Shown here piece after piece: positions 1 through 64,000 of a DNA stretch of 64,000 nucleotides. Origin of the DNA: Actinokineospora inagensis DSM 44258 (lineage in GTDB: Bacteria > Actinomycetota > Actinomycetes > Mycobacteriales > Pseudonocardiaceae); assembly GCF_000482865.1 (NCBI RefSeq), contig NZ_AXWW01000018.1:17746-81745 (forward strand). The letters run 5' to 3'. Position 1 is the stretch's first letter, and each line of letters opens with the position of its first letter. The position numbers were made by a program, and so were the translations under genes. The notes beneath the pieces were generated by a model. The model had not been told where the DNA came from and made no database searches. It saw only the letters and a list, made by a program, of their open reading frames with translations.

Positions 1-1410
1 GACCAGGGTGGTCCCGCGCTGTTCGAGCACGACCGGGCCGACGGTGGCCATGGTGATCGTGCCGTTGAAGCCCTGCCGGAAGACCGGGATGTTGCCGACC
101 TTGGCGCCGGTGGCCTGGTCGAGCACCAGCAGGCCGTCCTTGTTCGGCACCAGCACCCGACCCGCGAACGCCACCCCCGGGCCCATCGTGTCCGGGATCG
201 TCCAGATCGGGTGCAGGTCGGTCGCGTCAAGGCCGATCGTCCGCGAACCGGTGTACCAGTAGAACTCGTTCGGGCCGTTCGCGGTCAGCGGGGCGCCGCC
301 CGGCGGGTCGGCCCGCAGGTCGTCCTGGCCGAGGTCGATGTTGAAGTTGCCCGTGCGCTGGCCCTGCTCGTTGAACACGATGAGCCGGTCCGGGTCGCGC
401 AACGCGACCGCGACCAGACCGTTGCCCATGGCGACCACCTGGGCGCCCGTGCCGTCGAGCAACTGGGTGGTGACCTCCTCGGGCTTGTCCGAGTCGGTCG
501 GCGAGGAGCGCAGCACGGTCAGCCGGTCGGTCGTCTCGTCCGGGCAGCGCTCGATCACGGCGATCTTGCTCGCGGTGACCGTGGTCGAGTGGTACGTGCA
601 GCCGACCCTGGGCTGCTTGCCCGGGTTGACGATCGCGGGCACCGCGCCGAACTCGTTGGTCTTCACCAGGTCCGACCGCACGGTGAGCAACAGCTTCGAG
701 CCGGTCGCGGTCAGGTAGTCGGCGTCGTCGTAGAGGAAGCGGGCGCCGACCTCGGCGTCCCAGTTCCGCATGTTGTCCCGGATGTACTCGCGCGAGCCGT
801 TGCCTGCCAGCAGCGAGGTGACCTCACTGCAGCCGCCCCCCGACATCGGATCGGACGCCGGGAGGGCGCCACCACCGGTGCGGTAGACGGCGACCGCCCG
901 CTTCCAGGCCACAGTGACCCCGCACAGGTCGAGGTCGCGGTGGTAGCTCCACCGGACGTCGCCGGTCTGCGGGTCGCGGCCGACCACGTCGCCGCCGTCG
1001 CCGGTGACGACCGTGGACGCCGACCCGTCGGTGTCGCCCGGCGCCGGGTTGAGGACCTGCGGCTGCCACACGGTCTTGTCGCTGGACACCCGCCACGCCT
1101 CGCCCAGCGACGGCGGGAACACCTCCGGCGCGGCGAGGACCTGGAACGCCTGGGTGGTCGGGTGCCACCCGGTCGCGGCGAACTCGCTGGTCCGCCACAC
1201 CACGAACGGCGCGACCAGGGCGATGACCGCGATCACCGCCAGGACCAGCCAGTCCCGCCGCCGGTTGAACCCGCGCCGGGGACCGCGAACCGGCCCCACG
1301 GGGACCGGCCCGGCCAGCACGTCCTCGTCGGCCACGGCCACCTGGCCGTTGGTCGACCCGCCTGCGGGGTCCTGGTCGGCCCCGTCGTCCCTGGTCTCGC
1401 CGAGCGTCAC
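1..1410 (-). CDS. Membrane-anchored PQQ-like beta-propeller protein (3' end cut by window)
   Basis: Reading leftwards from a GTG at 1410 gives 470 open codons with no stop before the window edge, so the C-terminus is missing. About 45 polar residues are followed by one membrane helix (WLVLAVIAVIALVAPFVVW), then a long extracytoplasmic region with PQQ/YVTN-type propeller blades, for example 'GRDPQTGDVRWSY' and 'LLVLDQATGAKVGNI'. No catalytic residues are recognised; a surface or envelope-assembly role is only a guess. It lies 5 bases downstream of the DEAD-box helicase and is probably co-transcribed with it, the same pairing as Rv3211/Rv3212 in M. tuberculosis. The fold is fairly sure, the function unknown. 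Confidence 0.75.
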   Translation of the reverse strand, partial: MTLGETRDDGADQDPAGGSTNGQVAVADEDVLAGPVPVGPVRGPRRGFNRRRDWLVLAVIAVIALVAPFVVWRTSEFAATGWHPTTQAFQVLAAPEVFPPSLGEAWRVSSDKTVWQPQVLNPAPGDTDGSASTVVTGDGGDVVGRDPQTGDVRWSYHRDLDLCGVTVAWKRAVAVYRTGGGALPASDPMSGGGCSEVTSLLAGNGSREYIRDNMRNWDAEVGARFLYDDADYLTATGSKLLLTVRSDLVKTNEFGAVPAIVNPGKQPRVGCTYHSTTVTASKIAVIERCPDETTDRLTVLRSSPTDSDKPEEVTTQLLDGTGAQVVAMGNGLVAVALRDPDRLIVFNEQGQRTGNFNIDLGQDDLRADPPGGAPLTANGPNEFYWYTGSRTIGLDATDLHPIWTIPDTMGPGVAFAGRVLVPNKDGLLVLDQATGAKVGNIPVFRQGFNGTITMATVGPVVLEQRGTTLV

Positions 1411-1415
1411 GGGCG

Positions 1416-3098
1416 CTAGTCTGCCCCGCCGGGTGTGTCGCCCGCGTTGCCCCCCGGCTCGCCCGCGCCGTCGCCACCCGCGCGGCGACGCCTGCGCCGG
1501 GTCCGGGCGGGCTTGTCGGACTGCGCCGGGGCCGCCTGCTCGACCGCGGGCTCGGCGGTGACCTCGGCGCTCACCGGGGTCGCGCCGTCGGCGACTTCCT
1601 GACCACCGCGGCGGCGCCGACGCCTACGCGGCCTGCTCTCATCCGACCCGGCCTCGTCGGTCGCGGGCCGGGCGGCCGCCTCGGCCTTGGCCCGGCTCGC
1701 CCCGGAAGCGCGGACCCGACGGGTCCGGCTCGCCCCCGCGCCCGCCCCGGACCCGGACCGGCGCTTGCCGCCGAAGTCCTCCTCCGGCTCGGCGTCCAGG
1801 CCCGCCCTGGTGCGCTTGGCCATCGGCAGCCTGCCGGTCGAGCCCTCCGGGATGCCCAGGTCGGCGAACAGGTGCGCGGAGGTCGAGTAGGTCTCCACGG
1901 GCGCGGGCTTGTCCAGGCCGAGCGCGTCGCTGATCGCCTTCCAGCGCGGCTCCTCGTCCCAGTCGACCAGGGTGATCGCCACGCCGGTCTTGCCCGCGCG
2001 GCCGGTGCGGCCGATCCGGTGCACGTAGGTCTTCTCGTCCTCCGGGCACTGGTAGTTGATCACGTGCGTGACATCGGTCACATCGATGCCGCGCGCGGCG
2101 ACGTCGGTGCAGACCAGCACGTCGACCTTGCCGGAGCGGAACGCGCGCAGCGCCTGCTCCCGGGCGCCCTGGCCGAGGTCGCCGTGCACCGCGCCCGCGG
2201 CGAACCCGCGCTCGGTGAGCTCGTCGGCCACCTTCTGCGCGGTCCGCTTGGTCCGGGTGAAGATCATCGTCAGGCCGCGGCCCTCCGCCTGCAGCGACCG
2301 GGCGACCACCTCGATCTTGTCCAGCGAGTGCGCCCGGTAGACGTACTGCTCGGTGCGCTCGTGCACCGCGCTGGCGTCGTTCTCCTCGGCCCGGATGTGC
2401 GTCGGGCGGGTGAGGAAGGTACGGGCCAGGGTGATGATCGGGCCGGGCATGGTGGCCGAGAACAGCATGGTCTGCCGCTGGTCGGGCACCATCCGCAGGA
2501 TCCGCTCGATGTCCGGCAGGAAGCCGAGGTCGAGCATCTCGTCGGCCTCGTCGAGCACCAGGCTGCGGACCTTGCCCAGCACCAGGTGCTTCTGCTCGGC
2601 CAGGTCCAGCAGGCGACCCGGGGTGCCGACCACGATGTCCACGCCCTTGCGCAGCGCGGCCACCTGCGGCTCGTACGGGCGGCCACCGTAGATGGCGAGC
2701 ACTCGCACGCCCATGTGCTTGCCCGCGTCCCGCAGGTCGGCGGTGACCTGCAGGCACAGCTCGCGGGTCGGCACGACCACGAGCGCCTGCGGGGTCCCGT
2801 CACCGGGGATGGTCAGCCGCTGCAGCAGCGGCACGCCGAACCCGAGCGTCTTGCCGGTGCCGGTGCGCGCCTGCCCGATCAGGTCCTCACCGGCAAGGGC
2901 CAGCGGCAGGGTCAACTCCTGGATGGCGAACGTCCGCTCGATGCCCGCCTGGGCCAGCGCGCGGACGATCTCCTCGCGCACGCCGAGCTCGGCGAAGGTC
3001 GGCGCACCCGGGCTGACCTGCGCACCCGCGGTCAACGGGTGCGAGGTGTCCGCGTCGGGCAGGCCCGCCTCGCTGTGCTCCAGCGTGACCGGGTCCAA
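1416..3098 (-). CDS. DEAD-box ATP-dependent RNA helicase
   Basis: An ATP-driven RNA-unwinding enzyme of the RhlE/DeaD type, acting on cytoplasmic RNA. In order it shows a Q motif (FAIQE), Walker A (ARTGTGKT), PTREL, the DEAD box (VLDEADEM), SAT, and the C-terminal RecA lobe with TDVAARGIDV and HRIGRTGRAG. After about residue 420 comes a basic, Arg/Gly/Ala-rich tail typical of actinobacterial RNA-binding helicases. The start is uncertain. The TTG at 3098 has no good ribosome site, whereas an in-frame CTG at 3149 sits 9 bases after AGAGAGG, which would add 17 residues. The beta-propeller gene follows at once. The ferritin-like gene is divergent across about 300 bp. Confidence 0.93.
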   Translation of the reverse strand: MDPVTLEHSEAGLPDADTSHPLTAGAQVSPGAPTFAELGVREEIVRALAQAGIERTFAIQELTLPLALAGEDLIGQARTGTGKTLGFGVPLLQRLTIPGDGTPQALVVVPTRELCLQVTADLRDAGKHMGVRVLAIYGGRPYEPQVAALRKGVDIVVGTPGRLLDLAEQKHLVLGKVRSLVLDEADEMLDLGFLPDIERILRMVPDQRQTMLFSATMPGPIITLARTFLTRPTHIRAEENDASAVHERTEQYVYRAHSLDKIEVVARSLQAEGRGLTMIFTRTKRTAQKVADELTERGFAAGAVHGDLGQGAREQALRAFRSGKVDVLVCTDVAARGIDVTDVTHVINYQCPEDEKTYVHRIGRTGRAGKTGVAITLVDWDEEPRWKAISDALGLDKPAPVETYSTSAHLFADLGIPEGSTGRLPMAKRTRAGLDAEPEEDFGGKRRSGSGAGAGASRTRRVRASGASRAKAEAAARPATDEAGSDESRPRRRRRRRGGQEVADGATPVSAEVTAEPAVEQAAPAQSDKPARTRRRRRRAGGDGAGEPGGNAGDTPGGAD

Positions 3099-3406
3099 CT
3101 CATCGGTACCGGCGCCGGTCGCGCCGGTCGTGCTGTTGTCTTGCGTCAGGGTGATCAGCCTCTCTCGTACCAGCGCGCGCTAGCCCTGGTGGGCCCTGCC
3201 ACCGCGCCCGCCGCCCGGTCGCTACCCGGGTGGGGCGCGGGAGGGCCTTGAGGTAGGCGCGCACCCGTTCACTCGGTCCCGTGGGCGGTGCTGCCCGCGG
3301 CGTTCCCCGAGGTCTTCGTGCTGCCGGGCGCCACCCGCCGGGGGGCGGTGGCTGGCCAGGCGTCCTGGGGAGTCTACCCGCGACAGCCGCCGGATACGCT
3401 CCAACC

Positions 3407-4078
3407 ATGGAGAACGCGCGGTCGGGAGTGTCCGGGAGCGGCCTGTCGGCGGGGGTGGTGGACCTGCTCGGCGTGCTGGCCTACGGGGAGCTGTCGGCGT
3501 TCGACCGGCTGGCCGAGGACGCCCGCACGGCGCCGACGGTGTCCGGGCGCGCCGCGCTCTCGGAGATGGCGGCCGCCGAGATGGCGCACTACGCGAAGAT
3601 CGAGAAGTACCTGGCGGCGCACGGGCTGCTGATCGAGGACGCGATCACCCCGTTCATCGCGCACATCGACACGTGGCACGTGTCCACCGCGCCCCGGTCG
3701 TGGCTGGAGTCGCTGGTCAAGGCGTACGTCGGCGACGGGCTGGCGGCCGACCTGTACCGGGAGATCGCGACCTGGCTGGACGAGGACACCCGGCTGCTGG
3801 TGCTGGAGGTGCTGGCCGACACGGGGCACTCGGCGTTCGCCGAGCGGGAGGTCACCGCCGCGATCGAGCGGGACCGCACCGTGCGCGACCGGCTGGCGCT
3901 GTGGGGCAGGCGGCTGCTCGGCGAGGCGCTCACCCAGGCGCAGTACGTGGTGGCCGAACGGGACGGGCTCTCCGAGCTGATCGTCGCCGGAACGGGTGAC
4001 CTCGCGGGCATCGCCGCGCTGTTCCGCAGGCTGCAGCAGCAGCACGGGAGGCGAATGGGCAGGCTGGGCCTGGGCTGA
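3407..4078 (+). CDS. Ferritin-like fold protein
   Basis: A 223-residue, mostly helical protein of the ferritin-like group related to MiaE-type diiron proteins. Metal-ligand-like spacing is visible in '[10 protein letters not shown]' and again in the second helical half. M. tuberculosis has a homologue (Rv3210c) next to the same helicase, but its substrate is not known. ATG at 3407 was chosen because the hexamer TACGCT (3395-3400) lies 6 bases upstream, suggesting a leaderless mRNA; no ribosome site is present. Family is fairly sure, reaction unknown. Confidence 0.8.
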
Positions 4079-4178
4079 CGAGCCGGGTTCGCGTTCGGTG
4101 AACGCGCCCCGACGGGACCCGGGGGCGGTTGGGGACTAGCCTTGCGGTGTCTTTCCCGAATCGAGCCCGGAGGTCGGC

Positions 4179-4403
4179 GTGGAGGTCAAGGTCGGAGTCG
4201 CGGACACCGTGCGCGAGCTGGTGCTCACCAGCAAGCAGACTCCTGACGAGGTCGAGGCCCTGGTCGCCGACGCCCTGAAGAACCCGCAGGGCCAACTGGT
4301 GCTCACCGACGAGAAGGGCCGCCGCTACATCGTCCCCGCCGCGCGGGTGGCCTACGTGGAGATCGGCACCAGCGACGCGCACAAGGTCGGCTTCGCGCCC
4401 TGA
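4179..4403 (+). CDS. DUF3107 small protein
   Basis: A 74-residue protein beginning MEVKVGVADTVRELVL, matching the actinobacterial DUF3107 family (Rv3208A/TB9.4 in M. tuberculosis), whose role is undefined. The GTG start has a good site (CCCGGAGG) about 7 bases upstream. A promoter-like TAGCCT lies at 4137-4142. The gene is single, ends in a duplicated 15-base stretch and is followed by a strong hairpin. Its neighbours match the Mycobacterium arrangement (ferritin-like and helicase genes). Confidence 0.85.
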   Translation: MEVKVGVADTVRELVLTSKQTPDEVEALVADALKNPQGQLVLTDEKGRRYIVPAARVAYVEIGTSDAHKVGFAP

Positions 4404-4430
4404 GCCGTCCAGTACTGAGCCGTCCAGTAC
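4401..4430 (+). repeat. 15-base tandem duplication over a stop codon
   Basis: The 15-mer TGAGCCGTCCAGTAC occurs twice head to tail, the first copy containing the stop codon of the DUF3107 gene. The result is two in-frame TGA codons 15 bases apart, just before the terminator hairpin. A simple slippage product is the likeliest origin. Confidence 0.9.
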
Positions 4431-4433
4431 TCC

Positions 4434-4470
4434 CGGGAAGCCGTCGTCCACTGTGGACGACGGCTTCCCG
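4434..4470. terminator. Bidirectional terminator hairpin
   Basis: A perfect 18-bp inverted repeat (arms 4434-4451 and 4453-4470, core GTCCACTGTGGAC) lies between the convergent DUF3107 gene and the small membrane-protein gene that ends at 4482. There is no long T run, as is usual for high-GC terminators. Confidence 0.85.
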
Positions 4471-4481
4471 GTTTCACCGGG

Positions 4482-4871
4482 TCAGGCCCACCAGAAGAAC
4501 CAGATGACCACGCCGACGGCGATGGCGACGACCAGACCGGCCAACGCCGTCTGCGGTCCGCGGCCGCGATCGGCGAAACGCTGCGCGAGCACCGCGACCA
4601 CGGCCGCGCCGAGGTGACCGAGCAGCACGCCGACGCCGGGTCCGGGCAGCCCGCGGACCCAGCCGACGATCTGCAACCCGAGCACGACGACGGCGAGCGC
4701 GCACAACCCGAGCGCGAGCGAACCGGACAGCTCGCGCCAGAAACCCGACCGCCGTGCGGGTTCGGCGTCCCCGGCGGGCGGAGTCCGGGGGATCTCGGCG
4801 GTGACGTCGTTGGCCGGGTCGTGGTCGCGGGTGCCGTGGATGGGTTCGGTGGGGGGAGCCGGGTCGGTCAC
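4482..4871 (-). CDS. Small hypothetical membrane protein
   Basis: Not recognised. The 129 residues have a polar, Pro/Asp-rich first third (about 1-45), then three hydrophobic segments: near 50-72, near 78-98 and at the C-terminus (LAGLVVAIAVGVVIWFFWW). The start is set by a GTGA overlap: GTG 4871-4869 shares bases with the stop TGA of the upstream RecB-like gene, so translational coupling is likely. An ATG further upstream (4889) would only add six residues. The gene ends at the bidirectional terminator. Confidence 0.7.
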   Translation of the reverse strand: MTDPAPPTEPIHGTRDHDPANDVTAEIPRTPPAGDAEPARRSGFWRELSGSLALGLCALAVVVLGLQIVGWVRGLPGPGVGVLLGHLGAAVVAVLAQRFADRGRGPQTALAGLVVAIAVGVVIWFFWWA

Positions 4872-5701
4872 GGGGACAGCATCGCCCATGGGTCAATGGC
4901 CGGTCCAGCCGCTTGCCCCTCGGCGCAGTTGCGCCGGAAATCGCACCACGAGCACTGCCTGCCCGGGTTCGGCGGGAACAGCACCTCCGGGTCACCGCCC
5001 GCCTTGTGCGTGTCGATGGCCAACTGGAACTCGTCGGCCGCCTCCTCGGCACGCGCGAGGTGCCGCGCCAGGGACTCGTCAGTGTGCTCCCAGGCCGCGA
5101 CCGTCCCGGTCGGCAGGTGGTGCAGCTCCACCTTGGTGCAGGGTCGGCGCAGCGTCCGGCGCGCGGCCAGCACGTACAGCGCCAACGCCTGCGATCCGCG
5201 CGCGTCGTCCGTGGTGAGCGCGTGCCGCCCGGTCTTGTAGTCGACGATCACCAGTTCCCCACCGCGCTGGTCGATCCGGTCGACCCGCCCCTCCGCCACG
5301 ATCGTCCCGACCGGCGCGGACACCCACCGCTCCAGCCCGACCGGCTCGTCCGAGACGTCGGTGTCCTTGACGTAGTCGTGCACCCAGCCCGCCGCGCGGT
5401 CCCGGAACTCCCCCGCCTGCTTGGGGCTCTCGAACCCGTCGTCCTTCCAGTGCGTGCCGACCAACCCCGCCGCCACCTCCGGCGTCCGCCGCTGCGCGGG
5501 CAGGTCGAACAACCCCTTCAACGCGTTGTGCACCACCGCCCCCAACGTGCTGTGCGCCCACGGCCCACCCCGCTGGGGCGTCGGCCGGTCGACGTAGGTC
5601 ATCCGGAACCGCCGCCTGCAGTCGTTCCACACCCCCAACCGCGACGGCGTCACCTTCACCAGTTTGCGCGGCATGGCGTCGAACCCGAGCTGATCCTGCA
5701 C
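4868..5701 (-). CDS. RecB-family PD-(D/E)XK nuclease with Fe-S-type cysteines
   Basis: A single-domain nuclease of the RecB/Cas4-like superfamily, about 277 residues. The active-site pattern is visible as 'GRVDRID' followed by 'LVIVDYKTG', with an early 'AHSTLGAVVHNAL' helix. A C-terminal CSWCDFRRNC group together with an earlier Cys (NDCRRRF) resembles the iron-sulfur staple of AddB/Cas4 nucleases. It probably acts on DNA ends in repair, though its partner is unknown and no helicase gene adjoins it. The start is uncertain: GTG 5701 (giving MQDQLGF), GTG 5710 and ATG 5674 are all in frame with no clear ribosome site. M. tuberculosis Rv2119 is a likely homologue. Confidence 0.85.
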   Translation of the reverse strand: MQDQLGFDAMPRKLVKVTPSRLGVWNDCRRRFRMTYVDRPTPQRGGPWAHSTLGAVVHNALKGLFDLPAQRRTPEVAAGLVGTHWKDDGFESPKQAGEFRDRAAGWVHDYVKDTDVSDEPVGLERWVSAPVGTIVAEGRVDRIDQRGGELVIVDYKTGRHALTTDDARGSQALALYVLAARRTLRRPCTKVELHHLPTGTVAAWEHTDESLARHLARAEEAADEFQLAIDTHKAGGDPEVLFPPNPGRQCSWCDFRRNCAEGQAAGPAIDPWAMLSP

Positions 5702-5865
5702 GGGATACACGGTACGCACCCACACCGACACAAACCGAGGCCGGGCACAATCGGACCAGCACGCGGTTGACCGAGCCGGTGGCCGGGGAGTCGGCCTGCG
5801 GGGAAACCAAGGACCGCAAGGCTTGGATCTCTTGGCCGGAACTGCTCTGGTTGGCCCGGAGGTGC

Positions 5866-6486
5866 TCAGTTGGCCCCGGAAATGAAGCCGCGCACCGAGT
5901 TCGCCACCAACTGCACGGCGATGGCGGCGAGCAGCAGGCCCGCGATCTTGGCGAGCAACACGATGCCGCTGTCCTTGATCAGCCTGATCACCGCGCCGGA
6001 GAAGCGCAGGCACAGGTAGAGGATCAGGTGCACGCTGAGGATGGCCAGTCCCAGCGCCAGGTAGGACTCGAAGTGGCCGCCCGCGCCGCGGACGAACACG
6101 ATGGTCGCGGCGATGGCGCCCGGACCGGCCAGCAGCGGTGTGCCCAGCGGGACGAGGGCGACGTTGACGTCCTCCACCGCCTCCGGTTCCGTGCTGTTCT
6201 TGCCGGTCAGCAGGTCGAGCGCGATCAGCAGGAGCAGCAGGCCGCCCGCGCCCTGCAGGGCCGGGATGCCGATGCCGAGGTACCGCAGGATCGCCTCCCC
6301 GCTGACGGCGAAGAGGCTGATGACCATCAGCGACACGAGCACCGCCTGCCGGGCGGCCCGGTTGCGGGTGGCGCGGGTCTTGCGGCCGGTGAGGCTGAGG
6401 AACACCGGGACGGTGCCCGGCGGGTCCATGATCACCACGAGGGTGATGGTGGCCTCGGCGAACAGGCCCGCGTCGAAGACCGCCAT
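5866..6486 (-). CDS. MarC-family integral membrane protein
   Basis: The 206 residues have six hydrophobic helices and the family features 'MDPPGTVPVFLSLT' in helix 1 and 'TPLLAGPGAIAATIV' in helix 4. MarC/UPF0056 proteins are inner-membrane proteins. The early link with multiple antibiotic resistance was not upheld and the substrate is unknown. Its ATG overlaps the stop of the PHP gene by one base (TGATG), so the two are probably translated together. Confidence 0.9.
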   Translation of the reverse strand: MAVFDAGLFAEATITLVVIMDPPGTVPVFLSLTGRKTRATRNRAARQAVLVSLMVISLFAVSGEAILRYLGIGIPALQGAGGLLLLLIALDLLTGKNSTEPEAVEDVNVALVPLGTPLLAGPGAIAATIVFVRGAGGHFESYLALGLAILSVHLILYLCLRFSGAVIRLIKDSGIVLLAKIAGLLLAAIAVQLVANSVRGFISGAN

Positions 6487-7349
6487 CAGGCGCCCACGAG
6501 CAGGTCCGCGCCGGTGGCCCGGTCGACGATGGCGGCGAGCATGCCGGGGTCGGTGGTCTCCGCGCCGAGCCGCACCGTCTTGTTGGTGCCGTGGTAATCA
6601 CTCGATCCGGTGACGATCAGGTCGTGCTCGGCGGCGATCGCGCGGAGCCGGGCGCGGGCGTCGGGGTCGTGGTCCGGGTGGTCGATCTCCACGCCGTCCA
6701 GGCCGCCGCCGACCAGGTCCACCAAGACCTCGGCGGTGATCACCGGGCCACGCCGGTGCGCGAAGCCGTGCGCCAGCACGGTGACCCCGCCCGCGGCGCG
6801 GACCATGGCGATCGCGTCCCGGACCGGGGTCTTGCGGCTGGGCACGTAGTAGCCGTTGCGGCCGTGCAGGAGCTTGGTGAACGCCTCGGTCACCGACTCG
6901 ACGACACCGGCGCGGACGAGGGCCTGGGCCAGGTGCGGTCGACCGGCGGAGGCGTCCGGCGGCAGGTCGGCCAGCAGGGCGTCCGGGTCGACCGGGTAGC
7001 CGTCGGCGGCCATCCGGCCCGCCATGGTGCGCAGCCGGGTGCGCCGCTCGGCCCTGGTGCGCGCGTACTCGTCGACCACGGCCTGAGCCTGCGGGTCGAA
7101 CAGGTAGGCCAGCAAGTGGATCGTGCAGGTACCACCCCGCCCGTCCTCGGCGACGCAGGTGAGTTCCGCGCCGCGCACCAGCCGCAACCCGGGCGGCAGC
7201 GCGGCGGCGGCCTCGGCCCAGCCCGCGGTCGTGTCGTGGTCGGTGATCGCCAGCGCGCCCAGCCCGGCAGCGGCCGCCGCGGCGACCAGGTCGGCCGGGC
7301 TGTCGGTGCCGTCGGAGGCGGTGGAGTGGCAGTGGAGGTCGATCCGCAC
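6486..7349 (-). CDS. PHP-domain phosphoesterase
   Basis: A 287-residue metal-dependent phosphoesterase of the PHP family (YciV/TrpH-like; some members are 3',5'-nucleoside bisphosphatases or RNA 5'-exonucleases). The N-terminus RIDLHCHSTASDGTD carries motif I, ITDHDTTAGW motif II, and later metal ligands appear in VLAHGF and in GSSDYHGTNK near the C-terminus. GTG 7349 was chosen so that the HCHS motif follows directly. Substrate not determinable from sequence. Forms a pair with marC. Confidence 0.87.
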   Translation of the reverse strand: MRIDLHCHSTASDGTDSPADLVAAAAAAGLGALAITDHDTTAGWAEAAAALPPGLRLVRGAELTCVAEDGRGGTCTIHLLAYLFDPQAQAVVDEYARTRAERRTRLRTMAGRMAADGYPVDPDALLADLPPDASAGRPHLAQALVRAGVVESVTEAFTKLLHGRNGYYVPSRKTPVRDAIAMVRAAGGVTVLAHGFAHRRGPVITAEVLVDLVGGGLDGVEIDHPDHDPDARARLRAIAAEHDLIVTGSSDYHGTNKTVRLGAETTDPGMLAAIVDRATGADLLVGA

Positions 7350-7407
7350 CCGCCCAGTCTTCCCGATGACGCAGGTCACCGGCCGCCTGGGCGGGTGGGG
7401 CGGTCGA

Positions 7408-7980
7408 TCAGCCGACCGGCTTGCGGGCCTTGCGGACGCCGCGGGCCAGCCGCTGTGCCTTGATCATCGAGAACCGCTCGGCCTGCGCCTTCTTGTCGCC
7501 GAAGACCAGTTCGGAGATGGCGTCGTAGACCTGTTCCGGTCGGGGCAGGTACTCGATGTTGTTCAGCGCCTGGATCTGACCGGCGGACTCGACCACCATC
7601 GTGCCGTAGCCGAACACGCGCCCGGTCGCCGAGCGCTTGTAGGTGAGGTCGGTGACCTTGCTGATCGGCATCATGAGCACCTTGGTGGTGAACACACCGG
7701 TGGTCATCATGAACCGCTTGTCGGTGACGACGATCCGCTCCACCCACCACTCGATCACCTGGAAGGTGAACCGGAGCACCACCGCGAGCGCGACGTACCA
7801 GAGGATGTTCTGGATCAGCCAGGCCTGCGGGGGCAGCAGGTAGGAGATCATCACGCACACCGTGAGCAGGGCGACCGCCTCGAAGACCTGCCAGGCCAGA
7901 CTGGCCCAGTGCCTGCGGACGCGGATCACCCGGCGCTCGGAGTCAAGCAGGTACTCGTCCGGGTCCCTGGGCGCGAACAT
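7408..7980 (-). CDS. Membrane PH-domain protein (bPH2/DUF304)
   Basis: The 190 residues include two membrane helices near 28-50 and 57-75, followed by a bacterial PH-like domain of the YdbS/YdbT type ('VERIVVTDKRFMMTTGVF', 'MPISKVTDLTYKRS'). Family members are membrane proteins of poorly known function. The ATG at 7980 is preceded by TAGCGT with a 6-base gap, suggesting leaderless expression. The tail after about 165 is strongly basic. Family is clear, role unknown. Confidence 0.85.
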   Translation of the reverse strand: MFAPRDPDEYLLDSERRVIRVRRHWASLAWQVFEAVALLTVCVMISYLLPPQAWLIQNILWYVALAVVLRFTFQVIEWWVERIVVTDKRFMMTTGVFTTKVLMMPISKVTDLTYKRSATGRVFGYGTMVVESAGQIQALNNIEYLPRPEQVYDAISELVFGDKKAQAERFSMIKAQRLARGVRKARKPVG

Positions 7981-7999
7981 GATCCGACGCTACGCCGTC

Positions 8000-8164
8000 T
8001 CAGCTCTGGAAGACAGTGCGCACGAAGGTGATCACCGCTTCGGCCCCCTCGCGGAGGCTGGTGAGGATGGAGTTCACGATCCCCGCGGACTGGACCGGCT
8101 GCGTCACCAGGAAGAAGACGAGCAAAGCGGCCCCAGTGATGATCAAGATCTTCTTGATGTCCAC
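8000..8164 (-). CDS. 54-residue membrane peptide
   Basis: An unlisted short gene: GTG at 8164 to TGA at 8000-8002 encodes MDIKKILIITGAALLVFFLV followed by 34 more residues. It has one hydrophobic helix at residues 5-20 and an amphipathic second half (SILTSLREGAEAVITFVRTV). A GGGGTAG sequence lies upstream of the start. It sits just upstream of the PH-domain gene on the same strand, with 19 bases between, so the two may be co-transcribed. Function unknown. Confidence 0.65.
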   Translation of the reverse strand: MDIKKILIITGAALLVFFLVTQPVQSAGIVNSILTSLREGAEAVITFVRTVFQS

Positions 8165-8308
8165 TGCGATCTACCCCGTTCCGTACGCACCCGTTGCCGG
8201 CGCCTGTTGAAAACCGTTGTACCGCACTGGGCGGCGGTTAGGGAGGGTAGTCGCGCGCTTGGGGCAACGCGGGCGCCCGCCCCCGGCCAATCGCTACTCT
8301 GCGTCGTC

Positions 8309-8731
8309 ATGAGCGGGGCGGGAATTCGGAAGATCAGGTGTGTCGGCGCCGTCGTCCGTGACGCGGCGGGGCGGCTGCTGGTGGTCCGGCGCGGCCGGGA
8401 ACCCGGCGCCGGGCTGTGGTCCGTCCCGGGCGGGAAGGTGGAGCCCGGCGAGTCGGACCCGGTCGCGCTGGCCAGGGAGCTGCGCGAGGAGACCGGCTTG
8501 GTGGTGGCGGTCGGTGACCACGTCGGCTCGGTCGAGCGGCCAGCGCCGGACGGGGTGTTCGAGATCCACGACTACCGGTGCGTTGTCACCGGGGGTGATC
8601 TTTCGCCGGGCGACGACGCCGATGCGGCCAGTTGGGTGGATCTTGCGACGTTCACCACATTGAATGACCGTAATGCCCTGGTCGAGGGACTTTTCGCGGC
8701 GCTGCGCGAGTGGGGTGAGCTGCCGCGATGA
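8309..8731 (+). CDS. NUDIX hydrolase
   Basis: A 140-residue NUDIX enzyme hydrolysing nucleoside-diphosphate-linked substrates, possibly of the 8-oxo-dGTPase (MutT) class. The whole Nudix box is present as 'GGKVEPGESDPVALARELRE' continuing ETGL, with all acidic metal ligands. The preceding 'LWSVPGG' is MutT-like, but specificity cannot be read from the motif. ATG at 8309 is preceded by TACTCT with an 8-base gap and no ribosome site. The gene is convergent with the DUF2332 gene, 6 bases away. Confidence 0.9.
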   Translation: MSGAGIRKIRCVGAVVRDAAGRLLVVRRGREPGAGLWSVPGGKVEPGESDPVALARELREETGLVVAVGDHVGSVERPAPDGVFEIHDYRCVVTGGDLSPGDDADAASWVDLATFTTLNDRNALVEGLFAALREWGELPR

Positions 8732-8737
8732 CGGGAA

Positions 8738-9850
8738 TCAGACGAGCCAGACCATCCGCTCGCCATGGGCCGCGGTGCGGGCGAGCGCGGCCGAGGTGGG
8801 GACCCCGTTGTCCCACCTGGTGAGCCCGAGGGTGCCGGGGGTCGACTGGCCAACTGCCGGTGCGAGGTCGTCCCGGTCCGGCAGGACGTACCGCTGGGCG
8901 CTGCCGTAGTCGTCGTCGCTGACCCACCAGAGCGGCCGGGTGCCCGCCAGGTCGGCCAGCGCGGCGACGAACTCGGCGCGCCGCGCGTCGGACAGGTACG
9001 ACAGCACGTGGCTGGTGATCACGACCAGCGGCGTGCCGGTCGGGATGAGCGCGGCAGCCGCGGCGAGGTCGCCGACGGCGTCACCGCGGACGAACTGGGG
9101 CTGGCTCTTGCGCTGCAGGGCGGCTGCGGTGCTGAACAGCCGCTGCCGCTCGGGCTGATCGGCCCAGATGCACGCCTCCAGCCAGGCGGCGGCGTCCTCG
9201 TCGGCCAGGTCGACCGGGGTCTGGTCCAGACCGACCCGCTCGGCGACGGCCAGCTTCTTCGGGATGGACGGCAACGCCGCCTCCGGCCCCAACTCCAGCG
9301 CGCAGTGCAACCCGAGCGGTGTCTTCGTGGGACCGACGACGATCTGACCCGACTGCTCCGTCTGGTACCGGTAGCCGTACCGGTCGAGGTTCAACAGCAG
9401 CCCGGCGCTGCACCCGACCTCAAGCAGCCCCACCGCCGCCCCGGCCTGCTTGGCGGCCAGCGCCACGGCGGGGTAGAGCAGCGCGGCCCGGCGCACCTCG
9501 TTGGTCTGCGTGGTGTGCGTGGCGATCAACGCGCGGATCTTCTCGGCGCGGTCCACGACGAACTGGCGGAACAGCGGCCAAGTGCCCGCGTCCACCCCGT
9601 AGCTGCCGCCCATCGAGGGGTAGTAGTTCACCAGCTCGTGGAACGGCTCGGCCTGCACGGCGCGGTGCGCGGCGGCCAGCAGCAGGGTCGGCACCGCGCA
9701 GTCCGCCGGTGCGGCGGCCAGCAACCCGGCCACCTCGTCGTCCTCGCTGGCCCGGGTGGCCAGGTGCTCGTAGAGCGGTGACACCCCGGCCGCCTCGACC
9801 TCGGCGAACCGCCGCAACCGCCGCTTGATCTCCTCGATCGACACGGTCAC
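8738..9850 (-). CDS. DUF2332 protein, methyltransferase-like fold
   Basis: A 370-residue protein of the DUF2332 family. The segment 'AVGLLEVGCSAGLLLNLDRY' is a Rossmann-type, SAM-binding-like glycine loop, and 'TPLVVITSHVLSYLSD' resembles a later methyltransferase strand. No substrate is known. GTG 9850 follows AAGGAGCACC closely; a second GTG 6 bases on is also possible. It shares orientation with the MaoC-type hydratase gene 40 bases upstream. Confidence 0.8.
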   Translation of the reverse strand: MTVSIEEIKRRLRRFAEVEAAGVSPLYEHLATRASEDDEVAGLLAAAPADCAVPTLLLAAAHRAVQAEPFHELVNYYPSMGGSYGVDAGTWPLFRQFVVDRAEKIRALIATHTTQTNEVRRAALLYPAVALAAKQAGAAVGLLEVGCSAGLLLNLDRYGYRYQTEQSGQIVVGPTKTPLGLHCALELGPEAALPSIPKKLAVAERVGLDQTPVDLADEDAAAWLEACIWADQPERQRLFSTAAALQRKSQPQFVRGDAVGDLAAAAALIPTGTPLVVITSHVLSYLSDARRAEFVAALADLAGTRPLWWVSDDDYGSAQRYVLPDRDDLAPAVGQSTPGTLGLTRWDNGVPTSAALARTAAHGERMVWLV

Positions 9851-9889
9851 GGTGCTCCTTCCGTCCGGCCGGGCTGTCGAGCCCGGACC

Positions 9890-10390
9890 TTACGCGGTGG
9901 GCTCCGGCCGTCCGGGCTGCTCGCCCCCGCGCGCCTCACCATAAGAGCGCTTGGGCACCATCACCTTCCGGCGGAAGATGCAGACAACTGTCCCGTCCTG
10001 CTTGTAGCCCCGTGTCTCGACGTGCACAACCCCCCTGTCGTCTTTCGACTTGGACGGTGTCTTGTCGAGGACCTCGGTCTCACCGTAGATGGTGTCGCCG
10101 TGGAAGGTCGGTTTGATGTGACGCAGCGACTCGACCTCCAGGTTCGCGATGGCCTTCCCGGACACGTCCGGCACCGACATCCCCAGCAGCAGCGAGTAGA
10201 CGTAGTTGCCCACCACGACGTTCTTGCCGAAGTCGGTCGTCCCCGCGTAGTGCGCGTCCAGGTGCAGCGGGTGGTGGTTCATGGTGAGCAGGCAGAACAG
10301 GTGGTCGTCGTACTCGGTCACCGTCTTGCCCGGCCAGTGCTTGTACACGGCCCCCACCTCGAACTCCTCGTAGTACCTACCGAATTGCAA
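9890..10390 (-). CDS. MaoC-family hydratase, probable mesaconyl-CoA hydratase
   Basis: A 166-residue hot-dog-fold hydratase. From memory it closely resembles the Streptomyces MaoC protein (SCO6470 type) encoded beside crotonyl-CoA carboxylase/reductase. Telling segments are 'HWPGKTVTEYDDHLFCLLTM', 'NHHPLHLD' and 'GKNVVVGNYVYSLLLGMSV'. It would hydrate mesaconyl-CoA to beta-methylmalyl-CoA. The pathway fits the acyl-CoA dehydrogenase at 25.3 kb and the two lyases at 27.9-29.8 kb. TTG at 10390 is favoured because GTGGAGG lies 4 bases upstream, although longer reading frames exist. Confidence 0.83.
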   Translation of the reverse strand: MQFGRYYEEFEVGAVYKHWPGKTVTEYDDHLFCLLTMNHHPLHLDAHYAGTTDFGKNVVVGNYVYSLLLGMSVPDVSGKAIANLEVESLRHIKPTFHGDTIYGETEVLDKTPSKSKDDRGVVHVETRGYKQDGTVVCIFRRKVMVPKRSYGEARGGEQPGRPEPTA

Positions 10391-10793
10391 GGCGCCTCCA
10401 CCCACAAGTGACCGACGAGTAGGACAACTGTGTACGGCCGTCCCCGGTGGGGTGCAACCCGGTGTGAGCCAGCGCACCGCAGGTGAATTCCACTCTGGTT
10501 TCCCAGCCTGACGCACAGATGCCGGGAGTGCAGGAGTACGCTGTCCTACCGGCAGGTCCGCGCGCCCGAAATCCGGCGCGGTCCGCCGTCGACTCAAGGA
10601 GGTGAGACGCCATGGGCGATCCGACAGGTCATGAAACCGCGACCGGGTCCAGTAGTCCCCGCGTCCCCTCCGGAGGCGTGCGCCGCTAGTCGCAGCGCGT
10701 CGAGGTACCGGCCGGGGCGCTCCGCCACCGGTCGGCCGTTCGGCCGTCCGGTCCGCCGTGTCGCACACCGACACGCGTCGCTGGAGGTCTGTG
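10391..10793. other. Divergent spacer between MaoC and corA genes
   Basis: About 400 bases separate the two divergent genes. Apart from the 25-codon reading frame at 10612-10689 no gene is visible. The spacer must hold both promoters. I could not assign a known riboswitch; an M-box was considered because corA follows, but no characteristic core was recognised by eye. Confidence 0.5.
10612..10689 (+). CDS. Possible 25-residue leader peptide upstream of corA
   Basis: An ATG at 10612 follows an almost perfect ribosome site (CAAGGAGGTGAGACGCC) and opens a 25-codon frame, 'MGDPTGHETATGSSSPRVPS' plus GGVRR, ending at TAG 10687-10689. It lies 104 bases before corA. The site is much stronger than corA's own context. 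The peptide contains an Asp-Pro pair and a Ser-rich, Pro-containing stretch; leader peptides of other magnesium-transport genes use such residues to sense magnesium or translation speed. Whether that applies here is inference. Confidence 0.4.
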   Translation: MGDPTGHETATGSSSPRVPSGGVRR

Positions 10794-11885
10794 ATGCCTG
10801 CCATCCCCTCGCTCGGCGGTCTACGCGGCCGCGGCAACCGCGCCGGGAACCGGGCCGCGCCCATCCCGCCGATCCCGGTGCCGCTGTCGGCCTACGTCGT
10901 GGACTGCGGCGTGTACGTCGACGGCATCCGGCTGCCCGGCCGGTGGACGCACATCGACGCGGTGGCCGAGGTGCGCCGCCGCGGTGAGGGCTTCGTCTGG
11001 ATCGGCCTGCACGAGCCGGACGCGGAGCAGATCCAGGGCGTCGCCGAGACGTTCGGCCTGCACGAACTGGCGGTGGAGGACGCCGTCACCGCGCACCAGC
11101 GGCCCAAGCTGGAGCGCTACGACGACAACCTGTTCATGGTGCTCAAGACGGTGCGCTACGTCGAGCACGAGTCGCCGACCACGGCCAACGAGATCGTCGA
11201 GACCGGCGAGATCATGGCCTTCCTCGGCGTCGACTACGTGGTCACCGTCCGGCACGGCAAGCACTCGGCGCTGCACGAGCTGCGCAACGAGCTGGAGCGG
11301 AGCCCGGACCGGCTCAAGGCGGGCCCGGCGGCGGTGCTGCACGCCATCGCCGACCACGTGGTGGACAGCTACCTCGCGGTCACCGACGCGTTCGAGAACG
11401 ACATCGACGAGATCGAGAAGGCGGTGTTCGCGCCGCGCAGCCCGGTCAGCGCCGAGCAGATGTACCTGATGAAGCGGGAGATCCTGGAGCTGCGCCGGTC
11501 GGTGATGCCGCTGGCCAACCCGCTGCGGCGGCTGGCCGAGGGCGGCTCGCCGCTGGTGCCGGACACCGTCCGGTCCTACTTCCGCGACGTCGACGACCAC
11601 CTGACCACGGTGTCCGAGCGGGTCACCAGCTTCGACGAGCTGCTGACCACGCTGGTGGACGCCACCCTGGCCAAGATCTCGCTGCAGCAGAACACCGACA
11701 TGCGCAAGATCACCTCGTGGGCGGCCATCCTGGCCGTGCCCACCATGGTGGTCGGCGTCTACGGCATGAACTTCGACAACATGCCGGAGCTGCGCTGGCG
11801 CTTCGGGTACCCGCTGGTGATGGTCGTGATCTTCCTGGCCTGCCTGGTGCTGTACCGGATCTTCCGCAAGAACCAGTGGCTCTAG
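10794..11885 (+). CDS. corA: CorA-family magnesium/cobalt transporter
   Basis: A 363-residue divalent-cation channel of the CorA family. It has a long cytoplasmic N-terminal domain, the conserved stalk ending 'STDMRKITSWAAILAVPTMV' in family terms (here QNTDMRKITSW), and two C-terminal helices with the signature YGMNF between them, then a basic tail (FRKNQWL). Mg2+ is the usual substrate. The ATG follows GGAGG by about 7 bases; a GTG directly in front could also serve. In M. tuberculosis corA (Rv1239c) faces sugC tail to tail; here the same arrangement is broken by 8.4 kb. Confidence 0.94.
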   Translation: MPAIPSLGGLRGRGNRAGNRAAPIPPIPVPLSAYVVDCGVYVDGIRLPGRWTHIDAVAEVRRRGEGFVWIGLHEPDAEQIQGVAETFGLHELAVEDAVTAHQRPKLERYDDNLFMVLKTVRYVEHESPTTANEIVETGEIMAFLGVDYVVTVRHGKHSALHELRNELERSPDRLKAGPAAVLHAIADHVVDSYLAVTDAFENDIDEIEKAVFAPRSPVSAEQMYLMKREILELRRSVMPLANPLRRLAEGGSPLVPDTVRSYFRDVDDHLTTVSERVTSFDELLTTLVDATLAKISLQQNTDMRKITSWAAILAVPTMVVGVYGMNFDNMPELRWRFGYPLVMVVIFLACLVLYRIFRKNQWL

Positions 11886-11936
11886 CCCGGCCGCTGTCCT
11901 GTCCCCCCAGTCCCGCCCCTTGAGGGAGGTTCCCCC

Positions 11937-12038
11937 GTGACCCGGTTGTTGACCAATGTGAAGTTCTGGCTGCTCGCGGTGATCGTCACCTGGATCGCGG
12001 TGGTCACCGTGATCATCGCCGAGTCGCCGAGCCGGTAG
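11937..12038 (+). CDS. 33-residue single-helix membrane peptide
   Basis: A GTG at 11937, preceded by GGGAGG (about 7 bases), opens a 33-codon frame to TAG 12036-12038. The product, MTRLLTNVKFWLLAVIVTWI and then 13 residues, is almost entirely one membrane helix with a basic N-terminus and a short polar tail. It lies 51 bases after corA on the same strand and before a terminator, so it is probably in the corA transcript. It could be a regulatory micropeptide; function unknown. Confidence 0.6.
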   Translation: MTRLLTNVKFWLLAVIVTWIAVVTVIIAESPSR

Positions 12039-12088
12039 CCGCCCGCTTTCCCCACCCCACAACCAATCCTGCCCGACCGACGATGTCG

Positions 12089-12113
12089 CCGCCACCGATT
12101 TAACCGGTGGCGG
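12089..12113. terminator. Terminator hairpin after the corA unit
   Basis: A perfect 9-bp stem (CCGCCACCG / CGGTGGCGG) with a 7-base AT-rich loop (ATTTAAC) lies between the 33-residue peptide gene and the convergent EspG-like gene. It probably serves both directions. Confidence 0.75.
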
Positions 12114-12118
12114 TGAGG

Positions 12119-12955
12119 TCAACCGCGCGCCGAGTAGGCCAAGCCGCGCAACAAGCCGAGCAGTTCGTCCATGCCCAGTGGGTTGACGCTCAGCCACGCG
12201 CCGCCGTCACCGTCGGCGGTGGCCAGCCGGAACCGGCCGCGTTCGGTGTCCAACCAGCGCACCTCGTGGCCGATCCGGCGCCACTGGTCCTCGGTGTCGT
12301 CGCGACCGGCGACACCGGCCTGGCCGTTGCCCAGCACGGGTTGCAGGTGCGACACCATCCGCCGGGCCACCCGGTCGTCGATGCCGTGCGCGCGCAGCAG
12401 GTCGTCGATCTCCGCCTGCGACAAGGGTTTCGGCGCACCGGGCTGACCGGGTTCGGGCATCCGGGCGAGCATCACCGCGAACGCCTCCTCCAGCGGCCGC
12501 AGCGGCAGGCTGAACGGGGCGGTCAACGGGGCCTCGGCGCGCGGGATCATCCGGGTCACCCGGCCCAGCGCCTCGTCCAACGTCGCCGCCCACAGGGTGA
12601 CCGCGCCGGTCGGGTCGGCCTGGTTCTGCGTCACCACAAGGGCTTCGTCGCGGGCGGCGAGGACCGCGACGCCGACCGTGCCGTGCGGCCCGTTGACCAC
12701 CACGTCGAGCACGCCGCTGCACGACCGCAGCAGGTAGACGAACTCCTCGGCCACGTCGAGCGGACCGGAGTCGTCGGCGAGACCGCGCGCGGCGAGCTCC
12801 TCGGCGGCGGCGCGGAACAGCACACCCCGCTCCACGTCGGAGAGCCCCGCCGACGGCACGTCGATCGGGAACGGCGGCCGCACCTCGGCGAAGGCGCACA
12901 ACAGGTCCAGCTCGACCGGGTGCAGACCGACCCCCGGCCCTCGCGTTACGGCCAC
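12119..12955 (-). CDS. EspG-like ESX secretion chaperone, copy B
   Basis: A 278-residue protein of the EspG (ESX secretion-associated) family. In mycobacteria EspG binds the tip of PPE proteins and keeps PE-PPE pairs soluble before type VII export. It is paralogous to the gene at 14.8 kb: both share HPVE/HPAE near the start, 'ELAARGLAD', 'HGIDD', 'HLQPVLGNGQAGVA' and 'EVRWLDT.RGRFRL...SVNPLG'. GTG 12955 lies 4 bases after the stop of the SPVGQ gene, so translation is probably coupled. It is the last gene of the left module. Family fairly sure; client inferred from context. Confidence 0.83.
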   Translation of the reverse strand: MAVTRGPGVGLHPVELDLLCAFAEVRPPFPIDVPSAGLSDVERGVLFRAAAEELAARGLADDSGPLDVAEEFVYLLRSCSGVLDVVVNGPHGTVGVAVLAARDEALVVTQNQADPTGAVTLWAATLDEALGRVTRMIPRAEAPLTAPFSLPLRPLEEAFAVMLARMPEPGQPGAPKPLSQAEIDDLLRAHGIDDRVARRMVSHLQPVLGNGQAGVAGRDDTEDQWRRIGHEVRWLDTERGRFRLATADGDGGAWLSVNPLGMDELLGLLRGLAYSARG

Positions 12956-12959
12956 CCGG

Positions 12960-13328
12960 TCAGGGGTTGGTGAAGCGCTGCGCGGAGTCGCCATCGCTGT
13001 CCTGGTACGCGGCGGCGGTCTTCTCGGCACTGGCGACGAACTCCGCCATGCGCCGCAACGCCTCGTCCAACTGGTCCTTGAGGCCGGAGTCACCGGCGAG
13101 CCGCCCGGTGAACTTGTCCGCGAGCTCCTGGCCGACCGGGCTGGTGCCCAGCATCGGCTGGTACGCGGGCTGGGTCAGCTCGGCGACGTCGGCGAAGATC
13201 GCGTCCAGGTCGGCGCGGACCTCGGCGACGGCGGCGGCGAACTCGCGCACCTGCTCCGGCCGCACGTGCCAGCCCGCGCCCGCGGGCACCCGGTCGCTGC
13301 CGCCCGCGTCGGGCTCGTCGACGTACAT
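12960..13328 (-). CDS. SPVGQ-domain protein B, probable ESX partner
   Basis: A 122-residue helical protein not assignable by name. About residues 30-115 are homologous to the C-terminal domain of the 622-residue protein at 15.6 kb, sharing 'GTSPVGQ.LA.KF..RL.G', 'EA.RRM..F..SAEK' and a Tyr-Asp-Asp-rich end. It is short, helical and without a signal peptide, and it is encoded 18 bases after a WXG/PPE-like protein and 4 bases before an EspG, the position a PE or Esx partner holds in mycobacteria. The start has AGGGAGACCAC upstream, the same sequence as its paralogue. Role inferred. Confidence 0.7.
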   Translation of the reverse strand: MYVDEPDAGGSDRVPAGAGWHVRPEQVREFAAAVAEVRADLDAIFADVAELTQPAYQPMLGTSPVGQELADKFTGRLAGDSGLKDQLDEALRRMAEFVASAEKTAAAYQDSDGDSAQRFTNP

Positions 13329-13346
13329 CTGTGGTCTCCCTGCGGG

Positions 13347-14729
13347 TCAGGCGCCGATGACCGGCGGCGCGGCGGTCAGGTCCGCCGTGGTGAACGGGTC
13401 TTCCTCGATCGGCACGCGCCTGCGGTGCTCGCCGTCCTCCTCGCCGTCGCGAGCGTTGGCGGGCATGCCGTAACCGTTGCGGGACCGGCCTTCCGGGTCG
13501 GTGAACCCGCTGGCCCTACCGAACCGGCTGCCGCCACGCAACCCACCGCGGCCACCGCGACCGGACCCGACTTCCTCGGCGCCGAGGCCGGTGCCGCCCC
13601 GTCCAGCGCGGCCGCGGCCACCGGCACCGTTCGCGCCGCGCGCACCCGGCCCGTACTCGGAACCCAGACCCGCGCCGCCCGCGCCCGAGCCGAAGCCCCG
13701 GCCCGCGACGTCGAGCCCGCCGGGCAGGTAACCGCCCGAGCCGATGCCGATGGTGTTGGGGCCGCCGGTGTTCCCGCCGGGCAGGGAGCCACCGGGACCC
13801 ATGCCGGTGAGGCCGCGCCAGTGGTTCTCCCAGCCGCTGTCGAACCCGGGCGTGAACGCCGGTGTCGTCTGCCCCATACCGGGCGTGCCGCTGAACACCG
13901 GAGCCGTGCCGGGCGGGGTCGACGGCGGCCTGCCCGGCCCACCAGGGACGTGCACGCCGGGGCCGGGGACACCTGTCCGGGGCGGCGGCGGGGAGTGCTG
14001 GTCCCCACCCGGGTCGACCCCGGTGGCGGGTGGGCTGAATCGCGGGGTGCGCCCGTCGATGCCGAGCACGGCGGTCTCGAAGCGCTGCATGGTCTGCACG
14101 GCCTTGCGCTTCATCTTCTTCTTGTTGCTGCCGAAGCCGAACGCGCTCGCGATACCGCCGATCGCCGCGCCGAACGCGGCCCCCACCGGGCCGCCGATGG
14201 CGAACCCGGCCACCGCGCCGCCACCGGCGGTCGCCAGGAACGGACTGCTCGGTGAGCCACCCGGCATGGTGCTCTGCGCCGACCGCAACGCGCCGCCCGC
14301 GTCCTGGATCGGGGTGGACATCTGCTGCGCGGTGCCGCCGAGCAGCGAGATCCACGCGGCGTTGGCGACGACCCGGCGGGACGCGTCCTCGGAGGCGGAA
14401 CCCGACCAGAACGGCATCAGCTTCGACAACGAGTGCGACAGGTCGCTCGCCGCCGTCGCGACCTTCTGGCCGTGCCGGGTCCACTCGGCCGCGAGCATGT
14501 CCAACTGCGACACGTTGGCGTGGTCACCGACCATCCGCTGCAGGGCGCTGAGGGAGTAACCGTCCCAGTTGACGCCGCCGGTGACGTACGTGTCGTCCTC
14601 GGCGCGGCGCCGCTTGCGCTCCTGGTCGGCGGACTGCTTGGCGGCGGCCGCCTGCTTGGCCCGCTCGGCCAGCCTGCGCGCGACAGCATCGAAATTGTCG
14701 ACACTGTCGGGGCTGTTGGGTTCCAGCAC
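13347..14729 (-). CDS. WXG/PPE-like ESX substrate B
   Basis: A 460-residue protein. Residues about 50-165 form a helical WXG domain ('TYVTGGVNWDGYSL', 'LMPFWSGSASE', 'STPIQDAGGAL') homologous to the protein at 17.5 kb. Next come an Ala/Gly-rich hydrophobic stretch, a basic patch (NKKKMKRK), a long Gly/Pro-rich low-complexity region and a conserved tail (EHRRR, EDPF, APPVIGA). GTG 14729 is chosen for AAGGAGGT 8 bases upstream. Probable type VII-exported protein paired with the following SPVGQ protein; export has not been shown and no secretion machinery is encoded nearby. Confidence 0.75.
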   Translation of the reverse strand: MLEPNSPDSVDNFDAVARRLAERAKQAAAAKQSADQERKRRRAEDDTYVTGGVNWDGYSLSALQRMVGDHANVSQLDMLAAEWTRHGQKVATAASDLSHSLSKLMPFWSGSASEDASRRVVANAAWISLLGGTAQQMSTPIQDAGGALRSAQSTMPGGSPSSPFLATAGGGAVAGFAIGGPVGAAFGAAIGGIASAFGFGSNKKKMKRKAVQTMQRFETAVLGIDGRTPRFSPPATGVDPGGDQHSPPPPRTGVPGPGVHVPGGPGRPPSTPPGTAPVFSGTPGMGQTTPAFTPGFDSGWENHWRGLTGMGPGGSLPGGNTGGPNTIGIGSGGYLPGGLDVAGRGFGSGAGGAGLGSEYGPGARGANGAGGRGRAGRGGTGLGAEEVGSGRGGRGGLRGGSRFGRASGFTDPEGRSRNGYGMPANARDGEEDGEHRRRVPIEEDPFTTADLTAAPPVIGA

Positions 14730-14812
14730 CCGCGGCCACCTCCTTCTCGTGCCTGTCAGCGCCGCAACCGTAACCGATGGGACCGACAATTCCGCCAACT
14801 TCTTGCCAACTG

Positions 14813-15643
14813 CTAATGCCAGAGGTCGGCTGCCAACGTCCGCAGCTCGGACCGCAGCTCCTCCCGGCCGAGCGGGTTGACGCTCATCCACTCGTCGTCG
14901 CCGTCGGCCAGCCGGAACCGGCCGCGGGCCGTGTCCAGCCAGCGCACCTCGGCGCTGCCCCGGACCCACTCGTCGGCGTACCCGCGGCGCACCGCGACCC
15001 CGGCCTGGCCGTTGCCCAGGACCGGCTGCAGGTGCGTGGTCATCCGCCGGGCGGTCGCGTCGTCGATGCCGTGCCGGCGCAGCAGCGCGTCGACCTCGTC
15101 GCCCCCGAGCCTGCGGTCCCGCTCGGTCGCCACCTGGATCTCCCGGTGCACTTGGTCCAACGCGCGCCGGGGCAGGCTGAACGGGGCCGCCATCGCCGCG
15201 TCCAACTCGGGCACCGCGCCCACCAAGTGGTCCACCGCGTCGTGCAGCGACAACGCCAGCAGGTGCACCCGCGCGCCCGGCGCGCCGATCTCCTGGCGCA
15301 CCAAAAGCGCCTCGTCCCGCTGCGCGAGCACCAACGCGCCCCTTACCTGCCCGCGCCGCGCCACCATCAGGTCCAGCGCGCCCGCGCCGTCGCGCAGCAG
15401 GTGCACGAAGTCACCGGCCACCCCGCGCGGCCCACGCCCGTCCGCCAGCCCGCGCGCCGCCAACTCGGCCCGCGCCACCCCGAACGCCGCCCGCCGGTCC
15501 CCCAACGCGTTGATCCGCAACGGGAACGGCGGCGCCACCTCGGCGAAGGTGCACAGCAGCTCCACCTCGGCCGGGTGCAGCAGCGCCTGAGCCCCGCCCC
15601 GGTTCCCCGAGTCGGGCTCCAAGCCGGTGGGCAGCTCGGTCAC
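14813..15643 (-). CDS. EspG-like ESX secretion chaperone, copy A
   Basis: A 276-residue EspG-family protein, paralogue of the gene at 12.1 kb, with 'ELAARGLADG', 'LLRRHGIDD', 'HLQPVLGNGQAGVA' and 'MSVNPLG'. Its GTG overlaps the stop of the 622-residue SPVGQ protein by four bases (GTGA), so the two are translationally coupled. By analogy with mycobacterial EspG it should bind the cognate WXG/PPE-like protein A. Family assignment fairly sure; partner inferred from gene order. Confidence 0.83.
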   Translation of the reverse strand: MTELPTGLEPDSGNRGGAQALLHPAEVELLCTFAEVAPPFPLRINALGDRRAAFGVARAELAARGLADGRGPRGVAGDFVHLLRDGAGALDLMVARRGQVRGALVLAQRDEALLVRQEIGAPGARVHLLALSLHDAVDHLVGAVPELDAAMAAPFSLPRRALDQVHREIQVATERDRRLGGDEVDALLRRHGIDDATARRMTTHLQPVLGNGQAGVAVRRGYADEWVRGSAEVRWLDTARGRFRLADGDDEWMSVNPLGREELRSELRTLAADLWH

Positions 15644-17508
15644 CACTGGCCGCCCCGGTCGTGCCGCTGGATGTCCCCCCGCGCCGAGTCGTCGACGTCG
15701 CGGTAGCTGTCGCGCGCCTTCTCGGCGCTCTCGATGAACTGGTCCATCCGCCGCATCGCCTCGGACAGCAGCCCGCGCAGCCCGTTGGCCCCGTTGAGCC
15801 GGTCGTCGAACTTCTTCGCCAACTGCTGCCCGACCGGACTGGTCCCCAACTTCGGCGTGTACCCGTCCCCCTGCATCCGCTCCACCCGGGACTGCACCGC
15901 CGCCAACCCGAACCGGGCGGAGGTCACCGCCATGGCGAACCCGTGCAGCTTCTCCGGGTCGATGTCCCAAAACCCGCTCGCGTTCTTGGCGGGCTGCGCG
16001 GTCGTCTGCCCAGTGGCCACCGGCGGCTGACCGGACGAGTCAGCGGGCCGGGTCCCGTCACCGGTCTGGCCGGTCGACGTGCTCGGATCGTGCGGGTCGT
16101 ACTGCTTTCCCGAGTTCCCCGAGTCCGGAGTCGACTGCTGCGGCTGGGGCTGACCCGCCTTCCCTGGATCACCCGTCGTCCCGGTCGGCGCGGGCTTCGG
16201 GTAAGGGTCACCGCCACCTTGCCCGGCACCGGTCTTCGGCCAACCATGCCCGTACCGCTGCTCATGATCACGCTGCCCCGGAACCGACGCACCCGGCGGC
16301 AGGGTGTCGGGCACCGAGTGCGCGTGCGCACGCCCCATCCCCAAATCAGGCGCGGGAAGCTGAACGGTCGCTCCCTGCTGGGCCTGCGGGGGCACGGCCC
16401 CCGACGCGCCAGGACCCGGCTGAACCGTCCCCGGCACCTGCCCCGGCATCGGACTCGGCGCCGCGGGCGTACCCGCGGTCGGGCCTGGGGCAGGCACCGA
16501 CTGGACCGGGGCGGCCGCCGGCTGCACGACTCCCGCGTGCACGGCGGGCAACGGCTGCACAGCGGACAACGCGCCAGTCGGATCAGGCGTGAGCGGAGCA
16601 CCGCCCGGAAGCACCCCGGCCGAAGGCGCCGATAACGGCCCCGGCACCGCGGTGCCAACCGGAACCGAACTCGGCACGGCACTCAACGGAGACGGACCAG
16701 CCACAATCGGCCCAGGCACCGCGACTTGCGCGGGCAACGAGGCAGGCACGCCCCCCGCCACCGGGACAACCGGGCCTGGCACACCAGTGGACACCGGGAC
16801 CTGACCGCCACCAGGCACCACGACCGGCCCAGGCAACGGAGCGGGCGCGGCACCTGCAAACGGCGAAACCGGAACACCAAACGAACCAGGCGCATCAGCG
16901 GACACCGGGAACTGACTGCCACCAGGCATCGCGACGTGCGCGGGCAATGAGGTGGGCAACGGCGCGGGCACGGCACCCGCCGGCGGCGACACCGGGGCGC
17001 CAATCGGACCGGACGCGCCAGTGGACACCGGGAACTGACTGCCGCCGGGTACCGCGACTTGCGCGGGCAACGGAGTGGGTGCGGCACCTGCCTGCGGCGA
17101 GACCGGGACGCCGAACGGACCGGGCGCACCAGTGGGCGGCGGGATCTGGGCGCCGCCGGGGATCGCGGCCGAGGGGGCTGTCGAGCCGGGTAAGAACGGG
17201 CTCGGGGTGGGGTTCTGGGTCCCGATCGGGACGACGCCGCTGGGTGGGGTGGGCGGCGGGGTCGGGACCGGGTGCGGGGGCAGCGGGGTCGGGGTGGGGC
17301 TCGGGGGCACCGGGATGGGGCTCGGGTCGGGCGGCACCGGGATGGGATCCGGGCTGGGCTCGGTGGTGCCGCCGGTGATGGAGCCGGAGATCGACCCGGA
17401 CACCAGGTCGGCCACGTGCGGGACGGCGAAGACGTCGGTCACCGACGGCTGGTCCACGGCGAAGGCGTGGGTCGCGTCGGGGGCGGGCTGCTGGTCGTAC
17501 TGGCGCAT
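15640..17508 (-). CDS. Proline-rich protein with C-terminal SPVGQ domain A
   Basis: The 622 residues have three parts. A short N-terminus (1-50) ends in 'VADLVSGSISGSITGG'. A Pro/Ala/Val/Gly-rich region runs from about 50 to 500 with roughly 37-41-residue repeats around 'VPGGSQFPVSTGA'. A C-terminal helical domain (about 515-610) starts FWDIDPEKLHGFA and carries LGTSPVGQQLAKKF and RRMDQFIESAEK, paralogous to the 122-residue protein of the left module. No signal peptide or membrane helix. The start has GGGAGACCACGACG before ATG. The stalk could span the cell wall or hold proteins together; this is inference. Confidence 0.72.
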   Translation of the reverse strand: MRQYDQQPAPDATHAFAVDQPSVTDVFAVPHVADLVSGSISGSITGGTTEPSPDPIPVPPDPSPIPVPPSPTPTPLPPHPVPTPPPTPPSGVVPIGTQNPTPSPFLPGSTAPSAAIPGGAQIPPPTGAPGPFGVPVSPQAGAAPTPLPAQVAVPGGSQFPVSTGASGPIGAPVSPPAGAVPAPLPTSLPAHVAMPGGSQFPVSADAPGSFGVPVSPFAGAAPAPLPGPVVVPGGGQVPVSTGVPGPVVPVAGGVPASLPAQVAVPGPIVAGPSPLSAVPSSVPVGTAVPGPLSAPSAGVLPGGAPLTPDPTGALSAVQPLPAVHAGVVQPAAAPVQSVPAPGPTAGTPAAPSPMPGQVPGTVQPGPGASGAVPPQAQQGATVQLPAPDLGMGRAHAHSVPDTLPPGASVPGQRDHEQRYGHGWPKTGAGQGGGDPYPKPAPTGTTGDPGKAGQPQPQQSTPDSGNSGKQYDPHDPSTSTGQTGDGTRPADSSGQPPVATGQTTAQPAKNASGFWDIDPEKLHGFAMAVTSARFGLAAVQSRVERMQGDGYTPKLGTSPVGQQLAKKFDDRLNGANGLRGLLSEAMRRMDQFIESAEKARDSYRDVDDSARGDIQRHDRGGQW

Positions 17509-17526
17509 CGTCGTGGTCTCCCTGGC

Positions 17527-18648
17527 TCAGAGCCCGATCACCGGGGGCGAGGCCTTCTGGTCGAGGGCGAACGGGTCCTCGCCCTCGAACGGGTAGCGCC
17601 TGCGGTGCTCACCGCCGCCGCTCTGGCCCGCGCCCATACCGCCGCCCATCGGCATGCCGCCCATGCCCGTGCCGCCGCCCGCGCCGGACCCGGCCGCCGC
17701 GGCGGCCGGGGTGCTCGGGACGGCGGTGCGAGCGGTGCCCCCGGTGAGCGCCTCGGTCGCCCCGACCGATCCGCCGGACTGCAGCGGGCCGCGCGAGGCG
17801 TCCGGGGTGGACGCGCCGGAGGAGCCACCGCCGTAGCCGCCACTGTAGCCACCGGCGGACCCGCCCGCCGTCGAACCGGCCGCGGCGCGGTGGCCGTCGT
17901 CGAAGCCTTGGGCGGCGGTGGTGGGGTCGCCGGTGCCCGCGGTGAGGGTGGCCCACCGCAGTTGGATGTCGGTGTTGTACGAGACCGGGGTGCCGACCGA
18001 GGTCTGCGGCGGCGTGGTGGTCGGGTCGCCCGGCTGCTCGTGCAGTTGCGGGTCGCGCTGGGCGAACCGCGGGGTGGCCTGGTCGATGCCGATCGCGGCG
18101 CCTTCGAACCGCTTCATCACGTCGACGGCCTGGGCTTTCAGCTTGGCCTGTTCCTGTTCGGCGGTGAACGCGCTCTGCGACCCGGTGGCGGCGCCGTTGA
18201 CGGCGGCGGCGACCGGCCCGCCGGACGCCAGCCCCTTGTCGGCGCTGTCGACGGCGAGCGCGGGTGGCGTGGCGGGCACGACCGGCAACGCGGCCATCGC
18301 CACTTGGGCGGCCTTGAGGGCGCCGGCGGCTTCCTGGATGGGCGTACCGATCTCGTGTGCGGTCTCGCCGAGGTCGGACACCCACTGGGCGTTGAGGGCC
18401 ACGTCGTGCCGGGCCTGTTCGGCGGCGCTGCCGGACCAGTAGTTCATCAGCTCGTCGAGGGCCTGGCTGAGCACGGCGGCGGCGTCGACGACCTCGCTGC
18501 CCGCGGCCCGCCAGTCGTCGGCGAGTTGTTCGAGTTGGGGCGCGCTCGCCTGGTCGTCGACCATCTTGACCAGGTCGGCCAGGGAGTACTTGTCCCAGTC
18601 CACGCCGCCGGTGACGTACCGGTCGCCGCCCTGCTGCCCAGTAACCAT
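17527..18648 (-). CDS. WXG/PPE-like ESX substrate A
   Basis: A 373-residue protein. Residues about 10-125 form the helical domain shared with substrate B: 'YVTGGVDWDKYSLADLVKMV', then 'LMNYWSGSAAEQA' with the W-x-G turn, and 'GTPIQEAAGALKAAQ'. The middle is Ala-rich, followed by a Gly/Ser-rich low-complexity region and the tail EHRRRYPFE, EDPF, SPPVIGL. ATG 18648 follows GGGGAG by 6 bases. It heads the right-hand module; the SPVGQ gene follows after 18 bases, the identical gap seen in module B. Probable type VII substrate; not proven. Confidence 0.77.
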   Translation of the reverse strand: MVTGQQGGDRYVTGGVDWDKYSLADLVKMVDDQASAPQLEQLADDWRAAGSEVVDAAAVLSQALDELMNYWSGSAAEQARHDVALNAQWVSDLGETAHEIGTPIQEAAGALKAAQVAMAALPVVPATPPALAVDSADKGLASGGPVAAAVNGAATGSQSAFTAEQEQAKLKAQAVDVMKRFEGAAIGIDQATPRFAQRDPQLHEQPGDPTTTPPQTSVGTPVSYNTDIQLRWATLTAGTGDPTTAAQGFDDGHRAAAGSTAGGSAGGYSGGYGGGSSGASTPDASRGPLQSGGSVGATEALTGGTARTAVPSTPAAAAAGSGAGGGTGMGGMPMGGGMGAGQSGGGEHRRRYPFEGEDPFALDQKASPPVIGL

Positions 18649-19029
18649 CGCTCGCTCCCCTCGGCGGCTACCCGGGCCACCGCCGTTGGCCCCACGCCCA
18701 AACCGCCGACGCTGACGATCGCTTCCGACGATCACGCTATCGGTTTGGACGCACGGCGGACACCAACCGTTCCGCGCTCATCACTCCTCGTTCCCACGAG
18801 CACATCGCTGCCACCGTGGGTTGCCGTTTCCGCCATCTTCGTACCAGGCAATCCCGACGGGCCCGGCACCGCCCACAGCCGCGGTGGTGGCGCGCGGGCG
18901 AACGGTTGGTTACCGATCGTTCACGTGGTCGCGGTGGGTGGCGTAGGGGTCACCCGGGTGGCGCAGTCGTGCGCGGGGGCCGGGTCGCGCGGGAAACTGG
19001 CGGTGGTCGGCGGCGATCGGGGGTTGGTC
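18649..19029. other. Divergent spacer, ESX module / ParB-like gene
   Basis: About 380 bases between the divergent substrate A and ParB-like genes. It should hold both promoters. A TAGCGT sequence read leftwards near 18735 could be a -10 element for the module, but no well-spaced -35 was seen. No small gene or repeat is evident. Confidence 0.4.
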
Positions 19030-19866
19030 ATGGTTCGGGACACGGGTTTCCCGGCGGCGGACGCGGAGAACGACTTCCTGCGAGCGCGCCGCCGCCAGGT
19101 GTTGGCCAGGTTGGGCGCGTGGCTGCGCCGCGAGCCGGACGACGTGAACATCATGCTGCCCTTCGACGAGGTGGTCGCGGTGTTGGGCCGTGCGGGTGAA
19201 CGTCGGCTCGGGTCGCGGGTGGTGGCGCTGGACTCGATCGTCGGCAGCGTCGACCGGTCCCGCGAGTTCGACCGCCGGTTCCGCCCGACGTCGGCGCGGT
19301 CCCGGCACCGGTGGGAGCGCCTCGCCCGTGCTTCCCGGCGCGGCGAGTCGACCCCGCCGATCGAGGTCTACCGCGTCGGCGAACTGCACTTCGTGGTCGA
19401 CGGCCACCACCGGGTGTCGGTGGCGCACGCCCTCGGCCTCGACTCGATCGACGCGGTGGTCACCGAGATCGTCACCCGCCTCCCCGCCGACGGCATCTGC
19501 TACCGGGGCGACCTGATCACGAAGGACTTCCACCGGATCTTCCTGGACCGCGTCCCGCTCGATCCCGCCCGCCGCGCCCGGGTCACCCTGTCCGACCCGT
19601 GGGCCTACGCCGAGCTCAGCGAGGCCGTGGAGGCGTGGGGCTACCGGCTCATGCAGGACTCCCGGACCTTCCTGGACCGCGCGACGGTGGCCCACCGCTG
19701 GTTCGACGAGGAGTTCGTCCCGGTGGTGGACATGGTCCACCAGGCGGGCATCAGCACCACCCGCACCGACGCCGAGTCCTACCTGTGGGTCATCGGCGAA
19801 CGCTACCGACTCCTCCGCTCGCACCACTGGACCACCGAGGTGTTCACCACCCTCCGCGACCGCTAG
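19030..19866 (+). CDS. ParB-like nuclease-domain protein
   Basis: A 278-residue protein. Residues about 105-160 resemble the ParB/Srx N-terminal nuclease-like fold: 'PPIEVYRVGELHFVVDGHHR' followed by VSVAHALG, where DGHHR matches the ParB-type GxxR box. No helix-turn-helix or spacer domain typical of chromosome-segregation ParB is visible, and no parA adjoins it, so a role in segregation is doubtful. ATG 19030 was chosen; the upstream GGGGG is a fair ribosome site. Confidence 0.72.
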   Translation: MVRDTGFPAADAENDFLRARRRQVLARLGAWLRREPDDVNIMLPFDEVVAVLGRAGERRLGSRVVALDSIVGSVDRSREFDRRFRPTSARSRHRWERLARASRRGESTPPIEVYRVGELHFVVDGHHRVSVAHALGLDSIDAVVTEIVTRLPADGICYRGDLITKDFHRIFLDRVPLDPARRARVTLSDPWAYAELSEAVEAWGYRLMQDSRTFLDRATVAHRWFDEEFVPVVDMVHQAGISTTRTDAESYLWVIGERYRLLRSHHWTTEVFTTLRDR

Positions 19867-19891
19867 CGGCTCGACCCGATCGGCCGTCAGG

Positions 19892-20236
19892 TCATGGTGA
19901 CCACACCTGGATCGCGCGGACTACGAACGGGGACTCGGGGACATAGGTCCCCAGCCCCGGGTAGGTGGTGAAATCCGCTTCCGTGGCGCAGTCCGGCGAC
20001 TCGTACACGGTCACGTCCCGGCGGAGCCAGTTGACGAACGACCGGGTATCGCGTCCTACTGGGACGCATTCGCCCTCGGTGACCGTACCCAGGCCGAACT
20101 TGCCCACCTCCCCCCGGAACGAGCTCCCGGCCCACAGGCACAGTTCCCCGCGTTCACACGGGACTTGCGCGGCGGAGGCGGGCAGGGCCAGGCCGAAGCA
20201 GGCGAGCAGGACGGCGATGACAATGCGGAAAGCCAT
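19892..20236 (-). CDS. Secreted peptidase-inhibitor-like protein (family I36)
   Basis: The 114 residues start with a clear signal peptide (MAFRIVIAVLLACFGLALPA, cut near SAAQVP). The mature part has cysteines in 'CERGELCLW' and later, and a gamma-crystallin-like 'SSFRGEVGKF' pattern as in the Streptomyces metalloproteinase inhibitor group I36. It would act outside the cell. Its base composition is less GC-rich than its neighbours', hinting at separate origin. Family assignment moderate. Confidence 0.68.
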   Translation of the reverse strand: MAFRIVIAVLLACFGLALPASAAQVPCERGELCLWAGSSFRGEVGKFGLGTVTEGECVPVGRDTRSFVNWLRRDVTVYESPDCATEADFTTYPGLGTYVPESPFVVRAIQVWSP

Positions 20237-20259
20237 GGGAAAGCACCTCGATCCCCGTG

Positions 20260-20280
20260 CCCGCCTCCTGGTGAGGCGGG
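20260..20280. terminator. Hairpin downstream of sugC
   Basis: The stem CCCGCCTC / GAGGCGGG (8 bp, 5-base loop) lies 70 bases past the end of sugC and 24 bases upstream of the inhibitor gene start. It is probably the end of the lpqY-sugABC transcript, or else part of the leader of the inhibitor mRNA. Confidence 0.5.
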
Positions 20281-20325
20281 GCGACGGGGACCAAGATGGC
20301 AGATTTCCGAAATCGGCGTGAAAAG

Positions 20326-20334
20326 TTGTCCACA
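20326..20334. other. DnaA-box-like TTGTCCACA
   Basis: Exact match to the actinobacterial DnaA-box consensus, between the inhibitor gene and the sugC end. Others: 40447, 40739, 45359, 56201, 61920 and TTATCCACA-type 43263, 50802. Confidence 0.5.
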
Positions 20335-20350
20335 GCCCTGAACGGGTGAC

Positions 20351-21526
20351 TTACTTGACGTAGGTCAGGGTGCGGCCGTTGTGCGGGTCGAAGAGGTGGA
20401 GCTTGTCGGGGTCGAACCAGATCTCCAGGTCCTGGCCAAGGCGGGCCTCGGAGGCGGCGGACAACCGGGTGACCAGTTGGGATCCGGCGTCGGCCAGGTC
20501 CGCGGCGCCGGTCTCGGCGGCGAGCTCGTCGAGTTCGGCGGCCGACGCCCCTTCCACGGTGAAGTACGCGTACTTGTCGGATCCCATGGACTCCAGGACC
20601 TCCACGGGCGCGGTGAAGACCCCGCCGCGGGCGCGTTCGGTCTGGTCGAGCAGGGCGGCGTCCTCGAAGTGTTCGGGACGCAGGCCGACGATGACGTCAC
20701 GCGGGGCCGACGCGGCTTCCGCCAGCGTGCGGACCCGGTCGGTGAGCGGGAACGTCCCGAGCGATGTCCGCAGGCTGCCGTCGGCCAGGGTGGCGGGCAG
20801 GAAGTTCATCGACGGTGAGCCGATGAAGCCCGCGACGAACAGGTTGGCGGGCTGGTCGTAGAGCGACTGCGGTGAGCCGATCTGCTGCACCAGGCCACCC
20901 CGCATGACGACGACGCGGTCGCCGAGGGTCATCGCCTCGGTTTGGTCGTGGGTGACGTAAACCGTGGTGGTACCGAGGCGCCGCTGCAGTTTCGCCACCG
21001 AGGTGCGCATTTGCACCCGCAGTTTGGCGTCCAGGTTGGACAGCGGTTCATCCATCAGGAACGCCTTGGGGTCCCGGACAATGGCCCGCCCCATCGCCAC
21101 CCGCTGCCGCTGACCGCCGGACAGGTTTCCCGGTTTGCGGTCGAGGTGCTGGGTCAAATCGAGGACACGCGCGGCTTCCTCGACTTTCCGGGTGACCGTC
21201 GCCTTGTCGACGTGGGCCAACCGCAAGGGGAACGCCATGTTCTCGCGAACGCTCATGTGCGGGTACAGCGCGTACGACTGGAAAACCATCGCGATGTCGC
21301 GGTCTTTCGGCGCCCGCTCGTTGACCCGTTGGCCATCGATGCGGAGCTCGCCCTCGGTGATGTCCTCCAGTCCCGCGATCATGTTGAGCGTGGTGGACTT
21401 CCCGCAGCCGGACGGCCCCACCAGGATGATGAACTCCCCGTCGGCGATTGTGATGTCCATATCGGACACAGCGAGGGCGCCGTCCGGGTACCGCTTGGTC
21501 ACCTTGTCCAGAACGATCTCTGCCAT
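20351..21526 (-). CDS. sugC: Trehalose ABC transporter ATPase SugC
   Basis: The 391-residue ATPase subunit of a CUT1-type sugar importer. It has Walker A GPSGCGKST, Q-loop FQSYALYPHM, signature LSGGQRQRVAMGRA, Walker B AFLMDEPLSNLDAK and H-loop VTHDQTEAM, then the MalK-like regulatory domain (about 235-391) with 'VGLRPEHFED'. It powers uptake with the SugA/SugB permeases, whose genes precede it by 3 bases. Such ATPases may also serve other importers (MsiK-like), so exclusive trehalose use is inferred from the operon. Confidence 0.93.
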   Translation of the reverse strand: MAEIVLDKVTKRYPDGALAVSDMDITIADGEFIILVGPSGCGKSTTLNMIAGLEDITEGELRIDGQRVNERAPKDRDIAMVFQSYALYPHMSVRENMAFPLRLAHVDKATVTRKVEEAARVLDLTQHLDRKPGNLSGGQRQRVAMGRAIVRDPKAFLMDEPLSNLDAKLRVQMRTSVAKLQRRLGTTTVYVTHDQTEAMTLGDRVVVMRGGLVQQIGSPQSLYDQPANLFVAGFIGSPSMNFLPATLADGSLRTSLGTFPLTDRVRTLAEAASAPRDVIVGLRPEHFEDAALLDQTERARGGVFTAPVEVLESMGSDKYAYFTVEGASAAELDELAAETGAADLADAGSQLVTRLSAASEARLGQDLEIWFDPDKLHLFDPHNGRTLTYVK

Positions 21527-21529
21527 CGG

Positions 21530-22372
21530 CTAACCCTTCACCGCGCCCGACGTCAGCCCCGCGACGATGCGGCGCTGGAAGAACAACACGAACAGGATGA
21601 TCGGGACCGTGATGACCACCGCGGCGGCCGAGATGGTCCCGGTCGGGTCCTCGAACTGCGAGGACCCCTGGAAGAACGACAACGCCGCAGGCACGGTCCG
21701 CGAGGCCGTGGTCGAGGTGAGCGAGATCGCGAACAGGAAGTCGTTCCAGCAGAAGATGAACACCAGGATCGCCGTGGTGAAGACCCCCGGCGCGGCGAGC
21801 GGCGCGATGACCCGGCGGAACGCCTGGGCCGGGGTCGCCCCGTCCATCTTCGCCGCCTTCTCCAGTTCCCACGGGATTTCCCGGAAGAACGCGGACAGGG
21901 TGTAGATCGCCAGCGGCAGCGCGAACGTGATGTACGGCAGGATCAGCCCCGGCCACGTGTCGAACAGCGACAGCGACCGCTCCATCTGGAACAGCGGGGT
22001 CACCAAGGACACCTGCGGGAACATCGCGATCAGCAGCGAAACCCCGACCAGCGCCCGTTTCCCGGGGAAATCCAGCCGGGCGATCGCGTAGGCCGCCATC
22101 GTCCCGAGCACGACCGCGATCAGGGTGGCGATCACGGCGATGCCGACGGAGTTGAGCAGCGCCCGCAGGAACTGGTTGGTGCTGAAGATGTCGACGTAGT
22201 TCTGCAACGTCCAGGAACGCGGGATGAAATGCTTGTCGGTGAAGGTGTCCTTCGTCTTCAACGACAGCGACACGATCCACAGCACCGGCACCAGCGCGTA
22301 GACCAGGACGATGACGTCGATCACCGCCCAGCGGGCCTTCTTCCCGCCCCGGGTGCTTGAGATGACGGCCAT
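21530..22372 (-). CDS. sugB: Trehalose ABC transporter permease SugB
   Basis: A 280-residue inner-membrane permease with six helices. The cytoplasmic EAA loop reads '[20 protein letters not shown]', the contact for the ATPase. The N-terminus is basic and is followed by '[17 protein letters not shown]'. Its ATG overlaps the sugA stop by one base. It forms the channel with SugA. Confidence 0.93.
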
Positions 22373-23298
22373 CAGCGCTTCCCCCCGTCGTTGCCGGGCG
22401 CGGCCGCGCCGAAGACCTTCACGAAGACGAACGCGATGATCGCGACGGCGATGAAGATGAGCACCGACATGGTCGAGCCGACACCGAGGTTGAGACCGCG
22501 GATGAGGTTGTTGTACGTCTGCATCGACACCGAGCCGGTTTCCTGCGCGCCGCTGGTCAACACGAAGATGTTGTCGAAGATGCGGAACGCGTCGAGGGTG
22601 CGGAACAGCAGGGCGACGAGAATGGCGGGTTTCATCACCGGCAGGATCACCTTGGTGAACCGCTGCCACCCGGACGCGCCGTCCATCGAGGCGGCTTTCA
22701 GCAGGTCTTCCGGAACCAGGGCGAGCCCGGCCATCAGCAGCAACGCCATGAACGGCACCGTTTTCCAGACCTCGGCCAGGATGATGATCGACAGCGCCGA
22801 CGCCCGGTGGGTCAGCGGCGCTTCCCCCGGCGCGAACAACTGGGCCAGGTAACCGGTGTTGTCGTCCCAGGCGTAGCGCCAGGAATACGCGGCCACCACG
22901 GTCACGATGCCGTACGGGATCAGCGCGACCGTTCTGATCAGCCCGCGCGCGACCAGCGTCCGGTGCATGACCAGCGCCAACGCCATGCCCAGCACCAGTT
23001 CGACGGCCACCGAGATCACGGTGATCAGCGCCGTCACCCCGAACGCCGTCCACCAGTAGGAGTTGGACAGCACGGTGATGTAGTTGGTCAGCCCGACGAA
23101 CTCGCGCTGGCCGGGGAACCGCAAGTCGTAGCGCTGCAACGACAGCCAGATGGAATAGATGACCGGGTACCCGGTCACCGCGATCATGACGATGGCCGCC
23201 GGGGCGCACAGCCACAACCCCAGCCGCCGCTCCGCCTTCTTGCCCTCGCTCAGCACGCGTTTCCCGCGCGCCGGGCTTTCCACAGTGGACTCGCTCAC
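22372..23298 (-). CDS. sugA: Trehalose ABC transporter permease SugA
   Basis: A 308-residue permease with six membrane helices after a basic cytoplasmic N-terminus. The EAA loop is '[18 protein letters not shown]'. The GTG start overlaps the lpqY stop (GTGA), so the subunits are translationally coupled. The periplasmic loops are large, as in MalF-type subunits. It pairs with SugB. Confidence 0.93.
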
Positions 23299-24575
23299 GG
23301 CAGGACTCCCTTCGAGTCGAGGGCGTCCTGCAGCTCCGAGCGCAGCCGGTCGGCCGTCTTGACCGGATCGATGTCGGACGGCGGGGACAGGATCGTGGAG
23401 ATCAACGTCGACACGTTCTGGTACGCGGGCGTGACCGGCCGCGTCGCCGGGTTCTTCAGCTCGGCGAGAATCGTGTCGCGCATCGGGTACGGCTCGGCCA
23501 TCTCCGGGTCGTGGTAGACCGACTCGATGGTCGGCGGCACCCCGGAGTTGATGGCGGAGAACTTCTGGTTCTCCGCGCTGCGCAGGCATGTGGCCGCCTC
23601 GAACGCCTCCGGCTTGTGCCGCGAATACGTGCTGATCGCCAGGTCGAACCCGCCGAGGATCGCCGTTCCGGTCTTCGACCCGTCGATCGCGGGCAACGGC
23701 GCCCACTTGAACACCTTGGCCAGGTCCGGGTTCGACTTGGCCATCGACGCGTACACGAACGGCCAGTTGATTTCGAAAGCGGCCGATTTCCCGGTCTCGA
23801 ACTCCTGCCGGATGTTGTCCTCTTTGGCGTTCGACAGCGACGCGCTGGCCGCGGGCGAGGTCGCCAGGTCGTGCAGCGCGTGCAAGGCCTTGACCGCGCC
23901 GTCGTCGACAACGGCCTTCGTGCTGTCGTCGGAGAGGATCTTGCCGCCCGCGCCTGCGGTGAGGTTGGCGAACTGGACCACCAGGCCCTCGTACTGCGCG
24001 CCCGTCATCAAGATGTTACCGGGCTTGCCCTGCGACTTGAGCTGCTTGGCCGCGTCCAGCATCTCCGACCAGGACTGCGGTGGCGTCGGCACGAGGTCGC
24101 CCCGGTACCAGAGGAGCTGCACGTTCGTGTTCTTCGGCGCGGCGTAGAGCTTGTCCTTCCACCGCGCCGTCGCCAGCGGCCCGGCCAGCGTGCCGTTCTC
24201 CACGTCGGCCTTGTCCTGACCGGTCCACTCGGCGATCCAGCCCGCCTCGGCGAACTCGGCGACCCAGGTGACGTCCAGGCCGAGGACGTCCATGTCGCTG
24301 TCGCCCGCCGCCAACCTGCGCACCATCTGCTCACGCTGGTCGTCCGCACCGCGCGGCAGCACGTTCAACGCGATCTTGTACCGACCGGCCGCCGCGTCGT
24401 TGCACTTGGCCACGACCTGGTCGAAGTTCTCCTCGGTGGAGTAGTACACGTTGACGGTGATCCCGCCGCTTTCCGAACCACATGCCGCCACCAACGGGCT
24501 AGCGATGACCGCGGCGCACAGCGCCGCTCGCAGGCGTCGTCCTCGACGGCCGGGTACCCGATGAGCACGCCCCAT
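23295..24575 (-). CDS. lpqY: Trehalose-binding lipoprotein LpqY
   Basis: A 426-residue solute-binding lipoprotein. Its signal peptide has Arg-rich start, a hydrophobic core and the lipobox LVAAC (Cys near residue 31). The mature start '[17 protein letters not shown]' and the segment '[17 protein letters not shown]' closely match mycobacterial LpqY, which recovers trehalose released during cell-envelope (mycolate) assembly. This organism type may lack mycolates, so here it may simply scavenge trehalose. ATG 24575 is preceded by GGAAGGAGG. First gene of the operon. Confidence 0.9.
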
Positions 24576-24638
24576 CGTCCGACCTCCTTCCGACGGCCAC
24601 GCCGGGGAGATCGACCCAGAGCACCTCGACGTGCGCCG

Positions 24639-24666
24639 CCACGCGGGTACCTCACTACCCGCGTGG
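24639..24666. terminator. Terminator between general-stress gene and lpqY
   Basis: A perfect 11-bp stem (CCACGCGGGTA / TACCCGCGTGG) with a 6-base loop lies 81 bases past the end of the general-stress gene and 64 bases before lpqY. It probably ends the former's transcript. Confidence 0.75.
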
Positions 24667-24747
24667 ACGTCACCTGAAACCAAGTCCGGTGATCACGGCC
24701 CGCAATTCGGCGCACGCGGACGACCCAGTCGGTACTGTCCGAGGCCG

Positions 24748-25275
24748 CTACTCGGTACCCCGATTCGGTCGTAGGGACAGCTTGGCCAGCAGGTCGCGGC
24801 CGCGTTCGGCGTTGCGGGGTTGGGCGAGGACGTCGTAGCGGCCCGCCACCAACTGCGTCGCCGAGGCGATCTCGCGGCCGCGGCCACGCGTGCTGGCGTA
24901 GCCCGCCGCCGCGAACACCACACCGAAGACGACGCCGATCGCCAGGCCGACCAGGATCGGGCCGAACGAGGCCTGCTGCTGGTTGAACAGCCCGAGCAGC
25001 AGCCCGACGAACAGGCCGAACCAGGCGCCGGAGAGCGCCCCGGTGCCCAACACCTTCGGCCAGCTCAACCGCCCGATGACCCGCTCGACGAGCATGAGGT
25101 CCACCCCGACGATGGTCACCTCCTCGACGGGGAACTCGTTGCCCGCCAGGTGCTCCACCGCGCGGTGGGCCTCCTGGTACGTGTCGTACGAGCCGATCGG
25201 CCACCCGGTGGGCGGGGTGGGTACCTTGGGGAGACCCTGGTTCGCTCGTCCAGGGCCGGAGAACGCACCGGTCAT
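24748..25275 (-). CDS. General-stress-type membrane protein
   Basis: A 175-residue protein. Residues about 20-75 resemble the general stress protein 17M-like domain ('IGSYDTYQEAHRAVEHLA', 'EEVTIVGVDL'). A Gly/Ala-rich double membrane segment (about 80-135) follows, then a short cytoplasmic end ('VLAQPRNAERGRDLLAKL'). M. tuberculosis Rv1234, just upstream of lpqY, is a likely counterpart. ATG 25275 chosen; ATG 25284 is also in frame. Function unknown. Confidence 0.78.
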   Translation of the reverse strand: MTGAFSGPGRANQGLPKVPTPPTGWPIGSYDTYQEAHRAVEHLAGNEFPVEEVTIVGVDLMLVERVIGRLSWPKVLGTGALSGAWFGLFVGLLLGLFNQQQASFGPILVGLAIGVVFGVVFAAAGYASTRGRGREIASATQLVAGRYDVLAQPRNAERGRDLLAKLSLRPNRGTE

Positions 25276-25324
25276 GCCGTCCATCCTGCCAACCCCGGCC
25301 GAACCGTGCGAACCCGACACCTGG

Positions 25325-26518
25325 TCAGCGGGCGCGGTACTCCCGGAGCAGGCCGCGCGAGATGATCGTCTTCTGGATCTCGCTGGTGCCCTCGCCGATG
25401 AGCAGGAACGGGGCCTCGCGCATCAGCCGCTCGATCTCGTACTCCTTCGAGTAGCCGTAGCCGCCGTGGATGCGGAACGCCTCCTGGGTGACCTCGGCGC
25501 AGTACTCGCTGGCCAGCAGCTTGGCCATGCCCGCCGCTACGTCGTTGCGCTGCCCGGAGTCCTTGAGCCGGGCGGCGTTGACCGTCATCAGGTGCGCGGC
25601 CTCGACCTTGGTGGCCATCTCGGCGAGCTTGAACGCGATGGCCTGGTGCTCGGCGATGGGTTTGCCGAAGGTCCTGCGCTGCTGGGCGTAGTCGACGGCG
25701 AGTTCGAACGCGCGGATCGCGATACCGCAGGCGCGGGCGGCGACGTTGACCCGACCGACCTCGACGCCGTCCATCATGAAGCCGAAACCCTGGCCGGGGG
25801 CCTCCCCGAGGACCTTGTCGGCGCCGATCCGGTACCCGTCGAACACGGCCTCGGTCGTGTCGACGCCCTTGTAGCCCATCTTCTCGATCTTGCCGGGGAT
25901 GGTCAGGCCGGGCACCACCTCGCCGAACCCCGCCGGCTTGTCGACCAGGAACGCGGTCAGGTTCCGGTGCGGCTTCTCGGCACCCTCGTCGGTGCGGGCG
26001 AGCAGCGCGATGAGGGTCGAACTGCCGCCGTTGGTCAGCCACATCTTCGCGCCGTCGATCACGTACTCGTCACCGTCGCGCTTGGCCCGGGTTTTGATGG
26101 CGGCCACGTCGGAGCCGAGGTCGGGCTCGGACATGGAGAACGCGCCGCGCACCTCACCGGTCGCCATCCGGGGCAGGTAGTGCCGCTTCTGCGCGTCGGT
26201 CCCGTGCTGCTTGATCATGTGGGCGACGATGAAGTGCGTGTTGATGACCCCCGACACGCTCATCCAGCCCCGGGCGATCTGCTCCACGACCAGCGCGTAG
26301 GTCAGCAGCGACTCGCCGAGGCCGCCGTACTCCTCCGGGATGGTCAGCCCGAACAGGCCCATCTCCCGCATACCCGCCACGATGTCCGCCGGGTATTCAT
26401 CGGCGTGCTCCAGGGCCTGCGCGTGCGGGATGACTTCCTTGTCGACGAAGTCCTTGACGGTGGCCAGGATCTCCCGCTGGATGTCGGTCAGTCCGGCGGT
26501 CTGCGCGAGGCGGGCCAT
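25325..26518 (-). CDS. Acyl-CoA dehydrogenase, probable methylsuccinyl-CoA dehydrogenase
   Basis: A 397-residue FAD-dependent acyl-CoA dehydrogenase. It begins MARLAQTAGLTDIQREIL and has 'GAFSMSEPDLGSDV', 'MWLTNGG', 'GRVNVAARACGIAIRAFELA' and the C-terminal 'LIGEGTSEIQKTII'. From memory it is very close to the Streptomyces protein (SCO6469 type) of the ethylmalonyl-CoA cluster, which oxidises methylsuccinyl-CoA to mesaconyl-CoA. A strong site (TAGGAGGTCGC) precedes ATG. Here the gene is separated by 15 kb from its MaoC partner gene and by 1.4 kb from the lyase genes. Confidence 0.88.
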   Translation of the reverse strand: MARLAQTAGLTDIQREILATVKDFVDKEVIPHAQALEHADEYPADIVAGMREMGLFGLTIPEEYGGLGESLLTYALVVEQIARGWMSVSGVINTHFIVAHMIKQHGTDAQKRHYLPRMATGEVRGAFSMSEPDLGSDVAAIKTRAKRDGDEYVIDGAKMWLTNGGSSTLIALLARTDEGAEKPHRNLTAFLVDKPAGFGEVVPGLTIPGKIEKMGYKGVDTTEAVFDGYRIGADKVLGEAPGQGFGFMMDGVEVGRVNVAARACGIAIRAFELAVDYAQQRRTFGKPIAEHQAIAFKLAEMATKVEAAHLMTVNAARLKDSGQRNDVAAGMAKLLASEYCAEVTQEAFRIHGGYGYSKEYEIERLMREAPFLLIGEGTSEIQKTIISRGLLREYRAR

Positions 26519-26609
26519 GCGACCTCCTAGTCCCGGTATTTGTTACCGGCCAGTATGTCGCGGTTAACGCCCGTTCGCGCCTTCGAAGTGCCGCACACCA
26601 CTCCGGCGG

Positions 26610-26786
26610 TCAGCCCGCCCGCAGCTCCAGGGCCGAGCCGCAGTCCTTGCAGTCCTCGGCCAGCACGTACACATCGGCACCACACCCGGCACAGGGCCGG
26701 AAACTGCGGTCGAACAGGTCGTCCCGCTCCCGTCGCTTGAAGATGCTCAGCACCCCGCGCTCGGGAGGAAGGCTGTGTCTACCCAT
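26610..26786 (-). CDS. 58-residue zinc-ribbon protein
   Basis: A short gene, ATG 26786 to TGA 26610-26612. The product has a basic first half ('GVLSIFKRRERDD') and two Cys pairs, PCAGCG and DCKDCG, 18 residues apart between the pairs' last and first cysteines, ending SALELRAG. This is a small rubredoxin-like or zinc-ribbon knuckle. It lies upstream of the acyl-CoA dehydrogenase on the same strand, 91 bases away. Function unknown. Confidence 0.65.
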   Translation of the reverse strand: MGRHSLPPERGVLSIFKRRERDDLFDRSFRPCAGCGADVYVLAEDCKDCGSALELRAG

Positions 26787-26910
26787 GCCGTCTAGGGCAC
26801 CGCACCGCCATGGTCACGAGCAAGTCTCGGACGTGATCTGTGCGTTATGTCACCGCAACCCCGGCCACGTGGTCACGTCCTTGACCTGGCCCGAACACGC
26901 TCGGTGAACA

Positions 26911-27204
26911 TCACGCGGAGGTCACCGCATTGCCTTTACCGTCCAGCCGCGCCACCAACTCCACCACCGACACCCGGAAGTAGTCCTCCCCGGTCATCCC
27001 CTCGACCCGCACCAAGTACCCACCCTCCGGCCGCCGATAAACCAACCGCTGCCGCACCACCCGCATCACCCGGGGCTTGAACTCCCGCGCCACCCGAGCC
27101 GCCACCTCATCCGCCGCCTCCCGCGCCCCCACCCCGTGCGTCTCAAGAACCTTGCACGGCTCCCCAATGCGCTCGACCAGCACCCACCACTCCGAAACAT
27201 CCAC
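26911..27204 (-). CDS. Conserved hypothetical protein
   Basis: Not recognised. The 97 residues begin MDVSEWWVLVERIGEPCKVL, then a basic helix (REFKPRVMRVVRQRLVYRR) and an acidic C-terminus. GTG 27204 gives the cleanest start. It is soluble, with no signal peptide or motif. Lies 5' to the zinc-ribbon gene and 3' to the decayed ATPase gene, same strand. Confidence 0.5.
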   Translation of the reverse strand: MDVSEWWVLVERIGEPCKVLETHGVGAREAADEVAARVAREFKPRVMRVVRQRLVYRRPEGGYLVRVEGMTGEDYFRVSVVELVARLDGKGNAVTSA

Positions 27205-27256
27205 AACCGCACCCTGACACGCGCCCCCGACACCCCGAGCCAAGTTCACCAAAGCG

Positions 27257-27852
27257 TCAGGCGCTCAGGCTCCGCAGCCACTCATCACCGTGCGGGCACT
27301 TCGCGCGCAACCCGGCCACTCCGAGCGCGGCCACCGCGAGCGGACCTTCGATGGTCTTCATGTAGTCGGGCAGTGGCGCAGCAACCGCTTGGCGGGTCCG
27401 GCGGGTGGTGATGATCGACATCGACACCGCCCAGCCGACCTGCTGGAAGTGCGGCAGCAGGAGGTCGTTGACCACCGCTTCCTCGACCTGGCGCCAGCGG
27501 AGACGAACCCGGTCGTTCTCCGGCTCAAGAACGAAATCGCGGAAGAAGGGGGCCACCTGGCGCACAACGGCGACGATGCGCCGGTACGCGGCCCCGACCA
27601 CCGGGGCGTCGCTACCCCGCATCGCCAAGAGCACGGCGGCCAGGTTGCCCGCGTCCGACCGCGTTGAGGCCAACATAGAGGCCGAGTTCGCCGTCCACGA
27701 TGCGGCCCGAGGAGTTCGAAGGCGCGGATGAGGTTGCTCTTACCCGCGCCGTTGGCACCGACGAACACGTTGATCGGGCCAAGAGTGACCGTTGCCTGCG
27801 AGATCGAGGTGAATCCGGCCACCTCGATCTGGTTCAACGCGTGCTCGACCAC
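27257..27852 (-). pseudogene. Decayed AAA/RecF-like ATPase gene (COG4637 type)
   Basis: Three pieces of one ATPase can be read in different frames. The N-terminus from 27852 has 'LGPINVFVGANGAGKSNLIR' (Walker A). After 'AFELLG' the frame shifts at a GGGCC near 27705, and 'RIVDGELGLYVGLN' continues one frame over. Then roughly a hundred residues are missing, and 'RSDAGNLAAVLLAMR' plus 'AYRRIVAVVRQVAPFFRDFV' resume in a third frame. The ABC signature and Walker B region is gone, replaced by unrelated sequence to 27257. The gene is therefore non-functional. Homology pieces are seen directly; the size of the deletion is judged from family knowledge. Confidence 0.75.
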
Positions 27853-27876
27853 GGCGTGGTTCGGTTGGTGGGGTCG

Positions 27877-28734
27877 TTAGTCCCGGTCCGCGATGGCGGC
27901 GGCGACGGTGAGGATGCGGTGGGCGTTGGCGACGTGCAGGTTTTCGATCATTTTGCCGTCGACCGTGGCCACGCCCCTGCCCTCGGCCTTGGCGGCTTCG
28001 AAGGCGGCGATGACCTTCTCCGCGTGGGCGATCTCGGCGGCGGATGGGGCGAAGATGTCGTTGCAGGGGGCCAACTGGCTCGGGTGGATGAGGGTCTTGC
28101 CGTCAAAACCGAACTGGCGGGCCTGGGTGCATTCAGCGGCGAACCCGTCCGAGTCCTGCACGTCGTTGTAGACGCCGTCGAGGATGGATTTGGCTGCGGC
28201 TCGCGCGCCGAGCAGGGCCAGGGAGAGGCTGGTCAGCAGGGGCGCGCGGCCGGGGACGTGTTCGGCGTGCAACTCCTTCGCGAGGTCGTTGGTGCCCAGG
28301 ACGAGGACGGTCAGCCGGGGGGAGGCGGCGGCGATGTCGTACGCGGACAGCATCGCGGCGGGGGTTTCGACCATGGCCCAGATCTCGGTCCGGTCCGGGG
28401 CGGCGGTCATCGCGGCGGCGACGCGGTGGACGTCGGCCGCCGAGTTGACCTTGGGGACCACGATGGCGTCCGGGCCGACCGCGCAGGCGGCGGCCATGTC
28501 GTCGGCGAACCACTCGGTGTCCAGGCCGTTGACCCGGATGGCCACCTCGCGCGACCCGTATTCGCCAACGGCCGCGCAGACGCGGGTGCGGCCGATTTCC
28601 TTGGCGTCCGGGGAAACCGAGTCCTCCAGGTCGAGGATGAGCGCGTCGGCGGAGAGGGTTTTGGCCTTCTCCAGGGCGCGTTCGTTGGCGCCGGGCATGT
28701 AGAGGACGGACCGGCGGGGGCGGTGGTCAGGCAC
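27877..28734 (-). CDS. HpcH/HpaI (CitE-like) CoA-ester lyase or thioesterase
   Basis: A 285-residue TIM-barrel CoA-ester enzyme. Features are '[17 protein letters not shown]', the Mg2+/CoA motif 'LILDLEDSV', '[12 protein letters not shown]', '[13 protein letters not shown]', the glutamate in '[10 protein letters not shown]' and '[14 protein letters not shown]'. It resembles CitE-like and Mcl2 enzymes; in the ethylmalonyl-CoA pathway such a protein acts as (3S)-malyl-CoA thioesterase. GTG 28734 is favoured (GAGGAG 7 bases upstream); it overlaps the preceding lyase gene by 8 bases. The exact reaction cannot be told from sequence. Confidence 0.82.
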
Positions 28735-29788
28735 GGTCGGTCTCCTCATAGGCGCGGGCGAGTTCCGGGTCGCGGGCGGCGAGTGCGTCGGCCAGGTCGA
28801 CCATCACCCGGCACTGCTTGACCGTCGCGTCGTCCTGCATCTTGCCGTCCAACATCACGGCGCCGGTGCCATCCCCCATCGCGGCGATCACCCGGCGCGC
28901 CCAGGCCACCTCCGCCGGGTCTGGGGAGAACACCTTCCGCGCGATGGCGATCTGCTTGGGGTGCAGGCTCCACGCGCCGACGCAACCGAGCAGGAAGGCG
29001 TTACGGAACTGGTCCTCGCACGCGACAACATCGGCGATGTCACCGAAAGGCCCGTAGTACGGCAGGATTCCCGCAGCGGCGCAAGCGTCGACCATGCGCG
29101 CGACGGTGTAGTGCCATAGGTCTTGTTGGTATGTGGTGCGCCCGTTGACGTAATCGTCGCCGGTGGGGTCGGTGCGCACGATGTACCCGGGATGCCCTCC
29201 CCCCACGCGTGTGGTCTTCATGCGGCGACTCGCCGCCAAGTCCGCGGGCCCCAACGAGATCCCTTGCATACGCGGGCTCGCCAGCGCGATCTCCTCGACG
29301 TTCGCCACGCCGCTCGCCGTTTCCAGCAACGCGTGCACGAGCACCGGTCGCCGCAGTCCCGCGCGGGCCTCCAACTGGGCCAGCAGCCGGTCGACGTAGT
29401 GGATGTCGGCCGCGCTCTCCACCTTCGGCACCATGACCACGTCGAGCTTGTCGCCGATCTCGGTGACCAGCGTGATCAGGTCGTCGAGCACCCACGGCGA
29501 GTCCAGGCTGTTGACCCTGGTCCACAACTGCGTGTCGCCGAAGTCGGTCGTCTTCGCGATCCGCACCAGCCCCGCCCGCGCCTCCTCCTTGCGGTCCGCG
29601 CGGATGGCGTCCTCGAGGTTGCCCAGCACGACGTCGGCCTGCGCGACCAGGTCCGGGACCTTCGCCGCCATCTTCTCGTTGCCCGGGTCGAAGAAGTGGA
29701 TCATGCGGGACGGTCGGAACGGGATCTCCCGCAGCGGTCGCGGCGCACCGACGGCGAGCGGGCGGAAGAAGTCCTTCGCGGAACGCAT
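28727..29788 (-). CDS. Malyl-CoA/beta-methylmalyl-CoA lyase-type enzyme (Mcl1-like)
   Basis: A 353-residue HpcH/HpaI-family lyase. Features include '[20 protein letters not shown]', '[20 protein letters not shown]', '[17 protein letters not shown]', '[19 protein letters not shown]' and '[15 protein letters not shown]'. The last two segments are found in Rhodobacter Mcl1, which splits beta-methylmalyl-CoA into glyoxylate and propionyl-CoA, and malyl-CoA into glyoxylate and acetyl-CoA. The N-terminus is longer than in Mcl1. The start ATG has GGAGGG three bases upstream. Pairs with the CitE-like gene. Confidence 0.83.
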
Positions 29789-29935
29789 GGGCCCTCCGAT
29801 CGGGGTTAACCGGCGAGTAACAACCAGCGGGAGTTGTAGTCGACCACGCCCGTCCGCGCACCGCCATGTGGTCACCGGCACAACCACCCGCCGCGCTGAC
29901 GGGTGGCTCACGCCCGGTCGGACTAGCCTGGCCGG

Positions 29936-31207
29936 GTGGCAGGCATGAGCAAGATCTTCGTCGCGCAACTGCTCGGTCTGCCGGTCTTCGGCCCGGACGG
30001 CGAGTCGATCGGGCGGATCCGCGACCTGGTGGCCGGGCTGCGCTCGGACGGGTCGCCGCCGCGGGTGCTCGGGGTGGTGATCGAGCTCGCGACCCGGCGG
30101 CGGATCTTCGTGCCGATGCTGCGGGTGGCCACGATCGACGTGAACGCGGTGACGCTGTCCACCGGGTCGGTGAACCTGCGGCACTTCCACCAGCGCCCGA
30201 ACGAGGTCCTGGTGGTCGGGCAACTGCTCGACGCCAGGGTGACGATCGCGGAGTCCGGCGCGCGGGCCGTGGTGGTCGACACGGCCATGGAGCCGACCAG
30301 GACGCGGGACTGGGTGCTCGGCAGGCTCGCCATCCGCGAGCGCACCGGGCGGCTGGGCAGGCGCGGCCCGATCACGGTGCTGGCCTGGTCGGACATCCGC
30401 GCCCCCGGCATCACCGAGCTCACCGGCGCCCCGCAGGCGGCCGACCAGTTGCTGGCCGTGTTCGACACCATGCGCGCCGCGGACGTGGCGACCGCGTTGC
30501 AGGACCTGCCGCTCAAACGCCGGTACGAGGTCGCCGACGCGCTCGACGACGAGCGGCTCGCCGACGTCATCGAGGAGCTCCCTGAGGACGACCAGAAGGA
30601 GCTGCTGGCGCACCTGGACGAGGAGCGCGCCGCCGACGTCCTGGAGGCGATGGACCCGGACGACGCCGCCGACCTGCTCGCCGAACTGTCCGAATTGGAC
30701 AAGAACCGGCTGCTGGAGCTGATGGAGCCGGAGGAGTCGGCGCCGGTCAAGCGGCTGCTGGAGTACTCCTTCGACACGGCGGGCGGCCTGATGACCCCGG
30801 AGCCGATCGTGCTGACCCCGGACGCGCCGGTCGCCGAGGCGCTCGCCAGGGTCCGCAACCCCGACCTGACACCGGCGTTGGCGAGCATGGTCTTCGTCTG
30901 CCGACCGCCGACCGCCACCCCGACCGGCCGCTACCTGGGGTGCGTGCACATCCAGCGGTTGCTGCGCGAGGCACCGTTCGAACTGGTGGCCGGGGCGGTC
31001 GACAAGGAACTGGCCCGGCTGCGCCCGACCGACTCCCTCATCGAGGTGACCCGGTACTTCGCCACCTACAACCTGGTGTGCGCCCCGGTCGTGGACGACG
31101 AGGAACACCTGCTGGGCGCGGTCACCGTGGACGACGTCCTCGACCACCTCCTGCCCGACGGCTGGCGGGAGCGCGAGTCCGTGCGCAACGGGGGCGACCG
31201 TGCCTGA
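29936..31207 (+). CDS. MgtE N-domain/CBS protein without channel domain
   Basis: A 423-residue soluble protein. It has a PRC-barrel-like start (about 1-130, '[18 protein letters not shown]'), an MgtE N-domain superhelix (about 160-260, '[20 protein letters not shown]' and '[13 protein letters not shown]') and two CBS modules ('[16 protein letters not shown]', '[20 protein letters not shown]'). The transmembrane magnesium channel of MgtE is absent, so this is a regulatory or sensor protein. Rv1232c is a counterpart, beside the same DUF1003 gene. GTG 29936 follows TAGCCT by 6 bases, suggesting a leaderless mRNA. Confidence 0.86.
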
Positions 31208-31733
31208 GCCGATCACCCGCCGCCGCCTCGACCAGCCGCGGCGGCCCCGTGGGTTCCGGTTCGCGATCGACCCGGACGCGTTCGGCCGGTTCTCGGAGCG
31301 GCTGGCCCGCTTCCTGGGCACCGGGAAGTTCCTGTTCTGGCAGACGCTGATCGTCGTCGTGTGGATCGTGCTGAACCTGGTCGCGGTGACCCTGCGGTGG
31401 GACCCGTACCCGTTCATCCTGCTCAACCTGGCGTTCTCCACCCAGGCGGCCTACGCGGCCCCGTTGATCCTGCTCGCGCAGAACCGGCAGGACGACCGGG
31501 ACCGCGTGTCCCTCGAGGAGGACCGGGCCCGCGCCGCGCAGACCAAGGCGGACACGGAGTTCCTGGCCAGGGAGCTCGCGGCGCTGCGGTTGGCCATCGG
31601 CGAGGTGGCCACCCGGGACTACCTGCGCGGCGAGTTGGACAAGCTGCGCGGCGACCTGAAGGGCAAGCGCGCGAAGCGGACCGACCCCGAGGTGATCAGG
31701 GACGACCCGCGCTGGGAGGACGCCAAGCGGTGA
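31200..31733 (+). CDS. DUF1003 membrane protein
   Basis: A 177-residue DUF1003 protein with two membrane helices (about 43-63, '[20 protein letters not shown]', and 70-95), the conserved '[20 protein letters not shown]', then a long charged coiled-coil-like tail. GTG 31200 overlaps the MgtE-N gene by 8 bases, so translation is coupled and a functional link is likely. Rv1231c is the mycobacterial counterpart. Role unknown. Confidence 0.87.
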
Positions 31734-31737
31734 GCGC

Positions 31738-32526
31738 CTACCGGCCGACGAACTCCGGCTGCCGCTTCGCCACGAACGCCTCCACGCCTTCCCGGTGGTC
31801 GGCCGACCCGCCCGCTTCCCGCTGCGTCCGGCCCTCCACCGCCAGCCCGTCGGCGAGCGAGGACCCGGCCGACGCCAGCAGCGCCTCTTTGATCTTCGCG
31901 TAGGCCGTGGTCGGACCGGCCGCCATGGTCGACGCCAGCCCCTGGGCCGCGGGCAGCACGTTCTCGGCGGGCAGCACCAGGTTCACCAGCCCGATCCGCA
32001 GCGCCTCCTCCGCGTCGACCGGCTTGGCGAGCAGCAGCATCTCCATCGCGCGGCCGTACCCGATCAGCCGCGGCAGCGTCCAGGACGCCCCGGAGTCCGC
32101 GGACAGGCCGACGCCCGCGAACGCCATCAGGAACCGGGTCGTCGTGGCCACGATCCGCAGGTCACACGCGTAGGCGAAAGACGCCCCGGCCCCGGCGGCC
32201 ATGCCGTTCACCGCGGCGATGATCGGCTTGGGCAGGGTGGTGATCGCCGTCACGATCCGGTTGTAGTGCTTGTCGACCGTCGCCAGCGGCTCGGGATCAC
32301 CGCCCCGCAGCAACTCCACGTGTTCCTTGAGGTCTTGGCCCGCGCAGAAAGCCTTACCCGCACCGGTAAGAACCACCGACCGCACCGACGCGTCCGACGC
32401 GGCGGAGTCCAACGCCGTGATCAGGGCTTCCTTCAACTCCACCGTCAACGAGTTGAAGGACTCCGGGCGGTTCATCGTCAGCGTTCGCACGCCGTCGTGG
32501 TCTTCGATCGTCAGAACCTCGGTCAC
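31738..32526 (-). CDS. Enoyl-CoA hydratase/isomerase
   Basis: A 262-residue crotonase-fold enzyme. It has 'GKAFCAGQDLKEH' and the oxyanion-hole segment 'AAVNGMAAGAGASFAYACDL'. 'GLSADSGASWTLPRLIG' keeps an Asp where PaaG-type isomerases have one, and lacks the usual second hydratase glutamate, so an isomerase of the PaaG type (phenylacetate degradation) is possible. GTG 32526 is preceded by GAGAGGTGG. The neighbouring PaaX-like regulator, 19 bases upstream, supports aromatic-acid catabolism, though other paa genes are absent from the window. Confidence 0.85.
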   Translation of the reverse strand: MTEVLTIEDHDGVRTLTMNRPESFNSLTVELKEALITALDSAASDASVRSVVLTGAGKAFCAGQDLKEHVELLRGGDPEPLATVDKHYNRIVTAITTLPKPIIAAVNGMAAGAGASFAYACDLRIVATTTRFLMAFAGVGLSADSGASWTLPRLIGYGRAMEMLLLAKPVDAEEALRIGLVNLVLPAENVLPAAQGLASTMAAGPTTAYAKIKEALLASAGSSLADGLAVEGRTQREAGGSADHREGVEAFVAKRQPEFVGR

Positions 32527-32545
32527 TGCGGGCCACCTCTCCTGG

Positions 32546-33385
32546 TCACGCGGTAGTCCTCTGCTTACCACCACCGGCCAGGCAGCCGTCCAGGAACTCG
32601 GTCACCGCGGCCGCCAACCGGGCGGTCTGGGTGTCGAAGAAGTCGGCGGCCACCGCGCCCGGCCAGTCGACCGGCAGCAGCTCACGGGGCAGGCCCGGGT
32701 CCTGGAACAGGAACTTCCGCCACGCCGAGAGCAGCCGCTGGTTGGCCGCGAACGCCGCCGCCGGGTCCGCGCCGTCCACAGCGGACATCACCGGGGACCA
32801 CTCGGCGACGAACCCGCGGTACCGCGCGCCCAGTCCGGTGAGGTCCCAGGCCCGCGCCGCCAGGTCGGCGTCCGACCCGGCGTGCGGACCGTGGAAGACC
32901 TGCGCCGACACGCCCTCGGCGGCCAGCACCTCGTCCAGTTCGGCGGACGGCCGCGGTGACACCCAGGTGGACGCCCCCAACGGACCGTAACCGAGCAGCC
33001 GCAGCGACGACGACAACCGCTCCCTGGCCACCCTGGCCCGCGGGTCCGGCAGCACCACCACGTGCCACCGCCCGTCCCATGTGGAGGGACCGGTGCGGTA
33101 GATCCGGGCGCCCGCCTCGTCCAGCCGCCGCTCGGCGCGGCCGGTCAGCGCGTACCCGGGGCCGTCGGGCAGCCGGACCGGGGTCAGCCAGCCCTGCCGG
33201 ACCATCCTGGACACCGCCGTGCGGATCGCGGGCGCGCCGAACCCCACCGGCTCCAGCAGTCTGACCAGGGCCGCGATGGTGGCCGAGCCGTCCCGCTGGC
33301 GCAGGTGGCCGCCGAAGACGTCGAAGAGGGCGGAACGGGCGCGCACGACCGTCGAGTCTGGCAGGGCGGCGACCGTCCGCGCCAC
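32546..33385 (-). CDS. PaaX-family transcriptional regulator
   Basis: A 279-residue regulator. The N-terminal winged helix-turn-helix ('IRTAVSRMVRQGWLTPVRL') is followed by a PaaX central domain ('DGRWHVVVLPDPRARVARER') and a C-terminal domain. PaaX proteins repress phenylacetate genes and respond to phenylacetyl-CoA. The nearby crotonase gene, transcribed after it, is the obvious target or partner; autoregulation is inferred. Confidence 0.86.
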   Translation of the reverse strand: MARTVAALPDSTVVRARSALFDVFGGHLRQRDGSATIAALVRLLEPVGFGAPAIRTAVSRMVRQGWLTPVRLPDGPGYALTGRAERRLDEAGARIYRTGPSTWDGRWHVVVLPDPRARVARERLSSSLRLLGYGPLGASTWVSPRPSAELDEVLAAEGVSAQVFHGPHAGSDADLAARAWDLTGLGARYRGFVAEWSPVMSAVDGADPAAAFAANQRLLSAWRKFLFQDPGLPRELLPVDWPGAVAADFFDTQTARLAAAVTEFLDGCLAGGGKQRTTA

Positions 33386-33518
33386 CTATCGTGGCCGGTC
33401 ACCCGACACGCGATGATCGGTTCCGATTTCACCGCCGCGAGCCGGATGGGGGAGAATGGCGCAGACCCGGTCGGCCTCGCCGCGCCGGGTGGGCAGGCTA
33501 TGACGGAGGGAGCACGCT

Positions 33519-33686
33519 ATGGCGGCCATGAAGCCCCGGACCGGGGACGGTCCCCTCGAAGTGACCAAGGAGGGCCGGGGCATCGTGATGCGCGTCCCGC
33601 TCGAGGGCGGCGGACGTCTGGTGGTCGAGATGACCCCGGAGGAGGCCAGCAACCTCGGCGACGCGCTCAAGTCCGCCGCGGGCTGA
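33519..33686 (+). CDS. DUF3117 small protein
   Basis: ATG 33519 to TGA 33684-33686 encodes 55 residues: 'MAAMKPRTGDGPLEVTKEGR' and a C-terminus 'MTPEEASNLGDALKSAAG'. This is the actinobacterial DUF3117 family (Rv1211 in M. tuberculosis, also beside glgA). The ribosome site GGAGGGA lies 7 bases upstream. Function unknown. The leucyl aminopeptidase gene follows after 36 bases. Confidence 0.87.
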   Translation: MAAMKPRTGDGPLEVTKEGRGIVMRVPLEGGGRLVVEMTPEEASNLGDALKSAAG

Positions 33687-33722
33687 CCAGCCCCGCCCCA
33701 CCACCCCGCCCCGGAGGATCGT

Positions 33723-35216
33723 TTGACCGCGCCGACCCCGCCGACCCCGACCAGGCTGCCCGACGTGGAGGTGTCGGCCGGGCCCGCCGCCGCGGTGCCG
33801 GTCGTCGTGCTCACCAGGACATCCGCCGACGGGACCGCCCAGATCGGCCCAGGCGGGGCCGACCTGGCCCCCGAGTGGGCGGCCGCCGTCGGGCTGACCG
33901 GCAAGGCAGGCGAGACCCACCGCGGCCCGGTGGGCTCGACCGTGCGCTGGGCGCTCGGGGTCGGCGCGGGCGAACCGGGGAACTGGCGCGGCGCGGGCGC
34001 GGCCCTGGCCCGCGCCGCCAACTCCCACCTGGAGAACGACCCGGCCGCAGGCGACGCGCTGCAGGTCGAGGTCCCGGCCGACGTCGACGCCGACGCGCTC
34101 GGCTGGTTCGCCACCGGCCTGCGCCTCGGCGGCTACCGGTACACCGTCACCGCCGCCGAGCAGGCCCCCCGGCTGCGGTCCGTGCGGCTGGTGGTGTCCG
34201 AACGCGACCGTCGCGAGCGGACCGCCGGGGCGCTGCGCCGGGCCGCCGTGCTCTCCTCGGCGACCGCGCTCACCCGCGACCTGGCCAACACCCCGTCCAA
34301 CGTCAAGGACCCGGCCTGGCTGGCACGCGCCGCGACGAAGGCCGCCGCCCGGATCAAGGACCTGTCCGCGCAGGTCCACGACGAGAAGTGGCTGGCCGCG
34401 CAGGGTTTCGGCGGCATCATCGCGGTTGGCGGCGGCTCCTCCCGGCCGCCCCGCCTGGTGCACCTGAGCTATGAGCCCGCGGCCGCGACCGGCCCGCACA
34501 TCGGCCTGGTCGGCAAGGGCATCACCTTCGACACCGGCGGCATCTCCATTAAACCCGCCGACGGCATGCACCTCATGCGCACGGACATGGCGGGCGGCGC
34601 GGCCGTGATCGCCGCCGTCGTCGCGATCGCGCGGCTTGGACTACCCGTGCGGGTTACCGGTCTTGTGCCGTGCGCGGAGAACCACGTGTCCGGCTCCTCT
34701 TACCGCCCCGGTGACGTGGTGCGCCACTACGGCGGTAAAACCACCGAGATCACCAATACCGACGCCGAGGGCCGCATCGTCCTGGCCGACGCGCTGACAT
34801 ACGCCCACCAAGACCTCGGTGTAGACGTTCTTGTCGACACGGCCACCTTGACCGGTGCCATGAAGATCGCCCTCGGCACCCGCGTCGGCGGCCTCTTCAG
34901 CAACGACGACGCCCTCGCCATCCGCCTCACCGCCGCCGGCGCCCAGGCGGGTGAACCGCTCTGGCGGATGCCGCTGCTGGCCCACTCCGCCGCCGAGGTC
35001 CCCAGCGACATCGCGGACGTCCGGCAATGCCCGCCCGGCCCCGGCTCCATCACCGCCGCCCTCTTCCTCCGCGAGTTCACCGGTGGACTCCCCTGGGCCC
35101 ACCTGGACATCGCGGGCCCCGCGCGCGCGGACCGCGTCTACGACGACGTCGTGCCCGGCGCCACCGGTTTCGCGGCCCGCACCTTGGTCGAGTTCGTCGC
35201 CTCGTACGTGTCCTGA
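33723..35216 (+). CDS. pepA: Leucyl aminopeptidase (M17)
   Basis: A 497-residue zinc-dependent cytosolic aminopeptidase. The C-terminal catalytic domain has 'KGITFDTGGISIKPADGMHL', 'MRTDMAGGAAV' and the family signature NTDAEGRIVLADAL, so all metal ligands are present. The N-terminal macro-like domain is less conserved. TTG at 33723 is the start (CCGGAGGATCG upstream). The 3' end overlaps the convergent GtrA gene by 79 bases. Confidence 0.93.
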   Translation: MTAPTPPTPTRLPDVEVSAGPAAAVPVVVLTRTSADGTAQIGPGGADLAPEWAAAVGLTGKAGETHRGPVGSTVRWALGVGAGEPGNWRGAGAALARAANSHLENDPAAGDALQVEVPADVDADALGWFATGLRLGGYRYTVTAAEQAPRLRSVRLVVSERDRRERTAGALRRAAVLSSATALTRDLANTPSNVKDPAWLARAATKAAARIKDLSAQVHDEKWLAAQGFGGIIAVGGGSSRPPRLVHLSYEPAAATGPHIGLVGKGITFDTGGISIKPADGMHLMRTDMAGGAAVIAAVVAIARLGLPVRVTGLVPCAENHVSGSSYRPGDVVRHYGGKTTEITNTDAEGRIVLADALTYAHQDLGVDVLVDTATLTGAMKIALGTRVGGLFSNDDALAIRLTAAGAQAGEPLWRMPLLAHSAAEVPSDIADVRQCPPGPGSITAALFLREFTGGLPWAHLDIAGPARADRVYDDVVPGATGFAARTLVEFVASYVS

Positions 35217-35644
35217 GCGAACACGCGGTCCAGGAAGGCGTACTTGGCGACGAACACCGGCAGGCCGCTCAGCACGTAGGTCACGTTCAGCACCAGCGTC
35301 CGCGCGGCCCGGTCGGTCACCAACGGCGTCACCAGCCACTCGGCGGCCGTGGTGAGCAGCACCGACACGAGACCGCCCAGCACGGTCACCACGAGGTAAC
35401 CCACGACCTGCCGGGTCAGCCGGGGCACCCCGCGCTGCCCCCACGCCCACCAGCGGATCATCACGAAGTGCGGCACCGCGCCCACGGCGAACGCGACCGC
35501 GCTGGCCCAGAACGCGCCCAGCCAGCCCCAACCGTAGAGGCCGAACAGGACGAGCTGGCTGATGCCGGTGGCGATCAGCGAGGCCACCGAGTAGCGGGTG
35601 AACCTGACCCGCACGGCCCGCACCCTGTTCACCGTACGAGACAC
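35138..35644 (-). CDS. GtrA-family membrane protein
   Basis: A 168-residue protein with four membrane helices (about 14-155), starting with basic 'NRVRAVRVRFTRYSVASLIA' and including 'GAVPHFVMIRWWAWGQ'. GtrA-like proteins are thought to move lipid-linked sugars across the membrane. GTG 35644 follows the glgA stop by 7 bases. Its last 25 or so codons run opposite to the end of pepA, a tail-to-tail overlap of 79 bases. The overlapping tail (TNSTKVRAAKPVAPG) is probably a later extension. Confidence 0.82.
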   Translation of the reverse strand: MSRTVNRVRAVRVRFTRYSVASLIATGISQLVLFGLYGWGWLGAFWASAVAFAVGAVPHFVMIRWWAWGQRGVPRLTRQVVGYLVVTVLGGLVSVLLTTAAEWLVTPLVTDRAARTLVLNVTYVLSGLPVFVAKYAFLDRVFAQDTYEATNSTKVRAAKPVAPGTTSS

Positions 35645-35651
35645 GGTCCGC

Positions 35652-36809
35652 TCAGCCCGCCAGTGCCGTCCGGTAGACCCGCACGGTCTGCTCCGCCACC
35701 GACGCCCACGAGAACTCCCGTTCCGCTCTAGCGCGCCCGGCGGCGCCCATCGCCGCCGCGCGGTCCGGATCGGACAGCAGGGTGTTGACCGCGTCGGCGA
35801 GACCAGCGCGGAAGGCGGGCTCGTCGTCGGCGTCGTAGGGCACCAGCAGTCCGGTTTCCCCGTCGGCGACCACCTCGGGGATCCCGCCGACGTCCGAGGC
35901 CACGACGGCGGTACCGCACGCCATGGCCTCCAGGTTGACGATACCCAACGGCTCGTAGACCGACGGGCACACGAACACTGTGGCGTGGCTGAGCAGTTGC
36001 CGCACCTCGGTCTGCCGCAGCATCCGCTGGATCCAGAACACACCGCCGCGCCGCTCGGCCAGTTCGGCCACGGCCGCGCGGGTCTCCTCGGCGATCTCAG
36101 GTGTGTCCGGCGCTCCCGCGCACAGCACTACCTGCGCAGTGGGGTCTATCCGGTGCGCGGCCGCGACGAGGTGCCCGACGCCCTTTTGCCGGGTGATCCG
36201 GCCGACGAACACGACCGTCGGCTTCGCCGGGTCGATGCCGTGCTCGACGAGGGTGTCCACCTCGGACACCGGGTGGTACGAGGTCGCGTCAATGCCGTTG
36301 CGCACCACGTGCACCCGGTCGGGGGCCAACTCGGGGTAGCAGTCCAGCACGTCCGCGCGCATGCCCTCGCTGACCGCGATGATCGCGTCCGCCGCCAGGT
36401 ACGCGGTGCGCTCCACCCAACTGGACAACCGGTACCCGCCGCCCAACTGCTCGGCCTTCCACGGCCTGCGCGGCTCCAACGAGTGCGCCGTGATCACGTG
36501 CGGGATACCGTGCAAGACCTGTGCGAGCTGCCCGGCGTGGTTCGCGTACCAGGTGTGCGAATGCGCGATGTCGACACCGGTAAGAGCCGCCGTCATCGAC
36601 AGATCGGCCGACAGCGTTCGCAGCGCTGGGTTCGCCTGCTCCAGACCCGCCGCGGGGTTGTGCGCGGTCGCGTCCTCGCGCGGACCACCGAAGCAGTGCA
36701 CGTCCACGTCCACCAGCTCGCGCAACCGCGGCACCAGGTACCCGACGTGCACCCCCGCCCCGCCGTAGACCTCCGGTGGGTACTCCCTGGTCAGCAATCC
36801 GATGCGCAC
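35652..36809 (-). CDS. glgA: Glycogen synthase / maltose-1-phosphate synthase (GT4)
   Basis: A 385-residue GT4 retaining glycosyltransferase of actinobacterial GlgA type. It has 'LTREYPPEVYGGAGVHV' at the start, 'VVFVGRITRQKGVGHLV' and the nucleotide-sugar site 'SVYEPLGIVNLEAMACGTAV'. The mycobacterial counterpart Rv1212c (GlgM) makes alpha-maltose-1-phosphate from ADP-glucose and glucose-1-phosphate; that activity may apply here. The GTG at 36809 follows TACGGT by 6 bases (leaderless-type). It is divergent from glgC, which supplies ADP-glucose. Confidence 0.92.
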   Translation of the reverse strand: MRIGLLTREYPPEVYGGAGVHVGYLVPRLRELVDVDVHCFGGPREDATAHNPAAGLEQANPALRTLSADLSMTAALTGVDIAHSHTWYANHAGQLAQVLHGIPHVITAHSLEPRRPWKAEQLGGGYRLSSWVERTAYLAADAIIAVSEGMRADVLDCYPELAPDRVHVVRNGIDATSYHPVSEVDTLVEHGIDPAKPTVVFVGRITRQKGVGHLVAAAHRIDPTAQVVLCAGAPDTPEIAEETRAAVAELAERRGGVFWIQRMLRQTEVRQLLSHATVFVCPSVYEPLGIVNLEAMACGTAVVASDVGGIPEVVADGETGLLVPYDADDEPAFRAGLADAVNTLLSDPDRAAAMGAAGRARAEREFSWASVAEQTVRVYRTALAG

Positions 36810-36948
36810 CCCCACACCGTAGTCGCTGCGCCCCGGTCGGACCGGGATGCGGCGGGCGGGTGAACGTGGGGCCAAGCCGAGAGCAACGAGCGCCCACACG
36901 GAGTAGCACGTATGGCAGACCCACCACGCGGACGGTTAGATTCATCGT

Positions 36949-38166
36949 GTGAAGGGCAAGCCGCGCGTACTCGGGATCGTGTTGGCTGGTGGCGAGGGCA
37001 AGCGCCTCTGGCCCCTCACCGCCGACCGGGCCAAGCCCGCCGTCCCGTTCGCGGGCAACTACCGGCTGGTCGACTTCGTGCTGTCGAACCTCGTCAACGC
37101 GGGCTTCCACCAGTTGTGCGTGCTGACCCAGTACAAGTCGCACTCGTTGGACCGGCACATCTCCACGACGTGGCGGCTGTCGAACGTGCTCGGCCAGTAC
37201 GTCACCCCGGTGCCCGCGCAGCAGCGGCTCGGCCCGCGCTGGTACACCGGCAGCGCCGACGCCATCTACCAGTCGCTGAACCTGGTCTACGACGAGCAGC
37301 CGGACTACATCGCGGTGTTCGGCGCCGACCACGTCTACCGGATGGACCCGGGCCAGATGCTGGAGCAGCACATCGACTCCGGCGCGGGGGTGACCGTCGC
37401 CGGAATCCGGGTGCCCCGGGTGGAGGCGCGCGCCTTCGGCTGCATCGACTCCGACCCGACCGGGCGGATCACCCGGTTCCTGGAGAAGCCGGACAACCCG
37501 CCGTCGGTGCCGGACGACCCGGACGTCACGTTCGCGTCCATGGGCAACTACCTGTTCTCGACCGACACCCTCGTCGAGGCGCTGCGCGCGGACGCCGCCG
37601 ACCGCGACTCCATGCACGACATGGGCGGCGACATCATCCCCACGCAGGTGGACCTCGGCAACGCCCACGTCTACGACTTCGCCGACAACATCGTCCCGGG
37701 TGAGACCGAACGCGACCGAGGCTATTGGCGCGACGTAGGAACCCTCGACGCTTACTACGACGCGCACATGGACCTCGTGTCCGTGCACCCCGTCTTCAAC
37801 CTCTACAACCAGAAGTGGCCGATCCGTACGGCCACCCCACCGCTGGCGCCCGCCAAGTTCGTCAACTCCGGTACGGCCACCGAGTCGATCGTCGGGCCGG
37901 GATCCATCATCTCCGGCGCCACCGTCACCGACTCGGTCATCAGCGCCGATGTGGTCATTGAGGACGGGGCCATAGTGGAGGGCAGCGTCCTGCTCCCGGG
38001 TGCCCGTGTCGGTAAGGGCGCCGTTGTGCGTCGGGCGATCCTGGACAAGAACGTCGTGGTGTCCGACGGAGTGCGACTGGGCGTGGAACTCGAGGCCGAC
38101 CGGGAGCAGTACACGGTTAGTGCCGGGGGCGTGGTCGTACTCGGTAAGGGCACCCGCGCCGAGTAA
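36949..38166 (+). CDS. glgC: Glucose-1-phosphate adenylyltransferase
   Basis: A 405-residue enzyme making ADP-glucose for glucan or maltose-1-phosphate synthesis. Features are '[20 protein letters not shown]', '[16 protein letters not shown]', '[14 protein letters not shown]' and a C-terminal left-handed beta-helix (from about 290, '[14 protein letters not shown]'). The GTG start follows TAGATT (36937-36942) by 6 bases, pointing to a leaderless mRNA. Divergent from glgA across 139 bases; allosteric control is expected from the family. Confidence 0.95.
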
Positions 38167-38174
38167 GAGGCCCG

Positions 38175-38813
38175 CTAGGTGATTTTCGCGGCGAGCAGCA
38201 GGCCGTCGCCGATCGGCAGCAGCAGCGGCACCAGACGGTCGTCCTCGCGAACCTTGCGGACGACCTCGCGCAGCGCCAGCGTCTCCGCGTCCCGCCGGGC
38301 CGGGTTCGCGATGTTGCCCTGGAACAGGACGTGGTCGAGGGCCAGCACACCGCCTGGGCGCAGCAGCCGCACGCCGTGCTCGTGGTACTCCGGGTACTCG
38401 GTCTTCGCGGCGTCCACGTACAGCAGGTCGTACCCGCCGTCGCTGAGCCGGGGCAGCACGTCCAGCGCCCGCCCCATGATCAGCCGGGTGCGGCCGGGCG
38501 CCACCCCCGCCTGCCGGAACACCCGCTTCGCGACCGCCTGCACCTCCGGCTCGACGTCGATCGAGGTCAGCACCCCGTCCGCGGCCATCCCGCGGAGCAG
38601 GTGCAGGCCGCTCACGCCGACCCCGGTGCCGATCTCCACGACCGCCTTCGCCCGCAGCGCCGCCGCCAGGAACCGCAGCGCGGCGCCCTCGGCGAGCCCC
38701 ACCGGCGGGCAGCCGAGCTGGTCGCCGAGTGCCCGCGCCGAGACGAGCGTGTCGTCCTCGGCGAGGTACCCCTCGACGTACTCGCTGACCGAGCTGGGCG
38801 GTTCCGGTGCCAC
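38175..38813 (-). CDS. SAM-dependent O-methyltransferase
   Basis: A 212-residue class I methyltransferase of the catechol/caffeoyl-CoA O-methyltransferase type: 'AVVEIGTGVGVSGLHLL' (motif I), 'DLLYVDAAKTEYPEY' with the metal-binding Asp, and 'GGVLALDHVLFQGNIANP'. Rv1220c, the neighbour of sigE in M. tuberculosis, is the counterpart. The substrate is unknown. GTG 38813 follows TAATCT by 8 bases. Convergent with glgC (8 bases) and divergent from sigE. Confidence 0.9.
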   Translation of the reverse strand: MAPEPPSSVSEYVEGYLAEDDTLVSARALGDQLGCPPVGLAEGAALRFLAAALRAKAVVEIGTGVGVSGLHLLRGMAADGVLTSIDVEPEVQAVAKRVFRQAGVAPGRTRLIMGRALDVLPRLSDGGYDLLYVDAAKTEYPEYHEHGVRLLRPGGVLALDHVLFQGNIANPARRDAETLALREVVRKVREDDRLVPLLLPIGDGLLLAAKIT

Positions 38814-38883
38814 GGGAACGCAGATTAGCGGCGGTGGTGGCCAAAACGGGTGAACCTGACCGGAAGGTCACCCGGCGACGTTT

Positions 38884-38912
38884 TCTCAGGCTCGTCTCAG
38901 GCGCTTCTCACG
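38884..38912. promoter_or_regulatory. Three direct repeats upstream of sigE
   Basis: TCTCAGG (38884), TCTCAGG (38895) and TCTCACG (38906) repeat with an exact 11-base period, one helical turn each, ending 64 bases before the sigE start. Phased direct repeats of this kind are typical sites for OmpR-type response regulators. In M. tuberculosis the MprA regulator controls sigE from direct repeats; a similar role here is inference. Confidence 0.55.
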
Positions 38913-38976
38913 GTCGCCATAAGGGCGGCCGCCAAGGTGGTACTCAACAGGGGAGTCGCTGGAAACGGGGAACACA

Positions 38977-39606
38977 GTGGGCCAGACGCGCGTTGAGCGG
39001 GAGAGTGGGCAGGACAGCCTTCAGGAGGTGCGCATCCCCACGATGCAGGACACGGCCGAGGTCAAGCCGGTGGAGATCACCGCCGCTGAGTGGACGGTCC
39101 CGAGCTGGGACGAGGTCGTCCGCGAGCACGGCGACCGGGTGTACCGGCTCGCCTACCGGCTGGCGGGCAACGCGCACGACGCCGAGGACCTGACGCAGGA
39201 GACCTTCATCCGGGTCTTCCGGTCGCTGGCGTCCTACAAGCCGGGCACCTTCGAGGGCTGGCTGCACCGCATCACCACCAACCTGTTCCTGGACATGGTC
39301 CGCCGCCGGTCCCGGCTGCGGATGGAGGGCCTGCCCGAGGACACCGACCGCATCGAGGGCGACGAGCCCAGCCCGGAAGAGGTCTACGACGAGACCCACC
39401 TCGACCCGGACCTGCAGGCCGCCCTCGACGAGCTCCCACCCGAGTTCCGCGCCGCCGTCGTCCTGTGCGATGTGGAAGGCCTGTCGTACGAGGAGATCGG
39501 CGCCACCCTCGGGGTGAAGCTGGGTACTGTGCGCAGCAGGATCCACCGGGGCCGCCAGGCCCTGCGCGCCGCCCTGGAACGCCGACGGGCGGAGGCGAAG
39601 GCATGA
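38977..39606 (+). CDS. sigE: ECF RNA polymerase sigma factor SigE
   Basis: A 209-residue ECF sigma factor. Region 2 has '[20 protein letters not shown]' and [12 protein letters not shown]; region 4 has '[20 protein letters not shown]'. An N-terminal extension of about 45 residues precedes region 2 and contains further in-frame starts (GTG 39028 and ATG 39042), as mycobacterial SigE does. The next genes (anti-sigma, htrA, tatB) match the Rv1221-Rv1224 order. Controls the envelope-stress response. Confidence 0.93.
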
Positions 39607-39619
39607 CGGAGGTCGACTC

Positions 39620-40210
39620 ATGACGCTCGAACGTGCCCTCGGGCTGCCCGCGCAGCACCTGCTGCCCGACGCCGTGGTCGCCTTCGTCGACGGTGAGCTG
39701 AGCAGCTCCGCGCACGACCGGGTCACCGCGCACCTCGCCGCCTGCCACTGCTGCGCCGCCGAGATCACCGCCCAGCGCCAGGCCAGCGCCGCCGTCCGCG
39801 CCGCCACCACCCCCAGCATGTCCGCGGGCCTGCTGGCGGGCCTGCTCGCCATCCCCCAGGAAACCGAGCTCCCCGCCGCCCCCGACGGCCTCGCGGTCAC
39901 CGCCGACGGCCAACTGGTAGCCGTCCAACGCCCCGACCGCTTCGGCGCCGGAACCCCCCTCGGCGCGGGCCCCAAACTCGGCGAAGGCCGCGTAGTCCTC
40001 GGCAAACGCAACCGCCGCGCCGCCCAAGGCGCAGGCGTCGTCGTCTCCGGCCTCGTCCTCGGCGCCCTGGCCCTGGTCAACACCACGGCCCCCACCACAA
40101 CCGCCGACGACCACCCCACCACCCCACCCCGCGGCGAAGTCCACCCCGTGGACCTGCACCTCACCCCCGCGACCCTGTCCCCCAACTTCGGCATGGTCGC
40201 CGCCCGCTAA
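39620..40210 (+). CDS. rseA: Zinc-binding anti-sigma factor for SigE
   Basis: A 196-residue anti-sigma factor. It has the ZAS motif with 'AHLAACHCCAAE' (H-x3-C-x2-C) near residues 35-45, then a flexible middle with 'AGTPLGAGPKLGEGRVVLGK'. Around residue 140-155 'GVVVSGLVLGALALV' could be a membrane helix, with an outside Pro/Thr-rich end. It should hold SigE and release it on stress or phosphorylation/proteolysis. ATG 39620 follows GGAGG; overlap-close to sigE (13 bases). Confidence 0.88.
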   Translation: MTLERALGLPAQHLLPDAVVAFVDGELSSSAHDRVTAHLAACHCCAAEITAQRQASAAVRAATTPSMSAGLLAGLLAIPQETELPAAPDGLAVTADGQLVAVQRPDRFGAGTPLGAGPKLGEGRVVLGKRNRRAAQGAGVVVSGLVLGALALVNTTAPTTTADDHPTTPPRGEVHPVDLHLTPATLSPNFGMVAAR

Positions 40211-40229
40211 CCCAGACCACCCCCACACG

Positions 40230-40263
40230 TGAAGGCCACTTGCCCCCGCGGCGGTGGCCTTCA
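40230..40263 (+). terminator. Terminator after the sigE-rseA unit
   Basis: The stem TGAAGGCCAC / GTGGCCTTCA (10 bp) with a GC-rich 14-base loop and a following TGCTTTC lies 19 bases past the anti-sigma gene. Confidence 0.8.
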
Positions 40264-40363
40264 TGCTTTCCCCCACTGCTTCCCCAGACTCCCCTCCCCG
40301 CTCTCTCCCCACAGCCACCCAATCCAGCGATTGCCCCCGACCGCACCCACCCCACACCCTCCC

Positions 40364-40412
40364 GGGCGGCCCCCACCCTTCCCGGGGGGCGTCCCCGATG
40401 CCAGTCTACCGG
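40364..40412 (+). repeat. Dispersed hairpin repeat, copy 1
   Basis: Starts GGGCGGCCCCCACCC, ends CCAGTCTACCGG; contains a GCCCCC/GGGGGC stem. Four further copies lie at 40657, 43325, 50701 and 56244. Confidence 0.85.
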
Positions 40413-40656
40413 CTACCCGGCCGCCGCAACGGACAGCGCGGCCACCTGTGGACAACTCAGCCGAGTGTGGACGGCGACAGAAGACAGAACCCCAGGTCGC
40501 CGACGGCTCGGGCAAGCCGCCAGAAAGAAGTACACACGTCAGCGGGAAAGATGTGCGGGATCAGGTCGGACATCGCTCCCAGCACCGACATCCGGACTGC
40601 CGCCCAGAACCACCCAATCCAGCGATTGACACCAGCCACACCCGCCCACAAAATCC

Positions 40657-40703
40657 GGGCAGCCCCCACCCTCCCGGGGGGCGACCCCGGCACCAGTCTA
40701 CCG
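40657..40703 (+). repeat. Dispersed hairpin repeat, copy 2
   Basis: Same orientation as copy 1, with a few changes (GGGCAGCCCCCACCC, CACCAGTCTACCG). Confidence 0.8.
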
Positions 40704-40885
40704 CCTCAACGGGTGACCGAAGAAAAAGTCCGACCGCCTGTGGACAACTCCAGGCATTGAGCACAACCCAGAGGTCGCCATCGAGCAAGACCAGGGAACG
40801 GGCGCGGAGGAACGCGAACCGTTCGGGTGACCGGCGAGACACCCCGCACGCCCACTTCACCGGTGGTTTGGCACTGTGAACGGTG

Positions 40886-42364
40886 ATGAACCAGAACTCT
40901 GAGGAGCACCGGCTGCGCCCGCGGCCGTTGGAGCGCCCGCCGGTGGATGCCGCGGCGGCGGCTGTGTTCAAGCGTCCAGCGGGGGTCGATGGGGCCTTCG
41001 AGCCGGTGGGCGCGGCGCGGCCCGCGTTGGTGTCCGCGGTGGCTCCGCCGACGCCGGAGGCGTTGACCAGCGCGTTCGGGCGACCGCGGGGTGAGACGGC
41101 GTTGCTGCAGCGGCCGCCGGGGCAGCAGCGGGTCGACGAGGGGGACGACCCGCTCTGGTCGGCGGACGGCGACCCGTGGCGTGATCCGGCGGCGGGCGCG
41201 GTGATCGGTCCTCCCGCGGTCGAGCGGGATGCGCCTGCCGACGACGAAGCCCCCACGCGGTCCGGGCCGATGTTGAGTCTCACCGATGTCCTGTTCGGGC
41301 GTCGGGTCAAGCCGTTGGCGCTCGCGGTCCTGGGTGTGGTCGCGCTGCTCGTCGGTGCTGTCGGCGGGGTTGTGGGGTGGGTGATCGCGCGCGGGGGTGA
41401 CGCGTTGACGACCGACGTCAGCCTTGCCCAGGTCGACCCGGGCAAGGAGCGCCCGGCTGGGTCGGTGGCGGACATCGCGAAGCGGGTGCGGCCCGCCGTC
41501 GTGTCGATCGAGGTGAAGATCGACCAGGGTGGCGGCACCGGGTCCGGCGTGGTGATCGACGGCGGCGGCTACATCGTGACGAACTGGCACGTGGTGACCC
41601 TGGAGGGGCGCGCGGACCAGTCGGCGAAGATCACGGCGGTGTTCACCAACGGGGCGCGGGTCGAGGCGAAGCTGGTCGGGACCGACCCGAAAACGGACCT
41701 GGCGGTGATCAAGGTGCAGGTGGACCACCCGACCGTCATGCAGTTCGGCAATTCGGACAACTTGCAGGTCGGCGACACCGTGCTGGCCGTGGGGTCGCCG
41801 CTGGGCCTGGCCGACACGGTCACCGAGGGCATCGTCAGCGCGCTGCACCGGCCGGTGGTGGCCGGTGGCGACAACGGCGAGTCGCCGATCACCTACGACG
41901 CGATCCAGACCGACGCGGCGGTCAACCAGGGCAACTCGGGTGGACCGCTGGTCGACTCGACGGGCGCGCTGGTCGGCATCAACTCCGCGATCCGCAGCAG
42001 CGCGGGCAACACCGGCAGCGTCGGCCTCGGGTTCGCCATCCCGTCCAACGACGCCAAGCGGATCGCCGAGACGATCATCAAGAACGGGTCGGTCAAGCAC
42101 GCCGACCTGGGCGCGAACGTCAAGTCCGTGTCCGCGGACACCGCCGAGGGCGCCCAGGTCGTGAACGTGACCGACGGCGGCGCGGCGAAGAAGGCGGGCA
42201 TCGTCGAGGGCGACGTCATCCGCAAGGTCGGGGACCGGCAGGTCCGCAACGCCGCGGAGCTGACGGTGGCGGTGCGCCAGTACCAGCCGGGGCAGTCGGT
42301 CCCGGTGGTGCTGGCCAGGCAGGGACGTGAGCTGACGATTCAGGTGACCCTGCAGTCGGATTGA
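40886..42364 (+). CDS. htrA: HtrA/DegP-like membrane serine protease
   Basis: A 492-residue protein. A long cytoplasmic N-terminus (about 1-145, Pro/Arg-rich) is followed by one membrane helix ('ALAVLGVVALLVGAVGGVVG'), a trypsin-like domain with the triad in TNWHVV, KTDLAV and QGNSGGPLV, then a C-terminal PDZ domain ('GGAAKKAGIVEGDVIRKVGD'). It acts in the envelope on misfolded proteins, under SigE control in mycobacteria. A GTG sits directly before the ATG. tatB follows after 43 bases. Confidence 0.94.
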   Translation: MNQNSEEHRLRPRPLERPPVDAAAAAVFKRPAGVDGAFEPVGAARPALVSAVAPPTPEALTSAFGRPRGETALLQRPPGQQRVDEGDDPLWSADGDPWRDPAAGAVIGPPAVERDAPADDEAPTRSGPMLSLTDVLFGRRVKPLALAVLGVVALLVGAVGGVVGWVIARGGDALTTDVSLAQVDPGKERPAGSVADIAKRVRPAVVSIEVKIDQGGGTGSGVVIDGGGYIVTNWHVVTLEGRADQSAKITAVFTNGARVEAKLVGTDPKTDLAVIKVQVDHPTVMQFGNSDNLQVGDTVLAVGSPLGLADTVTEGIVSALHRPVVAGGDNGESPITYDAIQTDAAVNQGNSGGPLVDSTGALVGINSAIRSSAGNTGSVGLGFAIPSNDAKRIAETIIKNGSVKHADLGANVKSVSADTAEGAQVVNVTDGGAAKKAGIVEGDVIRKVGDRQVRNAAELTVAVRQYQPGQSVPVVLARQGRELTIQVTLQSD

Positions 42365-42407
42365 GCGGCTACTCTGGTGACAGAGGCGTAGTTCGGAGGT
42401 ATCGAGG

Positions 42408-42809
42408 GTGTTCGAAAGCGTCGGCTGGTCCGAGATCCTCGTGCTCGGCGTCGCCGGTCTGTTCATCCTGGGCCCGGAGCGGCTGCCCGCCGCCGCGGCC
42501 TGGTTGGGGCGCAGCATCCGCAAGGTGCGGGAGTTCGCCACGGGGGCCCGCGAGCAGCTCAAGGGCGAACTCGGCACGGACTTCGACGAGCTGCGCAAAC
42601 CGCTGCAGGACCTGCAGCAACTGCGCAACTTCGACCCGCGCCAGATCGTCGCCAAGCAACTGTTCGGCGGTGACGACACGAACGGCAGCACCAAACCCAA
42701 CGGTTTCGCCGCCACCCAACCCGCCATCCCCCCGGCCCCCGCGCCGAAACCCGACCCGCCCAAGCTCAACCCCGGCGAGCGCCCCCCGATCGACCCGGAC
42801 GCGACCTGA
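42408..42809 (+). CDS. tatB: Twin-arginine translocase subunit TatB
   Basis: A 133-residue TatB. It has an N-terminal membrane helix (MFESVGWSEILVLGVAGLFI), the hinge LGPERLP, an amphipathic helix ('RSIRKVREFATGAREQLKGE') and a Pro-rich cytosolic tail. It forms the Tat receptor with TatC, which is not in the window. GTG 42408. Position after htrA matches M. tuberculosis. Confidence 0.94.
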   Translation: MFESVGWSEILVLGVAGLFILGPERLPAAAAWLGRSIRKVREFATGAREQLKGELGTDFDELRKPLQDLQQLRNFDPRQIVAKQLFGGDDTNGSTKPNGFAATQPAIPPAPAPKPDPPKLNPGERPPIDPDAT

Positions 42810-42823
42810 TCCTGACGTTGTCA

Positions 42824-42858
42824 CCGCGGCCGTCCCACCCACCGTGGGACGGCCGCGG
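42824..42858 (+). terminator. Terminator after tatB
   Basis: A perfect 15-bp stem (CCGCGGCCGTCCCAC / GTGGGACGGCCGCGG) with a CCACC loop, 14 bases past the tatB stop. Its right arm is the first unit of the repeat array that follows. Confidence 0.88.
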
Positions 42859-43235
42859 TGCGTTTCACGTGGGTAGCCGGCCGCGATGTGTTCGATAGTG
42901 GACGAGACGGCCGCGGCGAGTTCGATAGTGGGCGGGATGGCCGCAGTGCGTTCGGCGGCGACGGGACGGCGCGGCGTGTTCCACGGTGGGCGAGACTGGC
43001 AGCAGTGTGTTCGATAGTGGGCAGGACGGCTGCGGCGAGTTCCACGGTGGGCGGGACGGCCGCGGTGCGTTCGGCGGCGGGACGGCCGCGGTGCGTTCGG
43101 CGGCGGGACGGCCGCGGTGCCTTCGGCGGCGGGACGGCCGCGGTGCCTTCCACGGGGGGTGGGACCACCGCGCGTTCCACAGTGGGCGGGACGCACGCGG
43201 TGCGTTCGACGATGAGTGGGGCGCCGCAGTGCGTT
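42844..43235. repeat. Minisatellite of terminator-derived units
   Basis: About a dozen imperfect units built on GTGGGCGGGACGGCCGCGG plus TGCGTTC. Early units (to about 43050) are 30-60 bases, alternating GATAGTGG and CACGGTGG ends; between about 43050 and 43150 the period tightens to 24 bases (CGGCGGGACGGCCGCGGTGC) for four units. No frame looks like a real protein. Confidence 0.8.
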
Positions 43236-43568
43236 CCAGCCCCCCGCCCACCGACCGTCGAGTTATCCACACTCCCCCCGGCTACCCACAGCCCACAACG
43301 CCGCCCCCTGTCGATCTTCCCCGACCGGTAGACTGGCATCGGGGACGCCCCCCGGGAAGGGTGGGGGCCGGGCTGCGGGCGGCGGCTGGTTTTGGGGTTC
43401 GTGGTGGGGAAATTGATACTGGGTGTGGCGTGATTTCGGCCCAGTGGCACCAGACTGGCCGGAGTCGCTGTCGCGGTCTGGTGGAAGTCGGCGGCTTCGT
43501 TGCGGCTGGGGTCGGCGCAAGTTAGTCGCTGCTGTCCCGTGGTTGGTGGGACAGGTGTGGCGTTGGGG
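43236..43568. other. Gap between the minisatellite and marR-type gene
   Basis: No gene seen. Contains TTATCCACA (43263-43271, a DnaA-box consensus), the third hairpin repeat and a GT-rich stretch before the regulator gene's 3' end. Confidence 0.6.
43325..43373 (-). repeat. Dispersed hairpin repeat, copy 3
   Basis: Reverse orientation; near-identical to copy 1. Preceded by GATCTTCCCCGA, a flank also found at copy 5. Confidence 0.85.
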
Positions 43569-44021
43569 TCAGTCGATGAGTTTTTCGCAGAGTTCGCCGA
43601 AGTGGCGGAGTTGTTCGGGGGTGAGCAGGGCGACGAAGTGCCGGGACACGCCCGCCAGGTGGGTGCGGGCGGCGGTGCGCAGGACGTCCAGGCCCCGGTC
43701 GGTGAGGGTGGCGACCACCCCGCGGCCGTCGCCTGCGACGCGTTCCCTGGCGACCATCCCGGCGCGTTCGAGCCGGTCGACCAGGCGGGTCACGCCGGAG
43801 CGGGACAGCAGGACGGCGTCGGCGAGTTCGGCCATCCGGAGGCGGCGTTCGGGGGCCTCGGCGAGTTGGACGAGGACGTCGTAACCGCCGAGGGAGAGCC
43901 GTTGCTCGGCGACCAGCTCGGCTTCGAGCACCCGGGTGATGTGCGCGTGGGCACGCAGGAAGGCCCGCCACGCGTACAACTCTTCTCGGCTGGGCCGGGC
44001 GGATGCCTCCGGCACGGTCAA
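43569..44021 (-). CDS. MarR-family transcriptional regulator
   Basis: A 150-residue winged-helix regulator: 'LRMAELADAVLLSRSGVTRL' is the recognition region and 'DRLERAGMVARERVAGDGRG' the wing. Ligand and targets are unknown; the divergent mrp gene lies 116 bases away. TTG 44021 has GAGGAGG close upstream; GTG 44015 is an alternative. Confidence 0.88.
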   Translation of the reverse strand: MTVPEASARPSREELYAWRAFLRAHAHITRVLEAELVAEQRLSLGGYDVLVQLAEAPERRLRMAELADAVLLSRSGVTRLVDRLERAGMVARERVAGDGRGVVATLTDRGLDVLRTAARTHLAGVSRHFVALLTPEQLRHFGELCEKLID

Positions 44022-44137
44022 GATTCCTCCTCGCGGCGAAACAGGGTGGCAATGGTACGGAACCCCGCCGGGTCGCGCGCTCGGTGGTCTCGGGTCCGGT
44101 TCCCGGGACCGGGTCTACCCGCCCGTAGCATGGAGTG

Positions 44138-45283
44138 GTGAGCACCAGCGCAGAGGTTCCCGACGTCGAGGCCGTCCGCAAGGCGTTGGCCGGGGTGCAG
44201 GACCCGGAGATCCACCGACCGATCACCGACCTCGGCATGGTCAAGGACGTCGTCGTCCACCCGGACGGTCGCGTCCACGTCGCCGTGTACCTGACCGTCG
44301 CAGGCTGCCCCCTCCGCGACAAGATCACCCGTGACGTGACAGCAGCCGTATCCGCACTGCCAGGGGTCGAACGGGTCACCGTCGAACTCGACGTGATGAA
44401 CGACGAGCAGCGCACCGCCCTCCGCAAGTCCCTGCGCGGCGACACAGAGGAACCCCGCATCCCCTTCGCCGAACCCGGTTCGCTGACCCGCGTGTACTGC
44501 GTCGCGTCGGGCAAGGGCGGTGTCGGCAAATCCAGCGTCACGGTCAACCTGGCCGTCGCGATGGCGGCGCGCGGCGTGAAGGTCGGCATCGTCGACGCCG
44601 ACATCTACGGCCACTCGATCCCCCGCATGGTCGGCGCGACGGACAAGCCGACCAAGGTCGAGAAGATGATCCTGCCCCCGCAGGCCAACGGGGTGAAGGT
44701 CATCTCCATCGGCATGTTCACCCCCGGCAACACCCCCGTCGTGTGGCGCGGACCGATGCTGCACCGGGCCCTCCAGCAGTTCCTCGCCGACGTGTTCTGG
44801 GGCGACCTGGACGTGCTGCTGCTCGACCTGCCGCCCGGCACCGGCGACATCGCCATCTCCGTGGCCCAACTCATCCCCAACGCGGAGATCCTGGTCGTCA
44901 CCACGCCCCAGCAGGCGGCGGCCGAGGTCGCCGAACGCGCGGGGGCGATCGCCCTGCAGACCCGGCAGCGCGTCGCGGGCGTCATCGAGAACATGTCCTG
45001 GTACGAGCTTCCCGACGGCTCCCGCACCGACCTGTTCGGCACCGGCGGCGGCCAGTCCGTCGCCGACTCGCTGTCCCGCGCCGTCGGTTCCGCCGTGCCG
45101 CTGCTCGGTCAGGTCCCCCTCGACCCCACCGTCCGCGAAGGCGGGGACGCCGGCCGCCCGGTCGTCCTCGGCAACCCGGAGTCGACGGCGGCCAAGGTCC
45201 TCACGGACATCGCCACCAAGCTGTCGATCCGCGCGCGCGGGCTCTCCGGCCGGATGCTGTCGGTATCACCCGCGGGCCGCTGA
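44138..45283 (+). CDS. mrp: Mrp/NBP35-family iron-sulfur cluster carrier ATPase
   Basis: A 381-residue scaffold/carrier ATPase. An N-terminal MIP18-like domain (about 1-95, 'GVQDPEIHRPITDLGMVKDV') precedes the deviant Walker A SGKGGVGKSS, switch regions 'GIVDADIYGHSIPRM' and 'LLLDLPPGTGDIAISVAQL'. The usual C-terminal CxxC is not evident. It transfers Fe-S clusters to apoproteins. GTG 44138 follows TAGCAT by 6 bases (leaderless-type). Rv1229c is the mycobacterial counterpart. Confidence 0.92.
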   Translation: MSTSAEVPDVEAVRKALAGVQDPEIHRPITDLGMVKDVVVHPDGRVHVAVYLTVAGCPLRDKITRDVTAAVSALPGVERVTVELDVMNDEQRTALRKSLRGDTEEPRIPFAEPGSLTRVYCVASGKGGVGKSSVTVNLAVAMAARGVKVGIVDADIYGHSIPRMVGATDKPTKVEKMILPPQANGVKVISIGMFTPGNTPVVWRGPMLHRALQQFLADVFWGDLDVLLLDLPPGTGDIAISVAQLIPNAEILVVTTPQQAAAEVAERAGAIALQTRQRVAGVIENMSWYELPDGSRTDLFGTGGGQSVADSLSRAVGSAVPLLGQVPLDPTVREGGDAGRPVVLGNPESTAAKVLTDIATKLSIRARGLSGRMLSVSPAGR

Positions 45284-45495
45284 CGCACGCCCACCAGCCT
45301 GACCCCGCCGGGATCTCGTGGAACGGCACCGCTGGTGCCTTCACTTACCGCTAGCCAGTTGTCCACAACGCACCGAGTTCTCCACAGGTCAACGGTCTCC
45401 CCCCTTGACAGGTCGCCGTTCGCGCTACCGTCAGGAATGGGCCCCCGGCCCCCGGGTGGGTGGGGTCCGGCTTGGGGCCTGGCGGAGATCAAGTC

Positions 45496-45600
45496 AAGGG
45501 CTGGACCGGGTGAAAGGCGGGCTGGCCGAAGGGCTGGACCGGGTGAAAGGGCGGACAGGCCGAAGGGCTGGACCGGGTGAAAGGACGGAGCCGGGCGAAA
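45496..45600. repeat. Three tandem 33-34 base repeats
   Basis: Units begin AAGGGCTGGACCGGGTGAAA and end in a GGCCG-type tail; three copies in a row, the last diverging (GGAGCCGGGCG). Open in several frames but not protein-like. Confidence 0.8.
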
Positions 45601-45618
45601 AGTGTCTGGGCGAAACTG

Positions 45619-45658
45619 TGTGATCGCCAAGGGGAATTGGGTGATCGCCAAGGGGTGG
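45619..45658. repeat. Two tandem 19-base repeats
   Basis: GTGATCGCCAAGGGG occurs twice 21 bases apart, just after the 33-base array. Confidence 0.75.
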
Positions 45659-45738
45659 GCGTTGTCCTGAGCTGCTGGTGCGGGGGCCTGCGGTTGGCGG
45701 GCTCGGCAGGGGGCGCCGGGGTGGCGACGTGGGAAGGG

Positions 45739-46311
45739 CTAGCGGGCCGGGGGTGGGGTGGTGGCGCGCCAGCAGGATTGGACGTGGTCGTCGACCATGC
45801 CGGTGGCCTGCATGAGGGCGTAGCAGGTGGTGGGGCCGACGAAGGCGAAGCCGAGGCGTTTGAGGGTTTTGGCCATGGCCTTGGACTCCGGGGTGACGGC
45901 GGGGACGTCGGCCATGGTGGCGGGGCGGACGCGAGGGGCGTCGGGGGCGAACGACCAGAGGAGGTCGTCGAGGGGTTGGTCGAGGTCGGCGATGGCGCGG
46001 GCGTTGCGGATGGTGGCTTCGATCTTGGCTCGGTTGCGGACGATGCCCGCGTCGCCCATGAGGCGTTCGACGTCCGACTGGTCGAAGGCGGCGACCTTCT
46101 CGGGGATGAAACCGAGGAAGGCCGAGCGGAAGGCTTCGCGTTTGCGGAGGATCGTGATCCAGGACAGCCCGCTCTGGAAGGCTTCCAGGCTGACCCGTTC
46201 GTACATGGCGTTGGCGCCGCGGAGCGGGACGCCCCACTCGTTGTCGTGGTAGTCGGCGTAGTCGGGGGTGGAGTCGCCCCAGGCGCAGCGGGTCAGGGTC
46301 GGGTCCGTCAT
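45739..46311 (-). CDS. tag: DNA-3-methyladenine glycosylase I
   Basis: A 190-residue base-excision enzyme removing 3-methyladenine. It has 'CAWGDSTPDYADYHDNEWGV', 'EAFQSGLSWITILRKREAFR' with the catalytic Glu region, and 'LGFAFVGPTTCYALMQATGM'. Zinc-binding residues of the Tag family (Cys near the start, His near the end) are present. Its ATG overlaps the SRPBCC stop (ATGA). Rv1210 is the counterpart. Confidence 0.93.
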   Translation of the reverse strand: MTDPTLTRCAWGDSTPDYADYHDNEWGVPLRGANAMYERVSLEAFQSGLSWITILRKREAFRSAFLGFIPEKVAAFDQSDVERLMGDAGIVRNRAKIEATIRNARAIADLDQPLDDLLWSFAPDAPRVRPATMADVPAVTPESKAMAKTLKRLGFAFVGPTTCYALMQATGMVDDHVQSCWRATTPPPAR

Positions 46312-46727
46312 GCGGCGACCGTGGCGGCGAGGCGGCGGAGGGAGTGGCGCAGGCCAGCGCGGAAAGCGGGGCCGACGACGACCCACAGGAGGGCAGGCAG
46401 GTGCAGCCGCTCGTGCCACACGAAGGTGGATTCGGCGCCGCGGTCGACGACCTCGAAGACGCCGGTGCCGCGCACGACGCGACCGGTGTGCCGGACCGCG
46501 CACACGGTCGGCGGCCGCCATTCGGTGATCTCCATGTGGTCAGTGAACCCGATGCCACCGACACCGCTGAACGCGGCCAGCGTCGACCCCACCGAGCGCC
46601 CGTCGCCGCCGGTGACCCGGACGCGGGTGCCGAGCATCCAGTCGCCCTGCGCGGCCCAGTCGGTCACCGCGGCCCAGGTGCGTTCGGCGGGCGCGGCGAT
46701 GTCGACCCGCTCAGCCAGTTCGATCAT
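46308..46727 (-). CDS. SRPBCC-family protein
   Basis: A 139-residue START/Bet v 1-like (polyketide cyclase type 2) protein, typical start 'VDIAAPAERTWAAVTDWAAQ' and 'EITEWRPPTVCAVRHTGRVV'. It probably binds a hydrophobic ligand in its cavity; ligand unknown. Overlaps the DivIVA-like gene by 17 bases and the tag gene by 4. Confidence 0.85.
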   Translation of the reverse strand: MIELAERVDIAAPAERTWAAVTDWAAQGDWMLGTRVRVTGGDGRSVGSTLAAFSGVGGIGFTDHMEITEWRPPTVCAVRHTGRVVRGTGVFEVVDRGAESTFVWHERLHLPALLWVVVGPAFRAGLRHSLRRLAATVAA

Positions 46728-47019
46728 CGACCTTGGGGTTCTCCAGTTCGGCGACCCGGCCGCGCAGCTCGTCGACCTCGTCGCCGAGCCGCTTGAGCAC
46801 CCAGTCGACCTCGGCCATCCGGTAGCCGCGGAAGACCAACTGGAAGCGGACCGACCGCACGTCGTCGCCGGTGACGTCGGCGGTGGGCAACCGGGTCGGC
46901 GACGCGCCCGGCGGCAGCGGCGGCAGCTCCTCGCCCCGGCCGAAGACCACGGACGCGAGCAGGAACACCACGGCCGCGACGAGCGCCATGACGACGAGGT
47001 AGATGAGCACGGTGGTCAC
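46711..47019 (-). CDS. DivIVA-domain membrane protein
   Basis: A 102-residue protein. The N-terminus is one membrane helix ('VLIYLVVMALVAAVVFLLAS'). A DivIVA-type segment follows ('RFQLVFRGYRMAEVDWVLKR'), then a coiled coil ending in ELENPK. The DivIVA motif suggests curvature or pole/septum localisation. Rv1209 is a probable counterpart. GTG 47019. Confidence 0.85.
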   Translation of the reverse strand: MTTVLIYLVVMALVAAVVFLLASVVFGRGEELPPLPPGASPTRLPTADVTGDDVRSVRFQLVFRGYRMAEVDWVLKRLGDEVDELRGRVAELENPKVDDRTG

Positions 47020-47110
47020 CCGGCAGATGGTGTCACGCCGCGGCCGGTCAGCACAGCGCGCGGAGGAATTCACTTGCTCACCGCAGGCGGGGTGTAAACA
47101 CTGCGTGAGC

Positions 47111-47584
47111 ATGGTCGAGTACGCGATCCGCCGAGCCACCCCGGACGACTGGTCCGCCATCCGCTCGATCCGCCTGACGGCCCTGGCCGACGCCCCGTAC
47201 GCGTTCGCGTCCAACCTCGCCGCGGAGCAGCCGCACCCCGAGTCGCGCTGGCGCGCGTGGCCCGCCGAGCACGCCGTGTTCCTGGCCTGGTCCGGTGATC
47301 GCCCGGTCGGGATCACCGTCGGCATCCCCGGCGACGAGGTCGACATGATCTCGGTGTGGACGGACCCCGGGTTCCGCGGCACCGGCCTGGCCACCGACCT
47401 CGTCGAGACCCTGGTGACCTGGGCCGGGTCGCGCTCCGCCACCGCCGTCACCGCCTGGGTCGTCGGCGACAACCCACGCGCCCGCCGCTTCTACGCCCGT
47501 CTCGGCTTCACCTTGACCGGCAAGGAGATGCCGTGGCCCAACGACCCGTCGATCACCGAGTACCACCTGTCCCGCCCGCTCTAG
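47111..47584 (+). CDS. GNAT-family N-acetyltransferase
   Basis: A 157-residue acetyltransferase, with 'YAIRRATPDDWSAIRSIRLT' at the start, 'VWTDPGFRGTGLATDLVETL' (motif A, acetyl-CoA) and 'NPRARRFYARLGFTLTGKEM' (motif B). Substrate unknown. ATG 47111; divergent from the DivIVA-like gene across 91 bases. The 3' end touches the mrr remnant. Confidence 0.88.
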   Translation: MVEYAIRRATPDDWSAIRSIRLTALADAPYAFASNLAAEQPHPESRWRAWPAEHAVFLAWSGDRPVGITVGIPGDEVDMISVWTDPGFRGTGLATDLVETLVTWAGSRSATAVTAWVVGDNPRARRFYARLGFTLTGKEMPWPNDPSITEYHLSRPL

Positions 47585-47990
47585 GCTTCCTCGGCGGCAT
47601 CACGATCCGCGCGTCGATGCCGTTCTGCCTGCAGAGGCCGAGCAGTTGGGTGCCGTCGTAGAGCTGGATGGGTTTGCCGTTGGCGAACTCGTAGGTGCCG
47701 GGGCCAAAACCGCTGGTGGTGACCAGGATTCCCATGGTCGCCCCGCACAAGCTCGGTGTCGAGACCGAGGCACTCGAACAGGTTCGGCATGCGCGGCCGC
47801 GATCTTCTCGTCCGGCCGTGCACCGAGCAGCCTGCGGATGTCCCCGGGCTGTCGAGGCTCGGTCGCACGTCGCGGTCGAGGGTGGTGCGCGGTATGCCGC
47901 CGAGTTCAGACATCCGGGCGGCCACGGCAGCGGTCCGCACGGCGGCCTCGCCCCTTTCTGGCGGATCTCCGCCTCCGTCCAGCGCGTGCT
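47581..47990 (-). pseudogene. Remnant of an Mrr-type restriction endonuclease gene
   Basis: Pieces of an Mrr-like protein appear in different frames. The conserved end 'GILVTTSGFGPGTYEFANGK' with LYDGTQLLGL is in one frame (3' part, about 47620-47740). 'GDIRRLLGARPDEKIAAAH' lies in another frame just upstream. The catalytic core is not continuous in any frame. Several frameshifts have destroyed the gene. Confidence 0.65.
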
Positions 47991-48098
47991 GGAACTGCTG
48001 CGCCTCCCACCGCCTGCGCCTTGGCGTACGCAGCCCATTCCGACCCCTTGACGACCCGTGCCCGCCCGAGCACCCAAGGTAGCGGAGGTGGGTGACAC

Positions 48099-49001
48099 TC
48101 AGTCGAGGATCGCGGCCATGGGTGGGCGGTCGGCGACCAGGACGTCGGTGCGGTCGGGTAGCCATTCGCCGCTGACCTGGACGAACTGGGTGAACGGGCT
48201 GGCGGCGGCGGGGATGCCGCAGCGGGTGAGGGCGGTGCCGAGGATTTGGCGGGCCATGACGCCGAGTTGCAGCAGGGAGCGGTTGCGGTGCTTGCGGACG
48301 CCGAGGTTGACCTGGGCGAGTCCGCTGAGGCCGTACCGGCTGTGCGCGTCAAGGAGGAGGCCGATCTCGACGCCGTAGCCCGCGGCGAAGGGGACGGCGG
48401 TGAGGAATTCCCTGGTCGCGGCGTACTCGCCCCCCAGGGGCTGGATGATGTCGGACAGGTCTGGTCGCAGAGCGGACAGCAGGGGGCGCGCCAGCAGTTC
48501 TGTCACGCGGCCGCCGCCGGTGCCCGCTTCCTCGGTTTCGAGCCGCAGCGGACGTCGGTAGAAGCCCTTGACCAGGTGCACACCGTGCGCGGTCAGCAGC
48601 GGTCCGAGCAGGTGCGGCACGAACGCCGGGTCGGGGTCGACGAGGTCGGAGTCCAGGAAGACGACCAGGTCGCCGGTCGTGGCGGCGAGTGAGCGCCACA
48701 GGACCTCGCCCTTCCCTGGGCGGGGGGCGACGTCGGGGAGGATGGCGTCGCGGTGGGCCACGCGGGCGCCCGCCGCCTCGGCGACGGCGCGGGTCCGGTC
48801 GGTCGACCCCGAGTCGACGACCAGCAACTCGTCGACCAGGGACCCGAGCAGCGGCCGGACCGACGCGACGACGGCGCCGACCGTGGACTCCTCGTCCAAC
48901 GCGGGCAGGACGACGCTGACCGTGCGGTCGCCCTTGGCGCGCACCAGTTGCGACACCGTCCACTCCGGACTTTGCCAGGTGGTCCGGTCGAGTCCGCTCA
49001 C
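48099..49001 (-). CDS. gpgS: Glucosyl-3-phosphoglycerate synthase
   Basis: A 300-residue GT81 glycosyltransferase that joins glucose to 3-phosphoglycerate, the first step to glucosylglycerate and methylglucose lipopolysaccharide. It has 'VSVVLPALDEESTVGAVVAS', the nucleotide site 'VVFLDSDLVDPDP', 'PLGGEYAATREFL' and 'YGVEIGLLLDAHSRYG'. GTG overlaps the folP-like stop (GTGA). The order folP2-gpgS equals Rv1207-Rv1208. Confidence 0.93.
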   Translation of the reverse strand: MSGLDRTTWQSPEWTVSQLVRAKGDRTVSVVLPALDEESTVGAVVASVRPLLGSLVDELLVVDSGSTDRTRAVAEAAGARVAHRDAILPDVAPRPGKGEVLWRSLAATTGDLVVFLDSDLVDPDPAFVPHLLGPLLTAHGVHLVKGFYRRPLRLETEEAGTGGGRVTELLARPLLSALRPDLSDIIQPLGGEYAATREFLTAVPFAAGYGVEIGLLLDAHSRYGLSGLAQVNLGVRKHRNRSLLQLGVMARQILGTALTRCGIPAAASPFTQFVQVSGEWLPDRTDVLVADRPPMAAILD

Positions 49002-49867
49002 GCGAGCGCCCTGGTCACGCGCGCGGGTGGCCGCGTCCCGGCGATGCTGGCGACCATGTCGACCACGTGCCGCGTCTGCGCGACCTGGTGGGCGCGGAAC
49101 ACTTTCGCCCCAGCCCACGCCGATACGGCCGTCGCGGCGAGGGTGCCGTCGACCCGTTCGTCCAAGGTGGCGTCCAGGCTCTCGCCGACGAAGTCCTTGT
49201 TGGACAAGGCCATCAGCACGGGCCAACCCGTGGCGACCAGTTCGTCCAACCGGCGCAACAACTCGAGGCCGTGCCAGGTGTTCTTACCGAAGTCGTGCGT
49301 CGGGTCGATGAGCACACCCTCACGCGGTACGCCCAACGAGACCATCCGCTCGGCACGGGCCACGAGCTCGTCGACGACTTCGTGCACCACGTCGAGATAG
49401 CGCACGCGGTGCGGATCCGTGCGCGGCGCGGCGCCACCGGTGTGCGAGCAAACGATGCCGACGCCGAACTCGGCGGCCACCTCGGCCAACCGGGGATCGG
49501 CGCCCGCCCACGTGTCGTTGATCAGGTCGGCGCCCTCCGCGCACACCGCCCGCCCGACCTCGTGCCGCCACGTGTCGACGCTGATCACCAGGCCGGGGTG
49601 GCGCTCGCGCACGGCGGCGACGAACGGCACGACCCGCCGCGCCTCCTCCGCCGCGTCGACCGTCTCCCCGTGCGACCCGGCCCGCACCCCGCCGATGTCG
49701 ACGATGTCCGCGCCCGCCGCCACCGCCCGGTCCACCGCCGCCAACGCCGCGGGCTCGGCGAACGTGGCCCCCCGGTCGTAAAACGAGTCCCTGGTCCGGT
49801 TGACGATCGCCATCACCAGGGCGCGGTCCTGCGGGACGTCGCGCGCGCCGAACCGGATCACGGTCAT
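48998..49867 (-). CDS. Dihydropteroate synthase-family protein (FolP2-like)
   Basis: A 289-residue TIM-barrel protein. It has 'MAIVNRTRDSFYDRGATFAE', 'ADIVDIGGVRAGSHGETVDA', 'DTWRHEVG' and 'DPTHDFGKNTWHGLELLRRL'. In true FolP1 the second segment normally reads IGGESTRPG; here the sulfa/pABA loop differs (GGVRAGSHG), as in FolP2, which does not make dihydropteroate in mycobacteria. So enzymatic activity is uncertain. Coupled to gpgS. ATG 49867 chosen over upstream starts. Confidence 0.85.
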   Translation of the reverse strand: MTVIRFGARDVPQDRALVMAIVNRTRDSFYDRGATFAEPAALAAVDRAVAAGADIVDIGGVRAGSHGETVDAAEEARRVVPFVAAVRERHPGLVISVDTWRHEVGRAVCAEGADLINDTWAGADPRLAEVAAEFGVGIVCSHTGGAAPRTDPHRVRYLDVVHEVVDELVARAERMVSLGVPREGVLIDPTHDFGKNTWHGLELLRRLDELVATGWPVLMALSNKDFVGESLDATLDERVDGTLAATAVSAWAGAKVFRAHQVAQTRHVVDMVASIAGTRPPARVTRALA

Positions 49868-49961
49868 GGTTCCCGATGGTGCCATGCGTGAGCGGCGTCT
49901 CCACCGCGCGGTAGCCCCCACGGCGGCCGACTACAGTGGGAACGACCGAGGAGGCCCATCC

Positions 49962-50633
49962 GTGTTCTATCGCACGCTGCGCGTCGTGCTCTCGTTCCTG
50001 GCCAGGATGTTCCTGCGCCCCGTCGTCGAGGGCGCCAACCTGGTGCCCGCCAAGGGCCCGGTGATCCTGGCCATCAACCACCTCGCCGTCATCGACAGCT
50101 TCGTGGTCCCGATGATGGTCCCCCGCCGCGTCTCCTTCCTGGCGAAAGCCGAGTACTTCGCGGGCGGCACCCCCCGCGAACGCCTGGTCGGCGTCCTCTT
50201 CCGCGCCCTCGGCGCCATCCCCGTCGAACGCGACAACAGCCGCGCCGCACTGGCGTCCTTGGAAGTCGCGGGCGCCGTCCTGGACGCGGGCGAGGCCTTC
50301 GCCATCCACCCCGAAGGCACCCGCTCACTCGACGGCCGCCTCCACCGCGGACGCACGGGAGTCGCCCAACTCGCGCTGGAACACAACGCGCCGGTGGTAC
50401 CGGTGGCGCTGATCGGGACGGACAAGGTGCAACCAGCGGGCAAGAAGTGGCCCCGACCGCACCGGATCACCGTCCGGTTCGGCACCCCCCTGGACTTCTC
50501 CCGCTACGACGGAATGGCCAACTCCCTCCCCATCCGCCGCGCGGTCACCGACGAGATCATGTACGCCATCCTGGAACTCAGCGGCCAAGAATACGTCGAC
50601 TCCTACCACAAACGCCCCAGCGAAGCCGCCTGA
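49962..50633 (+). CDS. 1-acylglycerol-3-phosphate acyltransferase-type enzyme
   Basis: A 223-residue PlsC-like acyltransferase. The catalytic NHLAVID (H-x4-D) motif and HPEGTRS motif are present, plus 'GAIPVERDNSRAALASLE'. It probably adds an acyl chain to lysophosphatidic acid or a related lipid in the membrane. GTG 49962 follows GAGGAGG by 7 bases. Divergent from the folP-like gene. Confidence 0.9.
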   Translation: MFYRTLRVVLSFLARMFLRPVVEGANLVPAKGPVILAINHLAVIDSFVVPMMVPRRVSFLAKAEYFAGGTPRERLVGVLFRALGAIPVERDNSRAALASLEVAGAVLDAGEAFAIHPEGTRSLDGRLHRGRTGVAQLALEHNAPVVPVALIGTDKVQPAGKKWPRPHRITVRFGTPLDFSRYDGMANSLPIRRAVTDEIMYAILELSGQEYVDSYHKRPSEAA

Positions 50634-50700
50634 CCCGACCCTCCCCCACCCGAGTGAACCCTCCCCCAACCGCTTGACACCGCCACCCCCCAGCACACAC

Positions 50701-50748
50701 GGGCGGCCCCCACCCTCCCGGGGGCAGCCCTCGATGCCAGTCTACCGG
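50701..50748 (+). repeat. Dispersed hairpin repeat, copy 4
   Basis: GGGCGGCCCCCACCCTCCCG start, ATGCCAGTCTACCGGGG end; the centre (GGGGCAGCCCTCG) has diverged. Confidence 0.8.
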
Positions 50749-51018
50749 GGGTGGGGGAGGGAAAAGGGGGCTGGTCAAGGGCTGTGGATAGCTGGGTGGG
50801 TTGTGGATAACTGGGGTGCGGGGCGGTACTTGGTCGGGAGGGGCTGAGGGCTTGTTGGGGTAGCCGGTTGAGGTGCCAGAACAGGCGGGCGGGGCGGCGT
50901 TGTGTGAGAGGCGTAGCGGTGCCGTGGGTGGCTGGTTGCCTGGCGGCAACCTCGCTTGCAGGTGTGTGCTTGTCGCCTTCGGCGACGCCGCTGGGTTGCG
51001 CCAGATAAAACGTGAGTG

Positions 51019-51163
51019 CCCGCTGGGGTGAAGTTGTTTTGTTTGGGGCCCCTGACAGCAGCCTGGGGCAAGGCTAAAGGCGGGGCCACTGGAAAGCGTG
51101 GCCTTACCCGCCAGTCAGCTTAAGGCTGCCGTCCCCCAAACAAAACAACTTCACCCCAGCGGG
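51019..51163. mobile_element. 145-base element with 30-base perfect terminal inverted repeats
   Basis: The left end CCCGCTGGGGTGAAGTTG... (51019-51048) is an exact inverse of the right end (51134-51163). Inside, the inverse match continues imperfectly (CAGCAGCC/GGCTGCCG), with a hairpin GGCCACTGGAAAGCGTGGCC at the centre. No coding capacity and no obvious target duplication. Could be a MITE-like non-autonomous element or a large structured terminator. Confidence 0.6.
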
Positions 51164-51181
51164 CGGTTGGGATCGGCGGGT

Positions 51182-51261
51182 TTCGAGGCGCGCGGCGCGG
51201 GAGTGGCGCTTCGTCGAAGGGGCGTGGGGTTCGAAGCGCGCGGTGTAAGGGTGGCGCTTCG
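51182..51261. repeat. Two tandem units with hairpin potential (period 48)
   Basis: A 32-base unit TTCGA(G/A)GCGCGCGG...GTGGCGCTTCG occurs at 51182 and 51230. Each can fold (CGAAGCG/CGCTTCG). Just past the 3' end of the first LOG gene, so possibly terminator-related. Confidence 0.65.
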
Positions 51262-51307
51262 CCGCTATGGGGTGGGGGTCGTGGGGCGGGGTTCAAGTTG
51301 GTGGGGG

Positions 51308-51843
51308 TTACGGGGCGCAGGCGGTGAGGGCGTCGTGGGGGGTGTGGGTTATTACGAGGGCGTCCAGGGCTGTTTGGGAGACGAATCCGCGGGTGTGGAG
51401 GTCTTTTACCCAGGTGAGCATGCCGGACCAGTGGTCGTCCGGGTCTAGGAGGACTACTGGTTTGTTGTGCATTCCGAGGTATCGGGAGGTCCATACTTCG
51501 AACAGTTCCTCGCACGTTCCCAAGCCGCCCGGTAGGGCCAGGAAGGCGTCTGCTCTCTCGTCCATTTCGCGTTTTCGTTCGCGCATGGTGTCGACGACTA
51601 TCAACTCGGTGGCGGTTGGGTCGGCTCGTTCGAGGTTGATGAGGGGGCGTGGGATCACGCCGATGGTGGGGGCGCCCGCCTGGCGGGCGGCGTCGGCGAC
51701 GGCGCCCATCATGGCGGCGGTGGAGCCGCCCCAGACGAGGGTCCAGCCGCGGGTGGCCAGGCCGGTGCCGACCTCGGTGGCGAGGTCGAGGTAGGACTGG
51801 GGGACGGTGGGGTGGGAGCCGCAGTAGACGGCCACTGCGTGGG

Positions 51844-51847
<4 letters not shown>
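51308..51847 (-). CDS. LOG-family protein 1 (TIGR00730)
   Basis: A 179-residue LOG-like Rossmann protein with 'LVWGGSTAAMMGAVADAARQ' and the signature LPGGLGTCEELFE. LOG enzymes hydrolyse nucleoside-5'-monophosphates, releasing the base (cytokinin activation in plants, AMP-type substrates in bacteria). The TTG start overlaps the stop of the second LOG gene (TTGA). Smaller than its neighbour, with its own DNA sequence, so it is an ancient paralogue. Confidence 0.87.
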
Positions 51848-52638
<791 letters not shown>

Positions 52639-52684
52639 GCGGGCGAGTCTAGGGCGATCTCGTTGCGCCCGTTGGGGATGGGCG

Positions 52685-53752
52685 CTAACGGCTGACGAAC
52701 TGGCGGAGGACGCGGGCGCAGTGGGTGATCTGTTCGACCGGGACGTTCTCCTGCTGGGTGTGCGCGAGCGTCGGGTCGCCGGGGCCGAAGTTGACGGCGG
52801 GGATGCCGAGCGCGGCGAACCGGGCGACGTCGGTCCAGCCGAGCTTGGCGATCGGCGTGGCGCCGGTGGCGGCGACGAGTTCCCGGGCGGCGGGGGCGGT
52901 GAGGCCGGGCAGCGCGCCGGGGGCGGAGTCGACGACGTCGATGTCGTACCCGGCGAACACCTCCCGCAGGTGGGCCTCGGCCTGTTCGGGGCCGCGGTCG
53001 GGCGCGAACCGGTGGTTGATCCGCAGTTCGGCCGCGTCCGGGACGACGTTGCCCGCGACGCCGCCCTCGATGTGGACGGCCTGCAGCCCTTCGCGGTAGG
53101 TGCAGCCGTCGATCTCGACGACGCGGGTCTCGTACGCGGCGAGGGTGGCCAGGGCGGCGCCGATGGCGTGGATCGCGTTGACGCCCATCCAGCCGCGGGC
53201 GACGTGCGCGCGGGTGCCCTTGGTGCGCAGGCGGATGCGCATTGTGCCCTGGCAGCCCGCCTCGATGCCCCCGTTGGACGGCTCGCAGACGACGGCAAGG
53301 TCGCCGTCCATCCAGTCGCGGTACTCGCGTTCGACCCGGTTGAGCCCGTTGCGCTCGGCCTCGACCTCTTCGCAGTCGTAGAACAAGAAGGTCAGGTCGT
53401 GCTTGGGGTCGGTGACGGCGGCGGCGAGGTGCAGCATCACCGCGACGCCGCCCTTCATGTCGACGCTGCCCAGGCCGTGTAGCACGCCGTCGACCAGACG
53501 GGGCGGCAGATTGTTGTTCACCGGCACCGTGTCGATATGACCGGCGAAGACCACGCGCGACGGGCGGCCCAGGTTGGTGCGGGCCAGCACGGTGTTCCCG
53601 GTGCGGACGACCTCCAGGTGCAGGGCCTGGGCACGCAGGGCGCGTTCGACGGCGTCGGCGAGCGCGGCCTCGTCACCGGACACGCTGGGGGCCTCGACGA
53701 CGGCGAAGGTCAGGTCGACGGGGTCGGCGGTGAGATCCAACTCAACGGTCAC
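52685..53752 (-). CDS. dapE: Succinyl-diaminopimelate desuccinylase
   Basis: A 355-residue zinc peptidase-like enzyme removing succinate from N-succinyl-LL-diaminopimelate. M20-family motifs are '[20 protein letters not shown]', '[20 protein letters not shown]' and [16 protein letters not shown]. The lid domain contains '[18 protein letters not shown]'. GTG 53752 follows TAGCGT by 8 bases. Divergent from dapD across 44 bases. Rv1202 is the counterpart. Confidence 0.94.
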
Positions 53753-53796
53753 GGCCCAGCACGCTACCCGGCGCGGGATTGGCTACCGTGTCCGGT

Positions 53797-54780
53797 GTGA
53801 GCAGTGCGGAAGCGACTGAGACCAAGGGCGCCCACGGCGTCGGCCTGGCCACGGTGACCGGTGACGGCACGGTCCTGGACACCTGGTTCCCCAGCCCGAG
53901 GCTGGGGTCGACCGGCGAGCCGGGCACCGTCCGGCTCAGCACCGAGGAGGCCACCGCCGAGTTGGGCGCGGGGGTCGCAGCGCTGCTCGGACCGGACTCG
54001 CTGCGCGGCGTCGAGGTGGTCGCGGTGCGCACCGCGGTCGACGACCTGGAGCGCCCGCCCGCCGACGCGCACGATGTGTACCTGCGGCTGCACCTGCTGT
54101 CGAGCAGGCTGGTCCGCCCGCACGGGCAGAACCTGGACGGGATCTTCGGCCTGCTGGCCAACGTGGTGTGGACGAACTTCGGCCCGTGCCCGGTGGAGGG
54201 GTTCGAGGCGACCCGGTTGCGGCTGCGCGGTCGCGGTCAGGTGACCGTCTACGGGGTGGACAAGTTCCCGCGGATGGTCGACTACGTGGTGCCCGCCGGG
54301 GTGCGGGTCGCCGAGGCGGACCGGGTGCGGCTGGGCGCGCACCTGGCGACCGGGACCACGGTGATGCACGAGGGTTTCGTCAACTTCAACGCGGGCACGC
54401 TCGGCGCGTCCATGGTGGAGGGTCGCATCTCGGCCGGGGTCGTGGTCGGCGACGGTTCGGACGTCGGCGGCGGCGCGTCGATCATGGGGACGCTGTCCGG
54501 TGGCGGCAAGGAGGTCATCGGCATCGGCGAGCGGTGCCTGCTGGGCGCGAACGCGGGCATCGGGATCTCGCTGGGTGACGACTGCGTCGTCGAGGCCGGC
54601 CTGTACGTGACCGCGGGGACGAAGGTGCGGCTCTCGGACGGGACACTGGTGAAGGCGCGCGAACTGTCCGGCGAGTCGGGTCTGCTGTTCCGGCGCAACT
54701 CGACGACCGGGGCCGTGGAGGTCGTGTCGCGGGACGGTCGCGGTATCGAGTTGAACTCGGCGTTGCACGCCAACGACTGA
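53797..54780 (+). CDS. dapD: Tetrahydrodipicolinate N-succinyltransferase
   Basis: A 327-residue left-handed beta-helix acyltransferase of the actinobacterial DapD type. It uses succinyl-CoA. Features are '[20 protein letters not shown]', '[20 protein letters not shown]', '[20 protein letters not shown]' and '[19 protein letters not shown]'. GTG 53797 follows TACCGT by 7 bases, pointing to a leaderless mRNA; the upstream TTG 53779 is less likely. Forms the DAP pathway with dapE and dapC. Confidence 0.95.
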
Positions 54781-54825
54781 CTTCGGTGAACTGGGGCTGA
54801 ACACCGGGCGAATACCATGTCCCGT

Positions 54826-55674
54826 GTGACAGCACTCGGCGAGCAGATCAGAACCCGCCTGCGGGCCCAGTCGGCGGAGTTGACCGCCCGCACCGAAGGG
54901 GCCCGCGAAGGCACCGACCCCGAACACGTCCACCAGATGCGGGTGGCCGTGCGACGGGCGCGGGCGGCGTTGAAGGCCGGGCTGCCGCTGCCCGACCTGG
55001 ACGCGGAACTGAAGTGGCTCGGGGCCTCCCTGGGCGCGGTCCGGGACCTGGACGTGCAGTTGGACAGCCTGCGCGCCCAAGCCGTCGGGTTCTCCGCGGA
55101 GGAGCGGGAAGCCGTCGAACAGCTCCTGCAGGGCCTGGTGGTCCGCCGGTGGGCGGCCCGGCGGACGATGCGGAAGGCTTTACGCGGCCGCCGGTACAAC
55201 CGGCTGCTGGACGCGCTCGGCGCCGCCGCCGAGTCGACCGTCGTGGTCGAGCCGGACGAAGAACCACCGGCCCTGGTCAGCGTGATCCGCAAGCCGCACC
55301 GGAAGCTGATGGCCGCCGCGGCGGCCCTGGGCGAGGACCCGCCGGACGACGACCTGCACGCCCTGCGCATCCACGGCAAACGCCTGCGCTACGCCGCCGA
55401 GATGGCCGAGCCCGTTGCCCGCAAACGGATCCGTGCCCTGGTCGCGGTCACCAAGGAGTTCCAGGACATCCTCGGCGACCACCAGGACGCCGTCATCGCC
55501 GAGGACACCATCCGCGGCCTGCTCGCCGACTTCACGGCCGATGTCCCGGTGCCCGTCGTGTTCGTCGCCGGTCGCCTGGTGGAACGCGAGCGGGCCCGCA
55601 AGGCCCAGTGCCGGGCCACTTGGCATGCCGCCCTAGTCGACGTCGACCGCTGCGCGGGAGCTCTGCTGGACTGA
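54826..55674 (+). CDS. CHAD-domain protein
   Basis: A 282-residue helical CHAD protein, rich in conserved His and Lys/Arg pairs ('DPEHVHQMRVAVRRARAALK', 'LHALRIHGKRLRYAAEMAEP'). CHAD proteins bind polyphosphate. GTG 54826 follows TACCAT by 7 bases; ATG 54817 is the alternative. No CYTH partner domain is encoded beside it. The minisatellite follows directly. Confidence 0.9.
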   Translation: MTALGEQIRTRLRAQSAELTARTEGAREGTDPEHVHQMRVAVRRARAALKAGLPLPDLDAELKWLGASLGAVRDLDVQLDSLRAQAVGFSAEEREAVEQLLQGLVVRRWAARRTMRKALRGRRYNRLLDALGAAAESTVVVEPDEEPPALVSVIRKPHRKLMAAAAALGEDPPDDDLHALRIHGKRLRYAAEMAEPVARKRIRALVAVTKEFQDILGDHQDAVIAEDTIRGLLADFTADVPVPVVFVAGRLVERERARKAQCRATWHAALVDVDRCAGALLD

Positions 55675-55675
55675 C

Positions 55676-56180
55676 CCCGCCGGACTGCCCCATGCCGGCC
55701 GCCCCCTGCTGGACTGATCCATGCCGGGCCAGCCCCTGCTGGACTGGTCCTGCCGGATCGGTCCTATTCGGCTGCTCCCTGCCGGACAGATTCCCGCAGG
55801 GCCAGTTCTGCCGGGCCGACCCCCGCCGGACCAACCCTGCTGGACCGCCCCTGCCGGGCCGACCCCTGCTGGACTGCCCCCGCCGTACCGACCCTGCCGG
55901 ACCCACCCCGGCCGTGCCGACCTTGCCGTACCGACCTTGCAGGGCTGGCCCCGTCGGGCTGGCCTTGCCGGACCAACCCCGCCGTACCGACCCTGCCGGG
56001 CTACCCCCACCGGACCGACCCGTCGGGCTGGCTCTGCTCTGCCCTGCCGGGACCGACCCCGCCGGACCAACCCTGCCGGGCTGATCTCGCCGTACCGACC
56101 TTGCAGGGCTGGCCCCGTCGGGCTGGCCCTGCTGGGCTGGCCCTGCTGGACTGGCCCTGCTGGACTGGCCCGAGTGGTCG
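55676..56180. repeat. 15-base-period minisatellite
   Basis: About 33 degenerate units of 15 bases, such as CCCTGCCGGACCGAC and CCCTGCTGGACTGGC, begin right after the CHAD stop. The period being a multiple of three leaves both strands open for long stretches and gives Pro/Gly-rich pentapeptide-like translations. No ribosome site or start supports a gene. Confidence 0.8.
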
Positions 56181-56243
56181 GCCACCCACATTCCCCGCAC
56201 TTGTCCACAGCCAACCCCGCCACCTCCCGTTGATCTTGCCCCG

Positions 56244-56292
56244 CCGGTAGACTGGCATCGGGGACGCCCCCCGGGAAGGGTGGGGGCCGCCC
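56244..56292 (-). repeat. Dispersed hairpin repeat, copy 5
   Basis: Reverse orientation, essentially identical to copy 1 over its whole length; preceded by GATCTTGCCCCG as at copy 3. Confidence 0.87.
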
Positions 56293-56590
56293 GGGGGTGG
56301 TTTGTGCTGGCGGGATGGGGCAGCCCGAGGTGGGTTTGTGCTGGTGGGGTGGGGATTTTGAGTGGGTGTGGGGGTTGGTGATGTCGTGGGCTGTGGTGCG
56401 GGGGGCTCGGGTGATGGTGGTGGTTTCTGTCGGGCGGGGGGTGCTGGTGGCGGGGTAACCCGTGGGGTGTGGGGGCCGGTGCGTGGTCGAGGGTGGTTGT
56501 CGTGGGTCGGTGGGTGGAGGTGGTCGGTTCTGGGTGTGCCGGTGGCTGCGGGGCGGTTCGGCGGGCTGGGGTTGAGGCGGCAATGGGGGT

Positions 56591-56629
56591 GGTTGGTCGC
56601 TCAGTCCGCGCCGGGCTGAGCGACCAACC
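56591..56629. terminator. Terminator after the nitrilase-like gene
   Basis: A perfect 14-bp stem (GGTTGGTCGCTCAG / CTGAGCGACCAACC) with an 11-base loop, 11 bases past the leftward gene ending at 56641. Confidence 0.85.
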
Positions 56630-56640
56630 AAGGGGGCGGG

Positions 56641-57738
56641 CTATCCCCGGTCGGCCAGGGGGGCGGCTTCCCAGACGGCGACGGTGTCGGGTGGGGTGTG
56701 GGTGCCCGCGCCGCCGACCTGGAGGGCGGGTGGGACTAGTTGGGTGTCGAGGACCCGGGTGGCGTGGGCGACGGTGCGCCTGCCGTCGCGTTCGACCGCG
56801 GTGACGCGTTGGACGTCGGTGCGCGGCCAGGGGACCGGGGGGATGCCGGGGTTCATGCCGTCGCAGATCATGGCGTAGCCGTCCTCGCGGGCGGTGATGC
56901 CGAACGCCGGGTCGAGGGACATGCCGCAGGACGTGACCAGGTGGATGTCGATCTCGGGCTGGTCCGGTACCAGGTTCTCCATGGTGCGCAGCAAGCCGAG
57001 GTTGGCGTTCGTCCCGGCGTAGGCGGCGATGTGCTCCAGGCAGACCTCCAGGCCGAACACCAGCGGCCGGCCGTCCGGGCCGTGCTTGCCGTGCACGGCG
57101 AAGGTGTGCCACCGCCAGAACTCGGCGCCGCGGAAGCTGAGCCGGAACATCGGGTTGAGCGCGGCGTCCCACTGGGTGCGGTCGACGCCGATCGCGTAGT
57201 CGATGGTGGACATCAGCGCCTTCTGGTTGGTCGTGGCGGCGCCGACGGTGGCCAGGGCGGTGGGGTTGGCGTTGGCGGCGCGCTCGGCCGGGGTGAGCGC
57301 GGTGTCCGGTCCGCCGTTGACGACCGCGGTCGTGTTGAAGTAGCTGGGGTCGTCCTGGGTTCCCTTGTGCCAGAACATGGTTCCCGGGATGACGATCCAG
57401 TCGGCGAACCGGTCGGCGGCGAAGAACGGCTTGAGGACCTCCTCGATGAGGCCGGGGAGCAGCGCCTCGCCGTTCGGGTAGCTGTCGCCGAGCGCGGTGG
57501 CCGGTTGGGACGGTCCGCCGTAGCGGAAGTAGAACTCGGGGGCCACGAACACCTTCAGGGTGTCCGCGTCGCCGAGCTGGAAGGCGCCCGCGGCCCAGTC
57601 GGCGACCCCGCAGAGGGTCTCGCCGCGGACCTTGAGGTCCTCGCGGAACCGGTTGGGCTCGTCGCCGGTGAGGACCGGGGTGGGGGTCGAGGTGACCGAC
57701 CCGTAGCTGATGAGCTGGATGTTGCGGTAGTTCGGCAC
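56641..57738 (-). CDS. Nitrilase-superfamily-like hydrolase
   Basis: A 365-residue protein not assignable to a named enzyme. Features recall the carbon-nitrogen hydrolase fold: 'KVFVAPEFYFRYGG' has a Glu in the place of the first catalytic residue, and 'LVFGLEVCLEHIAAYAG' has the nucleophile-type Cys followed by an acidic residue. The lysine was not located with certainty. N-terminus 'PNYRNIQLISYGSV' is beta-strand-like. GTG 57738 has AAGGAG 5 bases upstream. Transcribed after the RhiA-like gene, 84 bases downstream. Activity is inference. Confidence 0.6.
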   Translation of the reverse strand: MPNYRNIQLISYGSVTSTPTPVLTGDEPNRFREDLKVRGETLCGVADWAAGAFQLGDADTLKVFVAPEFYFRYGGPSQPATALGDSYPNGEALLPGLIEEVLKPFFAADRFADWIVIPGTMFWHKGTQDDPSYFNTTAVVNGGPDTALTPAERAANANPTALATVGAATTNQKALMSTIDYAIGVDRTQWDAALNPMFRLSFRGAEFWRWHTFAVHGKHGPDGRPLVFGLEVCLEHIAAYAGTNANLGLLRTMENLVPDQPEIDIHLVTSCGMSLDPAFGITAREDGYAMICDGMNPGIPPVPWPRTDVQRVTAVERDGRRTVAHATRVLDTQLVPPALQVGGAGTHTPPDTVAVWEAAPLADRG

Positions 57739-57822
57739 GGCATCTCCTTGTCCGGGCTGGTTCGCTGGCACGGCGGGGCGCGGGGTGCGGACCGCGCCCC
57801 GCCGTCTCACCGGGGCGCGGCC

Positions 57823-58449
57823 TCAGACCGCGCTCGCGCTGACCTGCCAGACGTTGCTGGAGCTGAGGGTGGCGGTCATGGCGAAGGTGCCGTCGTAGGG
57901 CACCTCGGCCTCGTTGGTGATCTGCTCGATGTCCAGGACCTGCCCGGCGGTGAAGGTGCCCGCGGTGATCCAGTACTCCGGGTGCGGGGTGAACACGAGG
58001 TTGGTGTTCGGCTGGGCCTGCACGGCGAAGGTGCCCGCGTTGGACATCCCGATGCCGACGGTGGCGGTGTTGGCCGGGATGCCGCTGAGCTCGCGCACGT
58101 AGAGCGAGCCGAGCTGCGGGGTGCCGACGGCCGGTCCGGGCACGAAGGTGAACGCGCCGCGGCGGTAGTCGAACTGGACCTGGTTGTTGGTGAGGCTGTC
58201 CGGGTCGGCGCCGATGGTCTGCTGCGCCCGGAAGGTGACGCCCGGCTGCAGGGACCCGGTCTGCGCCCACACGAAGCTGTAGTCCAGCGCCCAGGTGAAG
58301 GTGACGGTGGTGCCCGGCCACGCGGGCGCGGTCAACCAGGCCAGCGACAGCGCGTTGGGCACGCCGAGGTCAACCGGCTTCTGGTAGACACAAAGGTCCT
58401 GGTACTGGGTCGAATTATTCGTGACGGTGAGCGAGTACTGAGTGGACAT
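57823..58449 (-). CDS. RhiA-like protein
   Basis: A 208-residue protein without signal peptide. From memory it resembles Rhizobium RhiA (rhizosphere-expressed protein): 'TQYSLTVTNNSTQYQDLCVY', 'GVPNALSLAWLTAPAW' and 'PHPEYWITAGTFTAGQVLDI' are the best segments. Beta-rich, with one Cys. RhiA is quorum-sensing-controlled in rhizobia; its biochemical role is unknown. ATG 58449 with GGGAG about 10 bases upstream. First gene of a two-gene unit with the nitrilase-like gene. Confidence 0.65.
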   Translation of the reverse strand: MSTQYSLTVTNNSTQYQDLCVYQKPVDLGVPNALSLAWLTAPAWPGTTVTFTWALDYSFVWAQTGSLQPGVTFRAQQTIGADPDSLTNNQVQFDYRRGAFTFVPGPAVGTPQLGSLYVRELSGIPANTATVGIGMSNAGTFAVQAQPNTNLVFTPHPEYWITAGTFTAGQVLDIEQITNEAEVPYDGTFAMTATLSSSNVWQVSASAV

Positions 58450-58662
58450 GCGAAATACTCCCAACAGGAATGGGTGGAATGACGCTGAAGTGACCCCGTC
58501 CCCGAAAGCCGTCCCCGGTGTTCCCGGTTTTCGAAGACCGGATTAGTACAGCACCGTTTCCGCGAATGCGTCAATGATTCCGGGATCGCCCGATAGGGCG
58601 TGACCTTGGCATACGGAAAGTCAGCACAGTTGATGCCGGGCAATGAGAATCGCCACCCGACG

Positions 58663-59013
58663 ATGGTGACGAAAGTGTGCGAATACTGCGGCAGGCCAAT
58701 TGTCGCGGTCACCGCGGGTAGACCGCGCCGTTACTGCACGGCGGCGTGCCGCCAGCGCGCGTACCGCAGCCGGGCGCTCGCCGCGGACGCGCGGGAGCGG
58801 ATCGAACTGGGTCAACTGGCGCTTCAGTTGCGGGACAACGCCGATCGGCTGCTGTTGCTGGCGCAGGGGTGGCAGCCGCCGGACGGCGCCGACCCGGTCG
58901 ACTCCGTGCTTACCGACACCGTTCGGCTGGCGACCGAGTTGGCCGCCCGCGGACATGTTCTTCGTAGTGACGAAGGCGGTCACGAAACGCCCGCACCGAG
59001 ATCACCCGAGTAG
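58663..59013 (+). CDS. Small zinc-finger protein
   Basis: A 116-residue protein. The N-terminus 'KVCEYCGRPIVAVTAGRPRR' followed by YCTAACRQRAYRSRA is a zinc finger of four Cys type found in small actinobacterial DNA-binding-like proteins. The rest is a helical region ('IELGQLALQLRDNADRLLLL'). Possible starts are ATG 58663, 58633 and 58600; no ribosome site decides. The 150 bases upstream are less GC-rich than average. Function unknown. Confidence 0.65.
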   Translation: MVTKVCEYCGRPIVAVTAGRPRRYCTAACRQRAYRSRALAADARERIELGQLALQLRDNADRLLLLAQGWQPPDGADPVDSVLTDTVRLATELAARGHVLRSDEGGHETPAPRSPE

Positions 59014-59055
59014 GCTAGTGACACGAGCGACCATTGTCGGAAACGCGAATCAACC

Positions 59056-60147
59056 TTAGCTAAGGCGGTTTACCGCTGCCTCGACGCGTTCATCGGTGGC
59101 GGTGAGGGCGATGCGGACGTGCTCCGCGCCCGCAGGCCCGTAGAAGGTCCCGGAGGACACCAGGATTCCGCGCCCCGCCAACCAGGCGACAGTGTCCCAG
59201 GCCGGTTCACCGCGGGTGGACCACAGGTAGAGGCCCGCCTCGGAGTGGTCGACCCGGAACCCGGCGCGCTCCAGCGCCGGGCGCAGCAGCGCGCGGCGGG
59301 CGGCGAACCTGGCCTTCTGCGCGGCGACGTGGGTGTCGTCGGACAGCGCCGCGGTCATCGCGGCCTGCACCGGCCGGGGCACGATCAACCCGGCGTGCTT
59401 GCGGACCTCCAGCAGCCCGCGCACCAGCGCCGGGTCGCCGGTGACGAAGCCCGCGCGGTACCCGGCGAGGCTGGAGGTCTTGGACAGCGAGTGCACCCCG
59501 AGGATCCCGGTCAGGTCTCCGCCGCTGACCGACGGGTGCAGTACCGAGACCGGCTCGGTCTCCCACCCCAACGCCAGGTAGCACTCGTCGGAGACGACGA
59601 TGGTGCCGCGTTCCCGCGCCCAGTCGACGACCTTGCGCAGGTGCTCGACCGGCAGCACGCGCCCCGTCGGGTTGGACGGGGAGTTCAGCCAGATCATCGA
59701 CGGCGCGGCGGGCCCGAGCGCGGTCAGGCCGTCGGCCCTGGTGTGCTCGGCGCCCGCGAGCCGCGCGCCGACCTCGTAGGTCGGGTACGCCAGTTCCGGG
59801 ATCACCACCGACCGCGCGCCGAGCAGTGTCGGCAGCCACGCGACCAGTTCCTTCGAGCCGATCGTCGGCAGCACGGCGTCCGGGTCGAGCCCGGTCACCC
59901 CGTGCCTGCGGGCCAGCGCGGCGACGGCGGCCTCGCGCAACTCCGGGATGCCGTGCGTGGTCGGGTAGCCGGGCAGCTCGGCCGCCGTGCCCAGGGCGGC
60001 CTGGACCAGCGGCGGCACCGGGTCGACCGGGGTGCCCATGGAGAGGTCGACCACGCCGTCCGGGTGCGTCCTGGCCCGAGCGGCGTGGTCGGCGAGGACG
60101 TCCCAGGGGAAGTCCGGCAACTCGGGGAACCGCGCGGCGGGGGTCAC
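59056..60147 (-). CDS. dapC: Succinyldiaminopimelate transaminase
   Basis: A 363-residue PLP-dependent class I aminotransferase. It has 'WLNSPSNPTGRVLPVEHLRK', 'VSDECYLALGW' and the Schiff-base lysine in 'GVHSLSKTSSLAGYRAGFVT', with the C-terminal Arg in 'EHVRIALTAT'. It converts N-succinyl-2-amino-6-ketopimelate in lysine synthesis. GTG overlaps the ferredoxin stop (GTGA). Rv1178 with Rv1177 is the same pair. Confidence 0.92.
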   Translation of the reverse strand: MTPAARFPELPDFPWDVLADHAARARTHPDGVVDLSMGTPVDPVPPLVQAALGTAAELPGYPTTHGIPELREAAVAALARRHGVTGLDPDAVLPTIGSKELVAWLPTLLGARSVVIPELAYPTYEVGARLAGAEHTRADGLTALGPAAPSMIWLNSPSNPTGRVLPVEHLRKVVDWARERGTIVVSDECYLALGWETEPVSVLHPSVSGGDLTGILGVHSLSKTSSLAGYRAGFVTGDPALVRGLLEVRKHAGLIVPRPVQAAMTAALSDDTHVAAQKARFAARRALLRPALERAGFRVDHSEAGLYLWSTRGEPAWDTVAWLAGRGILVSSGTFYGPAGAEHVRIALTATDERVEAAVNRLS

Positions 60148-60464
60148 TCGCCCCGCGCGTCGAGGGCCTTGACCCAATCCGGGTCGGCGCTGACCTTGCC
60201 GGTCTTCGACGCGCCGCCGGGCGAACCCAGCTCGCTGAAGAAGTCGGCGTTGGCCTTCGTGTACGTCGACCACTGGTCGGGGACGTCGTCCTCGTAGTAG
60301 ATGGCCTCCACCGGGCACACCGGCTCGCAGGCACCGCAGTCCACGCACTCGTCGGGGTGGATGTAGAGCATCCGGTCGCCCTCGTAGATGCAGTCGACCG
60401 GGCACTCCTCGATGCACGCCTTGTCGAGGATGTCGACGCAGGGCTCGGCGATCACGTAGGTCAC
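60144..60464 (-). CDS. fdxA: Seven-iron ferredoxin
   Basis: A 106-residue ferredoxin with [3Fe-4S] and [4Fe-4S] sites: 'CVDILDKACIEECPVDCIYE' and 'CVDCGACEPVCPVEAIYYED'. It transfers electrons in the cytoplasm. GTG 60464 is chosen since TYVIAEPC begins the fold, with AGGAG 6 bases upstream. dapC is coupled to it by a 4-base overlap; why a ferredoxin precedes dapC is unknown, but the pair is widely conserved in actinobacteria. Confidence 0.94.
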   Translation of the reverse strand: MTYVIAEPCVDILDKACIEECPVDCIYEGDRMLYIHPDECVDCGACEPVCPVEAIYYEDDVPDQWSTYTKANADFFSELGSPGGASKTGKVSADPDWVKALDARGE

Positions 60465-60588
60465 TGCGCTCTCCTGCTCCTTCATGGTGTTGCGCGCGCA
60501 CTCGGGAGGATGCGCGACAGTCGACAGTATCCAACGGGACGATTGGTCACACGCACCCGGTGCTGCATAGGTCACATACCCTCGTCCG

Positions 60589-61296
60589 GTGCACCCCCAC
60601 CTCGACAAAGCCTGCGCCGACGCCTGGCAGGCCCAACACACGCGACCGCTGGGCTCCTGGCGTTTGCGCGCGTCCGGGGGCTACACGGGCAGAGCTAACA
60701 GCGCGTGGGTGAACGGCGACCCAGGTGTACCGGTCGCGGAGGCGTTGTCGCAGGTGGAGGGGTTCGCGGCGGCGCACGGAATCCGGCCGTACGCACAGGT
60801 TGTAGTCGGCTCCCGTTGGGAGGCGGAGCTGGCGCGTGCAGGGTGGGCGGTCAACCTCGCCCACCCCAGGGGCGCCGAGTCCGCCGTGATGCACAACTCC
60901 CCCGGCCACGGCGCCCCAACCGCCGAAGTTGCCGATTCACCATCCACCGAGTGGTGGACCGTGGCGCTGGGGGCGGCCCCCTCCCCGGCCGCCCACCATG
61001 TGGTCACCACCGGCTCCCGCGTCGGTTTCGCCTCCGCCCACCGCGACGGGGTCTTGGTCGGCACCGCCCGAGGCTGCGTCGTGGACGACTGGCTGCACCT
61101 CTCGATGGTCGAGGTCCTCCCCACCCACCGACGCCAGGGCATCGCCCTGGAGCTCCTGTCCGCCCTCGACCACTGGGCCCGCGGCGTCCGGGGCCGCGTG
61201 CTCCAGGTCGCGGTCCACAACTCGCCCGCCTTGACCCTCTACACCCACCAGGGCTACCGCGAATCCCACCGCTACCGCTATTGGATGCCGACCTGA
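60589..61296 (+). CDS. GNAT-family N-acetyltransferase
   Basis: A 235-residue acetyltransferase. The C-terminal half has 'LSMVEVLPTHRRQGIALELL' (acetyl-CoA site), 'QVAVHNSPALTLYTHQGYRE' and SHRYRYWMPT. The N-terminal half ('PLGSWRLRASGGYTGRANSA') resembles the GNAT domain-duplication group. GTG 60589 follows TACCCT by 6 bases (leaderless-type). Divergent from the ferredoxin; its stop codon lies in the left arm of a large palindrome. Confidence 0.86.
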   Translation: MHPHLDKACADAWQAQHTRPLGSWRLRASGGYTGRANSAWVNGDPGVPVAEALSQVEGFAAAHGIRPYAQVVVGSRWEAELARAGWAVNLAHPRGAESAVMHNSPGHGAPTAEVADSPSTEWWTVALGAAPSPAAHHVVTTGSRVGFASAHRDGVLVGTARGCVVDDWLHLSMVEVLPTHRRQGIALELLSALDHWARGVRGRVLQVAVHNSPALTLYTHQGYRESHRYRYWMPT

Positions 61297-61994
61297 GCAG
61301 CCCCCGAATCCAGCCTACCCACCCCCGCTGACATTCCCCACCCCTCACGCCCTCGGTATGGACAACTCCCCTTTATGTGGACCACATGCCCACAACCTGC
61401 CCGCCGCCATTCTCAATGTCCGCCCGCGACCCGTCGCTGCGGCGTGTAAACAACCCGCCCCCAACAAATCGCGCGATCACCCGGGCTTTGTGGATGATCT
61501 ACCCCCAATGAGCCGCAGGCTCATCTCGCACGTTGTGGATTACTCACCCCACAGGATGCCGGGCTGGCCCGGACTTCGCGGATGGCTTATCCCACCAGGT
61601 CATCGGTTCAAATCCCTGCCTCGTGGATTGTTCATCCCCACAGGATGCTGGGCCGGCTTGACCTTGTGGATGGCTTACCCCGATGCGGCCGTCGGCCGGT
61701 CGCACACGTTGTGGATGACTCATCCACATTGCGTTGTGGACAGCGCACATGTTGGTGTGCACAAGTTGCCCACATCTGCGATGACAGTTCGGACGGGGGT
61801 GGGGAGCGGCAACGGGTCGGTTGTGGGCATGTGGTCCACACAACTCGGCGACAGGTCGCGGGGCGGGAGTTGAGAATGCGGCGGGTCGGTTGTGGGCACG
61901 TGGTCCACATAAAGGGGAGTTGTCCACACCGAGGGCGTGAGGGGTGGGGAATGTCGGTGGGGGTGGGTAGGCTGGATTCGGGGGCTGCTCAGGT
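61291..61994. repeat. 0.7 kb palindromic region spanning stop to stop
   Basis: Inverted arms of about 145 bases (61291-61437 and 61848-61994) match at roughly nine in ten positions. The left arm starts at the GNAT stop and the right arm ends one codon from the stop of the next, convergent gene. The roughly 410-base centre has many GTGGAT / ATCCAC motifs, a tRNA-like GGTTCAAATCC (61605) and a 33-base direct repeat (about 61807 and 61878). TTGTCCACA at 61920. No gene. Confidence 0.8.
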
Positions 61995-62770
61995 TAGGGG
62001 GTGTCGAGCCATTTGCGGCCCTTTTTGACGGCGCGCTTGAGGGCGCTGCGTTCGCCGAGGTAGTCGCCTGCGGCGCCGAGGATGGGGAGTTTGCCGAGGG
62101 CGCGGTGGTAGATGCGGCCCTGGGGGCGTTTGTCGAGTTCGTCGCCGAGGGCGAAGAGGGTGCGGCCGAAGCGCCAGAGGGTTTTGGCGGCGGCTTTGGG
62201 GGTGATGCCGCCGTGTGCGGCGCGGGACTCGTCGAGGTCGGTGGTCATGTCGGCGGTGGCGGCGTCTTCGGCGGCGCGGGTGTCCGCGGTGCCGGCGGCG
62301 ACCTCGGGGGTGATGTCGCGGGCGAACAGGACGTGGGCGATGAGGCGGACCCGGGTCGCCGGGTCGTCGGCGCCGTGTTCGGCGGCGATGGCGGACAGGA
62401 CGAGGCCCTGTCCGGCGGTGGCGAGGGTGTCCTGGATGGGCAGGCGGTCGGCGAGGGCGCCGCCGATGCCGGGGATCGAGGCCATCAGCACGGTGAAGCG
62501 GCCGACGCGGTTGACCCACCATGTGTCGCGGTCGTCGACGGACATGTTGTGCCAGGCGGTGGTGCCCGGGATGAGCAGGCTCTCCAGGCCCTTGACCTCG
62601 GTCTGGTCGGCGCCCGCGAGGTCCGGGTCGCGGTCGGTCGAGCGGCCGAGCACGCGGCGGACCAACCCGAGCGGGTCGGATTCGCGGAGGGCGTCGAGGA
62701 GGGGGGTGGTGGCGCGGACGAACGGGCGGAGCACCAGCACCACGTGCCGGTCGGTGATCAGTTCAGCCAA
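61994..62770 (-). CDS. Conserved hypothetical protein
   Basis: Not recognised. A 258-residue helical protein; 'VGRFTVLMASIPGIGGALAD' followed by 'RLPIQDTLATAGQGLVLSAI' is a hydrophobic, Gly-rich central part that distantly recalls EcsC-like proteins. The C-terminus is basic (RSALKRAVKKGRKWLDTP). TTG at 62770; the upstream GGGAG gives a fair site. No signal peptide. Function unknown. Confidence 0.65.
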   Translation of the reverse strand: MAELITDRHVVLVLRPFVRATTPLLDALRESDPLGLVRRVLGRSTDRDPDLAGADQTEVKGLESLLIPGTTAWHNMSVDDRDTWWVNRVGRFTVLMASIPGIGGALADRLPIQDTLATAGQGLVLSAIAAEHGADDPATRVRLIAHVLFARDITPEVAAGTADTRAAEDAATADMTTDLDESRAAHGGITPKAAAKTLWRFGRTLFALGDELDKRPQGRIYHRALGKLPILGAAGDYLGERSALKRAVKKGRKWLDTP

Positions 62771-62803
62771 AGGGGACTCCCGGTGCGATCGCCGACGATC
62801 ATC

Positions 62804-63211
62804 TCACTTCGGGCGGGAGTCCGGGGATGAACCGACTGATCGGGCCAGCACGTCACCGATCTTGACGGTGGCGGGGAAGGCGCCCGCGGCCAACAGCAGC
62901 AGGGTCCGCCAGTCGGGGATGATCACCGAGTCGCCGCCGGGAGCCACGACGACGAAAACGAAGAACGTCGCCAGCCACGCGTACAGCGGCCCGCCCGCGA
63001 ACGCGGCCCGCGGCCGAATGCGCCCGGCCCGGACCACCAGCCACGGCAATGTCAGCCCGGCCACGACAACCGTGATCGGAAACGGAAGTTCCGCGATGTC
63101 CGGCAGCACCCGGCCATCCAGTCGGAGCGGCAGGAAGAACAGTTCGAAAATCCCGAGCACCACGCTGGCAGCCAACAACCCCGCGTAGCGGAAGCGCTCG
63201 CCAACAGTCAC
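62804..63211 (-). CDS. Hypothetical membrane protein downstream of mshB
   Basis: A 135-residue protein with about four membrane helices ('YAGLLAASVVLGIFELFFLP', 'FPITVVVAGLTLPWLVV', 'YAWLATFFVFVVV', 'TLLLLAAGAFPATVKIG'). GTG overlaps the mshB stop (GTGA), so it is coupled to it. Rv1171 holds this place in M. tuberculosis. Role unknown. Confidence 0.82.
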   Translation of the reverse strand: MTVGERFRYAGLLAASVVLGIFELFFLPLRLDGRVLPDIAELPFPITVVVAGLTLPWLVVRAGRIRPRAAFAGGPLYAWLATFFVFVVVAPGGDSVIIPDWRTLLLLAAGAFPATVKIGDVLARSVGSSPDSRPK

Positions 63212-64000
63212 CGGTCCGCGCCCGCGTGTTCGACCGGGGCGAGACCGCCGAACACATCCGACTCGACCGCGTCGGAAGAAGCTCCCCCGGCCAACACGTA
63301 ATACTCGTGCTCCACCACCGGCTGGGCGATGTTGTTCGACAGCGAATACGCGTGCGTCCCGTCCTGCCCCTGCCACACGCTCACCTGCGTCGCGTGGGCA
63401 CGCAACGCGCGCAGTTTGGCGGGCAAGTGGTCCCCGATGAACACCGAGGTCGTGATCGAGGAATCATCCACGACCGGCAATTCACCGGCCACCGGCAGGC
63501 GCCACGGAATCCCGTCGACATCGGCCAACCCGACAATCCCATCGGCGATGGCGGAAGAAGACGCGACTGTGTAGTACAACCGGGTCACCTCGGGAACCCT
63601 GGCGACCGCCGCCACCGTGATCTCGTGCGCCCGGATGTGATCCGGGTGCCCATATCCGCCGTCCGGCCCGTAGGTCACGACGACCTGTGGCCGGACTTCC
63701 CGCAGGATCTCGGTCAGCGCCGAGACCTGCGGTTCCCGGTCACCGAAAGCGAAAGCACGTGGATGCCGGTTCGCGGCCACCCCGGCCATCCCGGAGTCCC
63801 GCCAGCGGCCCATCCCGCCGAGGTACCGGTGGTCGGACACGCCGAGGGACGCGCACGCGGACCGGAGCTCACCGACCCGGTACCCGCCGAGCTGGTCGGC
63901 CTCCCCGGCCGCGAGCCGGGCCAGCGACGCCGGGATGATCTCGCCCTCCTCGCCGAGGGTGCAGGTGACCAGGGTGACCTGGACCCCGGCGGCGGCGTAG
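63208..64000 (-). CDS. mshB: Mycothiol deacetylase MshB (5' end cut by window)
   Basis: 264 codons up to the window edge. It has 'VTCTLGEEGEIIPASLARLA' and 'SDHRYLGGMGRWRDSGMAG', then 'YGPDGGYGHPDHIRAHEIT' with the zinc-binding H-x2-D-H. A zinc LmbE/PIG-L deacetylase acting on N-acetylglucosaminyl-inositol in mycothiol synthesis; related to amide hydrolase Mca. The N-terminal 'HPDDE' motif lies beyond the edge. Mycothiol points to an actinomycete. Confidence 0.93.
   Translation of the reverse strand, partial: YAAAGVQVTLVTCTLGEEGEIIPASLARLAAGEADQLGGYRVGELRSACASLGVSDHRYLGGMGRWRDSGMAGVAANRHPRAFAFGDREPQVSALTEILREVRPQVVVTYGPDGGYGHPDHIRAHEITVAAVARVPEVTRLYYTVASSSAIADGIVGLADVDGIPWRLPVAGELPVVDDSSITTSVFIGDHLPAKLRALRAHATQVSVWQGQDGTHAYSLSNNIAQPVVEHEYYVLAGGASSDAVESDVFGGLAPVEHAGADR

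What the first reader, a model, noticed from the sequence alone, without database searches (positions are those of the whole stretch)
12119..18648. Two tandem paralogous three-gene ESX substrate modules
Substrate-like WXG/PPE protein, SPVGQ-domain protein and EspG-like chaperone occur twice in the same order (17527-18648, 15640-17508, 14813-15643; and 13347-14729, 12960-13328, 12119-12955). Each gene is recognisably paralogous to its counterpart, and the first intergenic gap is 18 bases in both modules. The family knowledge (mycobacterial EspG binds PPE-type clients) makes a dedicated chaperone-substrate-partner set plausible, yet no EccB/C/D/E or mycosin gene is in the window. I infer an orphan type VII secretion cargo set with a partner family that does not look like PE or EsxAB.
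Basis: partly seen in the sequence, partly recalled or inferred. Interest (0 to 1): 0.8.

Follow-up and report, generated by a model that had tools for sequence, protein, structure and literature searches.

The report
Dispersed PE/PPE/EspG-type secretion cassettes
Two neighbouring three-gene sets in a soil actinomycete each encode a likely secreted protein pair plus its own chaperone, resembling the mycobacterial PE-PPE-EspG trio but lying far from any secretion machine, with a shared end-tag that hints at which machine they may use.

Summary
Window 12119-18648 (minus strand) holds two paralogous operon-like trios: PPE-like, 'SPVGQ' partner, EspG (46-49% identity between counterparts). EspG is firm (PF14011, E 1e-27, 7e-30). 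The PPE-like protein passes Pfam's cut-off in module A only; module A's model matches PPE41/PPE15/PPE4 best. The partner passes no Pfam cut-off but seems to fill the PE slot: its model's best PDB match is PE8, PE25 third (E 0.4 or worse), and YxxxD/E ends its last helix in 42 of 42 relatives; 42 of 42 PPE-like proteins have WxG. So 'does not look like PE' holds for sequence, not for predicted fold or signal. The module is found so far only in some Pseudonocardiaceae; one whole-trio duplication preceded the Actinokineospora/Actinophytocola split. In five single-contig relatives 0 of 53 EspG genes lie within 30 kb of an EccB gene, so orphan cassettes are the rule there. The PPE-like proteins end in a PxVIG tail, as does the PPE-like protein of the ESX-4-like core locus (37/41, 17/18; other proteins 3/914). 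Best reading: chaperoned heterodimers exported in trans, probably by that core. Complex, secretion and routing are inferred. New variant of a known kind.

The parts
17527..18648 (-). Module A: PPE-like substrate (373 aa)
   Evidence: Pfam PPE PF00823 E 2.5e-7, above cut-off; AlphaFold domain model's nine best PDB matches are PPE chains of PE-PPE structures
18430..18438 (-). WSG (WxG) turn of the module A PPE-like protein
   Evidence: WxG in 42 of 42 family members
17533..17547 (-). C-terminal PPVIG tail, module A
   Evidence: sequence; in relatives 37/41 module and 17/18 ESX-4-linked PPE-like proteins against 3/914 others
15640..17508 (-). Module A: PE-slot partner (622 aa), conserved domain at the C-terminus
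   Evidence: 48% identity to partner B over 98 aa; family alignment A4
15982..17508 (-). Pro-rich N-terminal extension (about 509 aa) of partner A
   Evidence: open frame from 18 bases after the PPE-like stop; in-frame extensions of 134-722 aa in the 6 of 9 other Actinokineospora A modules that gave a value; third-position G+C only 0.80
15826..15849 (-). LGTSPVGQ loop of partner A
   Evidence: LGTSP invariant in the 17-row alignment A4
15691..15705 (-). YRDVD = YxxxD/E secretion signal, partner A
   Evidence: 42 of 42 family members, 36 by script and 6 by eye
14813..15643 (-). Module A: EspG chaperone (276 aa)
   Evidence: PF14011 E 1.4e-27, 97.4 bits against cut-off 27
13347..14729 (-). Module B: PPE-like substrate (460 aa)
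   Evidence: Pfam PPE E 1.1e-4, below cut-off; 46% identity to module A
14400..14408 (-). WSG (WxG) turn of the module B PPE-like protein
   Evidence: alignment
14235..14240 (-). Phe-Leu pair in the predicted tip loop of the module B PPE-like protein, candidate 'hh' EspG contact
   Evidence: read; aromatic-hydrophobic pair at this place in 12 of 13 other B members (the 13th was printed at a wrong offset); role inferred from PMC12241500 passages
13353..13367 (-). C-terminal PPVIG tail, module B
12960..13328 (-). Module B: PE-slot partner (122 aa)
   Evidence: AlphaFold model pLDDT 76.9; best PDB match chain A of PE8-PPE15-EspG5, E 0.43; EspC PF10824 only E 0.03
13128..13151 (-). LGTSPVGQ loop of partner B
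12993..13007 (-). YQDSD = YxxxD/E secretion signal, partner B
12119..12955 (-). Module B: EspG chaperone (278 aa)
   Evidence: PF14011 E 7.1e-30, 104.8 bits

Best explanation
Each module encodes a chaperoned type VII secretion substrate. The PPE-like protein (WxG turn) and the SPVGQ protein (PE slot, YxxxD/E signal) would form a PE-PPE-like four-helix heterodimer; the adjacent EspG would cap the PPE tip until the pair reaches an EccC-type ATPase. No ESX genes being adjacent, export would be in trans, most likely by the genome's ESX-4-like locus (contig C44: EccB, PE-like, PPE-like, MycP, EccD, EccC), whose own PPE-like protein ends in the same PxVIG tail. The two modules arose by one duplication of the whole trio and diverged in the tip region, which suggests separate chaperone-client specificity. 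Shown by computation: families, predicted folds, motifs, synteny, duplication, distance from the core. Inferred: heterodimer, EspG binding, secretion, choice of machine, role outside the cell.
For: EspG profile matches. PPE model: nine best PDB matches are PPE chains of PE-PPE or PE-PPE-EspG structures, prob 1.00, E 1.7e-3 to 3.3e-2. Partner model: best match chain A of the PE8-PPE15-EspG5 entry, third chain A of an EspG5-PE25-PPE41 entry (TM 0.75 and 0.73 by target length; chain lengths 78 and 84 imply the PE subunits), other PE and many Esx chains in the listing. YxxxD/E in 42 of 42 partners (36 by script, 6 by eye) against 26 of 248 background small proteins; WxG in 42 of 42 PPE-like proteins. 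EspG follows the partner in 41 of 42 copies and a PPE-like gene precedes it in 40 of 42; of the two others one is at a contig end and one has only a 49-bit PPE fragment at a contig end (window included). Whole-trio duplication: EspG clade A 99/98, B 96/94; PPE A 100/100; SPVGQ A 100/98, B 84/78. PxVIG tail: 37 of 41 module PPE-like, 17 of 18 ESX-4-linked PPE-like, 3 of 914 other proteins. Six of six Actinophytocola have the double module (or what is left of it) beside MycP-EccD-EccC.
Against: No complex could be modelled. Foldseek E-values are modest (best 1.7e-3 for PPE, 0.43 for the partner, whose second-best match is unrelated), and helical hairpins match widely; no control fold was run. 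Profiles of all three families found no solved relative (limits E 0.1 for EspG, 1 for PPE, 5 for the partner, the last with three chance-level hits). Module B PPE is under Pfam's PPE cut-off. The PPE tree has A as a clade but not B (48% of bootstrap trees). The shared PxVIG tail may be inherited among PPE paralogues rather than a routing tag, and a basic stretch before it is common in module proteins (28 of 40) but not in ESX-4 ones (1 of 17). The Actinophytocola linkage is one shared rearrangement, so one event, not six. Two other ESX loci exist (C11, C18). In M. tuberculosis ESX-4 did not affect PPE36 or PPE62 localization (section heading of PMC10117145). The own C44 PE-like protein lacks YxxxD/E, though 14 of 17 relatives' copies have it.
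Confidence: 0.72

Rival explanations
1. The trio is a PE/PPE/EspG-type cassette but is exported by one of the two other ESX loci (C11 or C18), or by several, and the PxVIG tail is only shared ancestry.
For: The genome has three EccB loci, with genes read by eye as EccC and EccD beside those at C11 and C18; mycobacterial work says the EspG-bound domain, not the general signal, sets system specificity (PMC5311947).
Against: The tail joins these PPE-like proteins to the PPE-like protein of the C44-type locus. In the C11 and C18 stretches read, no gene matched the module PPE, partner or EspG queries. The C44-type EccB, recognised by its two-piece profile match, is in 19 of 19 genomes examined.
Confidence: 0.2
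2. The SPVGQ protein is not the PE-slot partner: it is an EspC-like protein exported on its own or as a homodimer, and the PPE-like protein pairs with something else.
For: Weak EspC (PF10824) similarity, E 0.03, partner B only; best PE matches have E 0.43 and 0.69; the order PPE-partner-EspG differs from the PE-PPE-EspG order of this genome's five other trios.
Against: Near-strict co-occurrence beside PPE and EspG; WxG and YxxxD/E in 42 of 42 members of the two families; the five other trios also carry a small YxxxD/E protein.
Confidence: 0.13
3. The modules are decaying or domesticated and no longer serve secretion.
For: Module B is broken in Actinophytocola gossypii (EspG fragment and PPE remnant); one Actinokineospora genome has a single copy.
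Against: Kept in 28 of 200 family genomes sampled, with both signals intact in all 42 copies; A and B keep all three genes across two genera, apart from the A. gossypii B module and contig ends.
Confidence: 0.06

Closest known systems
Mycobacterial PE-PPE-EspG sets (PE25-PPE41-EspG5, PE8-PPE15-EspG5, PE5-PPE4-EspG3)
   Same: EspG family, PPE-like predicted fold, a small helical partner with YxxxD/E, WxG on the PPE, chaperone gene beside the clients
   Different: Partner not recognised by the Pfam PE model; gene order PPE-partner-EspG; in five single-contig relatives no EspG lies within 98 kb of an EccB; PxVIG tail; partner A has its extension in front of the PE-like domain; module A lacks an evident hydrophobic pair at the tip
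PE-like/PPE-like pair of the ESX-4-like locus in Pseudonocardiaceae (own contig C44)
   Same: Small protein with YxxxD/E in 14 of 17 relatives' copies, next to a larger protein ending in PxVIG (17 of 18); own larger protein has WxG
   Different: No gene matching the module EspG profile in the 18 loci read; lies inside the core locus; own PE-like copy lacks YxxxD/E; pair not called at one locus (L138)
EspC family (PF10824)
   Same: Small helical T7SS-linked protein; weak profile match of partner B
   Different: E 0.03, below cut-off; adjacent EspG and PPE-like genes
ESX-4EVOL clusters of Nocardia, Tsukamurella and others (PMC4791881, passages)
   Same: espG, pe and ppe genes outside the classical mycobacterial clusters
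   Different: There the genes lie inside an ESX cluster with eccA and eccE; here they are dispersed orphan cassettes

Membership tests
EspG (PF14011) | Match to the curated profile above cut-off, near full length | tested here: met
   97.4 and 104.8 bits against cut-off 27, profile 3-244 and 2-239 of 245
EspG (PF14011) | Binds the PPE tip and prevents aggregation | not testable with these tools
   no complex prediction or biochemistry
PPE (PF00823) | Match to the curated profile above cut-off | tested here: inconclusive
   module A met (31.3 bits against 26); module B not met (22.6)
PPE (PF00823) | PPE helical fold with WxG turn | tested here: met
   module A model's nine best PDB matches are PPE chains; module B not folded; WxG 42 of 42
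PPE (PF00823) | N-terminal Pro-Pro-Glu motif | not tested
   not scored; no PPE tripeptide is evident at the start of either protein
PPE (PF00823) | Hydrophobic 'hh' pair between helices 4 and 5 | tested here: inconclusive
   pair in module B, pair or FxW in single modules, not evident in module A
PE (PF00934) | Match to the Pfam PE profile | tested here: not met
   no PE hit at E up to 1 for either partner
PE (PF00934) | PE-like helical hairpin carrying YxxxD/E after the second helix | tested here: inconclusive
   signal 42 of 42; fold match PE8 best and PE25 third but E 0.43 and 0.69
EspC (PF10824) | Match to the curated profile above cut-off | tested here: not met
   partner B 15.2 bits against 23.5; partner A none
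ESX/T7SSa gene cluster | EccB, EccC, EccD, MycP beside the substrates | tested here: not met
   EccB profile finds none on the window's contig; no Ecc or MycP seen among called window genes; adjacent only in Actinophytocola

The most novel reading that the evidence does not exclude
In Pseudonocardiaceae one ancestral ESX-4-like translocon serves many dispersed, self-contained PE/PPE/EspG cassettes, each with its own chaperone, and the C-terminal PxVIG tail shared by cargo PPEs and the core-locus PPE is a machine-recognition tag not described so far. EspG-PE-PPE chaperoned export would then not be an add-on of mycobacterial ESX clusters but an older, cluster-independent trait of the order.
Probability: 0.33. 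Interest if true: 0.75.

Novelty: new variant of a known kind. Interest (0 to 1): 0.55.

Why it matters
A published model has espG, pe and ppe joining a plasmid-borne ESX cluster after Corynebacterium and Rhodococcus diverged; its table marks two clusters for Saccharopolyspora erythraea, in what appears to be the ESX-4 column (header not seen; PMC4791881, passages). Here 58 of 60 family genomes sampled carry EspG, 2 to 20 copies in those that have it, and in five single-contig genomes none is near an EccB gene. The chaperone-client trio can therefore exist apart from ESX clusters. That makes two questions testable in soil bacteria: how an ESX-4-type machine recognises clients, and what a C-terminal tail adds to the YxxxD/E plus WxG signal.

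Tried and rejected
Rejected: chance resemblance of the modules. Recent mobile insertion: of 29 locus records, 25 have the ParB-like gene upstream and 19 have CorA (with MaoC and the 370-aa gene after it) downstream; the other ten are 7 Actinophytocola records, one contig end (L115), one without these neighbours (L107) and one with the CorA set on the other side (L096). Partner family as EspC: below cut-off. Identical 18-base gaps as a signal: gaps vary in relatives. Linkage to ESX in Actinophytocola as independent evidence: it is one shared reciprocal rearrangement (EccB-PE-PPE joined to CorA-MaoC-370, module joined to MycP-EccD-EccC, 6 of 6 genomes).

Led nowhere: solved-structure searches by sequence profile gave no relative for any of the three families. 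The partner scan of genome contigs returned 8 loci from 131 candidate stretches, with patterns made from two sequences only. Paper searches turned up nothing on this module (listings, and passages of a few papers). EccE, and MycP/EccC/EccD by profile across the genome, were not searched.

Rows dropped or missed: tail count: 4 of 41 module PPE lack the tail, namely two contig-end truncations, one ORF whose C-terminus looks shifted, and one 22-bit hit; one of the 3 'others' with the tail is a 511-aa gene between a partner-like and an EspG gene; PPE-labelled genes of 200 bits or fewer (8) were counted in no class, as were the two window proteins. Trees used 41 EspG, 42 PPE and 42 SPVGQ rows; the EspG of L110 was not called and the A. 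gossypii B fragment was left out. Extension table: 16 of 40 rows gave no value because the loop motif did not match the script's pattern or the contig ended. Control in another family: I chose nine stretches holding 12 of the 31 EspG matches listed outside the own genome.
Full report
What is there. On the minus strand of 12119-18648 six genes form two operon-like trios. Module A: PPE-like 18648-17527, partner 17508-15640, EspG 15643-14813. Module B: PPE-like 14729-13347, partner 13328-12960, EspG 12955-12119. Counterparts share 46%, 48% and 49% identity with E-values from 2e-24 to 3e-68, so paralogy is not chance.

Families. Both EspG proteins match PF14011 over nearly the whole profile at about 100 bits against a cut-off of 27. 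The module A PPE-like protein passes the PPE cut-off, module B does not (22.6 against 26). The partners pass no cut-off; partner B resembles EspC at E 0.03 only. NCBIfam adds nothing above cut-off. Profiles of 17 members of each family find no solved relative by sequence.

Predicted folds. The AlphaFold model of the module A PPE domain (mean pLDDT 71.6) has as its nine best PDB matches only chains of PPE length from PE-PPE or PE-PPE-EspG structures, E 1.7e-3 to 3.3e-2, prob 1.00. The model of partner B (pLDDT 76.9) matches chain A of the PE8-PPE15-EspG5 entry best (prob 0.99, TM 0.75 by target length) and chain A of an EspG5-PE25-PPE41 entry third; I read these as PE8 and PE25 from their lengths. 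The second match is unrelated, the listing also holds many Esx hairpins and unrelated helical proteins, and no E-value is below 0.4. I read this as supportive, not decisive. A complex could not be modelled.

Signals. In 42 copies from 28 genomes, YxxxD/E follows the last helix of the partner in 36 by script and in the remaining 6 by eye (their loop reads LGTSPPA[RK], so the script's anchor failed); 26 of 248 background small proteins have the pattern near the C-terminus. WxG is in 42 of 42 PPE-like proteins. These are the two halves of the PE-PPE secretion signal as described in PMC12241500 (passages); PMC5311947 (abstract and Discussion) adds that YxxxD/E does not set system specificity while the EspG-bound domain does. 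The predicted tip loop carries an aromatic-hydrophobic pair in module B and a pair or FxW in single-module relatives, where mycobacterial PPEs have the EspG-binding 'hh' pair; module A mostly reads LPxxPxxPPA instead. I infer that A and B have separate chaperone specificity.

Distribution. With the partner profile, 28 of 200 family genomes have a strong match (over 100 bits): 10 of the own genus, itself included (none of the same genus is among the 20 misses shown; 125 misses are not listed), 6 of the genus that includes Actinophytocola, and 12 from five other genera, each with one strong copy; a further 27 have only weak matches near 35 bits. In a 200-genome sample of the order only 5 genomes, all of the own genus, match at E 1e-12; none of the other 18 strong genomes can have been in that sample, so it is a thin test. 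Contig lengths identify the own genus as Actinokineospora and g32 as Actinophytocola (compare); the family name Pseudonocardiaceae is recalled. The order is PPE-partner-EspG: EspG follows in 41 of 42 and a PPE-like gene precedes in 40 of 42.

History. In the EspG tree A (16 rows) and B (14 rows) are each one side of a well-supported branch (99/98 and 96/94) and each contains both genera. PPE and partner trees support A (100/100, 100/98); B is supported in the partner tree at 84/78 and is not a single group in the best PPE tree. One duplication of the whole trio before the two genera split is the simplest account. The flanks (a ParB-like gene on one side, CorA-MaoC-370 on the other; names by eye, the first with a sub-threshold DUF4032 match) are shared by most single- and double-module genomes: ParB-like in 25 and CorA in 19 of 29 records, with the exceptions listed under Tried and rejected. 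I infer that the orphan position is ancestral.

The secretion machine. The own genome has three EccB loci. The one on C44 lies near rpoA-rplQ-truA (names by eye) and reads EccB, PE-like, PPE-like, MycP, EccD, EccC (EccD, subtilase and FtsK domains by Pfam). I call it ESX-4-like because mycobacterial ESX-4 has that neighbourhood, which I recall. Its EccB, recognised by a two-piece profile match, is in 19 of 19 genomes examined. In 12 of 12 assessable loci outside Actinophytocola EccB, MycP, EccD and EccC lie together (one more, L141, ends at a contig end); in 6 of 6 Actinophytocola EccB-PE-PPE is joined to CorA-MaoC-370, and the double module (in A. gossypii with a broken B) is joined to MycP-EccD-EccC. 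This is a reciprocal rearrangement with one breakpoint at the module edge and one inside the ESX locus. It is one event and weak evidence for a functional link.

The tail. The PPE-like proteins vary greatly in their linkers but end in a tail of the form ...DPF..D.K(A)SPPVIG. The PPE-like protein of the ESX-4-like locus ends in ...DP..IFGKP.K.SP.VIG. Counting motifs of the type P(x)[VI][IV]G or [PSA][VI][IV]G in the last 13 residues gives 37 of 41, 17 of 18, and 3 of 914 other proteins of 100 aa or more. A basic H[KR]R[KR] stretch before it is in 28 of 40 module proteins, in 1 of 17 ESX-4 ones and in 0 of 541 others, so that part is not shared. Five further PPE-like proteins beside EspG genes in the own genome carry related endings: APSVIG, APPVIG, MPPVIG (here some way from the end), APVLG and AVLG. 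I propose a recognition role; common descent without that role is not excluded.

How general. The own genome has ten EspG genes. Seven are in PE/PPE/EspG-like trios: the two modules and five others in the order PE-like, PPE-like, EspG, some with an extra lipoprotein-like gene. Of those five only 1 PE-like and 2 PPE-like proteins pass a Pfam cut-off; the rest are judged on position, a YxxxD/E in the small protein and a WxG in the large one (5 of 5 each). Three EspG genes are not in such a trio. Among 60 family genomes 58 have EspG. In five single-contig genomes of three genera 0 of 53 EspG matches lie within 30 kb of an EccB; the nearest is 98.8 kb away. As a small control, nine chosen stretches around EspG from another family of the order were read; seven show an Ecc or mycosin gene in the stretch. 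In a phylum-wide sample EspG occurred in 8 of 296 genomes, all of the own order.

Partner A's extension. In the window the conserved domain of partner A is preceded by about 509 residues of Pro-rich sequence, open from 18 bases after the PPE-like stop. Of nine other Actinokineospora A modules six gave a value, all with 134-722 residues there and 14-18 after the domain; six Actinophytocola A partners have 32-140 in front and, in 5 of 6, 202-351 behind; the 11 B partners measured have 5-19 in front and 10-12 behind. Coding bias in the extension is weak (third-position G+C 0.80) and my gene caller started the gene later, so its start rests on the open frame and conservation. A variable extension on either side of a fixed PE-like domain suggests that it is the exported passenger; this is inference.

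Known or new. PE-PPE-EspG trios are well known in mycobacteria, so the kind is known. A 2024 survey notes EspG in most T7SSa systems except some ESX-4 subtypes and cites ESX-4 as the only T7SS in non-mycobacterial relatives such as Nocardia and Gordonia (PMC11217815, passages). My paper searches found no description of this module or of orphan EspG cassettes in this family, nor of the PxVIG tail; the library lacks most subscription papers, so this is not proof of absence. I file it as a new variant: orphan position as the rule, a partner family outside the PE profile, changed gene order, and a shared C-terminal tail.

Noticed in passing
L045-L048 (own genome contigs C11 and C18): Two further ESX loci carry genes read as EccC, EccD and EccB plus WXG100-size genes, followed by very large proteins (2344 and 3424 aa called from the stretch edge) that look like polymorphic secreted proteins.
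   Followed up: no
L102 13053-15053 (genome G030): Between CorA and MaoC a second, strongly diverged trio (PPE 29 bits, partner 27 bits, EspG 117 bits) follows the main module, ending in VIGGDDD: another case of tandem cassettes, perhaps independent.
   Followed up: no
L055 7972-8803, L089 7382-8250 (Actinophytocola gossypii): Module B is reduced to a PPE remnant and an EspG fragment while module A is intact.
   Followed up: partly
window 19003-19866: Divergent ParB-like gene (sub-threshold DUF4032 match) is the most constant neighbour of the module, 25 of 29 records.
   Followed up: partly
L130, L131, L135-L137 between truA or its side and EccB: A second protein weakly like mycosin (about 30-45 bits) and two other genes (about 243 and 394-428 aa) stand beside the ESX-4-like EccB in several relatives.
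   Followed up: no
L044 1054-3673 (own contig C30): A weak EspG (39.6 bits) stands between a WXG100-like 172-aa protein and a 440-aa protein with weak lipase/hydrolase matches, possibly a different kind of EspG client.
   Followed up: no
L096 (genome G119): The CorA-MaoC-370 set lies on the upstream side of the double module instead of downstream, a further rearrangement at this place.
   Followed up: no
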